From NCBI GenBank assembly GCA_009691405.1, contig SICN01000006.1, forward strand, positions 1-55,543: a stretch of DNA of 55,543 bases, written 5' to 3'. The stretch's first letter is position 1. Each line of letters opens with the position of its first letter. Source of the stretch: Candidatus Peribacteria bacterium (GTDB lineage Bacteria > Patescibacteriota > Gracilibacteria > Peribacterales > Peribacteraceae). Positions 1-55,543 of the stretch are shown here, one piece after another. The position numbers and the translations under genes are program-made. Below the pieces are notes generated by a model. It saw nothing but the letters and a program-made list of their open reading frames with translations. It was not told the DNA's origin and searched no databases.

Positions 1-572
1 AGCGTCGGATCGAGACCGTGTTTGCTTGCAAGCATGCGAGCATAGAATGCAAGTTCGCCTGCTATTTCGACCCCGGTTGCTCCTCCACCGACAACGACGA
101 TGTGCAGGAGCGTGCTTCGCTTTTCGATGCTTGCAATTATCGCTTCCTCAAACGAATCCTGAATGTGCTTTTTGAGCCGCAGTGCCTCTTTTGCGGAGGT
201 CATGCCGTACGAGTGTGCGGAGACCCCTTCGATGCCGAAGGTTGCGCCGACACTTCCGAGCCCGATGATGAGCGTATCGAATCGGTAGTGTAATCCTTCA
301 TTCCCCGTTGCGATTTTCGATGCGAGATCGATCGAAGAAACAGAATCCTTCAGTATCTCCACATCGGTGCCTTCGAAGATGTCGCGGTAGGCAATACACG
401 CTTCCATCGGACAGGAACCGGTAGCGAATCGATACAGTGCTGCGTGATACTCGAAATACGATTTTGGATCGATCAAACGAATGCTCGTGTCTTTCATTTT
501 TTTTCGTGCAAGCGAGAGTGCCGCCTGCACTCCTCCGAACCCTCCGCCGACGATGAGAATCGATTGAGACAT
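1..572 (-). CDS. NADH dehydrogenase-like FAD/NAD(P)-dependent oxidoreductase (partial, runs off window start)
   Basis: Reverse-strand translation begins MSQSILIVGGGFGGVQAALSLARKK (Rossmann GGGFGG) and later has VVVGGGATGVEIAGELA, a second dinucleotide-binding motif. Open to the window edge. Confidence 0.8.
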   Translation of the reverse strand, partial: MSQSILIVGGGFGGVQAALSLARKKMKDTSIRLIDPKSYFEYHAALYRFATGSCPMEACIAYRDIFEGTDVEILKDSVSSIDLASKIATGNEGLHYRFDTLIIGLGSVGATFGIEGVSAHSYGMTSAKEALRLKKHIQDSFEEAIIASIEKRSTLLHIVVVGGGATGVEIAGELAFYARMLASKHGLDPT

Positions 573-722
573 TCTGACGACAGTTATCAGTCCATTATAT
601 CATAATTGAGGAGAAAAGTCATTTATTCCTTGTCTGAAACGGCATGGAAGTCGCCTGCTTCCATTTTCTTTTTCAAAATCCTTCCCTATCATCATGCAGC
701 TTATTTTCTTCCTACCCACAAC

Positions 723-1487
723 ATGACAATGAAAGAACAGACTCAGCAAAATGTGTGGTTTGGCATTTCCATGTTTCTCGGTGGAATCATCGTCGGCGTG
801 GTTCTTGTCAGTGCAAGCGGTGTCACTCCGTTTGGTAGCGGTGCAGCACCGTCAGCCGTTCCAAATGCACCAGAAGCACCACAGGCCCCGCAGGGGAATA
901 TCAACGAAACGATTCTTGCGATCGCAAATGACATTGGCCTCGATGAGGGAAAGTTCAAGGAGTGCATCGCAGCTGGCAAATTCAAGCCGATGTTCGACGA
1001 GCAGATGGCTGCTGCACAGAAGGCGGGTGTGAATGGAACACCCGGAAACATTCTTCTTGATATGAAGACCGGCAATGCACGCGTACTCTCCGGTGCACAG
1101 CCATTTGAAGCATTTAAGAAGAATATCGACGAAATGCTCAAAAATCCGACGGCAAAGAGCACGGATCCGAATACTCCGCAGGCAACGGACGTTCCTCCTG
1201 TTGATTTTGACAAGGATCGTTACCAGGGATCCAAGAGCGCTCGTCTTGCGCTCATCGAGTACTCCGATTACCAGTGTCCTTTCTGCCAGCGCGTGCACCC
1301 GACTCTCAAGCAAATGATGCAGGAGTACGATGGAAAGATCGTCTGGGTGTACAGACATTTCCCTCTCGGTTTCCACCCGAATGCAGTTCCTCTCGCAACG
1401 GCTGCCGAATGCGCAGCTGAGCTTGGAGGCAATGACGCCTTCTGGGCATACACAGACAAGGTCATGACGACGGAGAACTTAAATTAG
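723..1487 (+). CDS. Membrane-anchored DsbA-family thioredoxin-fold protein with circularly permuted domain order
   Basis: N-terminal TM (VWFGISMFLGGIIVGVVLV). The DsbA C-half (ILAIANDIGLDEGKFKECI...GVNGTPG...GAQPFEAFKKNIDEML) precedes the N-half (LALIEYSDYQCPFCQRVHP...WVYRHFPLGFHPNA). Start taken as MTMKEQ. Confidence 0.85.
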   Translation: MTMKEQTQQNVWFGISMFLGGIIVGVVLVSASGVTPFGSGAAPSAVPNAPEAPQAPQGNINETILAIANDIGLDEGKFKECIAAGKFKPMFDEQMAAAQKAGVNGTPGNILLDMKTGNARVLSGAQPFEAFKKNIDEMLKNPTAKSTDPNTPQATDVPPVDFDKDRYQGSKSARLALIEYSDYQCPFCQRVHPTLKQMMQEYDGKIVWVYRHFPLGFHPNAVPLATAAECAAELGGNDAFWAYTDKVMTTENLN

Positions 1488-1502
1488 TATCATCAAGAGC
1501 TT

Positions 1503-1535
1503 AAAAGCCAGATTCCAAATTGGAATCTGGCTTTT
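1503..1535. terminator. Perfect 16-bp-arm inverted repeat between convergent genes (probable bidirectional terminator)
   Basis: AAAAGCCAGATTCCAA-A-TTGGAATCTGGCTTTT, with A-tract on one side and T-tract on the other. Confidence 0.75.
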
Positions 1536-1555
1536 GGCATTTGGAATTTCGAAGG

Positions 1556-2755
1556 TCACACCGTGAACATTCCCTTCTCAAAAATGACTTTCTTTCCTCC
1601 ATCCGGCAGCAGTGCGGTGACTGTCCTGTCTTCCGTGGAGATGATATCCGTGTGCTCTGGAGACTCGTTGAAGCCCATTGCTTCCCATTCCGCATCGGTC
1701 GGAAGACTCTGATCTCCTGTAAAGCTGTCTTTGTAGGCGCGACCGAGTGCCAGGTGGGTGTTGCCGAATTCTCCGCCGACATTTTCATCGAAGAGCGTAT
1801 TCGCCATAAAGCGGGTGATGCGTGAAAATCGCTTGTCCGTCAGGGAGTACTCGCCGATCTTATTTGCATTGCTGCGACTGATCATGCTGTCCAATACCGC
1901 CTGTCCTTCCCCGGCTTTTGCACTCACAACGAGTCCGTCTCTGAACTCGAGCGTGACATCACGAAGAATATTTCCGTAACGGTAGAGGGGCTGGTTAAAA
2001 TAAATTTTCCCGTTCGTTCCCCTCCAGTCGGGGGAAATGAAAAGCTCGAAACTGGGGATATTTCTGCAGCTGCCTCCGAGCCACTTCCGATTCGCCCCCA
2101 GTTTTACCGTGAGATCGATGTTCTTCCCGGACACGTGAACCGATTCGATGCTGAGAGCGTCGAGCTCTTTCTTCACTCGATCTTGTTCACGTTGTATTTT
2201 CTTCCACTCGGAAACCGGATCATTCGCATCGAGGTAGCACGCACGGATGATCTGACCCCAGTATTCCTCGAGACTCATGCCTGCCTCCCTTGCCATGGCT
2301 TCGGTTCCGTAGAGTGCTAGCGTCCAGGAGTACTTTCCGTCCTGCTCCTTTCGATTGAGCCAGTCTCTGTACTTTCGCTTCGAATCCATTGACTTGAAAA
2401 TCTTAGCCGGATCGATGCCCTGAAGATTTCTTGGATTCGGATCGGCAATGATCGACACGGAATGGTCGAGTAAATCGGCTTCTGCTCGCTTGTAGGCCTC
2501 CGGAAAGTGCAGAAGCTGATCTTCCGAAGCATACTCAAAAAAAGTCCGATCGATTTCCGTTGGGATGAAGAGAATCTTCGGATACGCGCCGCACTGCAGT
2601 ACTGCACGCATCAATTCCGGGAGAAGCGGCTTCGCCGCGTCCGGGATGCAGAGCTGGACGGTTTCTCTTGGCTTTGCGCCTTCTCCCCCTCCCAATGCGA
2701 ATTTCACGAGCAGATCTGCGTACTTGCCGAGGATCGACGAAGACGGCTGAAACAT
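1556..2755 (-). CDS. M29-family (AmpS-like) aminopeptidase
   Basis: MFQPSSSILGKYADLLVKFALGGGEGAKPRETVQL start; GGSCRNIPSFELFISPDW, GEFGNTHLALGRAYKDSF and TDIISTEDRTVTALLPDG are M29-like motifs. The 542-aa ORF upstream extension is probably not coding. Confidence 0.8.
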   Translation of the reverse strand: MFQPSSSILGKYADLLVKFALGGGEGAKPRETVQLCIPDAAKPLLPELMRAVLQCGAYPKILFIPTEIDRTFFEYASEDQLLHFPEAYKRAEADLLDHSVSIIADPNPRNLQGIDPAKIFKSMDSKRKYRDWLNRKEQDGKYSWTLALYGTEAMAREAGMSLEEYWGQIIRACYLDANDPVSEWKKIQREQDRVKKELDALSIESVHVSGKNIDLTVKLGANRKWLGGSCRNIPSFELFISPDWRGTNGKIYFNQPLYRYGNILRDVTLEFRDGLVVSAKAGEGQAVLDSMISRSNANKIGEYSLTDKRFSRITRFMANTLFDENVGGEFGNTHLALGRAYKDSFTGDQSLPTDAEWEAMGFNESPEHTDIISTEDRTVTALLPDGGKKVIFEKGMFTV

Positions 2756-2851
2756 TGGAAGCACTCTACACAAAATGAGTCTTCGTGGACAGAGTGCGTT
2801 TGTCACTTTTACGCTCATGCTGTATGCTGCGCACGTTTTCTCCCCCAATCC

Positions 2852-3940
2852 ATGAAACGCTTTTTTCCGGTCACTTTTGTCCTTGCGGCAGTCATTGCAC
2901 TCGCATCGTGTTCCTTCAATTCTTCTTCTCCTTTGCAGGAGCAGAGCTCTTCTTCCACTGGCTCGGGAACCGGCATTACGGAGACGGGATCCGCCGTCAT
3001 CATTCCGACTCGCAATGTGAGTTATATCGGTACAGTGGGTGAAATAGGAGTGTCGATCTATCAGCAAGGTACGCATAAACTTGTGCTCGATGACGGGCAG
3101 TTCATTCTTCTCGAGTCGACGGATGCAAATCTCAGTCTCAATGTGTATCTCGAGAAACGCGTCGAAGTGCGCGGCTCCGTGCAACCCACGGTGGAGGGAA
3201 ACGGTGAGATCATGCGTGTCGAAGAGGTAACGGTTCTCGAGTCTGCAAGCAGTGAAGCTGCGTCCGTTACTGCGTCATCGGCTCGCTCGATGTGCGGTGG
3301 CATTGCAGGTCTTCCCTGCCAAGCGGGCTTCGTCTGCGTCGATGATGCCACGGACAGCTGCGACCCGACAGCGGGAGGAGCAGATTGTTCCGGTGTTTGC
3401 GTACATCAGCCGGAGGCTTCGTCATCGAAGGCGACCTCTGTTGCCTCTTCCAAGGTCGCTTCTTCCGTTCCGCCTCCTGCATCATCGTCAATTGCCCCTG
3501 CTTCTTCTGCAGCACAAAGTTCGGCAACGACCGTGAATTCGCTCGAGGCGCAGATTGTCCTCATGGCAAAGCAGAAGTACGTTGAGCCGGTTCTATGGAC
3601 ACAGAAGTACTGCTCGAGTCACACCGGCTTTTGCATTCCGGCGCACAAGAATTGGTACTTCAAATCTTTTGGCGCGACGACGAGCAATACTTGGCACGTA
3701 GAGTTCGGCATGTCGTCGATCGATGCTCTGCACTCCGGAGCGATTGTTCTCAATCTTGTGTCCGGCAGTTCCGCTTCGATGGATGCGGTCGACGGACAGG
3801 TAAAGCTGCAAGGTGCAGATGTCGTTGGTTTCAAGGACTGGACCGGAGGAATGCATTTTGAGCTCATTGCCGATGCCCGTCTGAAGGATGCGATTATGTA
3901 CATGTTGCAAGCGATCACTCCGTATTCCACCGGAGAGTAA
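2852..3940 (+). CDS. Secreted lipoprotein with Ser-rich linker and Cys-rich (CGGIAGLPC...GGADCSGVC) module
   Basis: MKRFFPVTFVLAAVIALASCSF lipobox; MCGGIAGLPCQAGFVCVDDATDSCDPTAGGADCSGVC; low-complexity S/A/P linker. Confidence 0.75.
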   Translation: MKRFFPVTFVLAAVIALASCSFNSSSPLQEQSSSSTGSGTGITETGSAVIIPTRNVSYIGTVGEIGVSIYQQGTHKLVLDDGQFILLESTDANLSLNVYLEKRVEVRGSVQPTVEGNGEIMRVEEVTVLESASSEAASVTASSARSMCGGIAGLPCQAGFVCVDDATDSCDPTAGGADCSGVCVHQPEASSSKATSVASSKVASSVPPPASSSIAPASSAAQSSATTVNSLEAQIVLMAKQKYVEPVLWTQKYCSSHTGFCIPAHKNWYFKSFGATTSNTWHVEFGMSSIDALHSGAIVLNLVSGSSASMDAVDGQVKLQGADVVGFKDWTGGMHFELIADARLKDAIMYMLQAITPYSTGE

Positions 3941-3954
3941 ACACCCCCGACACT

Positions 3955-4734
3955 ATGTCTGCCTTCACCTATCGTGCTATCAATGATGACAGCAAAGAGA
4001 TTCGAGGGCAGATCGATGCTTCTGACCTCACCAGTGCCAAGCAGGCCCTCGAAGCGCTGCATCTTGATGTTGTGGAAATTCACGAGGCCTCCAGATCAGC
4101 AGGTGCCGCTGTAGACCCGGAGCCCCAGGAACAGCCGGTGCTGAGGACGACATTCGCTTTCGAGGGAACAGACACTGCAAAGAACATTCGTCGCGGAACA
4201 CTTCAGGCGGAAACGAAATATCAGGCGTTCGAGAAGTTGAAGCACGATCAGAAACTTTTCGTGACGATGTTGTCCCCTCTTGGAGTCACACCGCAGTACA
4301 GGGACAACGATCTTGAGAACTGGCAGCGTAAGGAGATTGTTGTCGAGAAGCCAACGAAATCGATTCGTTTCACCGTTCCCGATGTTTCGAAACCGGCTCC
4401 CGTACAAAGTGTTGCTCCGGCCTCCGCTCCGGAAGGGCACGTGTATCACCCGCTCGTCTCGACTCTTCGGGTGTATGCCGGTTGGCTGCTCGCGTGGTAC
4501 GGTCTCTTCGTCGCTCTTGGGTATTACGCTCATGAACGAATGCTCTCGTGGAATCTTCCATTCGTCGAAGCATTCTTTCTCTCTCCGCTTATCTTCAGTT
4601 TCATCGTCGCCATCTTCCTCTTCCTGTCGCTTGGAAGCATCCACAGGGTTATCTGCGGTCGCTGGCTCAGTCGCATCGTTCTCGGATCGCTCGGAATCGG
4701 TGCGTTTGCGTTGACACGGCTCAGCGTGTTCTAG
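3955..4734 (+). CDS. Membrane protein with two GspF/PilC N-terminus-like segments
   Basis: MSAFTYRAINDDSKEIRGQIDASDLTSAKQALEALHLDVVEI resembles the GspF/PilC N-terminus; a second similar segment TTFAFEGTDTAKNIRRGTLQAETKYQAFEKLKHDQKLFVTML is followed by about 3 TM helices. Confidence 0.55.
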   Translation: MSAFTYRAINDDSKEIRGQIDASDLTSAKQALEALHLDVVEIHEASRSAGAAVDPEPQEQPVLRTTFAFEGTDTAKNIRRGTLQAETKYQAFEKLKHDQKLFVTMLSPLGVTPQYRDNDLENWQRKEIVVEKPTKSIRFTVPDVSKPAPVQSVAPASAPEGHVYHPLVSTLRVYAGWLLAWYGLFVALGYYAHERMLSWNLPFVEAFFLSPLIFSFIVAIFLFLSLGSIHRVICGRWLSRIVLGSLGIGAFALTRLSVF

Positions 4735-5369
4735 AGACCAAGCTGCTTCCTGATGTCATCTGCTTGGGACTGCTCCTGCTTCTTTGCGGCTGTTTGAACG
4801 TAGAGAGCCTGCAAATCTTTCCAGTCTTCGGCATGCTTCTTCTCCAGCTGCTGAAGATGCTTGAGGTGTTTGGGCGAGAGCTGACTGAACTTGTATTTCT
4901 CCTCTTCGAGAATCTTCTGAAGTTCATCGATCTGAAACTGACTGAGCTTCGGGATCGCCTGAATGATGCGCCACTTTTCGTCTCTGGTCAGAGAGATTGA
5001 ACCGCGCAGAAGTGCGAGGAACTTCTGCTCATCGAAGTTCGTTTCCGGGTGAGCTGGAACGACGACTTTGTCATTGTTGAGTACGATCATCACCGATCCG
5101 AAACGATAATTGCCGATCTCGGCAAGAATCTTGATGTCCTCGTCGTCATACCCTGCATCTTTCGTTGCGGCGGTTCCGACAGGAGGAGGAGGCGGGCTGG
5201 TGTCCTGAACAGGAGGATTTGCACCACCTTGACCTTGTTGCCCTTGTCCGCCAGCCTGTGAAGCAGGAGGAGGCGGAGGAGAACCGAAAACCTGGGTGGG
5301 GTCCAAACCTTCATTCGGAACCGGGTCACCGGGTTTTGGAGGATTAGCTCCTTGTTGCTGATCAGCCAT
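4731..5369 (-). CDS. Hypothetical protein, P/G/Q-rich N-terminus and charged helical C-terminus
   Basis: Full-length ORF, MADQQQGANPPKPGDPVPNEGLDPTQVFGSPPPPP start, convergent with upstream CDS. Confidence 0.6.
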   Translation of the reverse strand: MADQQQGANPPKPGDPVPNEGLDPTQVFGSPPPPPASQAGGQGQQGQGGANPPVQDTSPPPPPVGTAATKDAGYDDEDIKILAEIGNYRFGSVMIVLNNDKVVVPAHPETNFDEQKFLALLRGSISLTRDEKWRIIQAIPKLSQFQIDELQKILEEEKYKFSQLSPKHLKHLQQLEKKHAEDWKDLQALYVQTAAKKQEQSQADDIRKQLGL

Positions 5370-5409
5370 AGAAAAAAGCGGAAAGTATGGTGAGTTTATA
5401 CCCCATCCT

Positions 5410-5862
5410 TCAATGCTTCAAGTGATACAGTGCAATGCCAAGCGCGACCGAAACGTTCAGCGATTCTTTTTTCCCGAACATGGGAATGTGCACGACTGTA
5501 TCGGAGGCTTTGAGCAATGCATCGGAAACGCCGAGTACTTCGTGACCGACGATCAGGCAGACCGGTTTTTTTGGAAAATAGCCTGAGAGCGGCAGAGAAT
5601 TTCCAGTGATTTCGAGTGCGACGATTTCGTAGCCCTCTCTGCGACGCTCATCGATGACAGTGATCGGGTCTTTCGATGTCGACCACGGGATAGTGTTTTC
5701 CGCACCCAGTGCTGTCTTGCTGATTTCTTCCCTGGGTGGCAATGCCGTGTATCCCGTCAGGTGAATGTGTGCAACACCGAATGCGTCCGCCGTGCGGAAG
5801 AACGACCCGATGTTCCAGAGCGATCGAATATTGTGAGCGATAAGGATGATCGCCGGTTTCAT
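5410..5862 (-). CDS. SpoU/TrmH-family RNA 2'-O-methyltransferase
   Basis: LIAHNIRSLWNIGSFFRTADAFG, CLIVGHEVLGVSDALL and VHIPMFGKKESLNVSVALGIALYHL are SpoU motifs. Confidence 0.92.
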   Translation of the reverse strand: MKPAIILIAHNIRSLWNIGSFFRTADAFGVAHIHLTGYTALPPREEISKTALGAENTIPWSTSKDPITVIDERRREGYEIVALEITGNSLPLSGYFPKKPVCLIVGHEVLGVSDALLKASDTVVHIPMFGKKESLNVSVALGIALYHLKH

Positions 5863-5863
5863 A

Positions 5864-7111
5864 TCAGCTCATGATCTGGAGTGAGCTTGCGTGGGAATTG
5901 CAGAACACCTGGGAGAGGTCTCGTTTCAGGAGGCTTTCCTTGCCCACCGACCGGCAGTCGTAGCAAACTCCCGTCTCGGCACCCTTCCCAAGCTTCGTTC
6001 CCGCCGTATCGGGCTCATCGCGCCTGAGGAGTGTGATGCCAGAAAGAACGCTCTTGTCGGTCGCAGAAAGCTCCTTCCGCTCACTGTTCCAACGGTAGAT
6101 TGATCCCCTCTTCCGAACGTACGCAATTTCCTTATTCGGATTGAAGAATGAGAGCGCCGACAGGAGCTCTTCCACTCTGTCTTCTGCAAGTCCGACGTAG
6201 CGATATTGCTTGAGTGCAAGAGACGGCTCGATTCGTCTCGCAGCCTGTTCCACTGTTCTCTCTTCGTTGTTCGTAATCACCGTATCGATAAAAATTTCAA
6301 CGGGCAGAGGAGATCTGCTCTTCAGGACGGTCATCCCCGCATCAGCAGTTGCCTTCGCATCACTCTTCACTCTTCCTTTCGTTTCTATCCAACGCAGGAC
6401 GGAGAGAAAATACGGATCTCCGAGCGTTGTCCTCTCGGGATGCGGCATCAAGGCAACGACATTCCCTTGCGTATTGCAGATACCGGCGATTCCGAGCATC
6501 GAACCATTTGGGGTTGTCGGCGCACTCGCATCGACTTGTCCTTGGGCATCGGAATAGCAGAAGGCAATCTGGTCTTCCTTCTTCAGTTCGGCGATCAGGT
6601 CTTTGTCTCTGGTTACGAATCTTCCTTCACCGTGTGCAATGGGAATGTGGAGGGTGCCAGACCAGTTTGATGTCGCACAACGACCGAGTTTGCACGTGCG
6701 CGTGACCCAAACCCATTCATTGAGAAAACCGGGGGATGTCACGGTGCCGTCGGTTTTCTTGATTGCATTGTGAGCGAGGCACATTCGGAGTCCGTCCCCA
6801 AGCGGGATGAGTCCACTCTCCACGAGTACCTGAGCTCCATTGCAGTTCCCGATGATGACTTTTCCTTTTGCTGATTCCTCTCGCATGAAGCGAAACAGCG
6901 GATCCCTCGCGGCAACCATGCCGGATCTCCCGCGGTCTTCGTAGCTGAAACCTGCACCGAAGAAGTATCCGTCTGTGTCCCTCAGCTTCTCCAGAGAATC
7001 ATTCCAACGGAAGACGAAGCCGTCGAATCCGCAGCGCTTGAGGGTGCGCATATTGTCGATTTCACCGTTGCTTCCGGGAAAAGACGGAATGGCGAAGAGA
7101 GGTTTCCTCAT
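5864..7111 (-). CDS. purQ: Phosphoribosylformylglycinamidine synthase glutaminase subunit (PurQ-like) with about 170-aa C-terminal extension
   Basis: Glutaminase motifs GNCNGAQVLVESGL and PHPERTTLGDPYFLSVLRW; C-terminal extension VEIFIDTVITNNEERTVEQAARRIEPSLALKQYRYVGL... Confidence 0.8.
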   Translation of the reverse strand: MRKPLFAIPSFPGSNGEIDNMRTLKRCGFDGFVFRWNDSLEKLRDTDGYFFGAGFSYEDRGRSGMVAARDPLFRFMREESAKGKVIIGNCNGAQVLVESGLIPLGDGLRMCLAHNAIKKTDGTVTSPGFLNEWVWVTRTCKLGRCATSNWSGTLHIPIAHGEGRFVTRDKDLIAELKKEDQIAFCYSDAQGQVDASAPTTPNGSMLGIAGICNTQGNVVALMPHPERTTLGDPYFLSVLRWIETKGRVKSDAKATADAGMTVLKSRSPLPVEIFIDTVITNNEERTVEQAARRIEPSLALKQYRYVGLAEDRVEELLSALSFFNPNKEIAYVRKRGSIYRWNSERKELSATDKSVLSGITLLRRDEPDTAGTKLGKGAETGVCYDCRSVGKESLLKRDLSQVFCNSHASSLQIMS

Positions 7112-7190
7112 ACCTGAATACTACAGGCAAAATTCCAAATTTCAGAAGCCAAAATCCAACATAGTTCACATGGTCTTGGATTTTGGTTTT

Positions 7191-7730
7191 TCATACTGTC
7201 ATCACCTCTTTCTCCTTCTGTTTGGCTGACTCATCGATCTGCACATTGACCTGATCGACCAAATGCTGAAGTTCCTTTTGCACACGTTCCTTCTCGTCCT
7301 CCTCCGCAATTTCTTTTGCTTCATCATTGGCGCTCTGCCTGTCCTGGCGGATCCGAATTTTTGCGTGCTCCGCAAGCTCTTTCACGATTTTTGTGACTTG
7401 CTTCCTTCGTTCTTCTGTCATGGGAGGATAATTGAGACGGATGACAATGCCGTCATTGACAGGATTGACGCCAATATTGGCAATCTGGATCGCCTTCTCG
7501 ATATCACCCAGAACCGATTTGTCCCATGGCTGAATGACGATACTCCGTGCGTCTTGCACTGCAATGCTTGCCACTCCTTTCAACTCCATTCTCTGTCCGT
7601 ATGCTTCGACTGCAATGTGCTCGATCGTTGCGGCATTGGCGCGTCCGGTTTGCAATTTCCCAAACTCCGAATGGAGATGGTCGAGCGTCTTTTTACTGTG
7701 CTCACTGAAGAGCTGAAGTGCAGGATGCAT
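7191..7730 (-). CDS. frr: Ribosome recycling factor
   Basis: HLHSEFGKLQTGRANAATIEHIAVEAYG...RLNYPPMTEERRKQVTKIVKELAEHAKIRIRQDR. Confidence 0.95.
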   Translation of the reverse strand: MHPALQLFSEHSKKTLDHLHSEFGKLQTGRANAATIEHIAVEAYGQRMELKGVASIAVQDARSIVIQPWDKSVLGDIEKAIQIANIGVNPVNDGIVIRLNYPPMTEERRKQVTKIVKELAEHAKIRIRQDRQSANDEAKEIAEEDEKERVQKELQHLVDQVNVQIDESAKQKEKEVMTV

Positions 7731-7751
7731 ACGAACGAAGTGTAGCACGGA

Positions 7752-8456
7752 TTAATCTTTTACAACGGTGCCAACCTTTTTCCCCAATGCCGCATCGAGC
7801 AGTGCCCCTTTTTTCGCAAAATTAAAGACGACGATCGGAAGATTTTGTTCCCTACAAAGACTGAACGCGGATTGATCCATCACCTTCAGGTTTTGCTCGA
7901 TGACCTGCTGGAATGTGACGCTCTCGTACTTCTTCGCATTCTTGAATTTGTTCGGATCCTTGTCGTAGATTCCGTCGACGTTCGATGCCTTGAGGATGAC
8001 ATTGCACTCGAGCTCCAGTGCTCTGAGCGCCGCTGCCGAATCGGTCGTGAAGTAGGGATTGCCGGTTCCCCCCGCGCAAATCACAATGCGTTTCTTCTCG
8101 AGATGTCTCTCAGCTCTGCGCCTGAGGTACGGTTCTGCGAGCTGTGGCACATTGATCGCAGAGCATACGCGAGTGACCGCTCCAAGTTTTTCGATGGCCG
8201 ATTGCAAAGCGACGGCGTTCATGATCGTCGCAAGCATCCCCATCGCATCACTTGCTGTGCGCTCGATGCCGCTCTCCGTCGTGTCTCGATAGCGCCAAAT
8301 GTTCCCTGCGCCGATGACGATGATGATTTGGATCCCCTTCTCCCACACGCTGAAAATCTGCGAAGCGATCGCATGCAATTTCTCATAGTCAAACCCAAAA
8401 CCGTCGGCGAGCGCTTCGCCTGAGATTTTGAGAAGGACGCGCTTGTACGTAGTCAT
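7752..8456 (-). CDS. pyrH: Uridylate kinase
   Basis: YKRVLLKISGEALADGFGFDYEKLHAIA..., GTGNPYFTTDSAAALRALELECNVILKASNVDGIYDKDP; adjacent to frr. Confidence 0.95.
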   Translation of the reverse strand: MTTYKRVLLKISGEALADGFGFDYEKLHAIASQIFSVWEKGIQIIIVIGAGNIWRYRDTTESGIERTASDAMGMLATIMNAVALQSAIEKLGAVTRVCSAINVPQLAEPYLRRRAERHLEKKRIVICAGGTGNPYFTTDSAAALRALELECNVILKASNVDGIYDKDPNKFKNAKKYESVTFQQVIEQNLKVMDQSAFSLCREQNLPIVVFNFAKKGALLDAALGKKVGTVVKD

Positions 8457-8466
8457 AGGTTCGAGC

Positions 8467-8997
8467 CTAGGGTATCGGATTCGGTGTCTTCGTGTCCACT
8501 GCAGGCGGAGGTGTGCTGACCACTGTTACGGAACCTGTCTCCGGCTTTGCCTGTGGTTTCTTTGTCGAGGCGACGACTTTCTTGAGCCAATTCATGAGAA
8601 TGTGCAGCACGTCTGAGAGCGACATCTCCCCTCTCGACAACGGACCGACAAGTGGCACATCTCGCATCTGTCCATTGGCGGCATTGAGAAAACCGAGAAG
8701 CATTCCCGCAACGACGATGAACATAAGGTAAGAACCGATGCCGGGAATCAGGCTGACTGGGATACTGAGGAGAAACAGGATGATTCCCTGCTTGCTGTGG
8801 TACCGGATGAATGAGGAATCTTTCCTCGAAAAGTAAATGATGACGGACATGATCCATACGTAACTGAATGCCGCGACATCTTTATTGATGCGGATGTCCG
8901 CCTGCTCTGGAGTTTCGTTCGGTGGTGTTTGCGCTGTTTCCATCCTTCTATGATAGCACACATCAGGATTATTTGCCATTTCCTCTTCATCATTCAA
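8467..8997 (-). CDS. DUF4870/Tic20-like small membrane protein
   Basis: INKDVAAFSYVWIMSVIIYFSRKDSSFIRYHSKQGIILFLLSIPVSLIPGIGSYLMFIVVAGMLL. True start may be an internal Met. Confidence 0.7.
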   Translation of the reverse strand: MNDEEEMANNPDVCYHRRMETAQTPPNETPEQADIRINKDVAAFSYVWIMSVIIYFSRKDSSFIRYHSKQGIILFLLSIPVSLIPGIGSYLMFIVVAGMLLGFLNAANGQMRDVPLVGPLSRGEMSLSDVLHILMNWLKKVVASTKKPQAKPETGSVTVVSTPPPAVDTKTPNPIP

Positions 8998-9022
8998 TCA
9001 CAATAATTCATACTCTCTGTGA

Positions 9023-9099
9023 GCTCCCGTAGCTCAGTTGGATAGAGCAGCAGGTTTCTAACCTGTTGGTCGCAGGTTCAAGTCCTGCCGGGAGCACCA
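9023..9099 (+). tRNA. tRNA-Arg (anticodon UCU), CCA encoded
   Basis: GCTCCCG...GCAGG TTTCTAA CCTGT...GCAGGTTCAAGTCCTGC CGGGAGC A CCA; full cloverleaf. Confidence 0.95.
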
Positions 9100-9144
9100 C
9101 GTATAGACGCGAAGCGATATACGCGTCACGTGGCGCAGCCGCTT

Positions 9145-12100
9145 TTACAAACGGAAGAACCGCCTTCGCACGAGCCCAATGCCTGCAGCAATCCCTGTGA
9201 TCAGGAAGATCGCAAGTCCGGGTCCCGTTTCGGTAATGGCAGGAGTCGGCACACGCTTGAAGTTGTACATGTCGGGATTTCCCGTCGTTCGCGGAATGCT
9301 CGGTATCACAGCAGCAGTAACCGGATAGGCGGCTCTGCGTTCGAATCTACATGTGAAGTCGCAGCCGTCGTTACTCAGTCCATTGCCATCGTCGCACTCT
9401 TCATTCACTTCCACGATGCGGTCTCCGCAGTAGGGAAGCACGCAGTTACTGAGACAGCGAGTCGTCGGGTAATTGCCGTTTTGTCCTCCGTTGTCACACT
9501 GTTCGCTGGCAGGATCAACAACTCTGTCTCCGCACTGCGGTAGCCTCACCCATCTGCAGAAGACATCGCAGTCGGTGCCCGTTCTACCGTTCGCGCTCCC
9601 GAGATCGCACTGCTCTCCGAGTGCGGCGTTGGTGACTCCATCGCCGCAGATTCCCCTCTCCAGTCTGCACTGGGCATTGCATCCATCGCTGTTTCTCACG
9701 TTTCCATCATCGCACTCTTCGCCAGAGTCGATGCGTCCGTTGCCACATGTCGGGACAACCAGGCGCTGACACGTCGTCGTGCAATTCTGACCGGTCTGAC
9801 CGTTCAATTGTCCGATATCACAGATCTCGCCTGCTTGTGCGATGCCATCTCCGCAGAATGCAACGAGAAGGATCGGTTGAGAAGAAGAAGACGATTGGCT
9901 CGATAGACTTGATGCAGAGCTTGAACGGGAGGATGAGAAAGCAATAAGGAACGCGCTGGAGCTTAGGGATGAGGAGAATGAACTGCTCGAACTCGAGCGA
10001 GAACTGCTGATGGATGATGAAGACGAGAACGAGCTTGAGACACTGGAGGAAGAACTCGACGAGGAACGACTCGAACTTGGGCTACTGGATGAAGATGATG
10101 ACGGAGAACTGGAACTGGACTGGGAACTGCTCGAGGAAGATGAAGGAGAACTTGAGCTTGAAACAGAACTGCTACTGGAAGATGAAGAAGATGACGAGGG
10201 CGAACTGGAACTCGAGACAGAACTACTACTTGAGGAAGAAGATGACGATGAGGAGGAACGAGAGCTGCTTGAGGAATTCCTGCAGCACACGTTCGTCGCG
10301 GAGCATACATCGATGCTGTTACTCGGTGAGCAAGCAAAGAAGTCGACGCACACGGATCCGCTTGGACATGATCTGGTGCTGCTGCTTGATGATTGCGAGC
10401 TTGAACTGCTTGAAGATGAAGACTGAGAACTGGAACTTGAGCTCGAGACTGAGCTGCTTGAGGAGGAAGATGATGAAGAGGAAGATTGCGAACTGGAGCT
10501 TGATTGAGAACTGCTCGAGGATGATGACGAAGAGGAATTTGAACTGCTGCTACTGGATGATCGTGAACTGCTTGAGGAAGAGGAGGATGAGCTCCGTGAT
10601 GAGGAACTTGAGCTACTGCTACTCGAAGAAGACGAACTCGACCTGGAGCTGCTTGATGAAGAACTGCTTCTAGACGAACTTGAACTGCTGGATGAGCCTC
10701 CGGTCGGGCAAGGAGCAGGGCACTGCAACGTGAGATCTTGGCATCTCCAACTACCATTCGGGCAGCAAATAAGTGAGAACGAGCACTGTGGTCTCGTCGC
10801 GTTGCTGCAGATGAGATTTTGAGAACTAGAACTTGAGCTGCTCGACGAAGAGGAGGAAGAGCCATTACTGCCACTGCTTGCAGTTGAGCTGCTGGAACCA
10901 TTACTTCCGCTCGAACACGTGCGGACAAACGGAGCGCAGATCAACTGCACCACCGCATCCATCGCATCGGGATCGGCAGGGAGAGTGGATCCGAATGAGT
11001 CGTACACCACACCGACTGCGACGGTGTTTGGAGGACAACTGAGTTTTTCGAGCGGTGTTCCGTGATGCGTGATGTCGTTTGGAACGCGAGTCTCCGATTC
11101 ACTTGCCGCAATCCCGGTATTCGAAATCGCATTGCAACCGATGCCGATGCCATCCGCGGCATCGATCCTCCCTGCATTGATGATGTCATTCCAGTAGATC
11201 GAAGCCACGGCATTCGGTGCGGTGCACGTCGGCTGCACGAGATCCGTCGGACGCCTTGGATTGCTGTCGATGTCACCGTTTGGGAAATACGAACCTTTGG
11301 GGCCGAGTGTGCCGTTCGGATTGAGTACGCTGCATGCGATCGTGAGACCGTCGGTGCTGTCATTCCCCGCTTCGATGCCGAGGTACGCAATGCTTGCGAG
11401 CTCGGAGCCAGAGGGACAGGTGAAACTCCCTCCCGCAGGTCTTGTCACCGTACTTCCATTCTCATTCGTTTGGCTGTCGATGGTTCTCGGTGTCGCAGTC
11501 GCTGCACCGAGAGTGAGGGTGCAGGAGGAAGTGGATGCCACTTGCCCTCTCAGTGATGATGAAATAGGAGAAGCAGGATCCCCTGTTATCACACGAATGA
11601 TCGCATCGACGACATCTTGAATCATGCCGCTGAGGAAATTCCAGATGTCGCCGATGATCGATGAATCATCACTTGCTCCATATCCAAGTAGGCTGCCGCC
11701 GAGCACCGGTTCCGTCGGACCTGCATTGGCAAGAGTGCCGTTGATATCCGGATCCCAGCACATCCACGTTCGATCCCCGCAGCAATACGCGAAGGAATTC
11801 CCTGTGCAAATCGGTTCGGGACCGGGGCAGTTCACAGACGAGGAAGAGCCATTACTGCCACTGCTTGCAGTTGAGCTGCTGGAACCATTACTTCCGCTCG
11901 ATCCTGTACTCCTGGCTGAACTTACACTCGCGCTTGAATTCGCTGATGAATTGGTCGGACATGACATCGGACAACTCAGGTCCGGATTCCAGCAACTCCA
12001 ACCGCTGCCCGGGCAGCAAAGCGGTTGCGATCCGCTGCCGCAAACGGGAGGATTGCCTGAGCATGCATGAGGATTCGACGACGAGGAAGAAGATGAGGAT

Positions 12101-13503
12101 GAGGAAGAACTCGAGGAAGGCGTGTTGGGGCATGCGCAAGGAAAGAAAGCAGCCGTTGCATTGATATGAGAAATACAACCACCGTCAGTGGCCGTCACCG
12201 TGACAGTGTGCGCTCCTGCGGGAGTCGGAATGTAGCCCGGTGCAATCGGCTGTTTGCAGCCACCTCCCTGCCAAGAATATGCGCCCGCGCCCGAGACAGA
12301 GACATTGATATTGTCATCGACCGTTCCGTTTACATGAATGCATCCGGCAACAGGTGCTGTAAACGTTACGCTTCGCGTGTAACTTCCTCCGATCGGATAC
12401 TGCGAGCAATTGTTCGTTCCCGGGAAATTGCATCCATTCGTGCAATTCGGATGAAGACAAAGAATCGGCCCCCATGTGGTGCTCCAGAGCGATGTCGTGC
12501 AGGAGAGTGCAGAAGAATAGCTGCTGCTCGACGATGAGCTCGAAGAAGATGAAGACGACGAAGAGACGACCGTTCCCTGCAAGCAAAACCATGTGCCATT
12601 GGGACAGCAGTATGGTGAACTTCTGGACGGGCATGACGGTCTCGAACCGAGACAAGCGAGTGATGACGAGGAGCTGGAACTGGAGCTTGAGCTCTTGGAG
12701 GAAGACGAACCGTTCGGAACTCCGCAGCACACTTGTTCCAATCCGCACTCATCTCCGGTGTAGAGCGAAGGACAAATGTAGAAACTGATGCACTGTGTGC
12801 CGGATGGACAGGAAGCGTAACTTCTTGAGGAGGAAGATGAAGAGGAAGAAGATGAACTCTTGGAAGAAGAACTCGAACTTGAACTTGATTTGGAACTGCT
12901 CGATGCAGTTGAGCCGGCTGAGCCTGCAGATCCTGTCGAACCTGTGCTACCGCTCGATCCGACACTTCCAATACTGCCTGTGGAACCTGTTGAACCCGTA
13001 CTTCCGGTACTGCCTGCAGAGCCTGCGCTTCCAACCGATCCTGTGCTCCCCGTTGAGCCCGTGCTGCCTGCCGATGCCGTACAGGTGCTTGTTGCATCCA
13101 GCATCGGATCACGGGGAAGTGGACCGCTGCCATCCGGCACACAACCCCACTGACAGGGACCGACAACGAAGCCGGAACAGAGTGGCAAATTGCCGGGGAC
13201 GTTACTTGCTCCGCAGAGCGTCGAAGCATTCGGAGTGGGACCGCAAGAACCGAGGCATGGATTGCACGCACTTCCGGTACTGCCGAGGTAACCGACAGTC
13301 GGTGTGCATATTCCCGACGGACAATTTGAAGGAATGGACCAGCCCATCGAAGAAAACCCCCCGCACCAGCCATCTACGCACACATTGATTGCACCTCGAA
13401 GCGACAAATCTTTAAAGATATTCGTTTGCACAATCACGATGCTCATCACAATTCCCAAAGCTATGCCAATACCGAGCCTTGAAAGAGACAAGTTGAAGCG
13501 CAT
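9145..13503 (-). CDS. Giant (1452 aa) Ser-rich, Cys-module surface protein with C-terminal TETGPG-TM-RRR anchor
   Basis: N-terminal TM; (GSx)n and poly-Ser tracts; repeated CCpxGxWxC modules; DUF4215/Myxo-type CGDGxxxxxEECDDGN repeats; C-terminus AITETGPGLAIFLITGIAAGIGLVRRRFFRL. Confidence 0.9.
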   Translation of the reverse strand: MRFNLSLSRLGIGIALGIVMSIVIVQTNIFKDLSLRGAINVCVDGWCGGFSSMGWSIPSNCPSGICTPTVGYLGSTGSACNPCLGSCGPTPNASTLCGASNVPGNLPLCSGFVVGPCQWGCVPDGSGPLPRDPMLDATSTCTASAGSTGSTGSTGSVGSAGSAGSTGSTGSTGSTGSIGSVGSSGSTGSTGSAGSAGSTASSSSKSSSSSSSSSKSSSSSSSSSSSRSYASCPSGTQCISFYICPSLYTGDECGLEQVCCGVPNGSSSSKSSSSSSSSSSSLACLGSRPSCPSRSSPYCCPNGTWFCLQGTVVSSSSSSSSSSSSSSSYSSALSCTTSLWSTTWGPILCLHPNCTNGCNFPGTNNCSQYPIGGSYTRSVTFTAPVAGCIHVNGTVDDNINVSVSGAGAYSWQGGGCKQPIAPGYIPTPAGAHTVTVTATDGGCISHINATAAFFPCACPNTPSSSSSSSSSSSSSSNPHACSGNPPVCGSGSQPLCCPGSGWSCWNPDLSCPMSCPTNSSANSSASVSSARSTGSSGSNGSSSSTASSGSNGSSSSVNCPGPEPICTGNSFAYCCGDRTWMCWDPDINGTLANAGPTEPVLGGSLLGYGASDDSSIIGDIWNFLSGMIQDVVDAIIRVITGDPASPISSSLRGQVASTSSCTLTLGAATATPRTIDSQTNENGSTVTRPAGGSFTCPSGSELASIAYLGIEAGNDSTDGLTIACSVLNPNGTLGPKGSYFPNGDIDSNPRRPTDLVQPTCTAPNAVASIYWNDIINAGRIDAADGIGIGCNAISNTGIAASESETRVPNDITHHGTPLEKLSCPPNTVAVGVVYDSFGSTLPADPDAMDAVVQLICAPFVRTCSSGSNGSSSSTASSGSNGSSSSSSSSSSSSSQNLICSNATRPQCSFSLICCPNGSWRCQDLTLQCPAPCPTGGSSSSSSSSRSSSSSSSSRSSSSSSSSSSSSSSSRSSSSSSSSSSRSSSSSSSNSSSSSSSSSSQSSSSSQSSSSSSSSSSSSVSSSSSSSQSSSSSSSSSQSSSSSTRSCPSGSVCVDFFACSPSNSIDVCSATNVCCRNSSSSSRSSSSSSSSSSSSSVSSSSSPSSSSSSSSSSSVSSSSSPSSSSSSSQSSSSSPSSSSSSSPSSSRSSSSSSSSVSSSFSSSSSISSSRSSSSSSFSSSLSSSAFLIAFSSSRSSSASSLSSQSSSSSQPILLVAFCGDGIAQAGEICDIGQLNGQTGQNCTTTCQRLVVPTCGNGRIDSGEECDDGNVRNSDGCNAQCRLERGICGDGVTNAALGEQCDLGSANGRTGTDCDVFCRWVRLPQCGDRVVDPASEQCDNGGQNGNYPTTRCLSNCVLPYCGDRIVEVNEECDDGNGLSNDGCDFTCRFERRAAYPVTAAVIPSIPRTTGNPDMYNFKRVPTPAITETGPGLAIFLITGIAAGIGLVRRRFFRL
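10853..10914 (-). repeat. 62-bp exact direct repeat, copy 1 (inside Ser-rich gene)
   Basis: gaggaagagccattactgccactgcttgcagttgagctgctggaaccattacttccgctcga, identical to 11840..11901. Confidence 0.9.
11840..11901 (-). repeat. 62-bp exact direct repeat, copy 2
   Basis: Identical to 10853..10914; encodes SSGSNGSSSSTASSGSNGSSS-type linker. Confidence 0.9.
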
Positions 13504-13629
13504 GAAGGGGCAGCTTGAATTATGGCTTACTCAAGCAGCGTCTACAAGCTTGCACTTTCGCTCAGTCCTTTACTTTTTTGACTCTTAGGATCTGCATATT
13601 TTCGCGCTGAAAATGATCAGATTTCCGTG

Positions 13630-13989
13630 TCAATCACACACGTATTGTCCGAGGACATTCGGACAAATCCATTTTCCTTTGCAGCAGCGTTCCTGACCTG
13701 CGATGCACTGCCCGGGGAACGGATTGATCGTTTTCCCGCAGTCATTCGTCGGGTCGGGATTGACGACGACCGAACTGCTTGGAGACAGCCCGATGCCGAA
13801 AAAATTCTTCAGAAGCTCCGTGATCGAAATCGAAGGCTCGGATGACTGGGAGGATGTCACCATTCCGCGAAGTGCTGAGGAATCTATTTGCCTGTTCCGG
13901 ATGCTGATCAAAAGTACTGCCATCGCCAACATCACGACCAGGACGGTGAAAGCCAGATGCCCACTGTTGAAAATGAAATGACGCTTCAT
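13630..13989 (-). CDS. Small secreted/anchored Cys-rich protein (119 aa)
   Basis: N-terminal TM then SSALRGMVTSS; C-terminal CGKTINPFPGQCIAGQERCCKGKWICPNVLGQYVC resembles the CC-x-W-x-C modules of the neighbouring 1452-aa protein. Confidence 0.75.
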   Translation of the reverse strand: MKRHFIFNSGHLAFTVLVVMLAMAVLLISIRNRQIDSSALRGMVTSSQSSEPSISITELLKNFFGIGLSPSSSVVVNPDPTNDCGKTINPFPGQCIAGQERCCKGKWICPNVLGQYVCD

Positions 13990-14001
13990 AAAGAGAAGTA
14001 A

Positions 14002-16176
14002 TCAGAAGCCGAAGAACCTGCGAAACATCTCAACGAACGCAGCCATTGCAGAAGTTTCTGCTGTGATGACCGAAGGTGTGGGAGGTGGGGAAACAAATGC
14101 TAACGTGATGTCGGGTAGCGTGAAGGTAGGCATGACGAGAACGAGAGCAGCTGGAACAGGAGGACCACCAAAGGGAGGATCGCAGAGAGGAGCATAGGAC
14201 GGATGCTGGCAAAGCCACTGCAAGTCGGCAGGCGGATGTATTGTACAGTGAGGTTTAGGATAGGAAGTCAGGCAGTAATAGTACTCTTCTGTCGTTGTTC
14301 CATCTTCTGCATCGTCGGTGTCTCCATTCAACGGCGCACTGTTATCGCAGTCGATTGTTCGACCGGACGGAACAGCCGTACACACAGCTCCGCCACACGT
14401 GTTGTCCTTGCACTTTGTCCTCATATCGTTGAGAAGTGCTTGCTGTGCCGCACAGGATTCAACTGGAGTAAAAGCAACAGGGATGGGAGCGGGAGGAGCG
14501 GGGATAGGCGGTGCATAGCCCGGGTAGCCGGTAGCAACAGTGCATTGGATTGCTCCGCAATTGGAGCTGCAACCGAATCTCGAGATGCATCCTCCTGTAT
14601 GCGGCGCGACACAATCCGCATTTGTGGTGCACACGAATCCATCTGCACATCGTTTGCCGATATCGCAATTTTCGATTCCGTCCATTACTCCGTTACCGCA
14701 ATCAGGCAGATGACAAGATGCATTGCATCCATCCGAATTGATGGAGTTTCCATCATCGCATTGCTCATTGCCGTGTGAAGGCGGCGGCGGATGACCCGCG
14801 GGAAGCGCGAATGGACCGGCAGGTGGAGCGTTGTCAATCACGCCGTCTTGGCACTTTGCCCATTTGCAGTTTATTCGACAGAGGGAATTCGGATTGTTGT
14901 TGTTCGACGAGCCGCTGCCCAGGTCGCACTCTTCTCCTGTGTCCACGATTGCGTCGCCACAGATCGGCAACTTGCAATCCGGTCTGCAAGCATCAGGATT
15001 GTTTGAGTTCGACGATCCATCATCACATTGCTCAGACGGTCGAGATGACGGTGAGGGTGGAGGTGCAGTATCGGTGATACCGTCGCCGCACTTTGCCCAC
15101 TGACAACTTGTGCGACAGGCACGGTTGGGAATGTCTGCGTTATTTGCCAAACCGTTGTCGCATTGTTCGGCCGGTGCTGGAGAAGTTTGGACGATGCTGT
15201 CGCCGCAGCTCACTGCTCCGCAAGGTGCTATTCCGTTGCAATCAATATCGGCGCAGTTTGCAAGCCCGTCTCCGTCGTCATCCTTCGGAGTTGTATCGTC
15301 GTTCAAGTTATTGCAGTTTGTTTCGAACGTATGACAGATGCCTCCGCTGACATTGACGCATACGCTGTCCATTCCAGCACTCGAAGCTGCACACTGGAGC
15401 GTACTGCCAAGGCACCCTGTCACATCTGCACAATCGGCATTGCCGTCGCCATCATTATCGTCACCGTCACTGCAATTTGTTTCCGGAACGCAAAAGGGAT
15501 CCGTGCTGATCGGACATGTCATTCCAAGATAATGATTGGTTGGTGCAGTTGCACATGTTGCAGGATCCGTAATCGTGCACGTACCGCTATTGCAGCATGC
15601 TCCTCCCGATGGAACGCAATTCGGATCACTTGATGCCGCGGCTGTGCACGTCGTAGAGACATGGAAAGTAGCAGGAGCGCCACCGCAAGCAGCAGAAGTC
15701 ACGCCATCGGTGCAATTATTGTTGCAGCAAGCACCTGTCGGAGCAGGATTGCAGAAGCCGATGCTGGATTGTGCTGCGGTACAATCAGCAATTCCCGGGA
15801 AAGCCGTTCCTCCCGGTGCACTAAATGCTGTCGGACAGTTTGTCTGGAGTGCCATCGTGCATCCGGAGATCCCAGCTATATCACAGCATGGAACTGGTAG
15901 TGGTGGTGGAGATGCAGCCGAGCCCGTTGATCCTACGATTGAGGATGGTACTGTGCACGATCCACAATCTGCAGCACAACTAAGGCAAGTTTCGTTTATA
16001 TCGCACGTTCCGTCATTATTGCAAAATGGAATGCACTCCGGATTCGATGGCGGACAAAGTGTACCTCTCAGCAATCGACCATCTTGGAAAAGCGATTCTT
16101 TTGCTGTCATTGCGATGACAGAAAGCAGTACAATCAGTGTGAAGCCGATGACGCGAATCCTGGAGGAGGAGATCAC
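14002..16176 (-). CDS. Cys-rich repeat surface protein (724 aa)
   Basis: N-terminal TM; several CGDGIVD...EQCDDGNSINSDGCNASC repeats (DUF4215/Myxo-type); GACCNNNC motifs. Confidence 0.85.
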   Translation of the reverse strand: MISSSRIRVIGFTLIVLLSVIAMTAKESLFQDGRLLRGTLCPPSNPECIPFCNNDGTCDINETCLSCAADCGSCTVPSSIVGSTGSAASPPPLPVPCCDIAGISGCTMALQTNCPTAFSAPGGTAFPGIADCTAAQSSIGFCNPAPTGACCNNNCTDGVTSAACGGAPATFHVSTTCTAAASSDPNCVPSGGACCNSGTCTITDPATCATAPTNHYLGMTCPISTDPFCVPETNCSDGDDNDGDGNADCADVTGCLGSTLQCAASSAGMDSVCVNVSGGICHTFETNCNNLNDDTTPKDDDGDGLANCADIDCNGIAPCGAVSCGDSIVQTSPAPAEQCDNGLANNADIPNRACRTSCQWAKCGDGITDTAPPPSPSSRPSEQCDDGSSNSNNPDACRPDCKLPICGDAIVDTGEECDLGSGSSNNNNPNSLCRINCKWAKCQDGVIDNAPPAGPFALPAGHPPPPSHGNEQCDDGNSINSDGCNASCHLPDCGNGVMDGIENCDIGKRCADGFVCTTNADCVAPHTGGCISRFGCSSNCGAIQCTVATGYPGYAPPIPAPPAPIPVAFTPVESCAAQQALLNDMRTKCKDNTCGGAVCTAVPSGRTIDCDNSAPLNGDTDDAEDGTTTEEYYYCLTSYPKPHCTIHPPADLQWLCQHPSYAPLCDPPFGGPPVPAALVLVMPTFTLPDITLAFVSPPPTPSVITAETSAMAAFVEMFRRFFGF

Positions 16177-16240
16177 AGCATGATCATACTATCACAACTG
16201 TTGCTTTGGAATTCCAATCTTTTGTTTTACACTGAAAGCG

Positions 16241-17758
16241 ATGTCTCAGAAGCTCTCTCCCGGCGGACAGAAGAAGTTGCATGTGTGGCTGTACGCGAGT
16301 TTCGTGCTCGTGACGTCGTTCTTCACCTATATGTATCGGTTCGATTTTCCGCCAAACCCATTTTGGGATGAGCCGTATCACATCGCGTCCGCACAGAAAT
16401 ATTTGAGCGGAGTCTACTTCATGGAACAGCATCCGCCACTCGGGAAGCTCTTCATCGCGTTCGGCGAGAAGGTCGTCCACGGCAATGAAAAGAACGATCA
16501 GTTCATCAACACAGATTATGCCGCCAATATCCCGCAAGGATTCAATTTTGCCGGTTACAGATTATTTCCGTCGCTCTTCGCATGGCTGACGGCGAGCGTC
16601 CTGTTCTTCATCTTCCTCTTTATCACAGGAAGCAATCCCCTCTCCGCACTCCTTTCCTTCCTCTATGTCTTCGACAATGCGCAGATCGTCCACAGCAGAG
16701 GTGCAATGGTTGACAGCACGCTCACTTTTTTCGGAATGCTCTGCGTTCTCTTGTTTCTTCATCTGCAGCGCAGAGATAAGAGCTCAAATCTCAATGCTCA
16801 CTGCATGCTCTCGATTTTTCTTGGTGTTTGCTTCGCACTTGCCGTGACAACAAAGGTTGTGGCGCTGATCTTCATTCTTCTTTTTCCGCTCATCGCCTCT
16901 CGCCTGTATCCGAATTGGAAGAAAATTTCTCTCTTTTGCATCCTAAGCTCGGTTTCCTTTTTCATCACATACTGTTCGGTCTGGCAGATTCATTTCTCGA
17001 ATGGCACCAGGATCGTCACCGAGCTTGCCGACTCCGGATACTATCAGGCGTCCGAGCAGTACAAGAGCATTCTCGCGACCCATGGGCAAAACTCGCTCTC
17101 TTCTTTTCCCGTGATGCTTCGTGATCATCTCAAGTTCGTGAAGCACTACAATGTCGGCGTGCCGAGGCTCGATCTCTGCAAGAAGGATGAAAACGGAAGC
17201 CCGTCGTACTTTTGGCCGTTCGGAGCACGCTCGATCAATTACCGTTGGGAGCAATCAAACGAGAACGAGTATCGTTATCTGTATTTGCAGAGCAATCCTG
17301 TTGCTTGGGGACTCGGTCTTCTCGGCGTCATTTTCACTGTGATTCTTTTAGTCGGCGCTTGCCTCTTTAATGCTCTGGAAAAGTTGCGACATCCTTTCCT
17401 GCTTCTGACATTTCTCGGATTCTACTGTTCGTACATGCTTGCAATCAGCCGCATCACGCGTGTCATGTACCTCTATCATTACTTCTTGCCACTTCTCTTC
17501 AGCTTTATACTCTTCGCGCTTGTTGTCGCTAATATACAGCGCATTGGTCGCTTCGTCGTAAATGATGATCGGCGTATCGTTTCGATGACGGTGCTCGGGC
17601 TCCTTATCTTCGGCGCTTTCCAGTTCTATCGTCCACTCAGTTACTACGAGCCGATTACCGACAAGGCATTCAGTCGGCGAGCAATTCTGCAGCTTTGGGA
17701 GCTGACCTGTGTTCGTTGCCAAAAATTGAGTTGGTTTGTTGTTCCTGCACCGAAGTGA
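16241..17758 (+). CDS. PMT/GT39-type membrane glycosyltransferase
   Basis: FPPNPFWDEPYHIASAQKYLSGVYFMEQHPPLGKLFIAFGEKV (PMT-type DE and HPP motifs) with multiple TM helices. Confidence 0.8.
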   Translation: MSQKLSPGGQKKLHVWLYASFVLVTSFFTYMYRFDFPPNPFWDEPYHIASAQKYLSGVYFMEQHPPLGKLFIAFGEKVVHGNEKNDQFINTDYAANIPQGFNFAGYRLFPSLFAWLTASVLFFIFLFITGSNPLSALLSFLYVFDNAQIVHSRGAMVDSTLTFFGMLCVLLFLHLQRRDKSSNLNAHCMLSIFLGVCFALAVTTKVVALIFILLFPLIASRLYPNWKKISLFCILSSVSFFITYCSVWQIHFSNGTRIVTELADSGYYQASEQYKSILATHGQNSLSSFPVMLRDHLKFVKHYNVGVPRLDLCKKDENGSPSYFWPFGARSINYRWEQSNENEYRYLYLQSNPVAWGLGLLGVIFTVILLVGACLFNALEKLRHPFLLLTFLGFYCSYMLAISRITRVMYLYHYFLPLLFSFILFALVVANIQRIGRFVVNDDRRIVSMTVLGLLIFGAFQFYRPLSYYEPITDKAFSRRAILQLWELTCVRCQKLSWFVVPAPK

Positions 17759-17779
17759 AAATTCGTGTACAGTCTTTTC

Positions 17780-19201
17780 ATGCGCTTCACGAAAATCGTC
17801 GCAACACTGGGTCCCGCAACCTGTAGTACGGAAAATATCGAGCGGCTCGCGAAGGCCGGCGTGAATGTTTGCCGTCTCAATTTTTCTCACGGGGATTATG
17901 CAGTCCATGGTCAGACGATTGAGAATATCAAATCCGTGAACAAGAAGGGTTTCTCCCTCGGCATCATGCTCGATACGAAGGGACCCGAGGTGAGAACAGG
18001 AGACGTGAAGCAGCCAATCAAAATTTCTGCGGGCGAGAAAGTAGTGTTTGCTTTTAAGCCCGGTCTGAAGCAGAAGATGAAAGTTATCACCGTCGATTAC
18101 CCGAAATTTTCCGATGATGTTCGGCATGCTCGATGCATTCTCATCGACAACGGTGCCATCGAGTTTTCGGTTCTCAAGATCGAGAAAAACGGCTCGGTAA
18201 TCGCAAAGGCACTTGAGGAAGGCACGATCGGTTCGAGGAGACATGTCAATTTACCAGGTGCGCACATCAGTCTTCCTTCCTTCACAGAGAAGGACTGGAG
18301 CGATATTCGGTTTGGCATCGAACGCGGTGTCGATTTCTTCGCAACGTCTTTCGTTCGCACGGGCAAGGACATTAAGATGCTGAAGGTTTTTCTGCACAAG
18401 CATAAGAGCGAAGGCGAAATCATCGCCAAAATAGAAACTCCGCAGGCAGTCGACAACATCGATGACATCATCGATGCCTCAGACGGAATCATGGTCGCGA
18501 GAGGAGATCTCGGAGCGGAAGTTCCGTTTGAGCAAGTCCCCGCCATACAGGAGATGATCGTTGCAAAGTGCCGCGAGAAGAGCAAACCCGTGATCGTCGC
18601 CACACACATGCTTGAGAGCATGATCCTCAGTCCCATGCCAACGCGTGCGGAAGTCACCGACATCGCCTTCGCCGCGAAATTGCAGACGGATTCGACCATG
18701 CTGTCCGGAGAAACGACGACCGGTCTCTATCCCTTTAAGGCGGTGGCAGCGATGGATCGCATCCTTCGCGTGAGCGAGAGGGTGGAGCTTCGGTACAGAG
18801 AGAAACAGTTCTTGTCGTTTCAGCAAAGTCTTGAGTCCGATCTTCCGAGGAGAGAACAAGCACTCGCTGCAAGCGTTTTGGCAACGAAATTGCGCGCGGA
18901 TGCCATCATCTCGATTAGCAAGCATGGAAACACCGCAAGAGCCATCAGTCATTGCAGACCGTTGGTTCCGATTCACGCCTTCGTCGAGGAGGACAGCATG
19001 ATGAGAAAATTGATGCTCGTATGGGGCATCGTCCCCCACTCCATCGACTTTTCCGATGAGCCGGAAGTCACGCTCAATCGTGCGCTTGCACTCTTTCTCA
19101 AGCAGCCGGGTGTGAAGAGAGGAGACAGGATCGTCATTGTTTCGGATATTCGCACGAACGATGTCCCAGTGATGACGATACAGATCAGGACGATCTCCTA
19201 G
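17780..19201 (+). CDS. pyk: Pyruvate kinase
   Basis: MRFTKIVATLGPAT...GVNVCRLNFSHG..., IMVARGDLGAEVPFEQVP, TQ-equivalent VATHMLESMILSPMPTRAEVTD. Confidence 0.96.
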   Translation: MRFTKIVATLGPATCSTENIERLAKAGVNVCRLNFSHGDYAVHGQTIENIKSVNKKGFSLGIMLDTKGPEVRTGDVKQPIKISAGEKVVFAFKPGLKQKMKVITVDYPKFSDDVRHARCILIDNGAIEFSVLKIEKNGSVIAKALEEGTIGSRRHVNLPGAHISLPSFTEKDWSDIRFGIERGVDFFATSFVRTGKDIKMLKVFLHKHKSEGEIIAKIETPQAVDNIDDIIDASDGIMVARGDLGAEVPFEQVPAIQEMIVAKCREKSKPVIVATHMLESMILSPMPTRAEVTDIAFAAKLQTDSTMLSGETTTGLYPFKAVAAMDRILRVSERVELRYREKQFLSFQQSLESDLPRREQALAASVLATKLRADAIISISKHGNTARAISHCRPLVPIHAFVEEDSMMRKLMLVWGIVPHSIDFSDEPEVTLNRALALFLKQPGVKRGDRIVIVSDIRTNDVPVMTIQIRTIS

Positions 19202-19572
19202 TTGGTTCCGGTTGCCACCTCTGCAATCGAAATGTCACTTTGAACGTACTTCGGTTTCACGGGTTTCTGCATGGTAAAAATCTGCGGATCATTCTGCAGA
19301 GCATCGAGTGAGTGTGATTTTGCGATCTGCATGCTGAGCACTTCCTGTTCCAGAAGAAGCTGTGAGCGTGCGCGCTCGAGCGTCCTCAGCTTGTACCCTT
19401 TTGTCGCATTCAAATTATGATGGAACAGAATCAAGAGTGCGAGCAGGACGATAAGAGCTCCAATCACGCTCAGCAGAAGTGCCGTGCTGCTATGCATCAT
19501 TCTTCCAAGCGAATGGCGCCTCTGAACGGAGAGTGCTTGAGGAAGCGACGGAAAAGAGACGGAAGTCATCAT
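19198..19572 (-). CDS. FtsL-like small bitopic membrane protein
   Basis: Single TM (ALLLSVIGALIVLLALLILF) plus coiled-coil-like segment; immediately downstream of rsmH, the classical ftsL position. Confidence 0.55.
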   Translation of the reverse strand: MMTSVSFPSLPQALSVQRRHSLGRMMHSSTALLLSVIGALIVLLALLILFHHNLNATKGYKLRTLERARSQLLLEQEVLSMQIAKSHSLDALQNDPQIFTMQKPVKPKYVQSDISIAEVATGTN

Positions 19573-20504
19573 GCGATGCGGCGCGAATCATACTCCTTCC
19601 GCTTGCGTATTGCACGCAACCTCGCGGATCTCGACCGGGAATTTTTCTCAATTTCAGAAGCTGTTGGAGCGATTCCTTTTTTTGTGAGCAATTCAAATTC
19701 CGATGGTCGAGTCACAGAACCGGTAAACGGGTCTTTACCGTCTCTGCAGAGTTCGCGGAACGAAGTCTTGACCGGGCTGTCCTCGAGCGAATGGTAGCTG
19801 ATCACCGCGCACCGTCCGCCAGGTGCGAGCAGTGCCGGTACAACCAATAGGAAGTTCTGCAGTGCCTCCGACTCTCGATTCACCGCCATGCGAAGTGCTT
19901 GAAAAATTTGCGGAAGAACTCGCGGTGCTTTGTATCCGTACACGAGGTTTGCAGTCTCAACAAGATCTCCGCTTTTCCGAACCGGACTGTCCTTCCTGCG
20001 AGCAACAATCGCATCAGTGAAGCGACGGGCGCTTGGAAGCTCGCCAAGTTCCTGAAAAATTTTGAGAAGCGTCACTTCGTCGAGTGATGCAAGGAGAAGT
20101 GCCGCAGTCATGCCCGTCGTTCTGTCGAATCGCATGTCGAGCGGTGCATCGGCTCTGAATGTGAAACCACGACTTGGGTCGTCGATATGTGGCGAGCTGA
20201 GACCGAGGTCTGCGAGAATGACATCGAACTGTCTTCGATCTTCCGGAAGGCAACCCGGGAGCTCGCTGAAGTTTGCATGTACGATCTTCACTCGCGTACC
20301 GAACTTCTCGAGTTTCATTTCTGCATGAGCAATGTTCTCGGTATCCGCATCGAGTGCAATCAGTGACCCCCTATCCCCTGCCGAGTGCAGCAGCAACTCA
20401 CTGTGCCCGCCGAGGCCAAGTGTGACATCGAGGATCCGATCTCCTACTTTTGGAGACAGTATTTCGACAGTTTCCTGCAGCAGTACGGGGACATGCGTAT
20501 GCAT
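19569..20504 (-). CDS. rsmH: 16S rRNA m4C1402 methyltransferase
   Basis: HTHVPVLLQETVEILSPKVGDRILDVTLGLGGHSELLL; ADLGLSSPHIDDPSRGFTFRADAPLDMRFD. Confidence 0.96.
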   Translation of the reverse strand: MHTHVPVLLQETVEILSPKVGDRILDVTLGLGGHSELLLHSAGDRGSLIALDADTENIAHAEMKLEKFGTRVKIVHANFSELPGCLPEDRRQFDVILADLGLSSPHIDDPSRGFTFRADAPLDMRFDRTTGMTAALLLASLDEVTLLKIFQELGELPSARRFTDAIVARRKDSPVRKSGDLVETANLVYGYKAPRVLPQIFQALRMAVNRESEALQNFLLVVPALLAPGGRCAVISYHSLEDSPVKTSFRELCRDGKDPFTGSVTRPSEFELLTKKGIAPTASEIEKNSRSRSARLRAIRKRKEYDSRRIA

Positions 20505-20513
20505 GACAGAAGC

Positions 20514-21659
20514 CTAGGGTAAAATGTGAGATTTGCATACAAAAGTTGTTCGATATGCACGCTCAAATAGTGCGTGATAATCCTTGGCTCGCTCTTGGAG
20601 TGAAAAACGATGCATTGCTTCTCGCTTTGCCTTTTCTGCAATACGGTTCCTGAGATCCGGGCGATCGATTGCTTCTGCAATCACTCGTGAACAGTCCATC
20701 ACATTCCCTGTCTTAAATATGAGCCCAGTTTCGTGGTGAGTGACAATGCTTCGAAGACCCGGTGCATCACTGACGACCACACACGTGCCAGACGCCATTG
20801 CGTCCGCTGCAACGAGACCAAAGCCTTCGAGGAGCGAAGGCACAACCAGCATCGTTGCCGATGCAAGTTCGCGCTTCATCAGCGGATCATGCACGTGCCC
20901 GAGAACCGTGATGCACTTCTGAAGATTTTTCTTCTCAATGAAATTCCATAATGAGTTTCCAAGCAGATTTCTGCCGATCAGTCTCAGTCGAAGATTCGGG
21001 TGAGAAAGATGTAAGATTTCCATTGCCTTCAAGAGGGTCCAAATACCTTTCCTTTCCTCTAATCTCCCAATAAACAGCAAGCTCTGAGATTCTCTCTTAT
21101 GGTGATCGTGAACGCAAAAATCATGAACCGCATTTTCGATGACGGTAATTTTTGAGCGAGGCACGCAGTACCGATGCTCAAGAAAATCGGCAGTATCTCT
21201 CGATACACATGTGATGCTGTCGGCAATCGCGTATGTTCTTTTTTCAAGTGTAGCCATGAATGTTTTCCACAGACGCTTCGGATGCGAGTGAGCAAAAACA
21301 ATTTCAGCTTCCTGCAAGTACGTATGGTGTGCAGTTACGACAACTGGGCACAAAGGCTTTCGGAGGAGAAATACACCTCCGGATCCCGAGTGCACATGCA
21401 GAAGATCAAGTTTATGTTTCCGAATCAGGAAATTCAGTTTGAAAAAAAGTATCAGAGAAAAAATCGGGCAGCCTCCGGGTTTGCTCCATCGAAACATTGC
21501 AACCTTACTCACACGGTCATCACTCCGTGTGCTCGGCGAGAGCACGACGTAGGAGTCGCCGGGATACAGTTTTTTCAGAGTGCTTTTAACTTGCTTGCAA
21601 ATGACCCCAAGACCTCCAATGGGGGGGTCAAAGTCGTAGGTGACGATCCCAACTCGCAT
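20514..21659 (-). CDS. GT4-family glycosyltransferase
   Basis: MRVGIVTYDFDPPIGGLGV start; SLLFIGRLEERKGIWTLLKAM; VVPSLLEGFGLVAADAMASGTCVVVSDAPGL. Confidence 0.9.
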   Translation of the reverse strand: MRVGIVTYDFDPPIGGLGVICKQVKSTLKKLYPGDSYVVLSPSTRSDDRVSKVAMFRWSKPGGCPIFSLILFFKLNFLIRKHKLDLLHVHSGSGGVFLLRKPLCPVVVTAHHTYLQEAEIVFAHSHPKRLWKTFMATLEKRTYAIADSITCVSRDTADFLEHRYCVPRSKITVIENAVHDFCVHDHHKRESQSLLFIGRLEERKGIWTLLKAMEILHLSHPNLRLRLIGRNLLGNSLWNFIEKKNLQKCITVLGHVHDPLMKRELASATMLVVPSLLEGFGLVAADAMASGTCVVVSDAPGLRSIVTHHETGLIFKTGNVMDCSRVIAEAIDRPDLRNRIAEKAKREAMHRFSLQERAKDYHALFERAYRTTFVCKSHILP

Positions 21660-21701
21660 AGACGTGAAGAATACCACAGGAATCAACACATAAACCGACT
21701 A

Positions 21702-21730
21702 TTGACATATTATAATAATATAGTAATATG
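21702..21730 (+). promoter_or_regulatory. Candidate sigma70-type promoter upstream of L,D-transpeptidase-like gene
   Basis: TTGACA at 21702-21707 followed 17 nt later by an AT-rich TAATAT-like box. Confidence 0.45.
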
Positions 21731-21738
21731 CTTCCCCT

Positions 21739-22362
21739 TTGGCATCTCGAACCCCCTCCAAGGTCCGGCTGACGCTCACTGTGTTCCTCTGCACACTCCT
21801 GCAGGCAACACCTGTGTCTGCTGATCTCTGGGTAATCTTTCCTCTGAGGCAGGAGGTTATGGAGCTCTCTCAGTGGGTTCCTGAAGCAGGAGACTCTCTT
21901 CTGGTGGATCGTGACTCGAATATCGGTTACCTGCTACATGCAAACGGCGGTTTCACTTCTTTTCCCGTGGCAACGGGTCAGCGAAGGATCGTTCGCTATA
22001 TCGGTAGAACGTACAACGCGACAACGCCTCTTGCATCGTGGAAGGCAATGTCTTCGGAGAAAAAAGGCGATCGCATTACCTTTGGAAAGTCAGGAAGATT
22101 CCTGAGGCTCTCGATGGAAGATGATACGACGTTCGAGAGGACCCCCTACGGGATTCATTCACATGCGTACATTCAGACAATGCTTCGTGAGGATGATCGC
22201 TACAGAAGCATGGGATGCATCCTCGTCTCCGAGGATGTGCTCGACGTCATTGTGGAGACATTTGAAGTGAACAACGACACGCTGAATGTGAAAACCGCCG
22301 CTGGGCTTGGAAACGAATCCATTTCGTATAAGTTTCTCCGTGAGAAAATGGGGATGCTGTAG
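21739..22362 (+). CDS. Secreted L,D-transpeptidase (YkuD)-like protein
   Basis: Signal peptide; ...YGIHSHAYIQTMLREDDRYRSMGCILVSEDVLDVI resembles the YkuD HxxxxxxxSxGCI motif. Confidence 0.6.
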   Translation: MASRTPSKVRLTLTVFLCTLLQATPVSADLWVIFPLRQEVMELSQWVPEAGDSLLVDRDSNIGYLLHANGGFTSFPVATGQRRIVRYIGRTYNATTPLASWKAMSSEKKGDRITFGKSGRFLRLSMEDDTTFERTPYGIHSHAYIQTMLREDDRYRSMGCILVSEDVLDVIVETFEVNNDTLNVKTAAGLGNESISYKFLREKMGML

Positions 22363-22389
22363 AGCATTTCTCACGCTATACTTAATGAT

Positions 22390-22477
22390 GGAGAGGTGGC
22401 CGAGTGGCTGAAGGCACCACACTGCTAACGTGGCAGACCGCAAGGTCTCGAGGGTTCGAATCCCTCCCTCTCCGCCA
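22390..22477 (+). tRNA. tRNA-Ser (anticodon GCU), CCA encoded
   Basis: GGAGAGG...CACACTGCTAACGTGG..., long variable arm, GGTTCGAATCC, CCTCTCC GCCA. Confidence 0.95.
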
Positions 22478-22487
22478 CCTTCCTCCC

Positions 22488-22586
22488 ATGTGGTACTTCT
22501 ATACCCTCCAAAGTACCAAAGACAGCAACTGTTTCTACAAAGGATCAACAAATGATCTGCAAAGAATTTGCGAAAGCCTTTTATAG
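22488..22586 (+). pseudogene. Truncated GIY-YIG endonuclease N-terminus directly after tRNA-Ser
   Basis: MWYFYTLQSTKDSNCFYKGSTNDLQRICESLL*: start of a GIY-YIG fold (xYFYTLQS...FYKGSTNDLxR), ends after about 32 aa. Confidence 0.7.
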
Positions 22587-25127
22587 TACTTCATTTTTTC
22601 GCTTCATCAGCTTCATACCCTCGAAAATCAGAAACCCAACGAAGCAGGATCCGATGAGTTCTTCGAGCAATAAAAGAGGAATCGGAGAGACGGAGAAGAG
22701 AAGCGAAAGCGGTGTCAAAAGGAGCAGTACGTGCACCGACAGCGATGCGAAGATCGCCGCAATGAACCAAGGATTTTCGAGAAGCGAATGACGGAACACA
22801 CTCCCGGTGGTGCGGGTGGAGATGGCGAGAAGGAGCTGGAAGATGATGGTGGTGGTGAGAGCGACGGTACGCGCCAGCACAAGATCATCCGGATACTGCG
22901 ACATTGAAAAACTGAACATGCTGAGTGACAAAATCATGTTGAGAAGCCCTGCGGCAATGAGCAAAAACCACTCACCGCTGAAGATCCCGTCCTTCTGTCT
23001 GCGAGGCGGTCTATTCATGATTCCCTTCTCGCCGGCGTCTGCGGCAAGTGCAAGTGCCGGGAAGCTGTCGGTCACCAGGTTGATCCAGAGAATATGGAGC
23101 GGCAACAGAGGCAGCGGCATGCCGACAAATAATGCGCCGCTTACCGTAAGCACTTCGCCCAGGTTGCTACGCATCAGGAAGATAACGAATTTCTTGATGT
23201 TGTCGTAGATGCGTCTGCCTTCGGCGATAGCCGCGACAATCGTTGCATAGTTATCGTCAGTCAGAACCATGGCAGCTGCTTCCCTGGCAACATCGGTTCC
23301 CTTCAGTCCCATGCCGACACCGACGTGCGCTTTCTTGAGAGCGGGAGCATCGTTGACTCCGTCTCCGCTCATGGAGACGATCTCACCCGTATCCTGCAAT
23401 GCCTGAAGGATATCGACCTTGTGCTTGGGCTGGACGCGTGCGAAGACCGAGACGGACCGAAGTGCATGTTTCAGTTGATCCTCGTCCATCGCGTCCATGT
23501 CATTCCCGACAAGCACGCCATCCGTATGGATGCCGACATTGGTCGCAACCGAGAGAGCAGTTGCCGGATGATCACCGGTGATCATGATCGTGCGAATGCC
23601 TGCTTTCCGCGCGCGTTCGATGGCTTCCTTCACTCCTTTTCGGGGCGGGTCCATCATCGCAAGAAGTCCGAGTCCGTGGAGACCCGAACCTTCATCAGCT
23701 GCAACTGCAAGGACGCGAAGTCCGCGCTTGGAAAATTCCTCGCTTTCCCGCAGGAGCGGTGTGCGCTCTCCTTCGGAAAGGAAACGGGCGATCACTTCGG
23801 GTGCTCCCTTCCAGAAAACAATCTTGCCTCCTTCGTACTCATGCACCGTGACCATGTACTTTGCTTCGGACGTGAATGGCACCTCTTCAAGCTCAAGCAT
23901 CAATCGATCAACGTTTTCATTCACCGCGTAATCAAGAAGCGCGATCTCGGTAGGGTCGCCGATGTCCGGCAACTCGGCTCGGTTACAGGAGGCACCGGCG
24001 CGAATCAGCATCGACCTGTCGGCACCGGGCAGCATCCATGCATCGGTCACTTTCATCCTGTTTTCGGTCATTGTTCCAGTCTTATCCGCGCAGATGACTG
24101 TCACGTTTCCAAGCGTTTCGACTGCATCAAGACGGCGAATGAGCGCGTGTTTTCCGATCATGCGCTGGACGCCGATCGCAAGACACACGGTGACGACGGC
24201 AGGAAGTCCCTCCGGAACGGCAGCGACGGCTAGACTGATAGCAGTGAAGAATAACTCCACAGGAGGAAGACCTTTGAGGATACCGATAATGAAAATGAGA
24301 ACACAGAGTACAAGCACGAGAATTCCGATTCGTTGCCCTGTTCGCTTCAGCTCGAGTTGCAGCGGCGTCGGAGGCGACTTCAGCTCCATCACCATGGAGG
24401 TGATCTTGCCGATTTCGCTCATGAGTCCGATACCTGTGACTACGGCCTCTGCAAAGCCTCTCGTGACGAGCGTCCCGGAAAACAGCATGCCGGGGCTGAA
24501 GTGAATTCCTTTTTGCAACTGCGCTTCCGCCCGTTTCGAAACGGGAACAGATTCTCCCGTAAGACTGGATTCGTCAACCTCTGCAGAAGATGTTGCAACG
24601 ACTCGAGCATCCGCACTGATACGGTCACCGGCTTCCACCAGCATGATGTCGCCCGGAAGTAGTTCGCGACCCGGGATCACGACGAGCGTGCCGCTTCTGC
24701 GAACTTTCACGTTGGGTGCACTGAGCTTCTTCAGCAGCGCGATGGCATTTTCAGCTCTCCATTCCTGTACGAAACCGAGAGCCGCATTGATGAGAACGAT
24801 TGCAAGAATGACAGTCGCATTCACCATTTCGTGCTGATCGAGTGATCCCTGGTGCAAGAGAGGAACGAGAATGGACACAGCAGCAGCCCCGAGCAGGATA
24901 AAGACCATCACGTCATTGAACTGACCGATCAGCAGTTTCCAAAGAGGCTCTCTGCGTTCTGTGATCTCATTGAAGCCTTCACTTTCCCGAAGGGAAGTTA
25001 CCTGCTTTCCCGTGAGGCCGGATGGCGAAGCATCCAATTGCTTGAGAAGCGCCAGTCTCTCTGCAGAAGCCATCGACTGAGGGGAAAAAGATGATTTGAT
25101 CGTATCAGAATTTCTCGCAGTCGGCAT
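22581..25127 (-). CDS. P-type cation-transporting ATPase (P2A/Ca2+-like)
   Basis: CADKTGTMTENRMKVTDAW (DKTGT), TITGDHPATA-type motif (MITGDHPATALSV), SGDGVNDAPALKKAHVGVGMGLKGTDVAREAA. Confidence 0.93.
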   Translation of the reverse strand: MPTARNSDTIKSSFSPQSMASAERLALLKQLDASPSGLTGKQVTSLRESEGFNEITERREPLWKLLIGQFNDVMVFILLGAAAVSILVPLLHQGSLDQHEMVNATVILAIVLINAALGFVQEWRAENAIALLKKLSAPNVKVRRSGTLVVIPGRELLPGDIMLVEAGDRISADARVVATSSAEVDESSLTGESVPVSKRAEAQLQKGIHFSPGMLFSGTLVTRGFAEAVVTGIGLMSEIGKITSMVMELKSPPTPLQLELKRTGQRIGILVLVLCVLIFIIGILKGLPPVELFFTAISLAVAAVPEGLPAVVTVCLAIGVQRMIGKHALIRRLDAVETLGNVTVICADKTGTMTENRMKVTDAWMLPGADRSMLIRAGASCNRAELPDIGDPTEIALLDYAVNENVDRLMLELEEVPFTSEAKYMVTVHEYEGGKIVFWKGAPEVIARFLSEGERTPLLRESEEFSKRGLRVLAVAADEGSGLHGLGLLAMMDPPRKGVKEAIERARKAGIRTIMITGDHPATALSVATNVGIHTDGVLVGNDMDAMDEDQLKHALRSVSVFARVQPKHKVDILQALQDTGEIVSMSGDGVNDAPALKKAHVGVGMGLKGTDVAREAAAMVLTDDNYATIVAAIAEGRRIYDNIKKFVIFLMRSNLGEVLTVSGALFVGMPLPLLPLHILWINLVTDSFPALALAADAGEKGIMNRPPRRQKDGIFSGEWFLLIAAGLLNMILSLSMFSFSMSQYPDDLVLARTVALTTTIIFQLLLAISTRTTGSVFRHSLLENPWFIAAIFASLSVHVLLLLTPLSLLFSVSPIPLLLLEELIGSCFVGFLIFEGMKLMKRKNEVL

Positions 25128-25207
25128 CCTGGCTGCTCTACAGTAGCCTGATCGAAGCGACTGCTTCTTGCTGTTGGCTATCAGCATCCTATTGCTATGA
25201 TAGGGAC

Positions 25208-25297
25208 GGAGAGGTGGCCGAGTGGTCGATGGCGACAGTCTTGAAAACTGTTAATCCCGCAAGGGGTTCGTGGGTTCGAATCCCACCCTCTCCGCCA
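25208..25297 (+). tRNA. tRNA-Ser (anticodon UGA), CCA encoded
   Basis: GGAGAGGTGGCCGAGTGG..., ACAGT CTTGAAA ACTGT, long variable arm, GGGTTCGAATCCC, CCTCTCCGCCA. Confidence 0.95.
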
Positions 25298-25408
25298 TTC
25301 GACTCGGTACTGCAGTGCTTCGCTCATGGTCTCCAACCTTCTTGCATTGTGTTCTATGAAAGAGTCGGAATTATAGACGAAAGTGATATATTGTGTTATT
25401 ATATTTGC

Positions 25409-25816
25409 ATGAGTCTCGAGAACATAGCAAGAAACACGGTGGACAGAAACATCGTCGATCCAGCCAAAAGGATCTACGGTGCAGTTTCGCGCGAGAAAGC
25501 ATTCGGCAAACCAGGAGTCCTCGTTGCGGAAACAGTGAAAGAAGGATTGTTTTTGGTACCGAGGAATGCTGCTGCAATTGCAAACTGGACACTAGGGAAA
25601 ATGTTCATCCTCCTCGGGGGTACGGTGAAATTGGGACTGAAATCCGCAATGCATATTCCTTTACCTCTTCCTGTGGGGATGAATAGCCCGGCAGCACTCA
25701 AGGGAAACATCGACGCTTCACTTGAGCAACTCCGCATTAAATTAGGCGGTAGGCCAAAAAAATGGACTTGGGGTCGCACCGCAGAGGTAACGTCTCCGAC
25801 TGCCACGTTTGAATGA
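25409..25816 (+). CDS. Hypothetical protein
   Basis: ORF from MSLENIARNTVDRNIVDPAKRIYG; the longer 25214 start would run through tRNA-Ser. Confidence 0.6.
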   Translation: MSLENIARNTVDRNIVDPAKRIYGAVSREKAFGKPGVLVAETVKEGLFLVPRNAAAIANWTLGKMFILLGGTVKLGLKSAMHIPLPLPVGMNSPAALKGNIDASLEQLRIKLGGRPKKWTWGRTAEVTSPTATFE

Positions 25817-25869
25817 CTGGTTGATGAATTGCTTGGAAACAGAGGAGGTGACGCATAGGATTCACTGCG

Positions 25870-26271
25870 ATGGAACTGAACATTAGCAATGCAGCGGTTA
25901 TCGCGGGTCGCTCCCGCGGCAGGCGCATCGGTACCCCGACGATCAATGTCGATGTGTCGTGTGCTCCGAAAAGCATGCGACACGGCATCTACGCTTGCTT
26001 CATTCTGATTCATAGAAAGCAATACAGAGGTGCTATGCACTACGGACCTAGACCTGTTTTCAAGGATACGGAGACTCTTGAGGTGCACGTTCTTGATGCA
26101 GTGATCAATCAGCCGCCCAAAACCGTTGATATCATTGTCGTCGGTCGAATACGTGACGTGCGTGATTTTCGCGACGCAGAAGCTCTGCAGAGAGCCATAA
26201 GTGAGGATATTGTGCAGACTCGTGCTATGCTGGATGAGTATGAGATCGCTTCTCAAAAAGCTCTTTCCTGA
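25870..26271 (+). CDS. Stand-alone riboflavin kinase domain (RibF C-terminal-like)
   Basis: GRSRGRRIGTPTINVDV...HGIYACFI...YRGAMHYGPRPVFKDTETLEVHVLD...RIRDVRDFRDAEALQRAISEDI. Confidence 0.8.
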   Translation: MELNISNAAVIAGRSRGRRIGTPTINVDVSCAPKSMRHGIYACFILIHRKQYRGAMHYGPRPVFKDTETLEVHVLDAVINQPPKTVDIIVVGRIRDVRDFRDAEALQRAISEDIVQTRAMLDEYEIASQKALS

Positions 26272-27613
26272 GACGTCGGCTCTTCGCCTTTTCTTCCACA
26301 GATTCAAGGCGTTGCTCGCTGCGATTCGCTATGGATTTCCTGCAAAAAGTCTCAGGATCATCGGCATTACGGGAACAGACGGCAAGACGACAACCGTCGG
26401 AATGATCGCGCATATGCTCAATGCCTGCGGTATCAAAACTGGAGCTGTTTCGACTGCATTTTTTTCGATCGGAAATGACATCCGCTGGAATGCAACGCAG
26501 AAAACGTCCCCTTCTCCTTTCATGGTGCAGAAGTTTCTCCGCGAACTTGTGAATACACATTGCACGCACGCAGTCATCGAGTGCTCGTCGCACGGTTTAC
26601 TGCAGGGGAGAGTAAATCACACATACCCCACTGTTGCCGCCATCACCAACATTTCTGAGGAACACCTCGACTATCACGGATCCATGGACGAATACATCGC
26701 TGCGAAGGCGATTCTCTTCGAAATGCTTCGTGGTAACGGTACGAAAGTTCTTCATTTCTCTGATCGGTCTTTTTCTTCACTTGCGGCTTTGCCATCACAG
26801 AACACCATTTTGTACGAGCGAGAGGAGACGAACATCGATTCACGCACGGGACCCGCCCTCAATCTTTGGCTCGAGGAAACGGAGGTGACCGATTCCGGGT
26901 CTTCGGGAACGGTCGTCTGGAATCCGAGAGGATCCGTTGTAGAGGAGCGTTTACCTATCGTATTATCACTGAGAGGTGACTTCAACCTCGACAACGCGCT
27001 CTGCGCGATCGCTTGCGTTTTTGGCTTACCCGAATCACCTGACTGCTCGAGAGCCGTTGCCTCTTTGTCGTCATTTGCAGGAGTTCCAGGGAGAATGGAA
27101 CAGATCGACATGGGTCAGAGTTTCTCCGTATTCGTCGATTTCACCGTCACTCCGAAATCGTACGAGGCGACGCTTCACACCCTTCGATCGATCTTGCCTC
27201 CCGAGAAACGACTCCTTGTGCTCGCTGGGAGTTGCGGAGACCGTATGAAGCAGAAGCGACCGATGATCGGCAATCTCTGCAGCACGCATGCCGATGTCTC
27301 CATCATCACGAATGAAGATCCCTACACCGAGGATCCTGAAGCGATCATCGATGAAATACTCTCTGGTGTTTCGCTAGAGATTCCGATTTTCAGGGGTGCA
27401 ACAAGCGTTCCCGAACATGTGCCTGAAAAATGTTGCATTCGAATTTCGGATCGACTTGAGTCAATACGAATGCTGCTCAGGATGGCGCACGCTGAGGATA
27501 TCGTTCTGTTCTGCGGCAAGGGATCGGATACGACGATGATGAGCAACATTGGTCAAATTCCGTGGAACGAGCGGGAGATCGTTAGAATGGAATTAAGAAG
27601 GATGCGTCCTTAG
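26240..27613 (+). CDS. MurE-like Mur ligase (UDP-MurNAc-tripeptide synthetase family)
   Basis: IGITGTDGKTTTVGMIAHML, ECSSHGLLQGRV, AAITNISEEHLDYHGSMDEYIAAKAILF, ITNEDPYTEDPEAIIDEI. Confidence 0.85.
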   Translation: MRSLLKKLFPETSALRLFFHRFKALLAAIRYGFPAKSLRIIGITGTDGKTTTVGMIAHMLNACGIKTGAVSTAFFSIGNDIRWNATQKTSPSPFMVQKFLRELVNTHCTHAVIECSSHGLLQGRVNHTYPTVAAITNISEEHLDYHGSMDEYIAAKAILFEMLRGNGTKVLHFSDRSFSSLAALPSQNTILYEREETNIDSRTGPALNLWLEETEVTDSGSSGTVVWNPRGSVVEERLPIVLSLRGDFNLDNALCAIACVFGLPESPDCSRAVASLSSFAGVPGRMEQIDMGQSFSVFVDFTVTPKSYEATLHTLRSILPPEKRLLVLAGSCGDRMKQKRPMIGNLCSTHADVSIITNEDPYTEDPEAIIDEILSGVSLEIPIFRGATSVPEHVPEKCCIRISDRLESIRMLLRMAHAEDIVLFCGKGSDTTMMSNIGQIPWNEREIVRMELRRMRP

Positions 27614-28398
27614 AGGTGAATCCACTTCCTTCGCAGGTATAAGGCGAGCCCCAGAGCGAAGAGAGGAATGGTAAGGAGCTGTCCTCTACTGAGGAGGATT
27701 CCGTACAGTGAGATGCTTTCGTACGTCTGCTCTCTGAAGAATTCGACTGCGAAGCGCAGAACCGAATAGAGAATGAGAAACAGTGCAGTGGTCTGCCCCA
27801 CTTTTTTCGCTGCTCCAACGGAGGAACGAAGGTGCAGAAAGCAGACACATGCAAGAAAAAGATTCTTGAGCATCGCATACACCTGGGTAGGATGTCTCGA
27901 GCCTTCTACGCCGGGAAAACCCATCGCCCAGGGAAGATTCGTCACGGTGCCGTAGAGCTCTCCGTTGATCAGATTGCCAAGGCGACCGAGTGCCAGACCG
28001 ATCGCGATCGGAACAATCAGCACATCGAGCAACGCAAAGAAGTGAATGTGATGCCTCCTTGCAAAATAGAAGAGCGCGAAGAACACTCCGATGAAACCGC
28101 CATGCGACGACATTCCGCCATGCCAAACTGCAATGATTTCTGCAGGGTGCTCCAAATAGAATGTGCCACCGTAGAAAAATATGTACCCAAGTCTTCCGCC
28201 AAGCAGTACCCCGAGAAACACGCTCACAAACAAAGACTCTCTCTGGCGCTCATTCAGTGTGAGCTTTCGGTATTGAAGAAACTTCGGCAGAAGCCAGAGA
28301 CCGATAAGAAACCCCAGCATGTACATGATTCCGTACCAATGAATTTCAAATTGTCCGAGAGCGAGTGCCACTGAACGCGAAGGAAGAAATTGGATCAT
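27610..28398 (-). CDS. lgt: Prolipoprotein diacylglyceryl transferase
   Basis: IHWYGIMYMLGFLIGLWLL; HGGMSSHGGFIGVFFALFYFARRH; GRLGNLINGELYGTVTNLPWAMGFP...RHPTQVYAM. Confidence 0.95.
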   Translation of the reverse strand: MIQFLPSRSVALALGQFEIHWYGIMYMLGFLIGLWLLPKFLQYRKLTLNERQRESLFVSVFLGVLLGGRLGYIFFYGGTFYLEHPAEIIAVWHGGMSSHGGFIGVFFALFYFARRHHIHFFALLDVLIVPIAIGLALGRLGNLINGELYGTVTNLPWAMGFPGVEGSRHPTQVYAMLKNLFLACVCFLHLRSSVGAAKKVGQTTALFLILYSVLRFAVEFFREQTYESISLYGILLSRGQLLTIPLFALGLALYLRRKWIHL

Positions 28399-28430
28399 GT
28401 TGATAAGTATAGTATAAGTTATTCGATCGT

Positions 28431-29462
28431 ATGCGTATTCTCGGAATCGAAACATCGTGCGACGAAACATCTGCAGCCGTTGTCGATCATGGATGCAATG
28501 TCCTCAGTTGTGTCATTGGTAGCTCGAAAAAGGATTTCGAGTTTCGCGGTGGTGTCATCCCCGAGGATGCCGCAAGAAAACAGCTTGAGATGATTCTTCC
28601 CGTCATCGAGAAGGCTCTCAAGAATGCAAACTGTGATCACACCGAGATCGATGCGATTGCTGTCACAGCCGGTCCGGGGCTCCTCGGCTCACTTTTAGTC
28701 GGCACAACGACATCCAGGGCGCTCAGTGCTCTCTGGAAAAAGCCACTCATTCCTGTGCATCACACACTTGGTCATCTCAGTTCAACATGGCTGGAAGCAG
28801 AAGGGGTGGATGTCTTTCCGATTCTCACACTGTCTGTCTCCGGGGGGCATAGCGATCTCTGGTATCGAACATCCCACATGACGGGTGCACTCTTGGGCTC
28901 GACGCGTGATGATGCCGCGGGAGAGGCATTCGACAAGGGTGCGATGATGCTTGGGCTTCCTTACCCTGGAGGACCGGCACTTGCATCGCTCGCGGATGCC
29001 GGAGACGAAGAATCATGCACTTTCCCTCTTCCCCTTTCTCATGAACACAGCATGGATTTCAGTTTCTCCGGTCTTAAAACATCTCTCAAGTATGTACTGA
29101 GGGATCTTGGAGACAGGGTCAAGGATGATTCGGTCCGAGCATCCATTGCAGCAAGCTACCAGTTTGCAATCTGTCTTCATCTTCAGTCTTCCGTCGAAAG
29201 GGCGCTCAAAAAATTTCCTGAATGCAAGCACATTCACGTCGTCGGCGGTGTTTCCGCGAACCAAAGACTCCGTGTGATGCTCAAGAAACTTGCGGAAGTC
29301 CATGGTATAGGCGTTCGGTGGCCGAGTCAGCTTTCCTACTGCACCGACAACGGCGCCATGATTGCGGCTGCAGGATTTTTTCTTATTTCAGAAAAGCCCG
29401 AAACGCTGGGTGCCGATTTCAAAACAAGCGCCACACAGAGCCTCAGCCTGTCTAGTAATTGA
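28431..29462 (+). CDS. tsaD: tRNA N6-threonylcarbamoyladenosine synthase TsaD
   Basis: MRILGIETSCDETSAAVV; AVTAGPGLLGSLLVG; VHHTLGHLSS; VVGGVSANQRLR; CTDNGAMIAAAG. Confidence 0.96.
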   Translation: MRILGIETSCDETSAAVVDHGCNVLSCVIGSSKKDFEFRGGVIPEDAARKQLEMILPVIEKALKNANCDHTEIDAIAVTAGPGLLGSLLVGTTTSRALSALWKKPLIPVHHTLGHLSSTWLEAEGVDVFPILTLSVSGGHSDLWYRTSHMTGALLGSTRDDAAGEAFDKGAMMLGLPYPGGPALASLADAGDEESCTFPLPLSHEHSMDFSFSGLKTSLKYVLRDLGDRVKDDSVRASIAASYQFAICLHLQSSVERALKKFPECKHIHVVGGVSANQRLRVMLKKLAEVHGIGVRWPSQLSYCTDNGAMIAAAGFFLISEKPETLGADFKTSATQSLSLSSN

Positions 29463-29550
29463 AAGCGCTGAGTGCGGGAAAGAGTGCACCGAGAATAATT
29501 GCCAGAACTCCGGCAATAGCAACGCCGCGTACAAATGAGGAAGTTTTCAT
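29452..29550 (-). CDS. 32-aa single-TM micropeptide
   Basis: Reverse strand ATG...TAG: MKTSSFVRGVAIAGVLAIILGALFPALSAFNY*; starts next to the PKD protein stop (below the ORF-track length cutoff). Confidence 0.45.
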   Translation of the reverse strand: MKTSSFVRGVAIAGVLAIILGALFPALSAFNY

Positions 29551-31616
29551 TCAATGGTGACGGTAATGGTTGAAGTTTTTTGGCTCTTACGTCCGTCTTT
29601 GGTCGTCGCCGTCAGCGTCACCTGATATTTTCCCTCGGCAATGAAGACATGAGTCGGGCTTTTTTGATCGCTCTGCGCGCCGTCGCCGAAATTCCAGAGC
29701 ATGGATTCAAATTCTCCGGCAGAGCAGGAAGAATCGAAGAAGACGCCCAAAGGTCCCTTTCCGCTCGTTCTACTCGGCATGAAGCAGGCATCGATGATGG
29801 GAGCCTTCACCACAAGAGTTTGTGTGCCTGTATACCTCTTGCCTGATGTGGTTTGAACCGTCACTCCGATCGCATATGTTCCGGGCGACTCGTAGAGGTG
29901 AGTGATCCGTGATCCGGAAAATTTACTCTCATTGGTTGCATTGCCGTCGCCATAGTCCCAGACGAATCCTGTGATTTCTTCTCCAACGGCAACGAATGTA
30001 TCTGATGCATCGAATGTCACCGTAGCGGGTGCTGTTGGAGTTGCGGGATCCATCGTGAAACGAACGACAGACTCGGGTGACTTTGCATTGATGATAAGGC
30101 GCCTTCGGAAGACATTCTGATCCGGATCGACGGCGATGAGATCAAGGAAATATCGTCCTATGTCGCGATACACTGCATGAAAACTCTTATCGGTTGCGAG
30201 CACTTCCGTTGCATTCTGCGCATCCCATGCGAATGAAATGAGCGGCTGTGAGGTGATCGGAGTAATATCGACGACCAGAGGCACCTCACCTTGGATTGCG
30301 TTGCCGTTCACTTCGGGACTTCCCTGAAAACTCAAGTCAGGGAGTGAGAGCGGATTGGTGATGCGAACCACTTTCGAAAGTTTTGCAGTCGCCCCACTCT
30401 GCGACCTCACGGTGGCATTCACTGTGAATGTGCCGACAGTGGAATAGACGTGGGCAATGCGAAGACCTTCTCCTGTCTTTGCATCCCCGAAATCCCATGA
30501 GGCGTTCGCAATCGGCTCCTTCGTTTTCAGAGTGAACACGGCGCCAAACGGAGGTGTCCCCAGGAGTGTTGCTGGCTCCGTGTCGAGCGTGATCGGAAAT
30601 GGCTGCTCCTGTGGCTTCACGATTTCGATTCTCCGCTGATACGATGTCTGCGTCTGATTGGAAAGTGCAATCGTCACGCTGACGCTGACCGGTCCGAGTC
30701 GCCTGTACGTATACGATACTGTTGCATTCGATGTGTCTGTATCAATGGTGCCGTCTCCATCGAAATCCCACTGCGCCTTGACGAGAGTCGGAGCATTGGG
30801 GACGTTCTTATTCAGCAGGTGCTCGATGGAGAAGGAAGCGGGTTCATCGACAATTGGATTCGCGGGCTCCAGAAAGAAGCTCTCTCTTGGAACAATAAGC
30901 CGAAGACCCACCTGTTTAAAGGAGCCATTGGTCATTGTGACGGTTGCGGCAATCGGATAAATTCCAGATCGGGAAGCGATGAATGTCGCCTGAGAATCAA
31001 AGGTTTCCTGATCGAAGATCCCGTCTCCTGTGAAGTCCCACTGGTACTTGAGAGGCACAAGTCCGAGTTTCTCGAAAATGGCAAGACTGTCCTGCATGCC
31101 AAACGTCACGGAAACGGGTGCGACCAGCAGTTCTCCGGATGACGGAGACAGAACCTGCAAAAAAAACGTGGGTTCCTTGTTCATCGAGACGAGTGTGAAT
31201 CCGCTGATCGCGATCACAGGAAGAACTCCCGCCACGAGCCGAAACAAGGCTCCTATTTTGATTCGTGCATTCTTGTTTTTGACCAAAGCGATCCTCATGC
31301 AGCCGACAATGCCAAAGAGCGAGCTACAAGCGATGCCGAGGAGAAGAACGAGCATGCCTATGTTTTTCAGTTCCGCATCGCTGCCGTCCTGTCTCGGGAA
31401 ATGAGACAGGAGATACAGAGCAAACCCGATGTACACGATAGTGGCGAGAATCAGGATGATCCACGCTGCCTTTGCAAAAAGGTGAATTCGTTTCGAGGGA
31501 TCGGACGAAAACTCCACAGAAAGAGACGGCGGTTCCGCTTTCTGGATGAAATCCTCGGGGGATCGTGACAGTACAATGCCATCGAGCGGAGCCTGCGGTT
31601 TCTGATCTTGCATCAT
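29547..31616 (-). CDS. PKD-repeat membrane/surface protein
   Basis: Several TM helices, then repeats such as WDFGDAKTGEGLRIAHVYSTVGTFTVNATV, WDYGDGNATNESKFSGSRITHLYESPGTYAIGVTV, WNFGDGAQSDQKSPTHVFIAEGKYQVTLTAT. Confidence 0.9.
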   Translation of the reverse strand: MMQDQKPQAPLDGIVLSRSPEDFIQKAEPPSLSVEFSSDPSKRIHLFAKAAWIILILATIVYIGFALYLLSHFPRQDGSDAELKNIGMLVLLLGIACSSLFGIVGCMRIALVKNKNARIKIGALFRLVAGVLPVIAISGFTLVSMNKEPTFFLQVLSPSSGELLVAPVSVTFGMQDSLAIFEKLGLVPLKYQWDFTGDGIFDQETFDSQATFIASRSGIYPIAATVTMTNGSFKQVGLRLIVPRESFFLEPANPIVDEPASFSIEHLLNKNVPNAPTLVKAQWDFDGDGTIDTDTSNATVSYTYRRLGPVSVSVTIALSNQTQTSYQRRIEIVKPQEQPFPITLDTEPATLLGTPPFGAVFTLKTKEPIANASWDFGDAKTGEGLRIAHVYSTVGTFTVNATVRSQSGATAKLSKVVRITNPLSLPDLSFQGSPEVNGNAIQGEVPLVVDITPITSQPLISFAWDAQNATEVLATDKSFHAVYRDIGRYFLDLIAVDPDQNVFRRRLIINAKSPESVVRFTMDPATPTAPATVTFDASDTFVAVGEEITGFVWDYGDGNATNESKFSGSRITHLYESPGTYAIGVTVQTTSGKRYTGTQTLVVKAPIIDACFMPSRTSGKGPLGVFFDSSCSAGEFESMLWNFGDGAQSDQKSPTHVFIAEGKYQVTLTATTKDGRKSQKTSTITVTIE

Positions 31617-31659
31617 TGTTTCATGCAGTATCCACGGAATAGACTGCGGGCGGAAGTGG

Positions 31660-32334
31660 CTACTCCGCCAAAATCATGTCGAAGATAGCATCGGGGAGAA
31701 CGCTGCTACCAATTAATGTCGATGCGGAAACCTCGAAAACCGATGACTGATCCAGATGCGCTGACAAAAGAAACTTCGACGATTCCATCTCCGGTACTGC
31801 GTCTACAATCTTCCACTCCACATGCAGAAGATCGAATGTCCTTGCATCAATCCGCAAGATCCCCGATGTATTCGCAGCACCCAAGCCAGAAAATTCCGTG
31901 GGAATGTTCACAGAGAGAATGTAAACGTACGAGACGGCCGAGGTTCGTTGCAGTCTTGAAGAATTGATGCGAATTGCATCGGAGTATGCATCAATCGCCG
32001 ACGATTCGGGAACCGATGATGGTGTTCCCTCTCCCGATGAAAGAAAAATGGTTTTTTGGATGCTTATTCCGCGTTTCATTGTCGTACCCGTGAAGTGAAG
32101 AAACCATGCCTGCTTGATAGGAAGAACAGAACCGCTGAACGAGAAATTTGCAGAGTGCTCACTGCCGTTCTTTAGCAGAACAAGCGAGCCTGTTCCTCGC
32201 AGCGCGAATCCTTCGCTCGTCATACTGCGAATGATCGCGCGTTTCAACACTTCTTCCGGAGGAAATTTCTGCGGCGGTACCATGCTGCACGCTGTCAGCA
32301 AAAAAATGCAGGAAAGCAATGTGAGAATTCTCAT
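31660..32334 (-). CDS. Predicted lipoprotein
   Basis: MRILTLLSCIFLLTACSMVPP lipobox. Confidence 0.7.
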   Translation of the reverse strand: MRILTLLSCIFLLTACSMVPPQKFPPEEVLKRAIIRSMTSEGFALRGTGSLVLLKNGSEHSANFSFSGSVLPIKQAWFLHFTGTTMKRGISIQKTIFLSSGEGTPSSVPESSAIDAYSDAIRINSSRLQRTSAVSYVYILSVNIPTEFSGLGAANTSGILRIDARTFDLLHVEWKIVDAVPEMESSKFLLSAHLDQSSVFEVSASTLIGSSVLPDAIFDMILAE

Positions 32335-33278
32335 CTCTCGCGGTACGGAGAAGCTGCGATATCAGACGGCTCTTCGATGATGAAGCTGACAGTCTTACTC
32401 TGTGAACCCCTTACTTCAGCCTTCAGATTGAGGACGATTGTCTGTCCTGCGTGAAGAATGAACATCGGGCTGAAATCAAGTGTGATGGTATACCCGCGCA
32501 TCCTTGGAGCCAGGCGCGTCAGTACGGTGCCGGAAAGCTTCTGGAGTGAGAACCACTGCAAATCCATATCGCGAGCACGACCATCATTCGTGAATGTTAT
32601 TCGCTTAAGAAGCTGCGCACTCTTCACATCGGCGGTAAGCTGCAGCCTCGCAACAGTTTCAATTCTTCCGTACCGAATGGGGCCGGAGATCGTCAGCAGT
32701 CTCGCAGTCAGTTTCCCTGCGGTCACCGGTAACGCCACCACCGTTTTTTTGTCGTCACCGGACGACAAAACAGTTTCCTTTGCCGTGGACATAATGCCAT
32801 GAAGCCCTGATAGAGCGATACCGTGTTCGGATGCAACGGTTGCATCTTGGCTCATATCGGCGAAGATCGTCAGGGACGTCGCACTGCATTTCGGAATGAC
32901 GTGGGAGCGAAACCTCAGTATTGCCGTTTTACCACTGCGATCGAATTGCGCGGAGCGTGTCACTCGGGTGTAGCCGTCCACTGCGTACACGGAAGTGATG
33001 TCATCCGCACTTCCAAGACCTGTGTGTCGAAGTTCGAGCGATTGTATTTTGATGTCGCTTTCGCAAGAAGCTGAGAGATTCAGCACCAGAAAAGGAACAC
33101 GCGTTGCTCCCCGTGCAACAGATCCGAGCTGAAGCTCGTCCTCGACTGCAATCGTCAGCTGTCCGCTTCCGCTCGCTTCGTACCGAGTCGCAGTCTGCAA
33201 TGCAGTCGCTGCTGGCTCAGACGGGTGCATGAAATCCAACAACATGAGTGCGACCATTACCGAGGGCAGGATATTCAT
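32331..33278 (-). CDS. Hypothetical secreted protein
   Basis: 315-aa ORF with N-terminal signal, 4-nt overlap with downstream lipoprotein gene. Confidence 0.65.
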   Translation of the reverse strand: MNILPSVMVALMLLDFMHPSEPAATALQTATRYEASGSGQLTIAVEDELQLGSVARGATRVPFLVLNLSASCESDIKIQSLELRHTGLGSADDITSVYAVDGYTRVTRSAQFDRSGKTAILRFRSHVIPKCSATSLTIFADMSQDATVASEHGIALSGLHGIMSTAKETVLSSGDDKKTVVALPVTAGKLTARLLTISGPIRYGRIETVARLQLTADVKSAQLLKRITFTNDGRARDMDLQWFSLQKLSGTVLTRLAPRMRGYTITLDFSPMFILHAGQTIVLNLKAEVRGSQSKTVSFIIEEPSDIAASPYRER

Positions 33279-33290
33279 GGTTCGATTGTA

Positions 33291-34181
33291 TCACCATCTC
33301 CCCGATGCTCCCCCACCCCCAAACCCTCCTCCTCCAAATCCACCGAAACCTCCTCTGCCACCTCCAAATCCCCCTCCACCCGGTCCCCAACCTCCCCCAG
33401 CCCACCAACTCGTCCTGCCGCGAGAGTGAAAATTTTTCGACACGACGAAGTCAAGAAAGAGCCCGAGCGGAATCAAGATCGGAATAAGCAGCCACCATCC
33501 GAGAAGCAAGACCCCGATCACTCCGCCGATTCCTCCGAACACCCCGCCGAGCCACCACGATTTAGTTCTTCCAAGAACGGAGACCAGCCACTGGAAGAAA
33601 AAAAGTGCGAAGAGAAAGATAATCCCCGGCACCGGGCTGTCCTCAGGCTTCTCGTACCGCTCAGCGGTGTACTCGCCTCCGATGTGTCTCTCGAGGGACA
33701 CGACCGCAGCGCCAATGCCTGCCGCGTAGTCGCCATTGCGAAAGTTGGGGACGAGGTCGGTATCGATGATACCTTTTGCAACAATGTCCGGCACGGCACC
33801 CTCAAGACCGTACCCGACATCAAATCTCACCTCTCGTCCTCCGTAATCGATGAGCAGGAGAATGCCGTTGTCTTTTCCCTCGGAGCCGATCTTCCACTTG
33901 CGACCGATCTCGAGACCCACTTCCTCAATCGATCTTCCCTCGAGATTCGGAAGAATGACAATCGCTATTTCATTGGTGGTTCGATTTTTGTAATCGAAAA
34001 GTGTTGCTTCGAGTGTCGACTTCTCCGCAGCGCTCAGAATAGCCGCTGTGTCGGTGACATATCCATTATTGATCGGCACGACGAGTGCCGCTCTGGCGCT
34101 TTGATCGTGCGCAAAAAAAACGCAGGCAAACAACAGGAGAAAGAGTCCACCCTTGCCTGCGCGTGAAGAGAAAACGCTCAT
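33291..34181 (-). CDS. TPM-domain (YgcG-like) membrane protein with Gly-rich tail
   Basis: VPINNGYVTDTAAILSAAEKSTLEATLFDYKNRTTNEIAIVILPNLEGRSIEEVGLEIGRKWKIGSEGKDNGILLLI; GGGFGGGRGGFGGFGGGGFGGGGASGRW tail. Confidence 0.9.
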   Translation of the reverse strand: MSVFSSRAGKGGLFLLLFACVFFAHDQSARAALVVPINNGYVTDTAAILSAAEKSTLEATLFDYKNRTTNEIAIVILPNLEGRSIEEVGLEIGRKWKIGSEGKDNGILLLIDYGGREVRFDVGYGLEGAVPDIVAKGIIDTDLVPNFRNGDYAAGIGAAVVSLERHIGGEYTAERYEKPEDSPVPGIIFLFALFFFQWLVSVLGRTKSWWLGGVFGGIGGVIGVLLLGWWLLIPILIPLGLFLDFVVSKNFHSRGRTSWWAGGGWGPGGGGFGGGRGGFGGFGGGGFGGGGASGRW

Positions 34182-34192
34182 TGAAGAGGAGA

Positions 34193-34768
34193 CTATTTCG
34201 TAAAGTCAACGGATGGCGCTTTTTCGGCCTCGGGGTCCGCATCGAAGGTCGCTTCGGGAAGGAAGCCGAAGAGCTTCGCTGCGAGAAGGCCCGGGAATCT
34301 GCGTGTGCGAACGTTGTAGGCGATAACCGCTTCGTTGTAATCCTTGCGGGCAACGGCAACTCTGTTTTCTGTTCCCTCCAACTGTGTCATAAGATCACGG
34401 AACGCCTGGGTAGCTTGCAATTGAGGATAGGCTTCCACGGTCACAAGCAGGCGAGAGAGAGCCGAGTCGAACTGCGAAGCCGCCTGTATCTGTCCAGTTC
34501 TATCTGCAATCGATTTGCTCTGCGACCATGCGCTTCTGGCCTCGGTCACGGCACGAAAGGTTTCCTGCTCAAAGTTTGCGGCACCCTTCACCGTCGAGAC
34601 GAGATTCGGGATGAGATCAAGCCTCCTTTGGTACTGCGTTTCCACCTGCGCCCATCCGTTCTCCACGAATCCCTTCGACGACACAAAGCCGTTGTAGCTC
34701 GATATGAGCCATAGAATAACGACAGCAATGCCACCGATGAGAAACCAGAACGCGGGAATTTTTCGCAT
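34193..34768 (-). CDS. lemA: LemA family protein
   Basis: YNGFVSSKGFVENGWAQVETQYQRRLDLIPNLVSTVKG...AYPQLQATQAFRDLMTQLEGTENRVAVARKDYNEAVIAYN. Confidence 0.94.
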   Translation of the reverse strand: MRKIPAFWFLIGGIAVVILWLISSYNGFVSSKGFVENGWAQVETQYQRRLDLIPNLVSTVKGAANFEQETFRAVTEARSAWSQSKSIADRTGQIQAASQFDSALSRLLVTVEAYPQLQATQAFRDLMTQLEGTENRVAVARKDYNEAVIAYNVRTRRFPGLLAAKLFGFLPEATFDADPEAEKAPSVDFTK

Positions 34769-34836
34769 AGAAATGAGAATGGAGAATAGAACTTTGGAAT
34801 TCTATCAGAAACTAATGCATATGCTAGAATTCATTC

Positions 34837-35163
34837 ATGAAAAATACAGTTCAGCCGCTTGTTTTTATTCTGCTTGTGGCTATTGCTGTTTCTTCGTCGG
34901 CAGTGTCGCTCCGGTCTTCACCCTCCTCTTCATCCAGACCTGTTTTTCGCTTTCCCGATCGCGAGGCGAGTGCGCAATCTTCTGCCGTTGCCCAAAGTAC
35001 GACTTCTCTGCCCTCAATCAAACGTGCTCTTACGAAGGACCAGATCCAGCAGTCCGCCAAAAGGAAAAAGCAGCACGAGGACCTCCTGAAGAAGCTGAAA
35101 GCAATTCTCGATAGGGCCAAGAAATACCAAAGCAGCCAGAGCTCGCAGGTGAGGGCACCATAG
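34837..35163 (+). CDS. Small secreted hypothetical protein
   Basis: MKNTVQPLVFILLVAIAVSSSAVSLRSSPSSSSRPVFRF signal-like N-terminus. Confidence 0.5.
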   Translation: MKNTVQPLVFILLVAIAVSSSAVSLRSSPSSSSRPVFRFPDREASAQSSAVAQSTTSLPSIKRALTKDQIQQSAKRKKQHEDLLKKLKAILDRAKKYQSSQSSQVRAP

Positions 35164-35167
35164 CCCT

Positions 35168-35293
35168 TTAACCCCTGAGGTTATTGATCGGAAGGCTTGC
35201 AACCATGACAACAGTGACAAGAGCAATAAGTGCCATATGAGCCACAAGAAGCCTGAGAGAGATGCCTTTGGAGATGCGAAAAGTGGAGTTCAT
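35168..35293 (-). CDS. 41-aa TM micropeptide ending in LRG
   Basis: Reverse strand: MNSTFRISKGISLRLLVAHMALIALVTVVMVASLPINNLRG*; resembles the N-termini of the window's surface proteins. Confidence 0.4.
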   Translation of the reverse strand: MNSTFRISKGISLRLLVAHMALIALVTVVMVASLPINNLRG

Positions 35294-35416
35294 AATTTTG
35301 GGGGAGCGGAATTGTAAAGCCACCTTTTCTTTTGTCCAGAAAATCGAACAAATAATGTGTTCAATAAAGCCTCTTTTGCTCGAATGTCATTCCTTCGGTA
35401 CGATAAAAAAAGACGT

Positions 35417-35492
35417 CGGGACGTAGCTCAGTTGGTAGAGCGCGTGGTTCGGGACCACGAGGCCGGAGGTTCGAGTCCTCTCGTTCCGACCA
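35417..35492 (+). tRNA. tRNA-Pro (anticodon CGG), CCA encoded
   Basis: CGGGACG TAGCTCAGTTGGTAGAGC CGTGG TTCGGGA CCACG AGGCC GGAGGTTCGAGTCCTC CGTTCCG ACCA. Confidence 0.95.
35459..35492 (+). repeat. 34-bp direct repeat, copy 1 (3' part of tRNA-Pro)
   Basis: gaggccggaggttcgagtcctctcgttccgacca. Confidence 0.97.
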
Positions 35493-35517
35493 TATTCATT
35501 CACCACATGCTTCTTCA

Positions 35518-35799
35518 ATGACCACAGGAGGCTTCCTCTACATGCTGAAGAGTCACAGTGACAGCTCTTTTTATTTTGGTTCCACGAGTGATATCAATCG
35601 TCGTCTTGCGCAACACAATAATGGAGAATCATCGTCGACTCGTACAAAACGGCCGTGGGTATTAGTATTTGTAATGAAATTCGATCAGGTTGCTCAGGCA
35701 AGAAAAATCGAACAGACTCTCAAGGCACAGAAACAGAAAATAACACCCCCACGTTTACTCCTCGCCATTGCCGATTACCTACGTCGAGCAGAAGAGTAA
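35518..35799 (+). CDS. GIY-YIG nuclease domain protein
   Basis: MTTGGFLYMLKSHSDSSFYFGSTSDINRRLAQHNNGESSSTRTKRPWVLVF...QARKIEQTLKAQKQK; GIY-YIG core with R, H and E residues retained. Confidence 0.9.
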   Translation: MTTGGFLYMLKSHSDSSFYFGSTSDINRRLAQHNNGESSSTRTKRPWVLVFVMKFDQVAQARKIEQTLKAQKQKITPPRLLLAIADYLRRAEE

Positions 35800-35817
35800 A
35801 GCGCCCCGCGGAGCGGG

Positions 35818-35851
35818 GAGGCCGGAGGTTCGAGTCCTCTCGTTCCGACCA
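35818..35851 (+). repeat. 34-bp direct repeat, copy 2 (duplicated tRNA-Pro 3' end incl. CCA)
   Basis: gaggccggaggttcgagtcctctcgttccgacca, identical to 35459..35492; preceded by a CCCCGC-GGA-GCGGGG hairpin. Confidence 0.97.
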
Positions 35852-35955
35852 ACCTTCGCAGAAGGTTGTCCGCCGAAGCCCGCAGCGAAGGTGGACATCA
35901 CTTCAATTAACAACATCTACGTCCTTCTGCTTCGGCTGGCAGGCAATTCAATATC

Positions 35956-36441
35956 CTACTTCACCTCCTTCAGCGTGCCCTGCGCAACGAGGACTTTCCC
36001 GAGGTAGATGCTTACAGCATTGTAGCCCTTCACATCGGTTTGGGTTGTGAGCTCGACTGAATGACGGGTGTCCCCGAGAATGCTCTCGAGAATTCCCACT
36101 TCCATCGTCACATTCGTCGAAGTATTTCGAAGCATTACTGAGTAATTCGTCTTCTCCGGTGCCTTCAGGATATTCACATTCACCGTCACCACCGAGGAAC
36201 CGTCCTTAAACCTGCGAAGGTAACCGATACCATTGGCCTTCGCGGGAGCGACACCCGAGACTGCGCCGTACGAGAAAAATGTCTGTGCCCCATGAACAGG
36301 ATCCACAGGATCATCTCCTTTCTGAATGACCTGATTGTATTTCTTTGCTTTATCGACTGCAGCAGGATCGACCGTATCGCTTTTGCCGCATGCGGAGACA
36401 AGAAGAGCTGCAGTGAGGAGAAAGAGTGAAAGTTTTTTCAT
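35956..36441 (-). CDS. Predicted lipoprotein
   Basis: MKKLSLFLLTAALLVSACGKSD lipobox. Confidence 0.75.
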   Translation of the reverse strand: MKKLSLFLLTAALLVSACGKSDTVDPAAVDKAKKYNQVIQKGDDPVDPVHGAQTFFSYGAVSGVAPAKANGIGYLRRFKDGSSVVTVNVNILKAPEKTNYSVMLRNTSTNVTMEVGILESILGDTRHSVELTTQTDVKGYNAVSIYLGKVLVAQGTLKEVK

Positions 36442-36479
36442 GGAGAATTGGTGGAACGATCCCATTGTAGCACAACCGA

Positions 36480-38420
36480 TCACCAGAGAAGCCCCCTCGG
36501 TCTTGCGTTCAGTCTCGAACGCTCGAGTAATGCATGTTCCATGCTGCGATCCGACAGTTGCGTATAGAGAGCTGCATCTGCAGGGTAGATGGATGCAAAG
36601 AGTGCACAGAGCTTCACAAGTTCCTCGACATTCGACGAAAGATCGATGAAATGAGTGTTCTCTTCGATCGCGAGACCGAAATCATTCAGAAGGTTTTCGA
36701 ACTCGTTTCGTCGTGCATCGAGTGCCTTCCTGTCTGCCTGCAGCAATTCGACGAGTACGCGGGTAATTCCCAGGTCGTTGTAACGACCATACTCGTACGC
36801 TTGAGCGAACGCTCGCAGAGCCTTTTCTCGATCATTTTGCCTGATGAGGAGGTCTCCCTGCAGTTTCCAAACTCGATAATCCTGTCGGTTTAATGCCATC
36901 CCACGACCGATTGCCGCCTGCGCTCCGGAAAAGTCACCGCCTGCAATGAGCATTCTTCCCCGACTGAGCCAGCCATCCCTCGGAAAGAGAGAGTTCGTCG
37001 TGCGAGAATAAAGCAAAAGAGATTCGGAAAACATTCCCGATCTTTCCGCTCTGCGAGCGAAGAAACTGATGAAGAGATAGCGAGCCTCGATTGCGCTCAC
37101 GACGAGTAGGCAGAGAGCGAGAAGAGACGCAGTACTTTGCTTCCATGGGAATGCCCCTTTGGGAATTTCAGTGCGTCGAACTAGCAAGCCCAGCGAGATC
37201 CAGAGAGGGGCGCTGATGCCAACGAACTGCAGATTGTAATCGATGAGATTATGAAGAAGCACTCCGAGTACGGATGTAAGGAGAAGGAATGCCAGGATGC
37301 TGTCTTCGCTTCTGCTGGTTTCAAGCGCACTCTTCAAGCCGGAGTAGAAACACCATACGACAATGAGAAGGAAGAGTAGCGATGCCGTGACTCCCCTCTC
37401 CATCGCAAGCTTCAAAAACACATTGTGTGCGTGATCGGAAGTTGCGAGCACATCGCGCTGCACGTGCGGTTGGAGGAAGCGAAAACTGTACGGACCATGC
37501 CCGAACAGAGGTTTCTCAAGAGCAAACAGCAATGATTGTTCGAAAAATTGACGACGCTCGGATACGGAAGATTTTCCTTCACTCGCGGTGAATGTCGCCT
37601 TCTGCATCACGGACTCTATGGAATTGAAGCGAGAACGAAGTTCGTTGATCAGAAGAAAGAACATAACTGACGCGAGAAAAACCGCCGCAAATTTTCGAAA
37701 TACGGATCCGAAAGAGAAAACGAATCGTCTCCTGCAGCAGAGGAGAAGTGCTGATAGAAAGCCGATCTGCAGAAAAAGCACGATGATTGCGCCTCGTGAG
37801 TAACTGAGGAGCAGACACCCAATCACAAGACCCATCACGAATACTTTTGCGACCGGAGCCTCTGTCTTCAGTTTCCTTCCATACAGACACCAGAGCACCA
37901 TTGGCCAGGAAAAAAGCAGAAACTCCGCCCATGCATTGGGCCAGTAGTCGGTGTTGAAACGGAAATCGAAAAATGTTCCGACGAAACGGCTCACGGGTTG
38001 CAATGCGTAGACCGCAACACCGATGGTGCAAGCAACGAGTGTTGCAACGGAAAGAATGCGTGCAAATCGGGACGAGAATTTTTGTACATCAGAAACGTGA
38101 ATACAGAGGGCGAAATCAAAAAGGAGAAACAGAGATGCAGCCTGCATCATCTCGTCGAAGCCGTAATTTTTTGCCGTAGAAAACCAGAAACTGACCGCAG
38201 TCCATAGAACGAAACTCAAACCTAGCAGCCAGAGTGTTGTCGGAGGTGAAGATTTCTCCGAGCGCGGAATGCATGCGGCATCGGCAAGTGTGACAAAGCA
38301 CGCGACCACTGCAAGCATCCATGTCGCATCGAGCGCCTTGCCTCCCTTCCAAAGAACGGAGAATGTTAGGAGGAAAAAAAGAAGCCAATTGAGCGTGGAG
38401 CGGCAGAGACCGAAACGCAT
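36480..38420 (-). CDS. O-antigen ligase (Wzy/WaaL)-like polytopic membrane protein with C-terminal TPR-like region
   Basis: Many TM helices; [39 protein letters not shown]-terminal helical repeats with [45 protein letters not shown]. Confidence 0.82.
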
Positions 38421-38459
38421 GAAAAGATCATACCACTCCCGACGAGGTATACTTGGTGC

Positions 38460-38822
38460 ATGCAACTGAATCCCCTGACTCCCGACGAAGAGCATATTAT
38501 CCTCTACAAAGGAACCGAGGCACCGTTTTCCGGTGAGTATGACGCGGAATCCAGAGACGGAACGTACATTTGCAGACGTTGCGATGCAAAGCTCTATACC
38601 TCAGACAGCAAGTTCCACTCCGGGTGCGGCTGGCCGAGCTTCGATCAGGAAATTTCAGGTGCCGTGAAGCGTATTCCCGACGCAGACGGCAGGCGCATTG
38701 AGATACAGTGCACGAATTGCTCAGGTCATCTCGGTCACGTTTTTGAAGGCGAGCAACTGACAGCAAAGAACACGCGTCACTGCGTGAATTCACTGTCGAT
38801 GAAGTTTGTGCCGAAGGCGTGA
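38460..38822 (+). CDS. msrB: Peptide-methionine (R)-S-oxide reductase
   Basis: [47 protein letters not shown]...[14 protein letters not shown]...[11 protein letters not shown]. Confidence 0.95.
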
Positions 38823-38880
38823 TTCATCTTTGATGCCCGCGGAATTGAGGCTAGGATGTCCGCGTTCCTTTCACCACCGT

Positions 38881-38967
38881 GCCGATGTGGCGGAATTGGT
38901 AGACGCGCACGCTTCAGGAGCGTGTGAGAGCAATCTTGTGCGAGTTCGAGTCTCGCCATCGGCACCA
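38881..38967 (+). tRNA. tRNA-Leu (anticodon CAG), CCA encoded
   Basis: GCCGATGTGGCGGAATTGGTAGACGCGCACGC TTCAGGA GCGTG..., long variable arm, GAGTTCGAGTCTC, ATCGGC ACCA. Confidence 0.95.
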
Positions 38968-39442
38968 TAAGAGAGTGGCCTTCTCGCGGATGCCGCTTTC
39001 GACTTGCTCCAAGCAACATTCCAGCGGTTCGAGTGATCCAAACTCTGCCTCAAGCCGGTCCTTCCCATCTGAAAAGATGCTATATGGCTCTTCGAAGCGG
39101 AAAGTGAGCACTCCGTCACGCAGTTCGAACCGCTGACCGAGCCTGTGCAATATCATGAGACGCTCATCACGCAGGCCTTTGGCGAAACGTGTCTTCACTG
39201 CATCTGTGAACTTGATGTCGGCGGCCAAGTCGTCGGTCTCCTCTTTCACTGACTGATCGAAATCGTTGATGAGTTGTTTTGATCGCTCACGCTCTTTTTG
39301 CAGCCTTCGAAAGCTCTTGCAGGTTTCTCCTCTCCTCTGGAGTGAGAAGTTGTGTCCTAGCCGTCGGAGTGAGCGAAGAGTCATCGGAGTGAATCGGAGC
39401 ATCGGGGATGCTCGAAGCGGAAGTCGTCTGATGCTCTGGCAT
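38914..39442 (-). pseudogene. Small hypothetical gene with apparent 1-nt frameshift at an A5 run; 3' end runs antisense into tRNA-Leu
   Basis: Frame a: MPEHQTTSASSIPDAPIHSDDSSLTPTARTQLLTPEERRNLQELSKAAKRA*; frame b: KERERSKQLINDFDQSVKEETDDLAADIKFTDAVKTRFAKGLRDERLMILHRLGQRFELRDGVLTFRFEEPY... Confidence 0.45.
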
Positions 39443-39543
39443 GCGCACAGTATTTCACCTTTCTGATCTCTTGCGATTATTTCGCAAACGATAGGCAAAA
39501 TCTTGGCTATCGTATAAGAAAATAATAAAACAGTAGAAGACTC

Positions 39544-39572
39544 TTGACGATCAAAAATTATCACTCTACACT
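39544..39572 (+). promoter_or_regulatory. Candidate sigma70-type promoter of groESL
   Basis: TTGACG (39544-39549), 17-nt spacer, TACACT (39567-39572). Confidence 0.6.
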
Positions 39573-39584
39573 CTCGACTGCTAA
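39558..39584 (+). promoter_or_regulatory. CIRCE-like HrcA operator upstream of groES
   Basis: TTATCACTC-N9-GACTGCTAA versus consensus TTAGCACTC-N9-GAGTGCTAA (one mismatch per arm). Confidence 0.8.
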
Positions 39585-39640
39585 TTCGTTGTGCTGTCAT
39601 TGCACTCGAATCATTTGTCATCTCTTCCCCATTCCTTCTT

Positions 39641-39997
39641 ATGCCCAAAGACACACGCAAGGTCGAAGAACTCGCAACGACGATCGAGCCTCTCGGCGAC
39701 CGAGTGATCATTCATCCGCTCGAGAAGGAGCAGGTGAGCTCCTCCGGGATCGTCATTCCCGAGACCAGTAATAAAGAGAAACCACAGGAAGGAGTCGTGA
39801 TCGCTCTTGGAAAGGGCGGCATCATGAATGACAAAGGCGTTCTCTGTCCGGATCCGAACAAGTACCTGAAGCTTGGCGACATCGTTCTCTTCGGTCGCTA
39901 TGCAGGTGATGATCTCAAAGTAAAATCGAAGTCAGGCAAAGATGTCGAACTGAAAGTTCTGCATCTGGATTCTGTCCTTGGTATCGTCCGATCGTAA
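39641..39997 (+). CDS. groES: Co-chaperonin GroES
   Basis: IEPLGDRVIIHPLEKEQVSSSGIVIPETSNKEKPQEGVVIALGKG...LGDIVLFGRYAGDDLKV. Confidence 0.96.
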   Translation: MPKDTRKVEELATTIEPLGDRVIIHPLEKEQVSSSGIVIPETSNKEKPQEGVVIALGKGGIMNDKGVLCPDPNKYLKLGDIVLFGRYAGDDLKVKSKSGKDVELKVLHLDSVLGIVRS

Positions 39998-40051
39998 TCA
40001 GGTTCGCAGGCCTTTGACCTGCACTATTATTTTTTCTTCCCATTCACGCTT

Positions 40052-41695
40052 ATGTCTTCCAAAATTCTCTCCTTCGGAGACGACGCTCGCCACAAGATTG
40101 TGCACGGCATCAAGAAGCTTGCAGATGCAGTCCGAGTGACCATGGGTCCAAACGGCCGCAATGCACTCATCAGCAAAAGCTACGGCGCACCGACGGTTAC
40201 GAAAGACGGTGTCACCGTCGCAAAAGAAATCGAGCTCGAGGATCCATGGGAAAATATGGGTGCACAGTTGGTGAAAGAAGCAGCAACGAAAACGAATGAT
40301 GCAGCAGGCGATGGAACGACGACTGCGACGGTTCTTGCCGAAGGACTCATCTCAGAGGGGCTCAAGTTTCTCACCGCCGGTGCCAATGCCATTTCGATGA
40401 AGAACGGAATCATGAAGGCTGTTGAAGCGGTTGTTGCCGATCTCGACAAACAGAAAAAGACGATCTCGACGAAAGAGGAGTACGCAGCGGTTGCAACGAT
40501 CTCTGCTCAAGACCCTCAGGTTGGTCGCATTATTTCCGAAGTGATGGAAGAAGTAGGATCGGATGGTGTCGTCACGGTCGAAGCAGGCCAGACGATGGGT
40601 CTTGAGAAAGAGTATGTCGAAGGCATGCAGTTCGATTCGGGTTACATTTCTCCGTACTTCGTGACGGATGCTGCCAGAATGGAAGCGATCTTTAAGAATG
40701 TGTACATCCTGATCACCGACAAGAAAATCGCATCGATTCAGGAGATTCTTCCCGTGCTCGAGGCACTCGCACAGAAGGGTCGCAAAGAGATCGTGATCAT
40801 CGCCGAGAACGTCGAGGGCGAGGCACTCGCCACTCTCGTCGTCAATAAAATCCGTGGAACATTCACAGCAATCGCTGTGAAGGCTCCTGCATTCGGTGAT
40901 CGTCGAAAGGAAATCCTGAAGGACATTGCGATTCTTACAGGAGGCCGCGTAATCAGCGAGGAAGTCGGTCTGAAGCTCGAGAACACGAAACTCGAGGATT
41001 TGGGTCAGGCAGGAAAGATCGTCGTGACGAAAGACAATACATTGATTGTCGATGGCGCCGGAAGCAAGAAAGATATCGAGGCGAGAGTGAATGAGATCAA
41101 GGCGAACATCGAGAACACGAAGAGCGACTTCGACCGCGAGAAGTTGCAGGAGCGCATGGCGAAGCTTTCAGGAGGTGTCGCCGTCATCAAAGTCGGTGCA
41201 GCAACCGAAGTCGAGCAGAAGGAACTCCAGCACCGAGTCGAAGATGCTCTTTCTGCTACTCGCGCTGCAGCAGAAGAAGGCATCGTTGCCGGTGGAGGCG
41301 CAGCACTCATCCATGCTCTCAAGTCCGTTGAGAAACTGAAGGGCGCAAATGAAGATGAGCAAATCGGTATCGACATCGTCCGCATGGCACTCCCCTATCC
41401 TCTCAAGAACATTGCATCGAATGCCGGGCTCGAGGGCTCGGTGATCGTCGAGCACGTCAAACAGTCGAAAGAGAGCAAGATGGGTTACAACGTGACGACG
41501 GAGAAAGTCGAGGACCTCATCAACTCGGGCATCATCGATCCGAAGAAAGTCACGCGGTCAGCACTCCAGAATGCAGCATCTGTTGCCGCGATGTTCCTCA
41601 CGATCGAAGTCGCGATTGTCGATGCTCCGAAGAAAGAATCCGCCTCTATGCCGCAGATGCCGGGAGGTATGGGCGGAGGAATGGGAGATTTCTAA
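40052..41695 (+). CDS. groEL: Chaperonin GroEL
   Basis: [69 protein letters not shown]-terminal [10 protein letters not shown]. Confidence 0.98.
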
Positions 41696-41705
41696 TCGCA
41701 TCTCA

Positions 41706-41729
41706 CCCCCCGCTTTGCGGGGGGTTTTT
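41706..41729 (+). terminator. Rho-independent terminator of groESL
   Basis: CCCCCCGC-TTT-GCGGGGGG-TTTTT. Confidence 0.92.
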
Positions 41730-41746
41730 GTTTTCCCCGAAATTGT

Positions 41747-41938
41747 ATGGATACTTCAGAAATCCAAAAGAAGTGCGAGGAGTTTCTCGCAAGCACCGGT
41801 CTCCCCGGCTTCATCGTTCTCGGCTTCCAGACCGAACTGGATAAAACGCAAATGGTGTATTCACTCAAGAATATGCCTCTCAAGGGTGTTGTGAAGGGTC
41901 TCACTCATACGTTGAATGATTTGGTGGGGAGGATATAA
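41747..41938 (+). CDS. Small hypothetical protein (63 aa)
   Basis: MDTSEIQKKCEEFLASTGLPGFIVLGFQTELDKTQMVYSLKNMPLKGVVKGLTHTLNDLVGRI, just upstream of tmk. Confidence 0.6.
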   Translation: MDTSEIQKKCEEFLASTGLPGFIVLGFQTELDKTQMVYSLKNMPLKGVVKGLTHTLNDLVGRI

Positions 41939-41957
41939 AAGTTCTATACTCTACTCC

Positions 41958-42545
41958 ATGAAAGGAAAGTTCATCGTCCTCGAAGGCCCAGACGGTTCCG
42001 GTACAACGACACAAAGTAAACTCCTTGCGGAGAGACTGGTCAGTGAAGGACATGATGTCGTGCTCACGGCAGAACCGACAGACAGCTCGATCGGAAAATT
42101 TATTCGTGAGCAACTCAAGCTCAAAACAATTCCATCTGCCTCAGCACTCCAGCTTCTCTTCTGCGCGGATCGTGCCGCGCATATCGAAACTGTCGTGAAG
42201 CCAGCACTCAAGGCGGGAAAGATCGTGATCTCCGATCGCTACGTCATTTCGACTCTTGTGTACGGAGAAGCACTCGGGCTTGATCCGGACTGGCTTCTTC
42301 GAGTGAATACGCCATTTCTCGAGCCGGACGTGATGATGATCGCACTGCCGTCGTTTCCGGTCTGTATGGAGAGACTGAAGAAGCGCAGTCAGCTGGATGT
42401 CTTCGAAAACGCGAAGTTCATGCGAAAAGTTCACGATTTGTATGACCGTGCCATTCACGATGACCAGAGCATTCGTCACATCGATACGGAGAAATCTGTC
42501 GAGGCTGTGGCAAAAGAAGTGTACGAAGCGGCGATGGGACGATGA
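41958..42545 (+). CDS. tmk: Thymidylate kinase
   Basis: MKGKFIVLEGPDGSGTTTQSKLLAERL; FCADRAAHIETVVKPALKAGKIVISDRYVIST. Confidence 0.95.
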   Translation: MKGKFIVLEGPDGSGTTTQSKLLAERLVSEGHDVVLTAEPTDSSIGKFIREQLKLKTIPSASALQLLFCADRAAHIETVVKPALKAGKIVISDRYVISTLVYGEALGLDPDWLLRVNTPFLEPDVMMIALPSFPVCMERLKKRSQLDVFENAKFMRKVHDLYDRAIHDDQSIRHIDTEKSVEAVAKEVYEAAMGR

Positions 42546-42608
42546 AATGAATTTGATTTTTGGATAGGGAAAGAGGAGACTCTTTTGTAGTTCTCTCCAA
42601 TTGCTTTT

Positions 42609-43475
42609 ATGAAAAAGACCCTAAAGAAAGAACTCTCTATTCTCACCGGTATCGTCCTTGTTTCTGTGCTTGTCCTCAGTATCGGACAGCAGCTTGGTTT
42701 TGATCCATTTTCAGGAGCTCATCTGAAAGGATTCATAGGGTCAATGCCATCGATGCCTCCTCCCCCACCCCCTCCAGCTCCACCACCTGCACCCCCCCCT
42801 CCACCTTCTTCTGAACCCCCCAAGAAGAATTGCTGCTACGAACCTACTATTAATACTTGTACCGCAGATAATGGAGCTACAGTGGGAACAGTGACAAAGG
42901 CTGAATGTGATGGGGGCACTCCGAACAACTGTTGGGGCGACTCGTGCACTACTCTCCGTGCCAATTCCGCCTGTGATTGTCCCATGCCAACAGGGGCTTG
43001 CTGTGTCGATACCGGATCGGCCAAATATTGTTATGAACCAAAAACACAGTCGCAGTGTGGCGCAGGGAGACTTTGGATAAAAGATATTACGTGTGCAGAA
43101 GCTGCTAGTGCTCCAACGGTTCCTGGATGTCCCGGTCCAGGGGAATGTTCGGACACATCGTCATCACCGCCTGGAGCAGCTCAGACTGCATGTTCAGCAA
43201 AACCTATTGCTTGGACTGTATCTTCTTTTAACACCGCTCTTATGAACGCAGCCTCGAGTTCAGCACAGGACCTCTGCGCCGCATCCGCGCACTCTCTTGC
43301 TCCAGGGTGCGGTTCCGGCTGCGCCAACGGCAGCGGTGCTCCCACCTTTGGGGTCACAGGTTCGGCGGCCGCAAGTTCAAATACTGTCAGCACCACCGAC
43401 TGTCCCACGAATCAGAAAAGAGGCAAATGGGCTGGTAAATGCATCGTGACACGTGATTGCGTAGTCGCTCCTTGA
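42609..43475 (+). CDS. Secreted Pro-rich/Cys-rich surface protein
   Basis: N-terminal TM then GAHLKGFIGS, PPPPPPAPPPAPPPPPSS tract, multiple Cys (TGACCVDTGSAKYCYEPKTQSQCG). Confidence 0.75.
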   Translation: MKKTLKKELSILTGIVLVSVLVLSIGQQLGFDPFSGAHLKGFIGSMPSMPPPPPPPAPPPAPPPPPSSEPPKKNCCYEPTINTCTADNGATVGTVTKAECDGGTPNNCWGDSCTTLRANSACDCPMPTGACCVDTGSAKYCYEPKTQSQCGAGRLWIKDITCAEAASAPTVPGCPGPGECSDTSSSPPGAAQTACSAKPIAWTVSSFNTALMNAASSSAQDLCAASAHSLAPGCGSGCANGSGAPTFGVTGSAAASSNTVSTTDCPTNQKRGKWAGKCIVTRDCVVAP

Positions 43476-43516
43476 GCCTGTTCTCGAATCCTCACGAAAA
43501 GCGCTACAATGTGCTC

Positions 43517-44368
43517 ATGCCACATCTCCTCCTCTCCGGTAGACCTGTCGCAGACGCACTGCTTGAGAGCTTGAAAGCGGACATCAAAAAACTTGATCCA
43601 AAACTTGTAGTCGTGCAAGTCGGCGACGATCCGGCGAGCGCAAGTTACATTAAGCAGAAGCTCAAGAGCTGTGAGAGTGTTGGGCTTCGGCACGAGCACA
43701 AGCATCTTAATGAGAAGACGACGCTTGATGAATTGATGAGCATGATCGGAGAGTTGAATGCGGATGAAGACGTTACGGGCTTCATCGTACAGTTGCCTCT
43801 GCCGAAAGCTTTGCAATCACATGTTCCCGAAGTGATTCGTGCGATCGATCCGAAGAAAGACATCGATGGATTCGGTGCGTATAACATTGGAAAAATGTTT
43901 TTATCAGTGGAGTTTGAGCACCTGCCACCGGCAACGCCGTCTGGGGTGATCGAGATGCTAAAATTTTATAAGATTCCGATAGAGGGAAAACACGCTGTGA
44001 TTGTCGGTCGAAGCAATATCGTCGGGAAGCCGCTTGCAATCATGCTCTTAAACAGGGGCGCGACGGTAACGGTCTGTAACAGTAAAACGAAAAATTTGGC
44101 TGAGATCACAAGGCAGGCTGATATTCTCTGCAGCGCGGTAGGATCGCCGAAGATGATTACGAAAGATATGGTCAAAGCAGGCGCTGTCGTTATCGATATC
44201 GGTGTATCGAGAGTCGACGGCAAACTTTGTGGTGATGTCGATTTCGATGCAGTCTCGGAAGTGGCATCTGCGATCACTCCTGTTCCGGGTGGAGTAGGAC
44301 CGATGACGGTCGCGAGTTTGATTCGGAATTGCGTGACAGCAAAGAAACGACAGATGAGTGCCGAATGA
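43517..44368 (+). CDS. folD: Methylenetetrahydrofolate dehydrogenase/cyclohydrolase
   Basis: VGDDPASASYIKQKLKSCESVG; GFIVQLPLPKAL; KDIDGFGAYNIGKM; VIVGRSNIVGKPLAIMLLNRGATVTVCNSKT; PVPGGVGPMTVASLI. Confidence 0.96.
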   Translation: MPHLLLSGRPVADALLESLKADIKKLDPKLVVVQVGDDPASASYIKQKLKSCESVGLRHEHKHLNEKTTLDELMSMIGELNADEDVTGFIVQLPLPKALQSHVPEVIRAIDPKKDIDGFGAYNIGKMFLSVEFEHLPPATPSGVIEMLKFYKIPIEGKHAVIVGRSNIVGKPLAIMLLNRGATVTVCNSKTKNLAEITRQADILCSAVGSPKMITKDMVKAGAVVIDIGVSRVDGKLCGDVDFDAVSEVASAITPVPGGVGPMTVASLIRNCVTAKKRQMSAE

Positions 44369-44376
44369 CCCCCAAG

Positions 44377-45393
44377 CTACAGCATCATCGTCGCAATACC
44401 GAAGTAAATCACAATGCTCATCGCATCCTGAAGAATCGTTGCAATGGGCCCACTTGCATCCGCAGGATCAAGTGCAAGTTTGCTAAAGGCGTAGGGAATG
44501 ATGATTCCTGTGACGAGCGAAGAACAGATCGAAGCAAAGAGAGAGACGCCAAGCACGGCAGCGACGAACCAATTGTCAGATAGTATTCCATAGGAGAGCA
44601 GCAGCAATGAAGACAGCGAAACGGCAATTGCAATCACAATTGCTGAATTTCGCAGCAGATAGGGTTGGATAGGAAGCTTCTGCTCCGTGGCAAGATCTCG
44701 AATAATGTATGTTTCCATCTGTGTTCCGACAGCACTACTCATGTAGACAATAAGCGGAATGAATGACGCAAGAATGAGATTTTCCTCGAGCGTTGCGCCA
44801 AAAAAGCCTATGACTTTTGCGACAAGCAGTCCTCCTCCGAGCCCGATTAGAAGCCATGGAATACGATGCCGGAATGATGCGAAAAGCGTAAGCGTCAGCA
44901 CGCTACCATGCAGCGCATCCGGATGACGAATACCCGCTCTCCTGAGGGAGTCTTCGTGCATTTCCTTATGAAGAATTCTAAGAATCGAATCAGAAGTTAT
45001 TTCTCCGAGAAATACTCCTTTGTGGCTTACCACAGGGATCGCCTTGATCGTATACTTCAGAGCCAAATACGCTGCTCGCTCCTGATGGGTCGAGGGATGA
45101 ACGAACACAAGGTCATTCTTCGTACAGACATCTCCCGCCCTTACGTCCAAATCAGTCCGAAAAAGTTCTCGAACTGAAAGAACGCCAAGAAGCCTTCTTC
45201 CGGAGTCCAGAACGTACACGTAATTGATCGTCTTGAAGTCGTTTCCAGACCTATGAAGCATGTCGTGAATCTGCCTGAGCGTTTCGTGCTCGCCTGCAAT
45301 AGGCACCCGAGAAGTCATGCAGTGCTGTGCGCTGTCTTTTGGAGGAGAGTGTACATGCATTTGCTGCACTCTAGCATGAAAGAGAGTCATCAC
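44377..45393 (-). CDS. MgtE-like divalent-cation transporter with CBS domains
   Basis: CBS-like N-terminal half (INYVYVLDSGRRLLGVLSVRELF...IPVVSHKGVFLGEITSDSI) plus polytopic MgtE-like domain (IPLIVYMSSAVGTQMETYIIRDLA; DPADASGPIATILQDAMSIVIYF). Confidence 0.88.
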   Translation of the reverse strand: MMTLFHARVQQMHVHSPPKDSAQHCMTSRVPIAGEHETLRQIHDMLHRSGNDFKTINYVYVLDSGRRLLGVLSVRELFRTDLDVRAGDVCTKNDLVFVHPSTHQERAAYLALKYTIKAIPVVSHKGVFLGEITSDSILRILHKEMHEDSLRRAGIRHPDALHGSVLTLTLFASFRHRIPWLLIGLGGGLLVAKVIGFFGATLEENLILASFIPLIVYMSSAVGTQMETYIIRDLATEQKLPIQPYLLRNSAIVIAIAVSLSSLLLLSYGILSDNWFVAAVLGVSLFASICSSLVTGIIIPYAFSKLALDPADASGPIATILQDAMSIVIYFGIATMML

Positions 45394-45489
45394 TCATCCA
45401 ACGCGTACAAATCTCTGCTCATCAGATAACGAAAGCAATGGACTACTTCCTCCGCCGCCCTGCTTGCGTGCTCTTCTGATTTTGGTGCA

Positions 45490-47289
45490 TTACATTTTCT
45501 TCCCCCTCTTTCTGTCGATTGCATTCAGAAGTTTCTTTCGGAGTCGGATACTTGTGGGAGTCACTTCCACAAGCTCGTCATCTTGGATGTACTCGAGAGC
45601 CATATCCAAAGTCATAATGCGAGGCGGAATGAGGCGAATAGCCTCATCTGCACCAGAACTGCGCATGTTACTGAGCTTCTTCTCTTTCCCAACGTTCACC
45701 TCGATATCCTGACCATTTGGAGATTCTCCGACGATCATTCCTTCGTAGACAGGAACACCCGAGCCGATGAAGAACGATCCGCGCTCCTGGAGCTGCCAAA
45801 TGGCATAGGCAACAGACTGTCCGGTGACACCTGAAATGATGGATCCTGTGCTACGACCGGGCATATCCCCGGCATACGGACCGAATTTGTGGAATGCGTG
45901 GGTGAGAATGCCATCGCCTCTTGTATCGATGATGAATTCGTTTCGAAAGCCAAGTAAACCCCGTGTGGGGATTTCGTACGTGAGGCGAGCGATGCCGTTC
46001 TTTGTCTCCATGTTCTGCATGAGTCCCTTCCTGCGTCCGAGTTTTTCGATGACACCACCTGCATACGACTCGGGGACATCGATGTACGCGATCTCAAACG
46101 GTTCCATCTCGATGTCATTCTCTTTGTGCATGATCACTTCCGGTCTCGAAACTGCAAGCTCGAAGCCTTCTCTGCGCATCGATTCGATGAGAACGCCAAG
46201 GTGCATTTCGCCTCTTCCCGAGACTCTGAATGCATCGGTTCTCTCGCCAAAGTCGATCTTCAGTCCGACGTTTGTTTCGAGCTCTTTCTCAAGTCGCTCA
46301 CGAATGTGACGCGTGGTCACAAGTTTGCCTTCTTTACCGGCAAACGGAGAATCGTTGACCATAAAATCCATCGCAACAGTGGGCGGATCGATCGTGATGG
46401 CGGCAAGCGGTTCGGTTGCAAGATCTGCGACCACGGTGTCTCCGACATAAATTTCCGGAAGTCCCGCAAGGGTCACCACATCACCGGCGACCGCTTCATC
46501 CACTTCGGCCTGACCGATGCCCTTGTACACGAGAATCTTCGTGATACGACCCTGCATACTGACGCCATCGGGCTTCTTCACGAAGACAGGCTGATTTTTA
46601 CTGACTGTTCCCTCGTAAATTCGACCGACGGCGAGACGACCTGCATACGAATCGTAGGCAAGGTTTACCGGCTGAAATCGGAGAGACTTCGTCGCATCAT
46701 TCACTCCAGGCTTCACATGTTCGAGAATCATCTCGAAGAGCGGGGTGAGGTCTTTTGACTCATCGGTGAACTTTTTTTTCGCCACACCCTCTCTGCCGAT
46801 TGCGTACACGTAGGGAAAGTCGAGCTGCGCATCGGTTGCTCCAAGTTGTACGAACAGGTCGAAGACAAGGCTGAGCGCTCGCTCGGGGTCGGCTCCGGGT
46901 CTGTCGATTTTATTCAAAATGACAATCGGCTTGATGCCGATTTCAAGAGACTTTTTGAGCACAAATCGAGTCTGCGGCATGGGGCCATCGAACGAGTCGA
47001 CGAGCAGACACACGCAGTCACACATCTTGAGAACACGTTCGACTTCGGAGCCGAAGTCCGCATGACCGGGTGTATCGACGATATTGATCTTCGTATTCTT
47101 GTACAGAATCGAACAGTTTTTGGCGTAGATCGTGATGCCGCGTTCCTTCTCCTGATCATTGCTGTCCATCACGCGCTCAGCCACCTGCTCATGATCGTTG
47201 AATGCACCTCCCTGACGAAGAATTTGGTCAACGAGCGTTGTTTTGCCGTGGTCGATATGCGCGATGATGGCAATGGTCCGGAATTCCAT
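45490..47289 (-). CDS. typA: Translational GTPase TypA/BipA
   Basis: [89 protein letters not shown]. Confidence 0.97.
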
Positions 47290-47472
47290 AAAGATTGAAA
47301 GACGATCTAGTGTAGCGGAAAAAGAAGTTTCTCACAATGCTTGATCCTGCAGTCAATTCTCTGCACGACCTTGCGAACATTCGGGTCATCTGTACAATAC
47401 ATTCATGGTAGGTTCTTGCTGCCTTCCATCGGCGTCTTCGTTTACTGCGGAGACGTGCCATTTTTGGATTTC

Positions 47473-47493
47473 CAATTATCAATTATCAATTAT
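47473..47493. repeat. Three tandem CAATTAT heptamers upstream of purF
   Basis: CAATTAT CAATTAT CAATTAT CAATTTTTAG directly before the purF ATG. Confidence 0.85.
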
Positions 47494-47503
47494 CAATTTT
47501 TAG

Positions 47504-49012
47504 ATGTGTGGAATTATCGCCGTTTCCGGCTTTCGAGACGTTATCCAGGATCTGTATGACGGACTCATCGTGCTCCAGCACCGGGGGCAGGATGCAGCAG
47601 GAATTGTGACCTACGAAAAGCAGTTCCATCTGAAGAAGTCGACTGGGATGGTCAGTGAAGTGTTCCATGCGAGTTCACTCCAAAGACTCAAGGGTCCGAT
47701 GGGCATCGGTCATGTTCGCTATCCGACCGCAGGATGCAGCAGCGAGTTCGAGGCGCAGCCGTTCTTCGTCAATTCCCCGTTCGGCATGGCACTTGCCCAT
47801 AACGGCAATCTCACAAACGCGACGCAGCTTGCACAGGAGATCAAGCAGCAAGATTTTAGGCATTTGAATACGAATTCGGATTCCGAAGTGCTCCTGAATG
47901 TTTTCTCCCTGGCCCTCAGAAAGCAGCGGCCGAAAAAGCTCACACCCGAACATATTTTCCGTTCGGTGAAGACCGTGTTCCGCCGCTGCAAGGGCGCGTA
48001 CTCGGTGGTCTCGCTGATCGGCGGACATGGCATTGTCGCCTTCAGAGATCCGCATGGCATTCGACCTCTCCAGCTCGGTCGGAGACGCTACGGCATGAAG
48101 TACGAATACATGGTTGCTTCTGAGAATACCGTGTTCAAGGCTCTCGACTTCGAATTTGTCCGGGACATTGCTCCCGGCGAAGTGATCTACGTGGACAATC
48201 AAAATCGTCTGCATTCGAGAGTAGTGAAGAAGGGTCAGCTGAATCCCTGCCTCTTCGAATGGGTGTACCTCGCTGCACCCGATTCAACTATCGATGGAGT
48301 GAACGTCTACAAAGCTCGCGTTCGCATGGGCGAGGCTCTCGCAAAGCAGATCAAAGCCGCCGGCATCCACATCGACTCCGTGATTCCGATTCCGGATACA
48401 GGACGACCTGCGGCTGCCGGACTCGCAGACAAGCTGAAGGTCCGTTACCGAGAAGGCTTCGTGAAAAACAGGTATATCGGCCGCACGTTCATCATGCCCG
48501 GTCAGGAAATGCGCAAGAGAAGCCTTAACTTCAAACTGCATCCGATCGATCTGGAATTCAAGAACAACTGCGTTCTTTTGGTCGACGATTCGATCGTGCG
48601 CGGCAATACGAGCAAGAAGATCGTCGAGATGGCACGAAAAGCAGGTGCGAAGAAAGTGTACTTCGCTTCCGCATCCCCCCCGATCATCGGACCCGATCCG
48701 TACGGCATCGATCTACCGACCACGACCGAACTTGTCGCCTCCGATCATACGATCCCGGAGATTTGCAAGATCATCGGAGCTGACGGGCTTTTCTATACTT
48801 CGATCAAGGACCTGCGAAATGCGGTGCGAGTCGGCAACCATAGAATCCATCACTTCAGCGAGGGTTGCTTCACGAAGAAGTATCCGACTCCTGAAATCAC
48901 TCCGAAGCTTCTCAAGCAAATGGGCTGCGGGCGTAACGAGACGAGGGAGAACTTCGACAAGCAGGAGAACGGTGACAATCCGGATCAAACGAAGATGATG
49001 TCTCTCGTCTAA
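47504..49012 (+). CDS. purF: Amidophosphoribosyltransferase
   Basis: MCGIIAVSG (N-terminal Cys nucleophile), LQHRGQDAAGIVTY, VLLVDDSIVRGNTSKKIVEMARKAGA. Confidence 0.97.
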   Translation: MCGIIAVSGFRDVIQDLYDGLIVLQHRGQDAAGIVTYEKQFHLKKSTGMVSEVFHASSLQRLKGPMGIGHVRYPTAGCSSEFEAQPFFVNSPFGMALAHNGNLTNATQLAQEIKQQDFRHLNTNSDSEVLLNVFSLALRKQRPKKLTPEHIFRSVKTVFRRCKGAYSVVSLIGGHGIVAFRDPHGIRPLQLGRRRYGMKYEYMVASENTVFKALDFEFVRDIAPGEVIYVDNQNRLHSRVVKKGQLNPCLFEWVYLAAPDSTIDGVNVYKARVRMGEALAKQIKAAGIHIDSVIPIPDTGRPAAAGLADKLKVRYREGFVKNRYIGRTFIMPGQEMRKRSLNFKLHPIDLEFKNNCVLLVDDSIVRGNTSKKIVEMARKAGAKKVYFASASPPIIGPDPYGIDLPTTTELVASDHTIPEICKIIGADGLFYTSIKDLRNAVRVGNHRIHHFSEGCFTKKYPTPEITPKLLKQMGCGRNETRENFDKQENGDNPDQTKMMSLV

Positions 49013-49063
49013 CTTCTCGATACGCGCCTCGAAGGGGCACCTCAAAGTGACACAAGTAAAATT

Positions 49064-50416
49064 ATGCGCATTCTCCTCATCTCCAACTCCGCCCGAGGTC
49101 ATGCAATCGCCGAGGCATTTAGCAGAAGCCCTCAAAAGCCGGAGATCATCGCAGCCTGCACGGGACGCGACCCGGGGATGATGAAACTCGCAAAGGAGCT
49201 GCATGTAGTCGATATCAATGGGCTCTCGAAGATCGTCGAGCTTGCCAAGGCCACGAAGCCGGACTTCGCCTTCATCGCGCCGGACGATCCGATCGGAGCC
49301 GGTCTTGCAGACAGATTGGAATCGATCGGAGTTCCCTGCGTTGCTCCAAAGAAGAATCTGGCGAAAATTGAGTCAAGCAAGAGCTTCGCGAGAAATCTGA
49401 TGAATAAGTACGGCATCGACGGAAGCCCCGCATACAGAGTATTCAGTTTTTCCTCGATGGAGGCGAAGAGGCAGCTGGATCTGGATATTCGCCACTACAT
49501 CGAGTACGACCTCAAGGGTCAGTACGTCATCAAGTACGACGCTCTGAAGGGCGGAAAAGGTGTCAAGCTTAGCGGCGAACATCTGAGTACCATTCACATG
49601 GGTGCAAAGTACGCGATGGAATGCATCGACCAGTGCGGTAAGGTCGTGATCGAAGAGAAACTGACCGGCGTCGAATTCAGCGTGCTTTCATTTGTCTCAG
49701 GCTTGACGACAGTCGACATGCCGGCCGTGCAGGACTACAAGCGTGCATACATCGACGATAAGGGACCGAATACCGGAGGCATGGGGACGTACAGCGACGC
49801 AAACCACTTCCTCCCTTTCCTGAGTACTGACGACATGAAAGCCGCAAGCAACTTCAATGCGAAAATCGCAGAGGCGCTGATGAAGGAATGTGGCGAACCG
49901 TACAAAGGAATTCTGTACGGCGGTTTCATCGCGACGAAGGAAGGAGTGAAAATCATCGAGTACAACGCACGATTCGGAGATCCGGAAGCGCTGAATATTC
50001 TTCCGATTCTTGAGACAGATTTCGTTGCTATTTGCCAGTCCATCATCGCGGGAACGCTGTCGCAGGATCTCGTAAAGTTCGCTCCGAAGGCGACCGTCTG
50101 CAAATACATCACGCCGAAGAGTTACCCCGAGGATAAGAAAGAGAAAGGACAACGCGTCCTCGTACCCGAGAGAATTCCCGATGATGCTCGTCTGTACTAC
50201 GGTGATGTGACGATGAATGACACAGGCTGCATGATCCTCGGTACTTCAAGATCCATCGGAGTCGTCGGTATCGGAGATACGATCGGTGACGCGGAAAAAC
50301 TGGCTCAGGAAGTCTGCGAGCGATTCTCGGGTCCTGTGAGGTTTCGACAGGACATTGCAACGATTGAATCGATCCAGAAGAGAGTCGATCTGATGCAGAG
50401 ACTTCGTGGAAGGTAA
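49064..50416 (+). CDS. purD: Phosphoribosylamine-glycine ligase
   Basis: MRILLISNSARGHAIAEAF; YVIKYDALKGGKGVKLSGEH; GPNTGGMGTYSDAN; EYNARFGDPEALNILPIL. Confidence 0.95.
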   Translation: MRILLISNSARGHAIAEAFSRSPQKPEIIAACTGRDPGMMKLAKELHVVDINGLSKIVELAKATKPDFAFIAPDDPIGAGLADRLESIGVPCVAPKKNLAKIESSKSFARNLMNKYGIDGSPAYRVFSFSSMEAKRQLDLDIRHYIEYDLKGQYVIKYDALKGGKGVKLSGEHLSTIHMGAKYAMECIDQCGKVVIEEKLTGVEFSVLSFVSGLTTVDMPAVQDYKRAYIDDKGPNTGGMGTYSDANHFLPFLSTDDMKAASNFNAKIAEALMKECGEPYKGILYGGFIATKEGVKIIEYNARFGDPEALNILPILETDFVAICQSIIAGTLSQDLVKFAPKATVCKYITPKSYPEDKKEKGQRVLVPERIPDDARLYYGDVTMNDTGCMILGTSRSIGVVGIGDTIGDAEKLAQEVCERFSGPVRFRQDIATIESIQKRVDLMQRLRGR

Positions 50417-50425
50417 GGTTGAACT

Positions 50426-51481
50426 CTAGAGTTGCCTCAGGAGCTCTTCCTCCTCCCACTTCCTCATTGCAGCGACAATCGGATCCAACTTGCCCTGCAT
50501 GACGGCGGGAATATTGCTGAAATTCTCGTTCGCCCGGTGATCGGTGATGCGATCTTGGGGGAAGTTATACGTGCGGATCTTCTCGCTCCTATCGCCGCTG
50601 CCGACTTGTCCCGCACGCATATCCGTTCGCTGACGCTGGAGCTTCTCCTGCTCCGCCGCATACAGACGACTTCGAAGCAAGCTCATGGCGAGGATTCTGT
50701 TCTTAAGCTGCGAGCGCTCGGTCTGACACGTCACGACAACGCCCGACGGCAAGTGTGTGATGCGTATGGCACTTTCGGTCTTGTTCACGTGCTGTCCGCC
50801 TGCACCCCCGGACCTGTACGTATCGATCTTCAGGTCTTCCTGACGGACTTCGATTTCCGCCTCTTCCGCTTCTGGAAGAATCGCAACGGTCGTTGTCGAT
50901 GTATGAATGCGACCTTTCGCCTCAGTCGAAGGAATGCGCTGCACCCGATGCACACCAGACTCGAATTTCAGCTCTCCGTAGACACCTGTGCCTTCAATAC
51001 GGGCTGCTGCTTCCTTCACTCCCCCAGCATCGGCATCTGACACGTAGAGAAGCTCGGATTTCCAACCCCGTTCTTCTGCATATCGCAAATACATCTTGAG
51101 CTGCTCGGCTGCGAACAATGCCGCCTCCTCACCACCGGCTCCCGCTCGCACCTCGAGGATCACGCTCTTCTCGTCGTCGGGGTTTCTTGGAATCAAGAGA
51201 CGCTTCATCTCCTCCATAAGTTTTGGAATCTTTTCACGTGCATTTGCCGCATCCTCTGCTGCACATGCGAGCAATTCCGGATCATTCGCGAATACCTTTT
51301 CGTCTGCTATCGCCTGTTCTGCCTTCTGATACTGAGAGTATTTCTCCTCGAGAGGAGCGAGTTGCTTGATACGCCTCGAGATTGTTGTCACCTCCTTTGT
51401 GTCGCCGTACACGGCGGGATCTTCCATCTTCTTTCGGAGGACAGCGAGTTCTTCGATGCAGGCGCGAACTTTTTCGATCAT
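50426..51481 (-). CDS. prfA: Peptide chain release factor 1
   Basis: EVRAGAGGEEAALFAAEQLKMYLRYAE; TYRSGGAGGQHVNKTESAIRITHLPSGVVVTCQTERSQ; GSGDRSEKIRTYNFPQDRITDHR. Confidence 0.97.
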   Translation of the reverse strand: MIEKVRACIEELAVLRKKMEDPAVYGDTKEVTTISRRIKQLAPLEEKYSQYQKAEQAIADEKVFANDPELLACAAEDAANAREKIPKLMEEMKRLLIPRNPDDEKSVILEVRAGAGGEEAALFAAEQLKMYLRYAEERGWKSELLYVSDADAGGVKEAAARIEGTGVYGELKFESGVHRVQRIPSTEAKGRIHTSTTTVAILPEAEEAEIEVRQEDLKIDTYRSGGAGGQHVNKTESAIRITHLPSGVVVTCQTERSQLKNRILAMSLLRSRLYAAEQEKLQRQRTDMRAGQVGSGDRSEKIRTYNFPQDRITDHRANENFSNIPAVMQGKLDPIVAAMRKWEEEELLRQL

Positions 51482-51560
51482 AGGAAGATTGTAGCGGAAA
51501 TGAATAACGCGCAGCAGCGGTTCGAAACCGCTGTCCACGATTACGAATCGCGGCTACGGG

Positions 51561-52646
51561 TTATTTCGTCCTTTGATCCAACGCATCGAACTCGAAACAC
51601 TTTTCGGAGGCAGGGTGGTTCCAGAAGATGTCGTACCCGAGATCTCTCTCGAGCGCGAACGTGGCACAGAGCTCGAAGGATGTTCCTCGTGTCTTGTAGA
51701 CGTACGGAGCGGTCGTCTCTGGATCTGCGATCCTGAGCTTCTCATACAACGCATTCGCTGCGACAGTCTGGAGGTCTTTTGGAAGTGTTTTCGGAAGTAC
51801 CTTCACGCCTGCCGGAACGGGGACTCCCCTCTCCTGACCGTACACTACATTGTAGATCTCATTCTGGATTGCACGGAGATCACTGATGCGCTGTTCGTCG
51901 AATTTCTCGGCTCGACCCTGCATCGGGCTTCCTACGATCACGATGCCGCAGAGAAGGAAAACGAGAACGATGGCAACGGAACTCCAGAGGTACTTCGCAT
52001 GGATCGAACTCTTCGCATACTGCTCATGATCGATCCGCAACGCCGTGAAATAGTATCCGAATGGCAAACCGCTGAGAACGAGCACAGCCAAAACCTTGAG
52101 AACGAATCGAAGTGTCAGTTCTCCGCTGAGGAGCGTGAAAAGAAGGGTTATTCCGTCACCGATGAGAGCGCACGACGTGACGAACAACGTGAGGTATGTG
52201 AGCCAACGACGAACTCCCGAATTAAGCTTCTCGGGCTTCGCCTGAAATTCGCGATGCAGAATGCGGGAGAGAAACAAAAACATCGGAAAAGAAATCACAA
52301 TAACGGCGATCGACCAACGAATGCTCGAGAAATCCCCGCTTGAAGCGTAGGCATAATCCATGAGAGCAGGATCCGGAAACCAACGTCCGATATACGTGAA
52401 GGCAAGAATCACCAGGCTGATGACGGTTGCATACAGCGTCGTGAACGCGAGCAAATGAAAGAATGCATCGCGAGCGGAACCGACATCTCCCGGCAGCGGA
52501 ATGGACATCGTGAGAGATTCCGACGCCAATGCCGATGCAATGTCCTTCTCCTTCCATCCCGCAGAGAGCAGAAGCATTCGAATCGTCTGATGATCCATGT
52601 TTTTCGATCGAGCGTGAGCGATGAAGGCGGAGAGGGATGTGCTCAT
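51561..52646 (-). CDS. DUF5671-like multi-TM membrane protein
   Basis: LSAFIAHARSKNMDHQTIRMLLLSAGWKEKDIASAL followed by 4-6 TM helices with SARDAFFHLLAFTTLYATVISLVILAFTYIGRWFPDP. Confidence 0.7.
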   Translation of the reverse strand: MSTSLSAFIAHARSKNMDHQTIRMLLLSAGWKEKDIASALASESLTMSIPLPGDVGSARDAFFHLLAFTTLYATVISLVILAFTYIGRWFPDPALMDYAYASSGDFSSIRWSIAVIVISFPMFLFLSRILHREFQAKPEKLNSGVRRWLTYLTLFVTSCALIGDGITLLFTLLSGELTLRFVLKVLAVLVLSGLPFGYYFTALRIDHEQYAKSSIHAKYLWSSVAIVLVFLLCGIVIVGSPMQGRAEKFDEQRISDLRAIQNEIYNVVYGQERGVPVPAGVKVLPKTLPKDLQTVAANALYEKLRIADPETTAPYVYKTRGTSFELCATFALERDLGYDIFWNHPASEKCFEFDALDQRTK

Positions 52647-52722
52647 AAGACAGGAAGAAAGGAATAATGTATAAGAGAGAAGACGCACAGGTGTCAAACT
52701 TCTTTCATTCTACACCTTACGC

Positions 52723-53838
52723 ATGAAGATACTCGTCGCAATGTCGGGCGGAGTCGACTCGAGTGTCGTGGCATGCATGCTGCATGAGCAGGGTCACGAA
52801 CTGATCGGCGTGCGATTCTCTCTCTGGGTCGATCCCCTCGCCCCTGCACTGGCCCAAGTACTGCCAAGCAAGTGCTGCACGACGCAGAATATTTCTCGCG
52901 CAGCGACGGTGGCCAGAAATCTTGGCATTCCTCTGCGAGTGATCAACTTGGAACAGGAATTCAAGAAGAGTGTGGTCGATCCTTTTCTGGAAGACCACAA
53001 AAAGGGTCTGACACCAAACCCGTGCATCGGATGCAATCGTACGATCAAATTCGGCAAACTCATCAGCCTGATGCGTGAGCTGGGTTGCGAAAAACTTGCG
53101 ACAGGGCACTACGCGAGAGTTGCGATAGAGAAACTTCCGGACGGGAGTAAACGTGTGATTTTGCTTGAAGCCGTCGACAAGAAGAAAGACCAGAGCTACT
53201 ACCTGTACGGGCTGACGCAGGAACAGCTCATGCATGTGCAGTTTCCACTCGGCAGCATGAAGAAAACCGAGGTCTATGAGCTTGCCAAACATTTCGATTT
53301 ACCTCTCTCCGAGAGCTACAGAGAGAGCCAAGACCTTTGTTTCTTTCCCGAGAAAACTCCCGAAGAATTTCTAAAACGTCATCTGCAATCAGCAATAATC
53401 TCCGGGCCGATCGTACGGCGAGACGGTACGGTCGTGGGTACGCATGAGGGTCTTCCGCTCTACACGGTTGGACAGAGACGAGGGCTTGGGATCGGAGGCC
53501 TGAAGATCCCGCTGGAAGTGGTCTCGAAGAACGTGGAGAAAAATCATCTGATCGTCGCAACGAAAGGCGAGGAGACAATAACTCGCGTTCTTCTCTCAGA
53601 TCTTCATTTCATTTCGTGGAAACCGGACTGCAGTGACCCAGTGGCATTTGAGTGCCGCACTCGTTCTCTATCGCACCGCAGTAAGGGCAGGCTGAGACTG
53701 ATGGCTGATAAGGCAATATTTGAGTTTGATAGTCCAGCTCCTGTGCAACCGGCTGGGCAGTCGCTTGTACTGTATCGCGGAGAAGAAATCGTGGGTGGTG
53801 GAATCATCGAAAATGAGAGCAACCCATCGCGTGTGTGA
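52723..53838 (+). CDS. mnmA: tRNA-specific 2-thiouridylase MnmA
   Basis: MKILVAMSGGVDSSVVACMLHEQGHELIGVRF; LTPNPCIGCNRTIKFGKL; ATGHYARV; KKKDQSYYLYGLTQEQL; SQDLCFFPE. Confidence 0.97.
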   Translation: MKILVAMSGGVDSSVVACMLHEQGHELIGVRFSLWVDPLAPALAQVLPSKCCTTQNISRAATVARNLGIPLRVINLEQEFKKSVVDPFLEDHKKGLTPNPCIGCNRTIKFGKLISLMRELGCEKLATGHYARVAIEKLPDGSKRVILLEAVDKKKDQSYYLYGLTQEQLMHVQFPLGSMKKTEVYELAKHFDLPLSESYRESQDLCFFPEKTPEEFLKRHLQSAIISGPIVRRDGTVVGTHEGLPLYTVGQRRGLGIGGLKIPLEVVSKNVEKNHLIVATKGEETITRVLLSDLHFISWKPDCSDPVAFECRTRSLSHRSKGRLRLMADKAIFEFDSPAPVQPAGQSLVLYRGEEIVGGGIIENESNPSRV

Positions 53839-53876
53839 GCCATTTGTGGTAGAATAAATGACTTATTGCACCACAC

Positions 53877-55103
53877 GTGAAAAAAGCCCACTACACACAG
53901 AGCGGCGATATCATCCTCGACGGTGACGACATCGTCCCGGAGTACCCTCGAGAAGTGATCCCGACATCGAAAATATCAGGACGGTCGGAATGGACAACCG
54001 TCATCGAGGAGGCACTGCCGCTCAAAGACAAAACACCCGTCATCAGCGCAAAGCCGGAAAGGATCTCGTCGATGCAAAAACTAAGTGAGGGAGCAAAAAA
54101 TGTGATTGTCAGAGGAAGCAGAGAAAGCACTTCGCAACTGCATGCCACTGCAGAAGAAGTCATGCGGGAAGTGCAGCAAATGAGGCAATCCTGGGCGTCT
54201 CTACCAACTCGCATCCGCGGAGGACTGAACAGGTTTTGGAAATCCGCAAATACTCCGATACATCTTCCGCGCATGATGAAAGCGGGGAAAAAGCCCCCAA
54301 CGAAATTGAGACTCTTTCTAGTCGATACGATTCGATTTGGCGGCACATTTGCCGGCATCTTTCTCGTGCTGTTTGTCGCCATCAACTACCAAAGTTTCCT
54401 GCAGATTGCGAAGGCAGAGCTTGCCCTCAGCGATGATCTCAAAACCCAGCAGGAACTGCAGCAATTCGTGACCGGAATAAACTCCTCGGCTGCAACCTCC
54501 TACGAGGATGACAATGATGCCGCAGGCATGGATCTTCTTGCTTCTCTGCCGTACGTAGGTCCGTTTGAAGACCGATTGATCATCCCGAAGCTCGGGGAAA
54601 ACGTGCCGATCGTGCGCCCAAGCATGGAAGCGTTGATGAAGGAGGACTGGAGGAAGTTTGAAGAGGACATTCAGACGGCTCTTCAAGACGGTGTCGTTCA
54701 CTACCCCGGGTCCGCTAGACCCGGACAGGCGGGCAACTTCTTCGTCACCGGTCACAGCTCGTACTATCCGTGGGATGACGGCAAGTACAAGAACGTCTTC
54801 GCGCGTCTCAAGGATCTGATCCCCGGAGACACCTACTCGGTCTACTACGGAGGCGACAGGCATACCTATCGCATCACGGGAAAAAAAGAAGTGAGGCCAA
54901 GTGACGTGTCGGTATTGGATCAGCCGACGAACAAGCGGATCGCAACGCTGATGACGTGCACACCACTTGGGACCACTCTTCGTCGTCTCATCATCACCGC
55001 CGAAGAAATAGATCCTGCAACTGGGGAAGCCTTGATGGTTGGCGAAAGAGGCGCGGAAGAACAAATCATTCCGACTGCGAGGCTCGAATCACTCCCGATT
55101 TAA
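53877..55103 (+). CDS. Sortase with extended N-terminal region and one TM (GTG start)
   Basis: ALQDGVVHYPGSARPGQAGNFFVTGHSSYYPWDDGKYKNVFARL (catalytic His region), IATLMTCTPLGTTLRRLIITAEEI (TLxTC...R). Confidence 0.9.
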   Translation: MKKAHYTQSGDIILDGDDIVPEYPREVIPTSKISGRSEWTTVIEEALPLKDKTPVISAKPERISSMQKLSEGAKNVIVRGSRESTSQLHATAEEVMREVQQMRQSWASLPTRIRGGLNRFWKSANTPIHLPRMMKAGKKPPTKLRLFLVDTIRFGGTFAGIFLVLFVAINYQSFLQIAKAELALSDDLKTQQELQQFVTGINSSAATSYEDDNDAAGMDLLASLPYVGPFEDRLIIPKLGENVPIVRPSMEALMKEDWRKFEEDIQTALQDGVVHYPGSARPGQAGNFFVTGHSSYYPWDDGKYKNVFARLKDLIPGDTYSVYYGGDRHTYRITGKKEVRPSDVSVLDQPTNKRIATLMTCTPLGTTLRRLIITAEEIDPATGEALMVGERGAEEQIIPTARLESLPI

Positions 55104-55543
55104 AAGTGCTTCGACAGCAGGGTGATATCCGCATCTGCGGTTTTCAGGGCACCCTTCCGGAAGGAAAAATGGAGCAACATCGAGTGTGATCGAATCGAAT
55201 CCACGGCTCTGTCACTGACCTGTTCGAGCATGAGACCGAAGAGAATGAAGGTGCAACCAAGAACCTGGTACGACTGAATCCGCTCGCCGAGAATCACCGC
55301 AGCAAAGAAGATGCCGATAACCGGTGTCGCAACTTGGATCAGAGCGAGTGTGGTTGCACTGATGCGATCCAGGGATTCGTAGAAAAACGTGAGGTTCAGG
55401 TAGCGTGAGAAAAAGGTGAATGCGAGGAGGAGGAGAACCTTCTCAAGAGGAAATGCGGTAACCTCCTGCACGAACGATCCATGAAAGAAGAGAGCAAAGA
55501 AGGAGATGATCACGATTGCAGAAATGTTGCGGAAAAGTATGGC
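55100..55543 (-). CDS. EamA/DMT-type transporter (partial, runs off window end)
   Basis: LAFTFFSRYLNLTFFYESLDRISATTLALIQVATPVIGIFFAAVILGERIQSYQVLGCTFILFGLML. Confidence 0.8.
   Translation of the reverse strand, partial: AILFRNISAIVIISFFALFFHGSFVQEVTAFPLEKVLLLLAFTFFSRYLNLTFFYESLDRISATTLALIQVATPVIGIFFAAVILGERIQSYQVLGCTFILFGLMLEQVSDRAVDSIRSHSMLLHFSFRKGALKTADADITLLSKHF

Follow-up and report, generated by a model that had tools for sequence, protein, structure and literature searches.

A small GIY-YIG nuclease gene between tRNA-Pro(CGG) and a displaced copy of its 3' end: probably a minimal homing element of bacterial tRNA genes

The tRNA-Pro(CGG) locus

The window, which is the whole analysed stretch of 55,543 nucleotides, is contig C15 of the 1.01-Mb genome G000 of a Candidatus Peribacteria bacterium. 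At the locus considered here a whole host gene is followed by an endonuclease ORF and then by a displaced copy of the host gene's end. The features are the following:

35417..35492, plus strand: intact tRNA-Pro(CGG) gene with the CCA encoded (ARAGORN; Rfam tRNA, 67.9 bits)
35459..35492, plus strand: left copy of the 34-bp repeat, tRNA nt 43-76
35493..35517, plus strand: spacer of 25 bp from the tRNA to the ORF
35518..35799, plus strand: GIY-YIG nuclease gene, 93 aa, one domain, catalytic positions conserved
35804..35818, plus strand: GC-rich hairpin CCCCGCGGAGCGGGG (CCCCGC-GGA-GCGGGG) at the inner edge of the displaced copy
35818..35851, plus strand: right, displaced copy of tRNA nt 43-76, CCA included
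35852..35896, no strand assigned: palindromic repeat directly past the displaced copy, conserved in part in the related genome G001

A preliminary description of this DNA had claimed an exact 34-bp duplication of the tRNA 3' end, about 325 bp between the copies with a single 93-aa GIY-YIG gene in them, and neither an integrase nor an intron. All of this holds: the 34-nt segment GAGGCCGGAGGTTCGAGTCCTCTCGTTCCGACCA is found at 35459-35492 and 35818-35851 with 100% identity and 325 bp between the copies, the GIY-YIG gene (PF01541, E=1.4e-14) is the only gene between them, with no integrase gene there, and no intron family of Rfam matches positions 35200-36100, which speaks against an intron at the locus. 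The block of identity runs from inside the tRNA to its 3' end, and in the entire 1.01-Mb genome GAGGCCGGAGGTTCGAGTCCTCTCGTTCCGACCA is limited to these two places, even with up to 3 mismatches allowed. The GC-rich hairpin, which has a stem of 6 bp, abuts the second repeat copy. Hairpin and displaced copy together (35787-35840) give a sub-threshold tRNA match (19.4 bits versus a cut-off of 29), as if the hairpin replaced an anticodon arm.

The same site in relatives

In G001, the closest relative, the flanks are about 73% identical to those of G000 in nucleotide sequence and the tRNA-Pro is identical. It is followed by the first half of the focal ORF, ending in a stop, which is a decayed remnant of the cassette; the second half of the ORF and the right repeat have been deleted between short AGGTTG repeats. 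Clean excision by recombination between the two 34-bp repeats, as envisaged in the preliminary description, is thus not what happened in G001, where the remnant arose by internal deletion and the right repeat was lost. As to empty alleles at tRNA-Pro(CGG), G001 has the remnant, and G002 has the tRNA-Pro with the same two neighbours as in the window and no cassette, but inverted. The inversion in G002 (L012:1501-1751) comprises the tRNA-Pro together with its upstream region.

Since the cassette is common to G000 and G001, its insertion is older than the split of the two, and it is not safe to explain the perfect repeat by a recent insertion. If 34 bases evolved neutrally with 10-15% change per lineage, they would remain unchanged by chance in about 0.4-3% of cases. 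In view of this low chance, the perfect identity of the right copy is likely to come from gene conversion with the tRNA or from selection.

The nuclease

The focal ORF matches the GIY-YIG family with 54.6 bits versus a Pfam cut-off of 22.6, and residues Y8, Y19, G21, R29, A61, E65 and K69 occupy the conserved active-site positions. In the 93-aa protein Pfam yields only overlapping GIY-YIG and T5orf172 matches and no recognisable DNA-binding module; because a separate module of this kind is lacking, the protein is likened to the I-TevI type in its working but not classed as a member of it. A single-sequence structure model (mean pLDDT 75.5), whose fold match is supporting evidence only, has the order beta-beta-alpha-beta-alpha-alpha. 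Its best matches, of modest confidence, are structures of the UPF0213 type, the top two being PDB 1ywl and 1zg2 (E=0.011 and 0.12).

In the four sister pairs with measurable dS, dN/dS is 0.07-0.23. This is purifying selection, which indicates that the GIY-YIG genes are selected for activity. Some cassette genes are broken, e.g., the tRNA-Met copy in G000 and the G001 remnant at tRNA-Pro. The GIY-YIG gene of the tRNA-Met cassette (L006:1501-1710 on contig C18 of G000) contains an in-frame TAA and is probably dead. A phage origin of the proteins was considered and rejected: the nearest phage matches have less than 60% identity and E values of about 1e-5 to 1e-6.

Association of small GIY-YIG genes with tRNA genes

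G000 has seven PF01541 matches, of which one falls in a long frame of UvrC size. Of the remaining six, five adjoin a tRNA gene, namely tRNA-Thr(tgt), tRNA-Leu(gag), tRNA-Pro(cgg), tRNA-Ile(tat) and tRNA-Met(cat). PF01541 was found in all 57 genomes of the host family that were searched, with 1-16 matches per genome, UvrC included. The comparison covered 116 loci from the genome of the window and those of its family, to which a scan of bacterial species genomes added 80 named ones. It should be noted that they were sampled via the best PF01541 score and a motif, so that locus frequencies are not unbiased.

A tRNA gene lies within 300 bp in 115 of 204 GIY-YIG records, on the same strand in 111 (upstream of the GIY-YIG gene in 83, downstream in 28) and on the opposite strand in 4. 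The protein tree separates a YhbQ-like clade from the rest, and the association with same-strand tRNAs divides accordingly: 9 of 50 testable loci within that clade versus 98 of 134 outside it (Fisher p=1.8e-11). All four opposite-strand cases fall in the YhbQ-like clade; outside it the linked gene is always on the strand of the tRNA (98:0). A cleaner check comes from G029, a single-contig genome of 1.2 Mb with 43 tRNAs: a same-strand tRNA adjoins or overlaps seven of eight GIY-YIG loci, one of which is a fragment (6 of 9 on a strict count that leaves out overlaps and counts one ORF twice), and a random 280-bp ORF of this genome adjoins a same-strand tRNA in 1.07% of draws.

The isotype of the tRNA goes with the protein. 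For 51 of 111 tRNA-linked proteins, the closest relative in the tree lies beside a tRNA for the same amino acid (expected 7.7; at most 21 in 2000 shuffles), and for 99 of 111 it has the tRNA on the same side (expected 68.7; at most 87 in the shuffles), although both numbers may be inflated by vertical inheritance within the family. One clade of 11 proteins is linked to tRNA-Leu without exception, with the tRNA always downstream; its hosts are Nitrospirota (Thermodesulfovibrionia), Bacteroidota (Flavobacteriaceae/Muriicola; Chitinophagaceae), Omnitrophota and several Patescibacteria. Another GIY-YIG clade entered tRNA-Pro(cgg) independently in G062 (L130).

Directly behind tRNA-Thr(cgt) in G000 (L379:1509-1680, contig C21) lies a 104-bp copy, 96% identical, of the leader of the tRNA-Thr(tgt) cassette without its ORF, a hint that the sequence may have moved on to another tRNA of this isotype. 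The sequence past the tRNA-Phe cassette of G068 (L074:1509-2291) adjoins tRNA-Ile(tat) in G083 (L340:1501-2285), and the homology begins inside the tRNA 3' end, as if the tRNA ends had recombined.

Displaced tRNA pieces and palindromes

When the flank that lies across the nuclease gene from the neighbouring tRNA was compared with that tRNA, a displaced tRNA piece with a local score of at least 16 was present in 37 of 110 loci. In the controls such pieces were found in 0 of 110 reverse complements of the flank, 5 of 1100 comparisons with tRNAs of other loci and 8 of 108 flanks beyond the tRNA. Together with the same-strand linkage in 98 of 134 loci, this is the enrichment of GIY-YIG genes with duplicated tRNA pieces elsewhere for which the preliminary description had asked.

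There are two mirror-image forms, and the form goes with the protein clade. Where the tRNA is upstream, as at the focal locus, the displaced piece is its 3' end, mostly of 16-21 nt, with a second group of 31-36 nt that includes the focal 34. Where the tRNA is downstream, the displaced piece is its 5' end, in most cases from nt 1 to about nt 30-35, i.e., to the anticodon (one insertion allowed); these 5' halves mostly end at most about 5 nt from the anticodon. They are interrupted at nt 18-24 and in two cases at nt 15 or 31. At three tRNA-Phe loci the 3' piece begins at nt 37 or 42-43 and has an interruption in the T-loop. Contrary to the proposed targeting of tRNA 3' ends, the elements are not specific to these ends; the second arrangement displaces the 5' half. 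Because displaced halves often begin or end at the anticodon, a break nearer to the anticodon than to the tRNA 3' end is the more likely, as judged from the sequences.

The interruption of the displaced copies is a palindrome. An identical one of 20 bp, CCTGCCTGCYGGCAGGCAGG, occurs in 12 loci from several phyla:

L155:2961-2980, and also L042, L056, L066, L074, L119, L150, L151, L162, L164, L172 and L194: CCTGCCTGCYGGCAGGCAGG

It sits mostly at D-loop or T-loop positions of the displaced copies, also in unrelated phyla, and its density within 250 bp of GIY-YIG genes is 60 times that in the remainder of the same loci (15 in 157 kb versus 1 in 631 kb). L155 is the tRNA-Leu(CAA) element of Muriicola marianensis. 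G029 has six exact copies of the palindrome: two close to tRNA-linked GIY-YIG genes, and four at a distance from both tRNAs and GIY-YIG genes. The focal cassette and many others are without CCTGCCTGCYGGCAGGCAGG; the focal one has the different, GC-rich hairpin at the matching edge. Of 35 loci, 21 have a hairpin with a stem of at least 7 bp bordering the displaced copy on its inner side (13% of shuffled sequences), a number to which the focal hairpin with its 6-bp stem does not contribute. No paper printing CCTGCCTGCYGGCAGGCAGG was found in the open-licence literature.

Displaced 5' or 3' pieces also occur at six tRNA genes of G029, separated from the gene by strongly folding palindromic inserts of 84-192 bp:

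L275:14286, L276:14388, L280:15264, L282:13717, L290:7424 and L305:778: palindromic inserts of G029 without a GIY-YIG gene

None of the six contains a GIY-YIG frame. They may be non-autonomous or decayed elements.

Empty and occupied sites

Syntenic empty sites, which had been named as a check, exist for the sister cassettes at tRNA-Met, tRNA-Thr and tRNA-Leu. In genus g28 the tRNA-Leu(gag) gene is whole in G089, and in G029 it is split precisely at the junction of nt 24 and 25. The G029 insertion, about 490 bp long, contains the palindrome and the GIY-YIG gene, and also a second copy of nt 1-24 and a duplicate of the tRNA's upstream region together with the 3' end of the gene upstream. Compared with the resident upstream region, the inserted one has only 76% identity, while the cassette is 88% identical to that of G091, which indicates that the insert was copied from another lineage. 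Likewise, G001 has uninterrupted tRNA-Met and tRNA-Thr(tgt) genes with matching flanks where G000, of the same genus, has cassettes. The pairs of empty and occupied sites show sharp ends, and in the occupied alleles (the focal, the tRNA-Leu and the tRNA-Met and tRNA-Thr loci of G000) the tRNA sequence is fully restored.

A homing model and its alternatives

The focal cassette is probably a minimal stand-alone homing element of tRNA genes. The small GIY-YIG nuclease would introduce a double-strand break into a tRNA gene of the isotype that it prefers, probably close to the anticodon loop. The break would be repaired from a copy of the element, presumably by copying, which would bring in the nuclease gene and the missing tRNA half. 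One side would thereby regain a complete tRNA, and the half that the host had originally would end up on the other side of the nuclease gene. The structure expected from this, a restored tRNA plus a displaced half, is seen in the empty/occupied pairs of tRNA-Leu and tRNA-Met. Later the copies would decay, as is seen at the focal locus in G001. Cleavage near the anticodon, repair by copying and mobility of the cassettes are all inferred from comparison of sequences.

For the focal locus the model implies that the right 34-bp copy would be the host's displaced original and the left one (35459-35492) element-borne. The two copies being identical, their sequence cannot tell the element-borne from the original half, and the assignment relies on the mobile ORFs (mORFs) of fungal mitochondria (PMC3630166) and on the comparison of G029 with G089. 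The idea of a homing cassette, already put forward in the preliminary description, thus stands insofar as there is a recurrent integrase-free class of GIY-YIG genes with duplicated tRNA pieces and with empty sites of sister cassettes; its restriction to tRNA 3' ends does not.

Several findings count against the homing model. A displaced copy is absent in about 60% of the tRNA-linked loci, and the focal one begins at nt 43, which is away from the anticodon. The lack of a recognisable DNA-binding module in the protein is a further point against the model. The GIY-less inserts of G029 have displaced tRNA pieces, so that such duplications can arise without the gene. And since the tRNA is restored, the presumed target persists in the occupied allele, which could be protected if recognition reaches past the tRNA.

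An unlikely alternative is that the cassette is a non-autonomous mini-island: a tyrosine integrase supplied in trans would have produced the duplicated tRNA end as an attL/attR pair, with the GIY-YIG gene as a passenger. The displaced 3' pieces, whether of some 16-21 nt, reaching from the T-loop to the 3' end, or of 31-36 nt, look like the identity blocks of tRNA-integrating elements, and displaced pieces also accompany GIY-less inserts. However, no integrase is present in the cassettes examined, the one gene is always on the strand of the tRNA (98:0 among linked clades), isotype and side go with the phylogeny of the nuclease, and the mirror-image 5'-half form is unexpected. The diverged upstream flank inserted at tRNA-Leu also fits copying repair and not site-specific recombination.

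Equally improbable is that the palindromic repeats are themselves what moves, with D-loops and T-loops as their insertion sites, and that the GIY-YIG gene only accompanies some of them or makes breaks in trans. This would fit the 60-fold enrichment of CCTGCCTGCYGGCAGGCAGG near GIY-YIG genes, its position in displaced copies split at tRNA nt 15-31 or 55-57 in unrelated phyla, and the GIY-less palindromic inserts with displaced tRNA pieces, but many cassettes, the focal one included, do without CCTGCCTGCYGGCAGGCAGG, isotype specificity tracks the protein, and four of the six exact copies of the palindrome in G029 have neither a tRNA nor a GIY-YIG gene nearby.

The least probable explanation, tandem duplication or slippage at the tRNA with a harmless, strictly vertically inherited gene kept for an unrelated role linked to tRNA or repair, would agree with the purifying selection on the proteins and with a focal insertion that predates the split from G001, but is disfavoured by the patchy presence within one genus, the sharp-ended empty sites, the isotype clades that cross phyla and the decay of copies.

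Relation to known elements

A close counterpart of the homing model is found in the fungal mORFs (in atp6, atp9, cox2 and nad3; Allomyces, Glomus), in which the order is host gene, element-borne copy of the 3' end, endonuclease ORF and displaced native 3' end, and in which the endonuclease is reported to be responsible for mobility (PMC3630166). The anatomy of the tRNA cassettes agrees with such an order: host half, presumed element-borne half, nuclease and displaced half. They differ in that the host genes are bacterial tRNA genes rather than mitochondrial protein genes, that the element is smaller than 0.5 kb, that there is also a mirror-image 5'-half form and that the two focal halves are identical, not diverged as there.

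SegB and its relatives from phages T4 and T6 are, according to excerpts of two papers, freestanding GIY-YIG homing endonucleases that lie beside tRNA genes of many isotypes and are associated with homing and amplification of tRNA segments (PMC2988022, PMC13096335). In contrast to the cassettes they belong to phage genomes and are reported in the intergenic region of tRNAs, and these excerpts do not describe displaced tRNA halves from which the gene is rebuilt. Elements with LAGLIDADG homing endonucleases in rRNA genes of CPR bacteria likewise proliferate in essential RNA genes of similar bacteria, over half of them with group-I-intron-like structure (PMC11270868), whereas the tRNA cassette has no intron and its gene is rebuilt in DNA. 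The 2006 survey of the GIY-YIG superfamily mentions tRNA in other connections only (PMC1564403).

The small GIY-YIG proteins of the UPF0213/YhbQ type, to which PDB 1ywl and 1zg2 belong, are alike in size and fold but mostly not beside tRNAs. Proteins of the SegB type are larger than the nucleases of the tRNA cassettes. Islands integrated into tRNA genes by a tyrosine integrase also have a part of the tRNA duplicated at the far end and an intact tRNA; the cassettes differ in having no integrase, a single nuclease gene, a 5'-half form and an isotype that follows the nuclease.

In the open-licence literature no paper was found on elements of bacterial chromosomes that combine tRNA and GIY-YIG genes with tRNA duplications. 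The kind is already known: the cassettes are a variant of the freestanding homing elements that reconstruct their host gene; the bacterial, tRNA-isotype-specific form of less than 0.5 kb in many phyla appears to be new. Only tentatively can one go further and suppose a distinct class of cellular mobile elements, in which a single-domain GIY-YIG nuclease in less than 0.5 kb would read the isotype via the anticodon region, the tRNA would be rebuilt with each insertion in many bacterial phyla, the 20-bp palindrome would be a working second part and palindrome-only copies the non-autonomous form.

Biological meaning

If the homing model is correct, most small GIY-YIG genes of these reduced bacteria would be selfish elements of tRNA genes and not repair genes, and fungal mobile ORFs would have a bacterial counterpart. 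This would also account for the tRNA fragments and short repeats near tRNA genes. It would provide nucleases of about 80-95 residues, a set in which the target may be readable from the adjoining tRNA, and the coexistence of a nuclease with the target that it restores would become testable.
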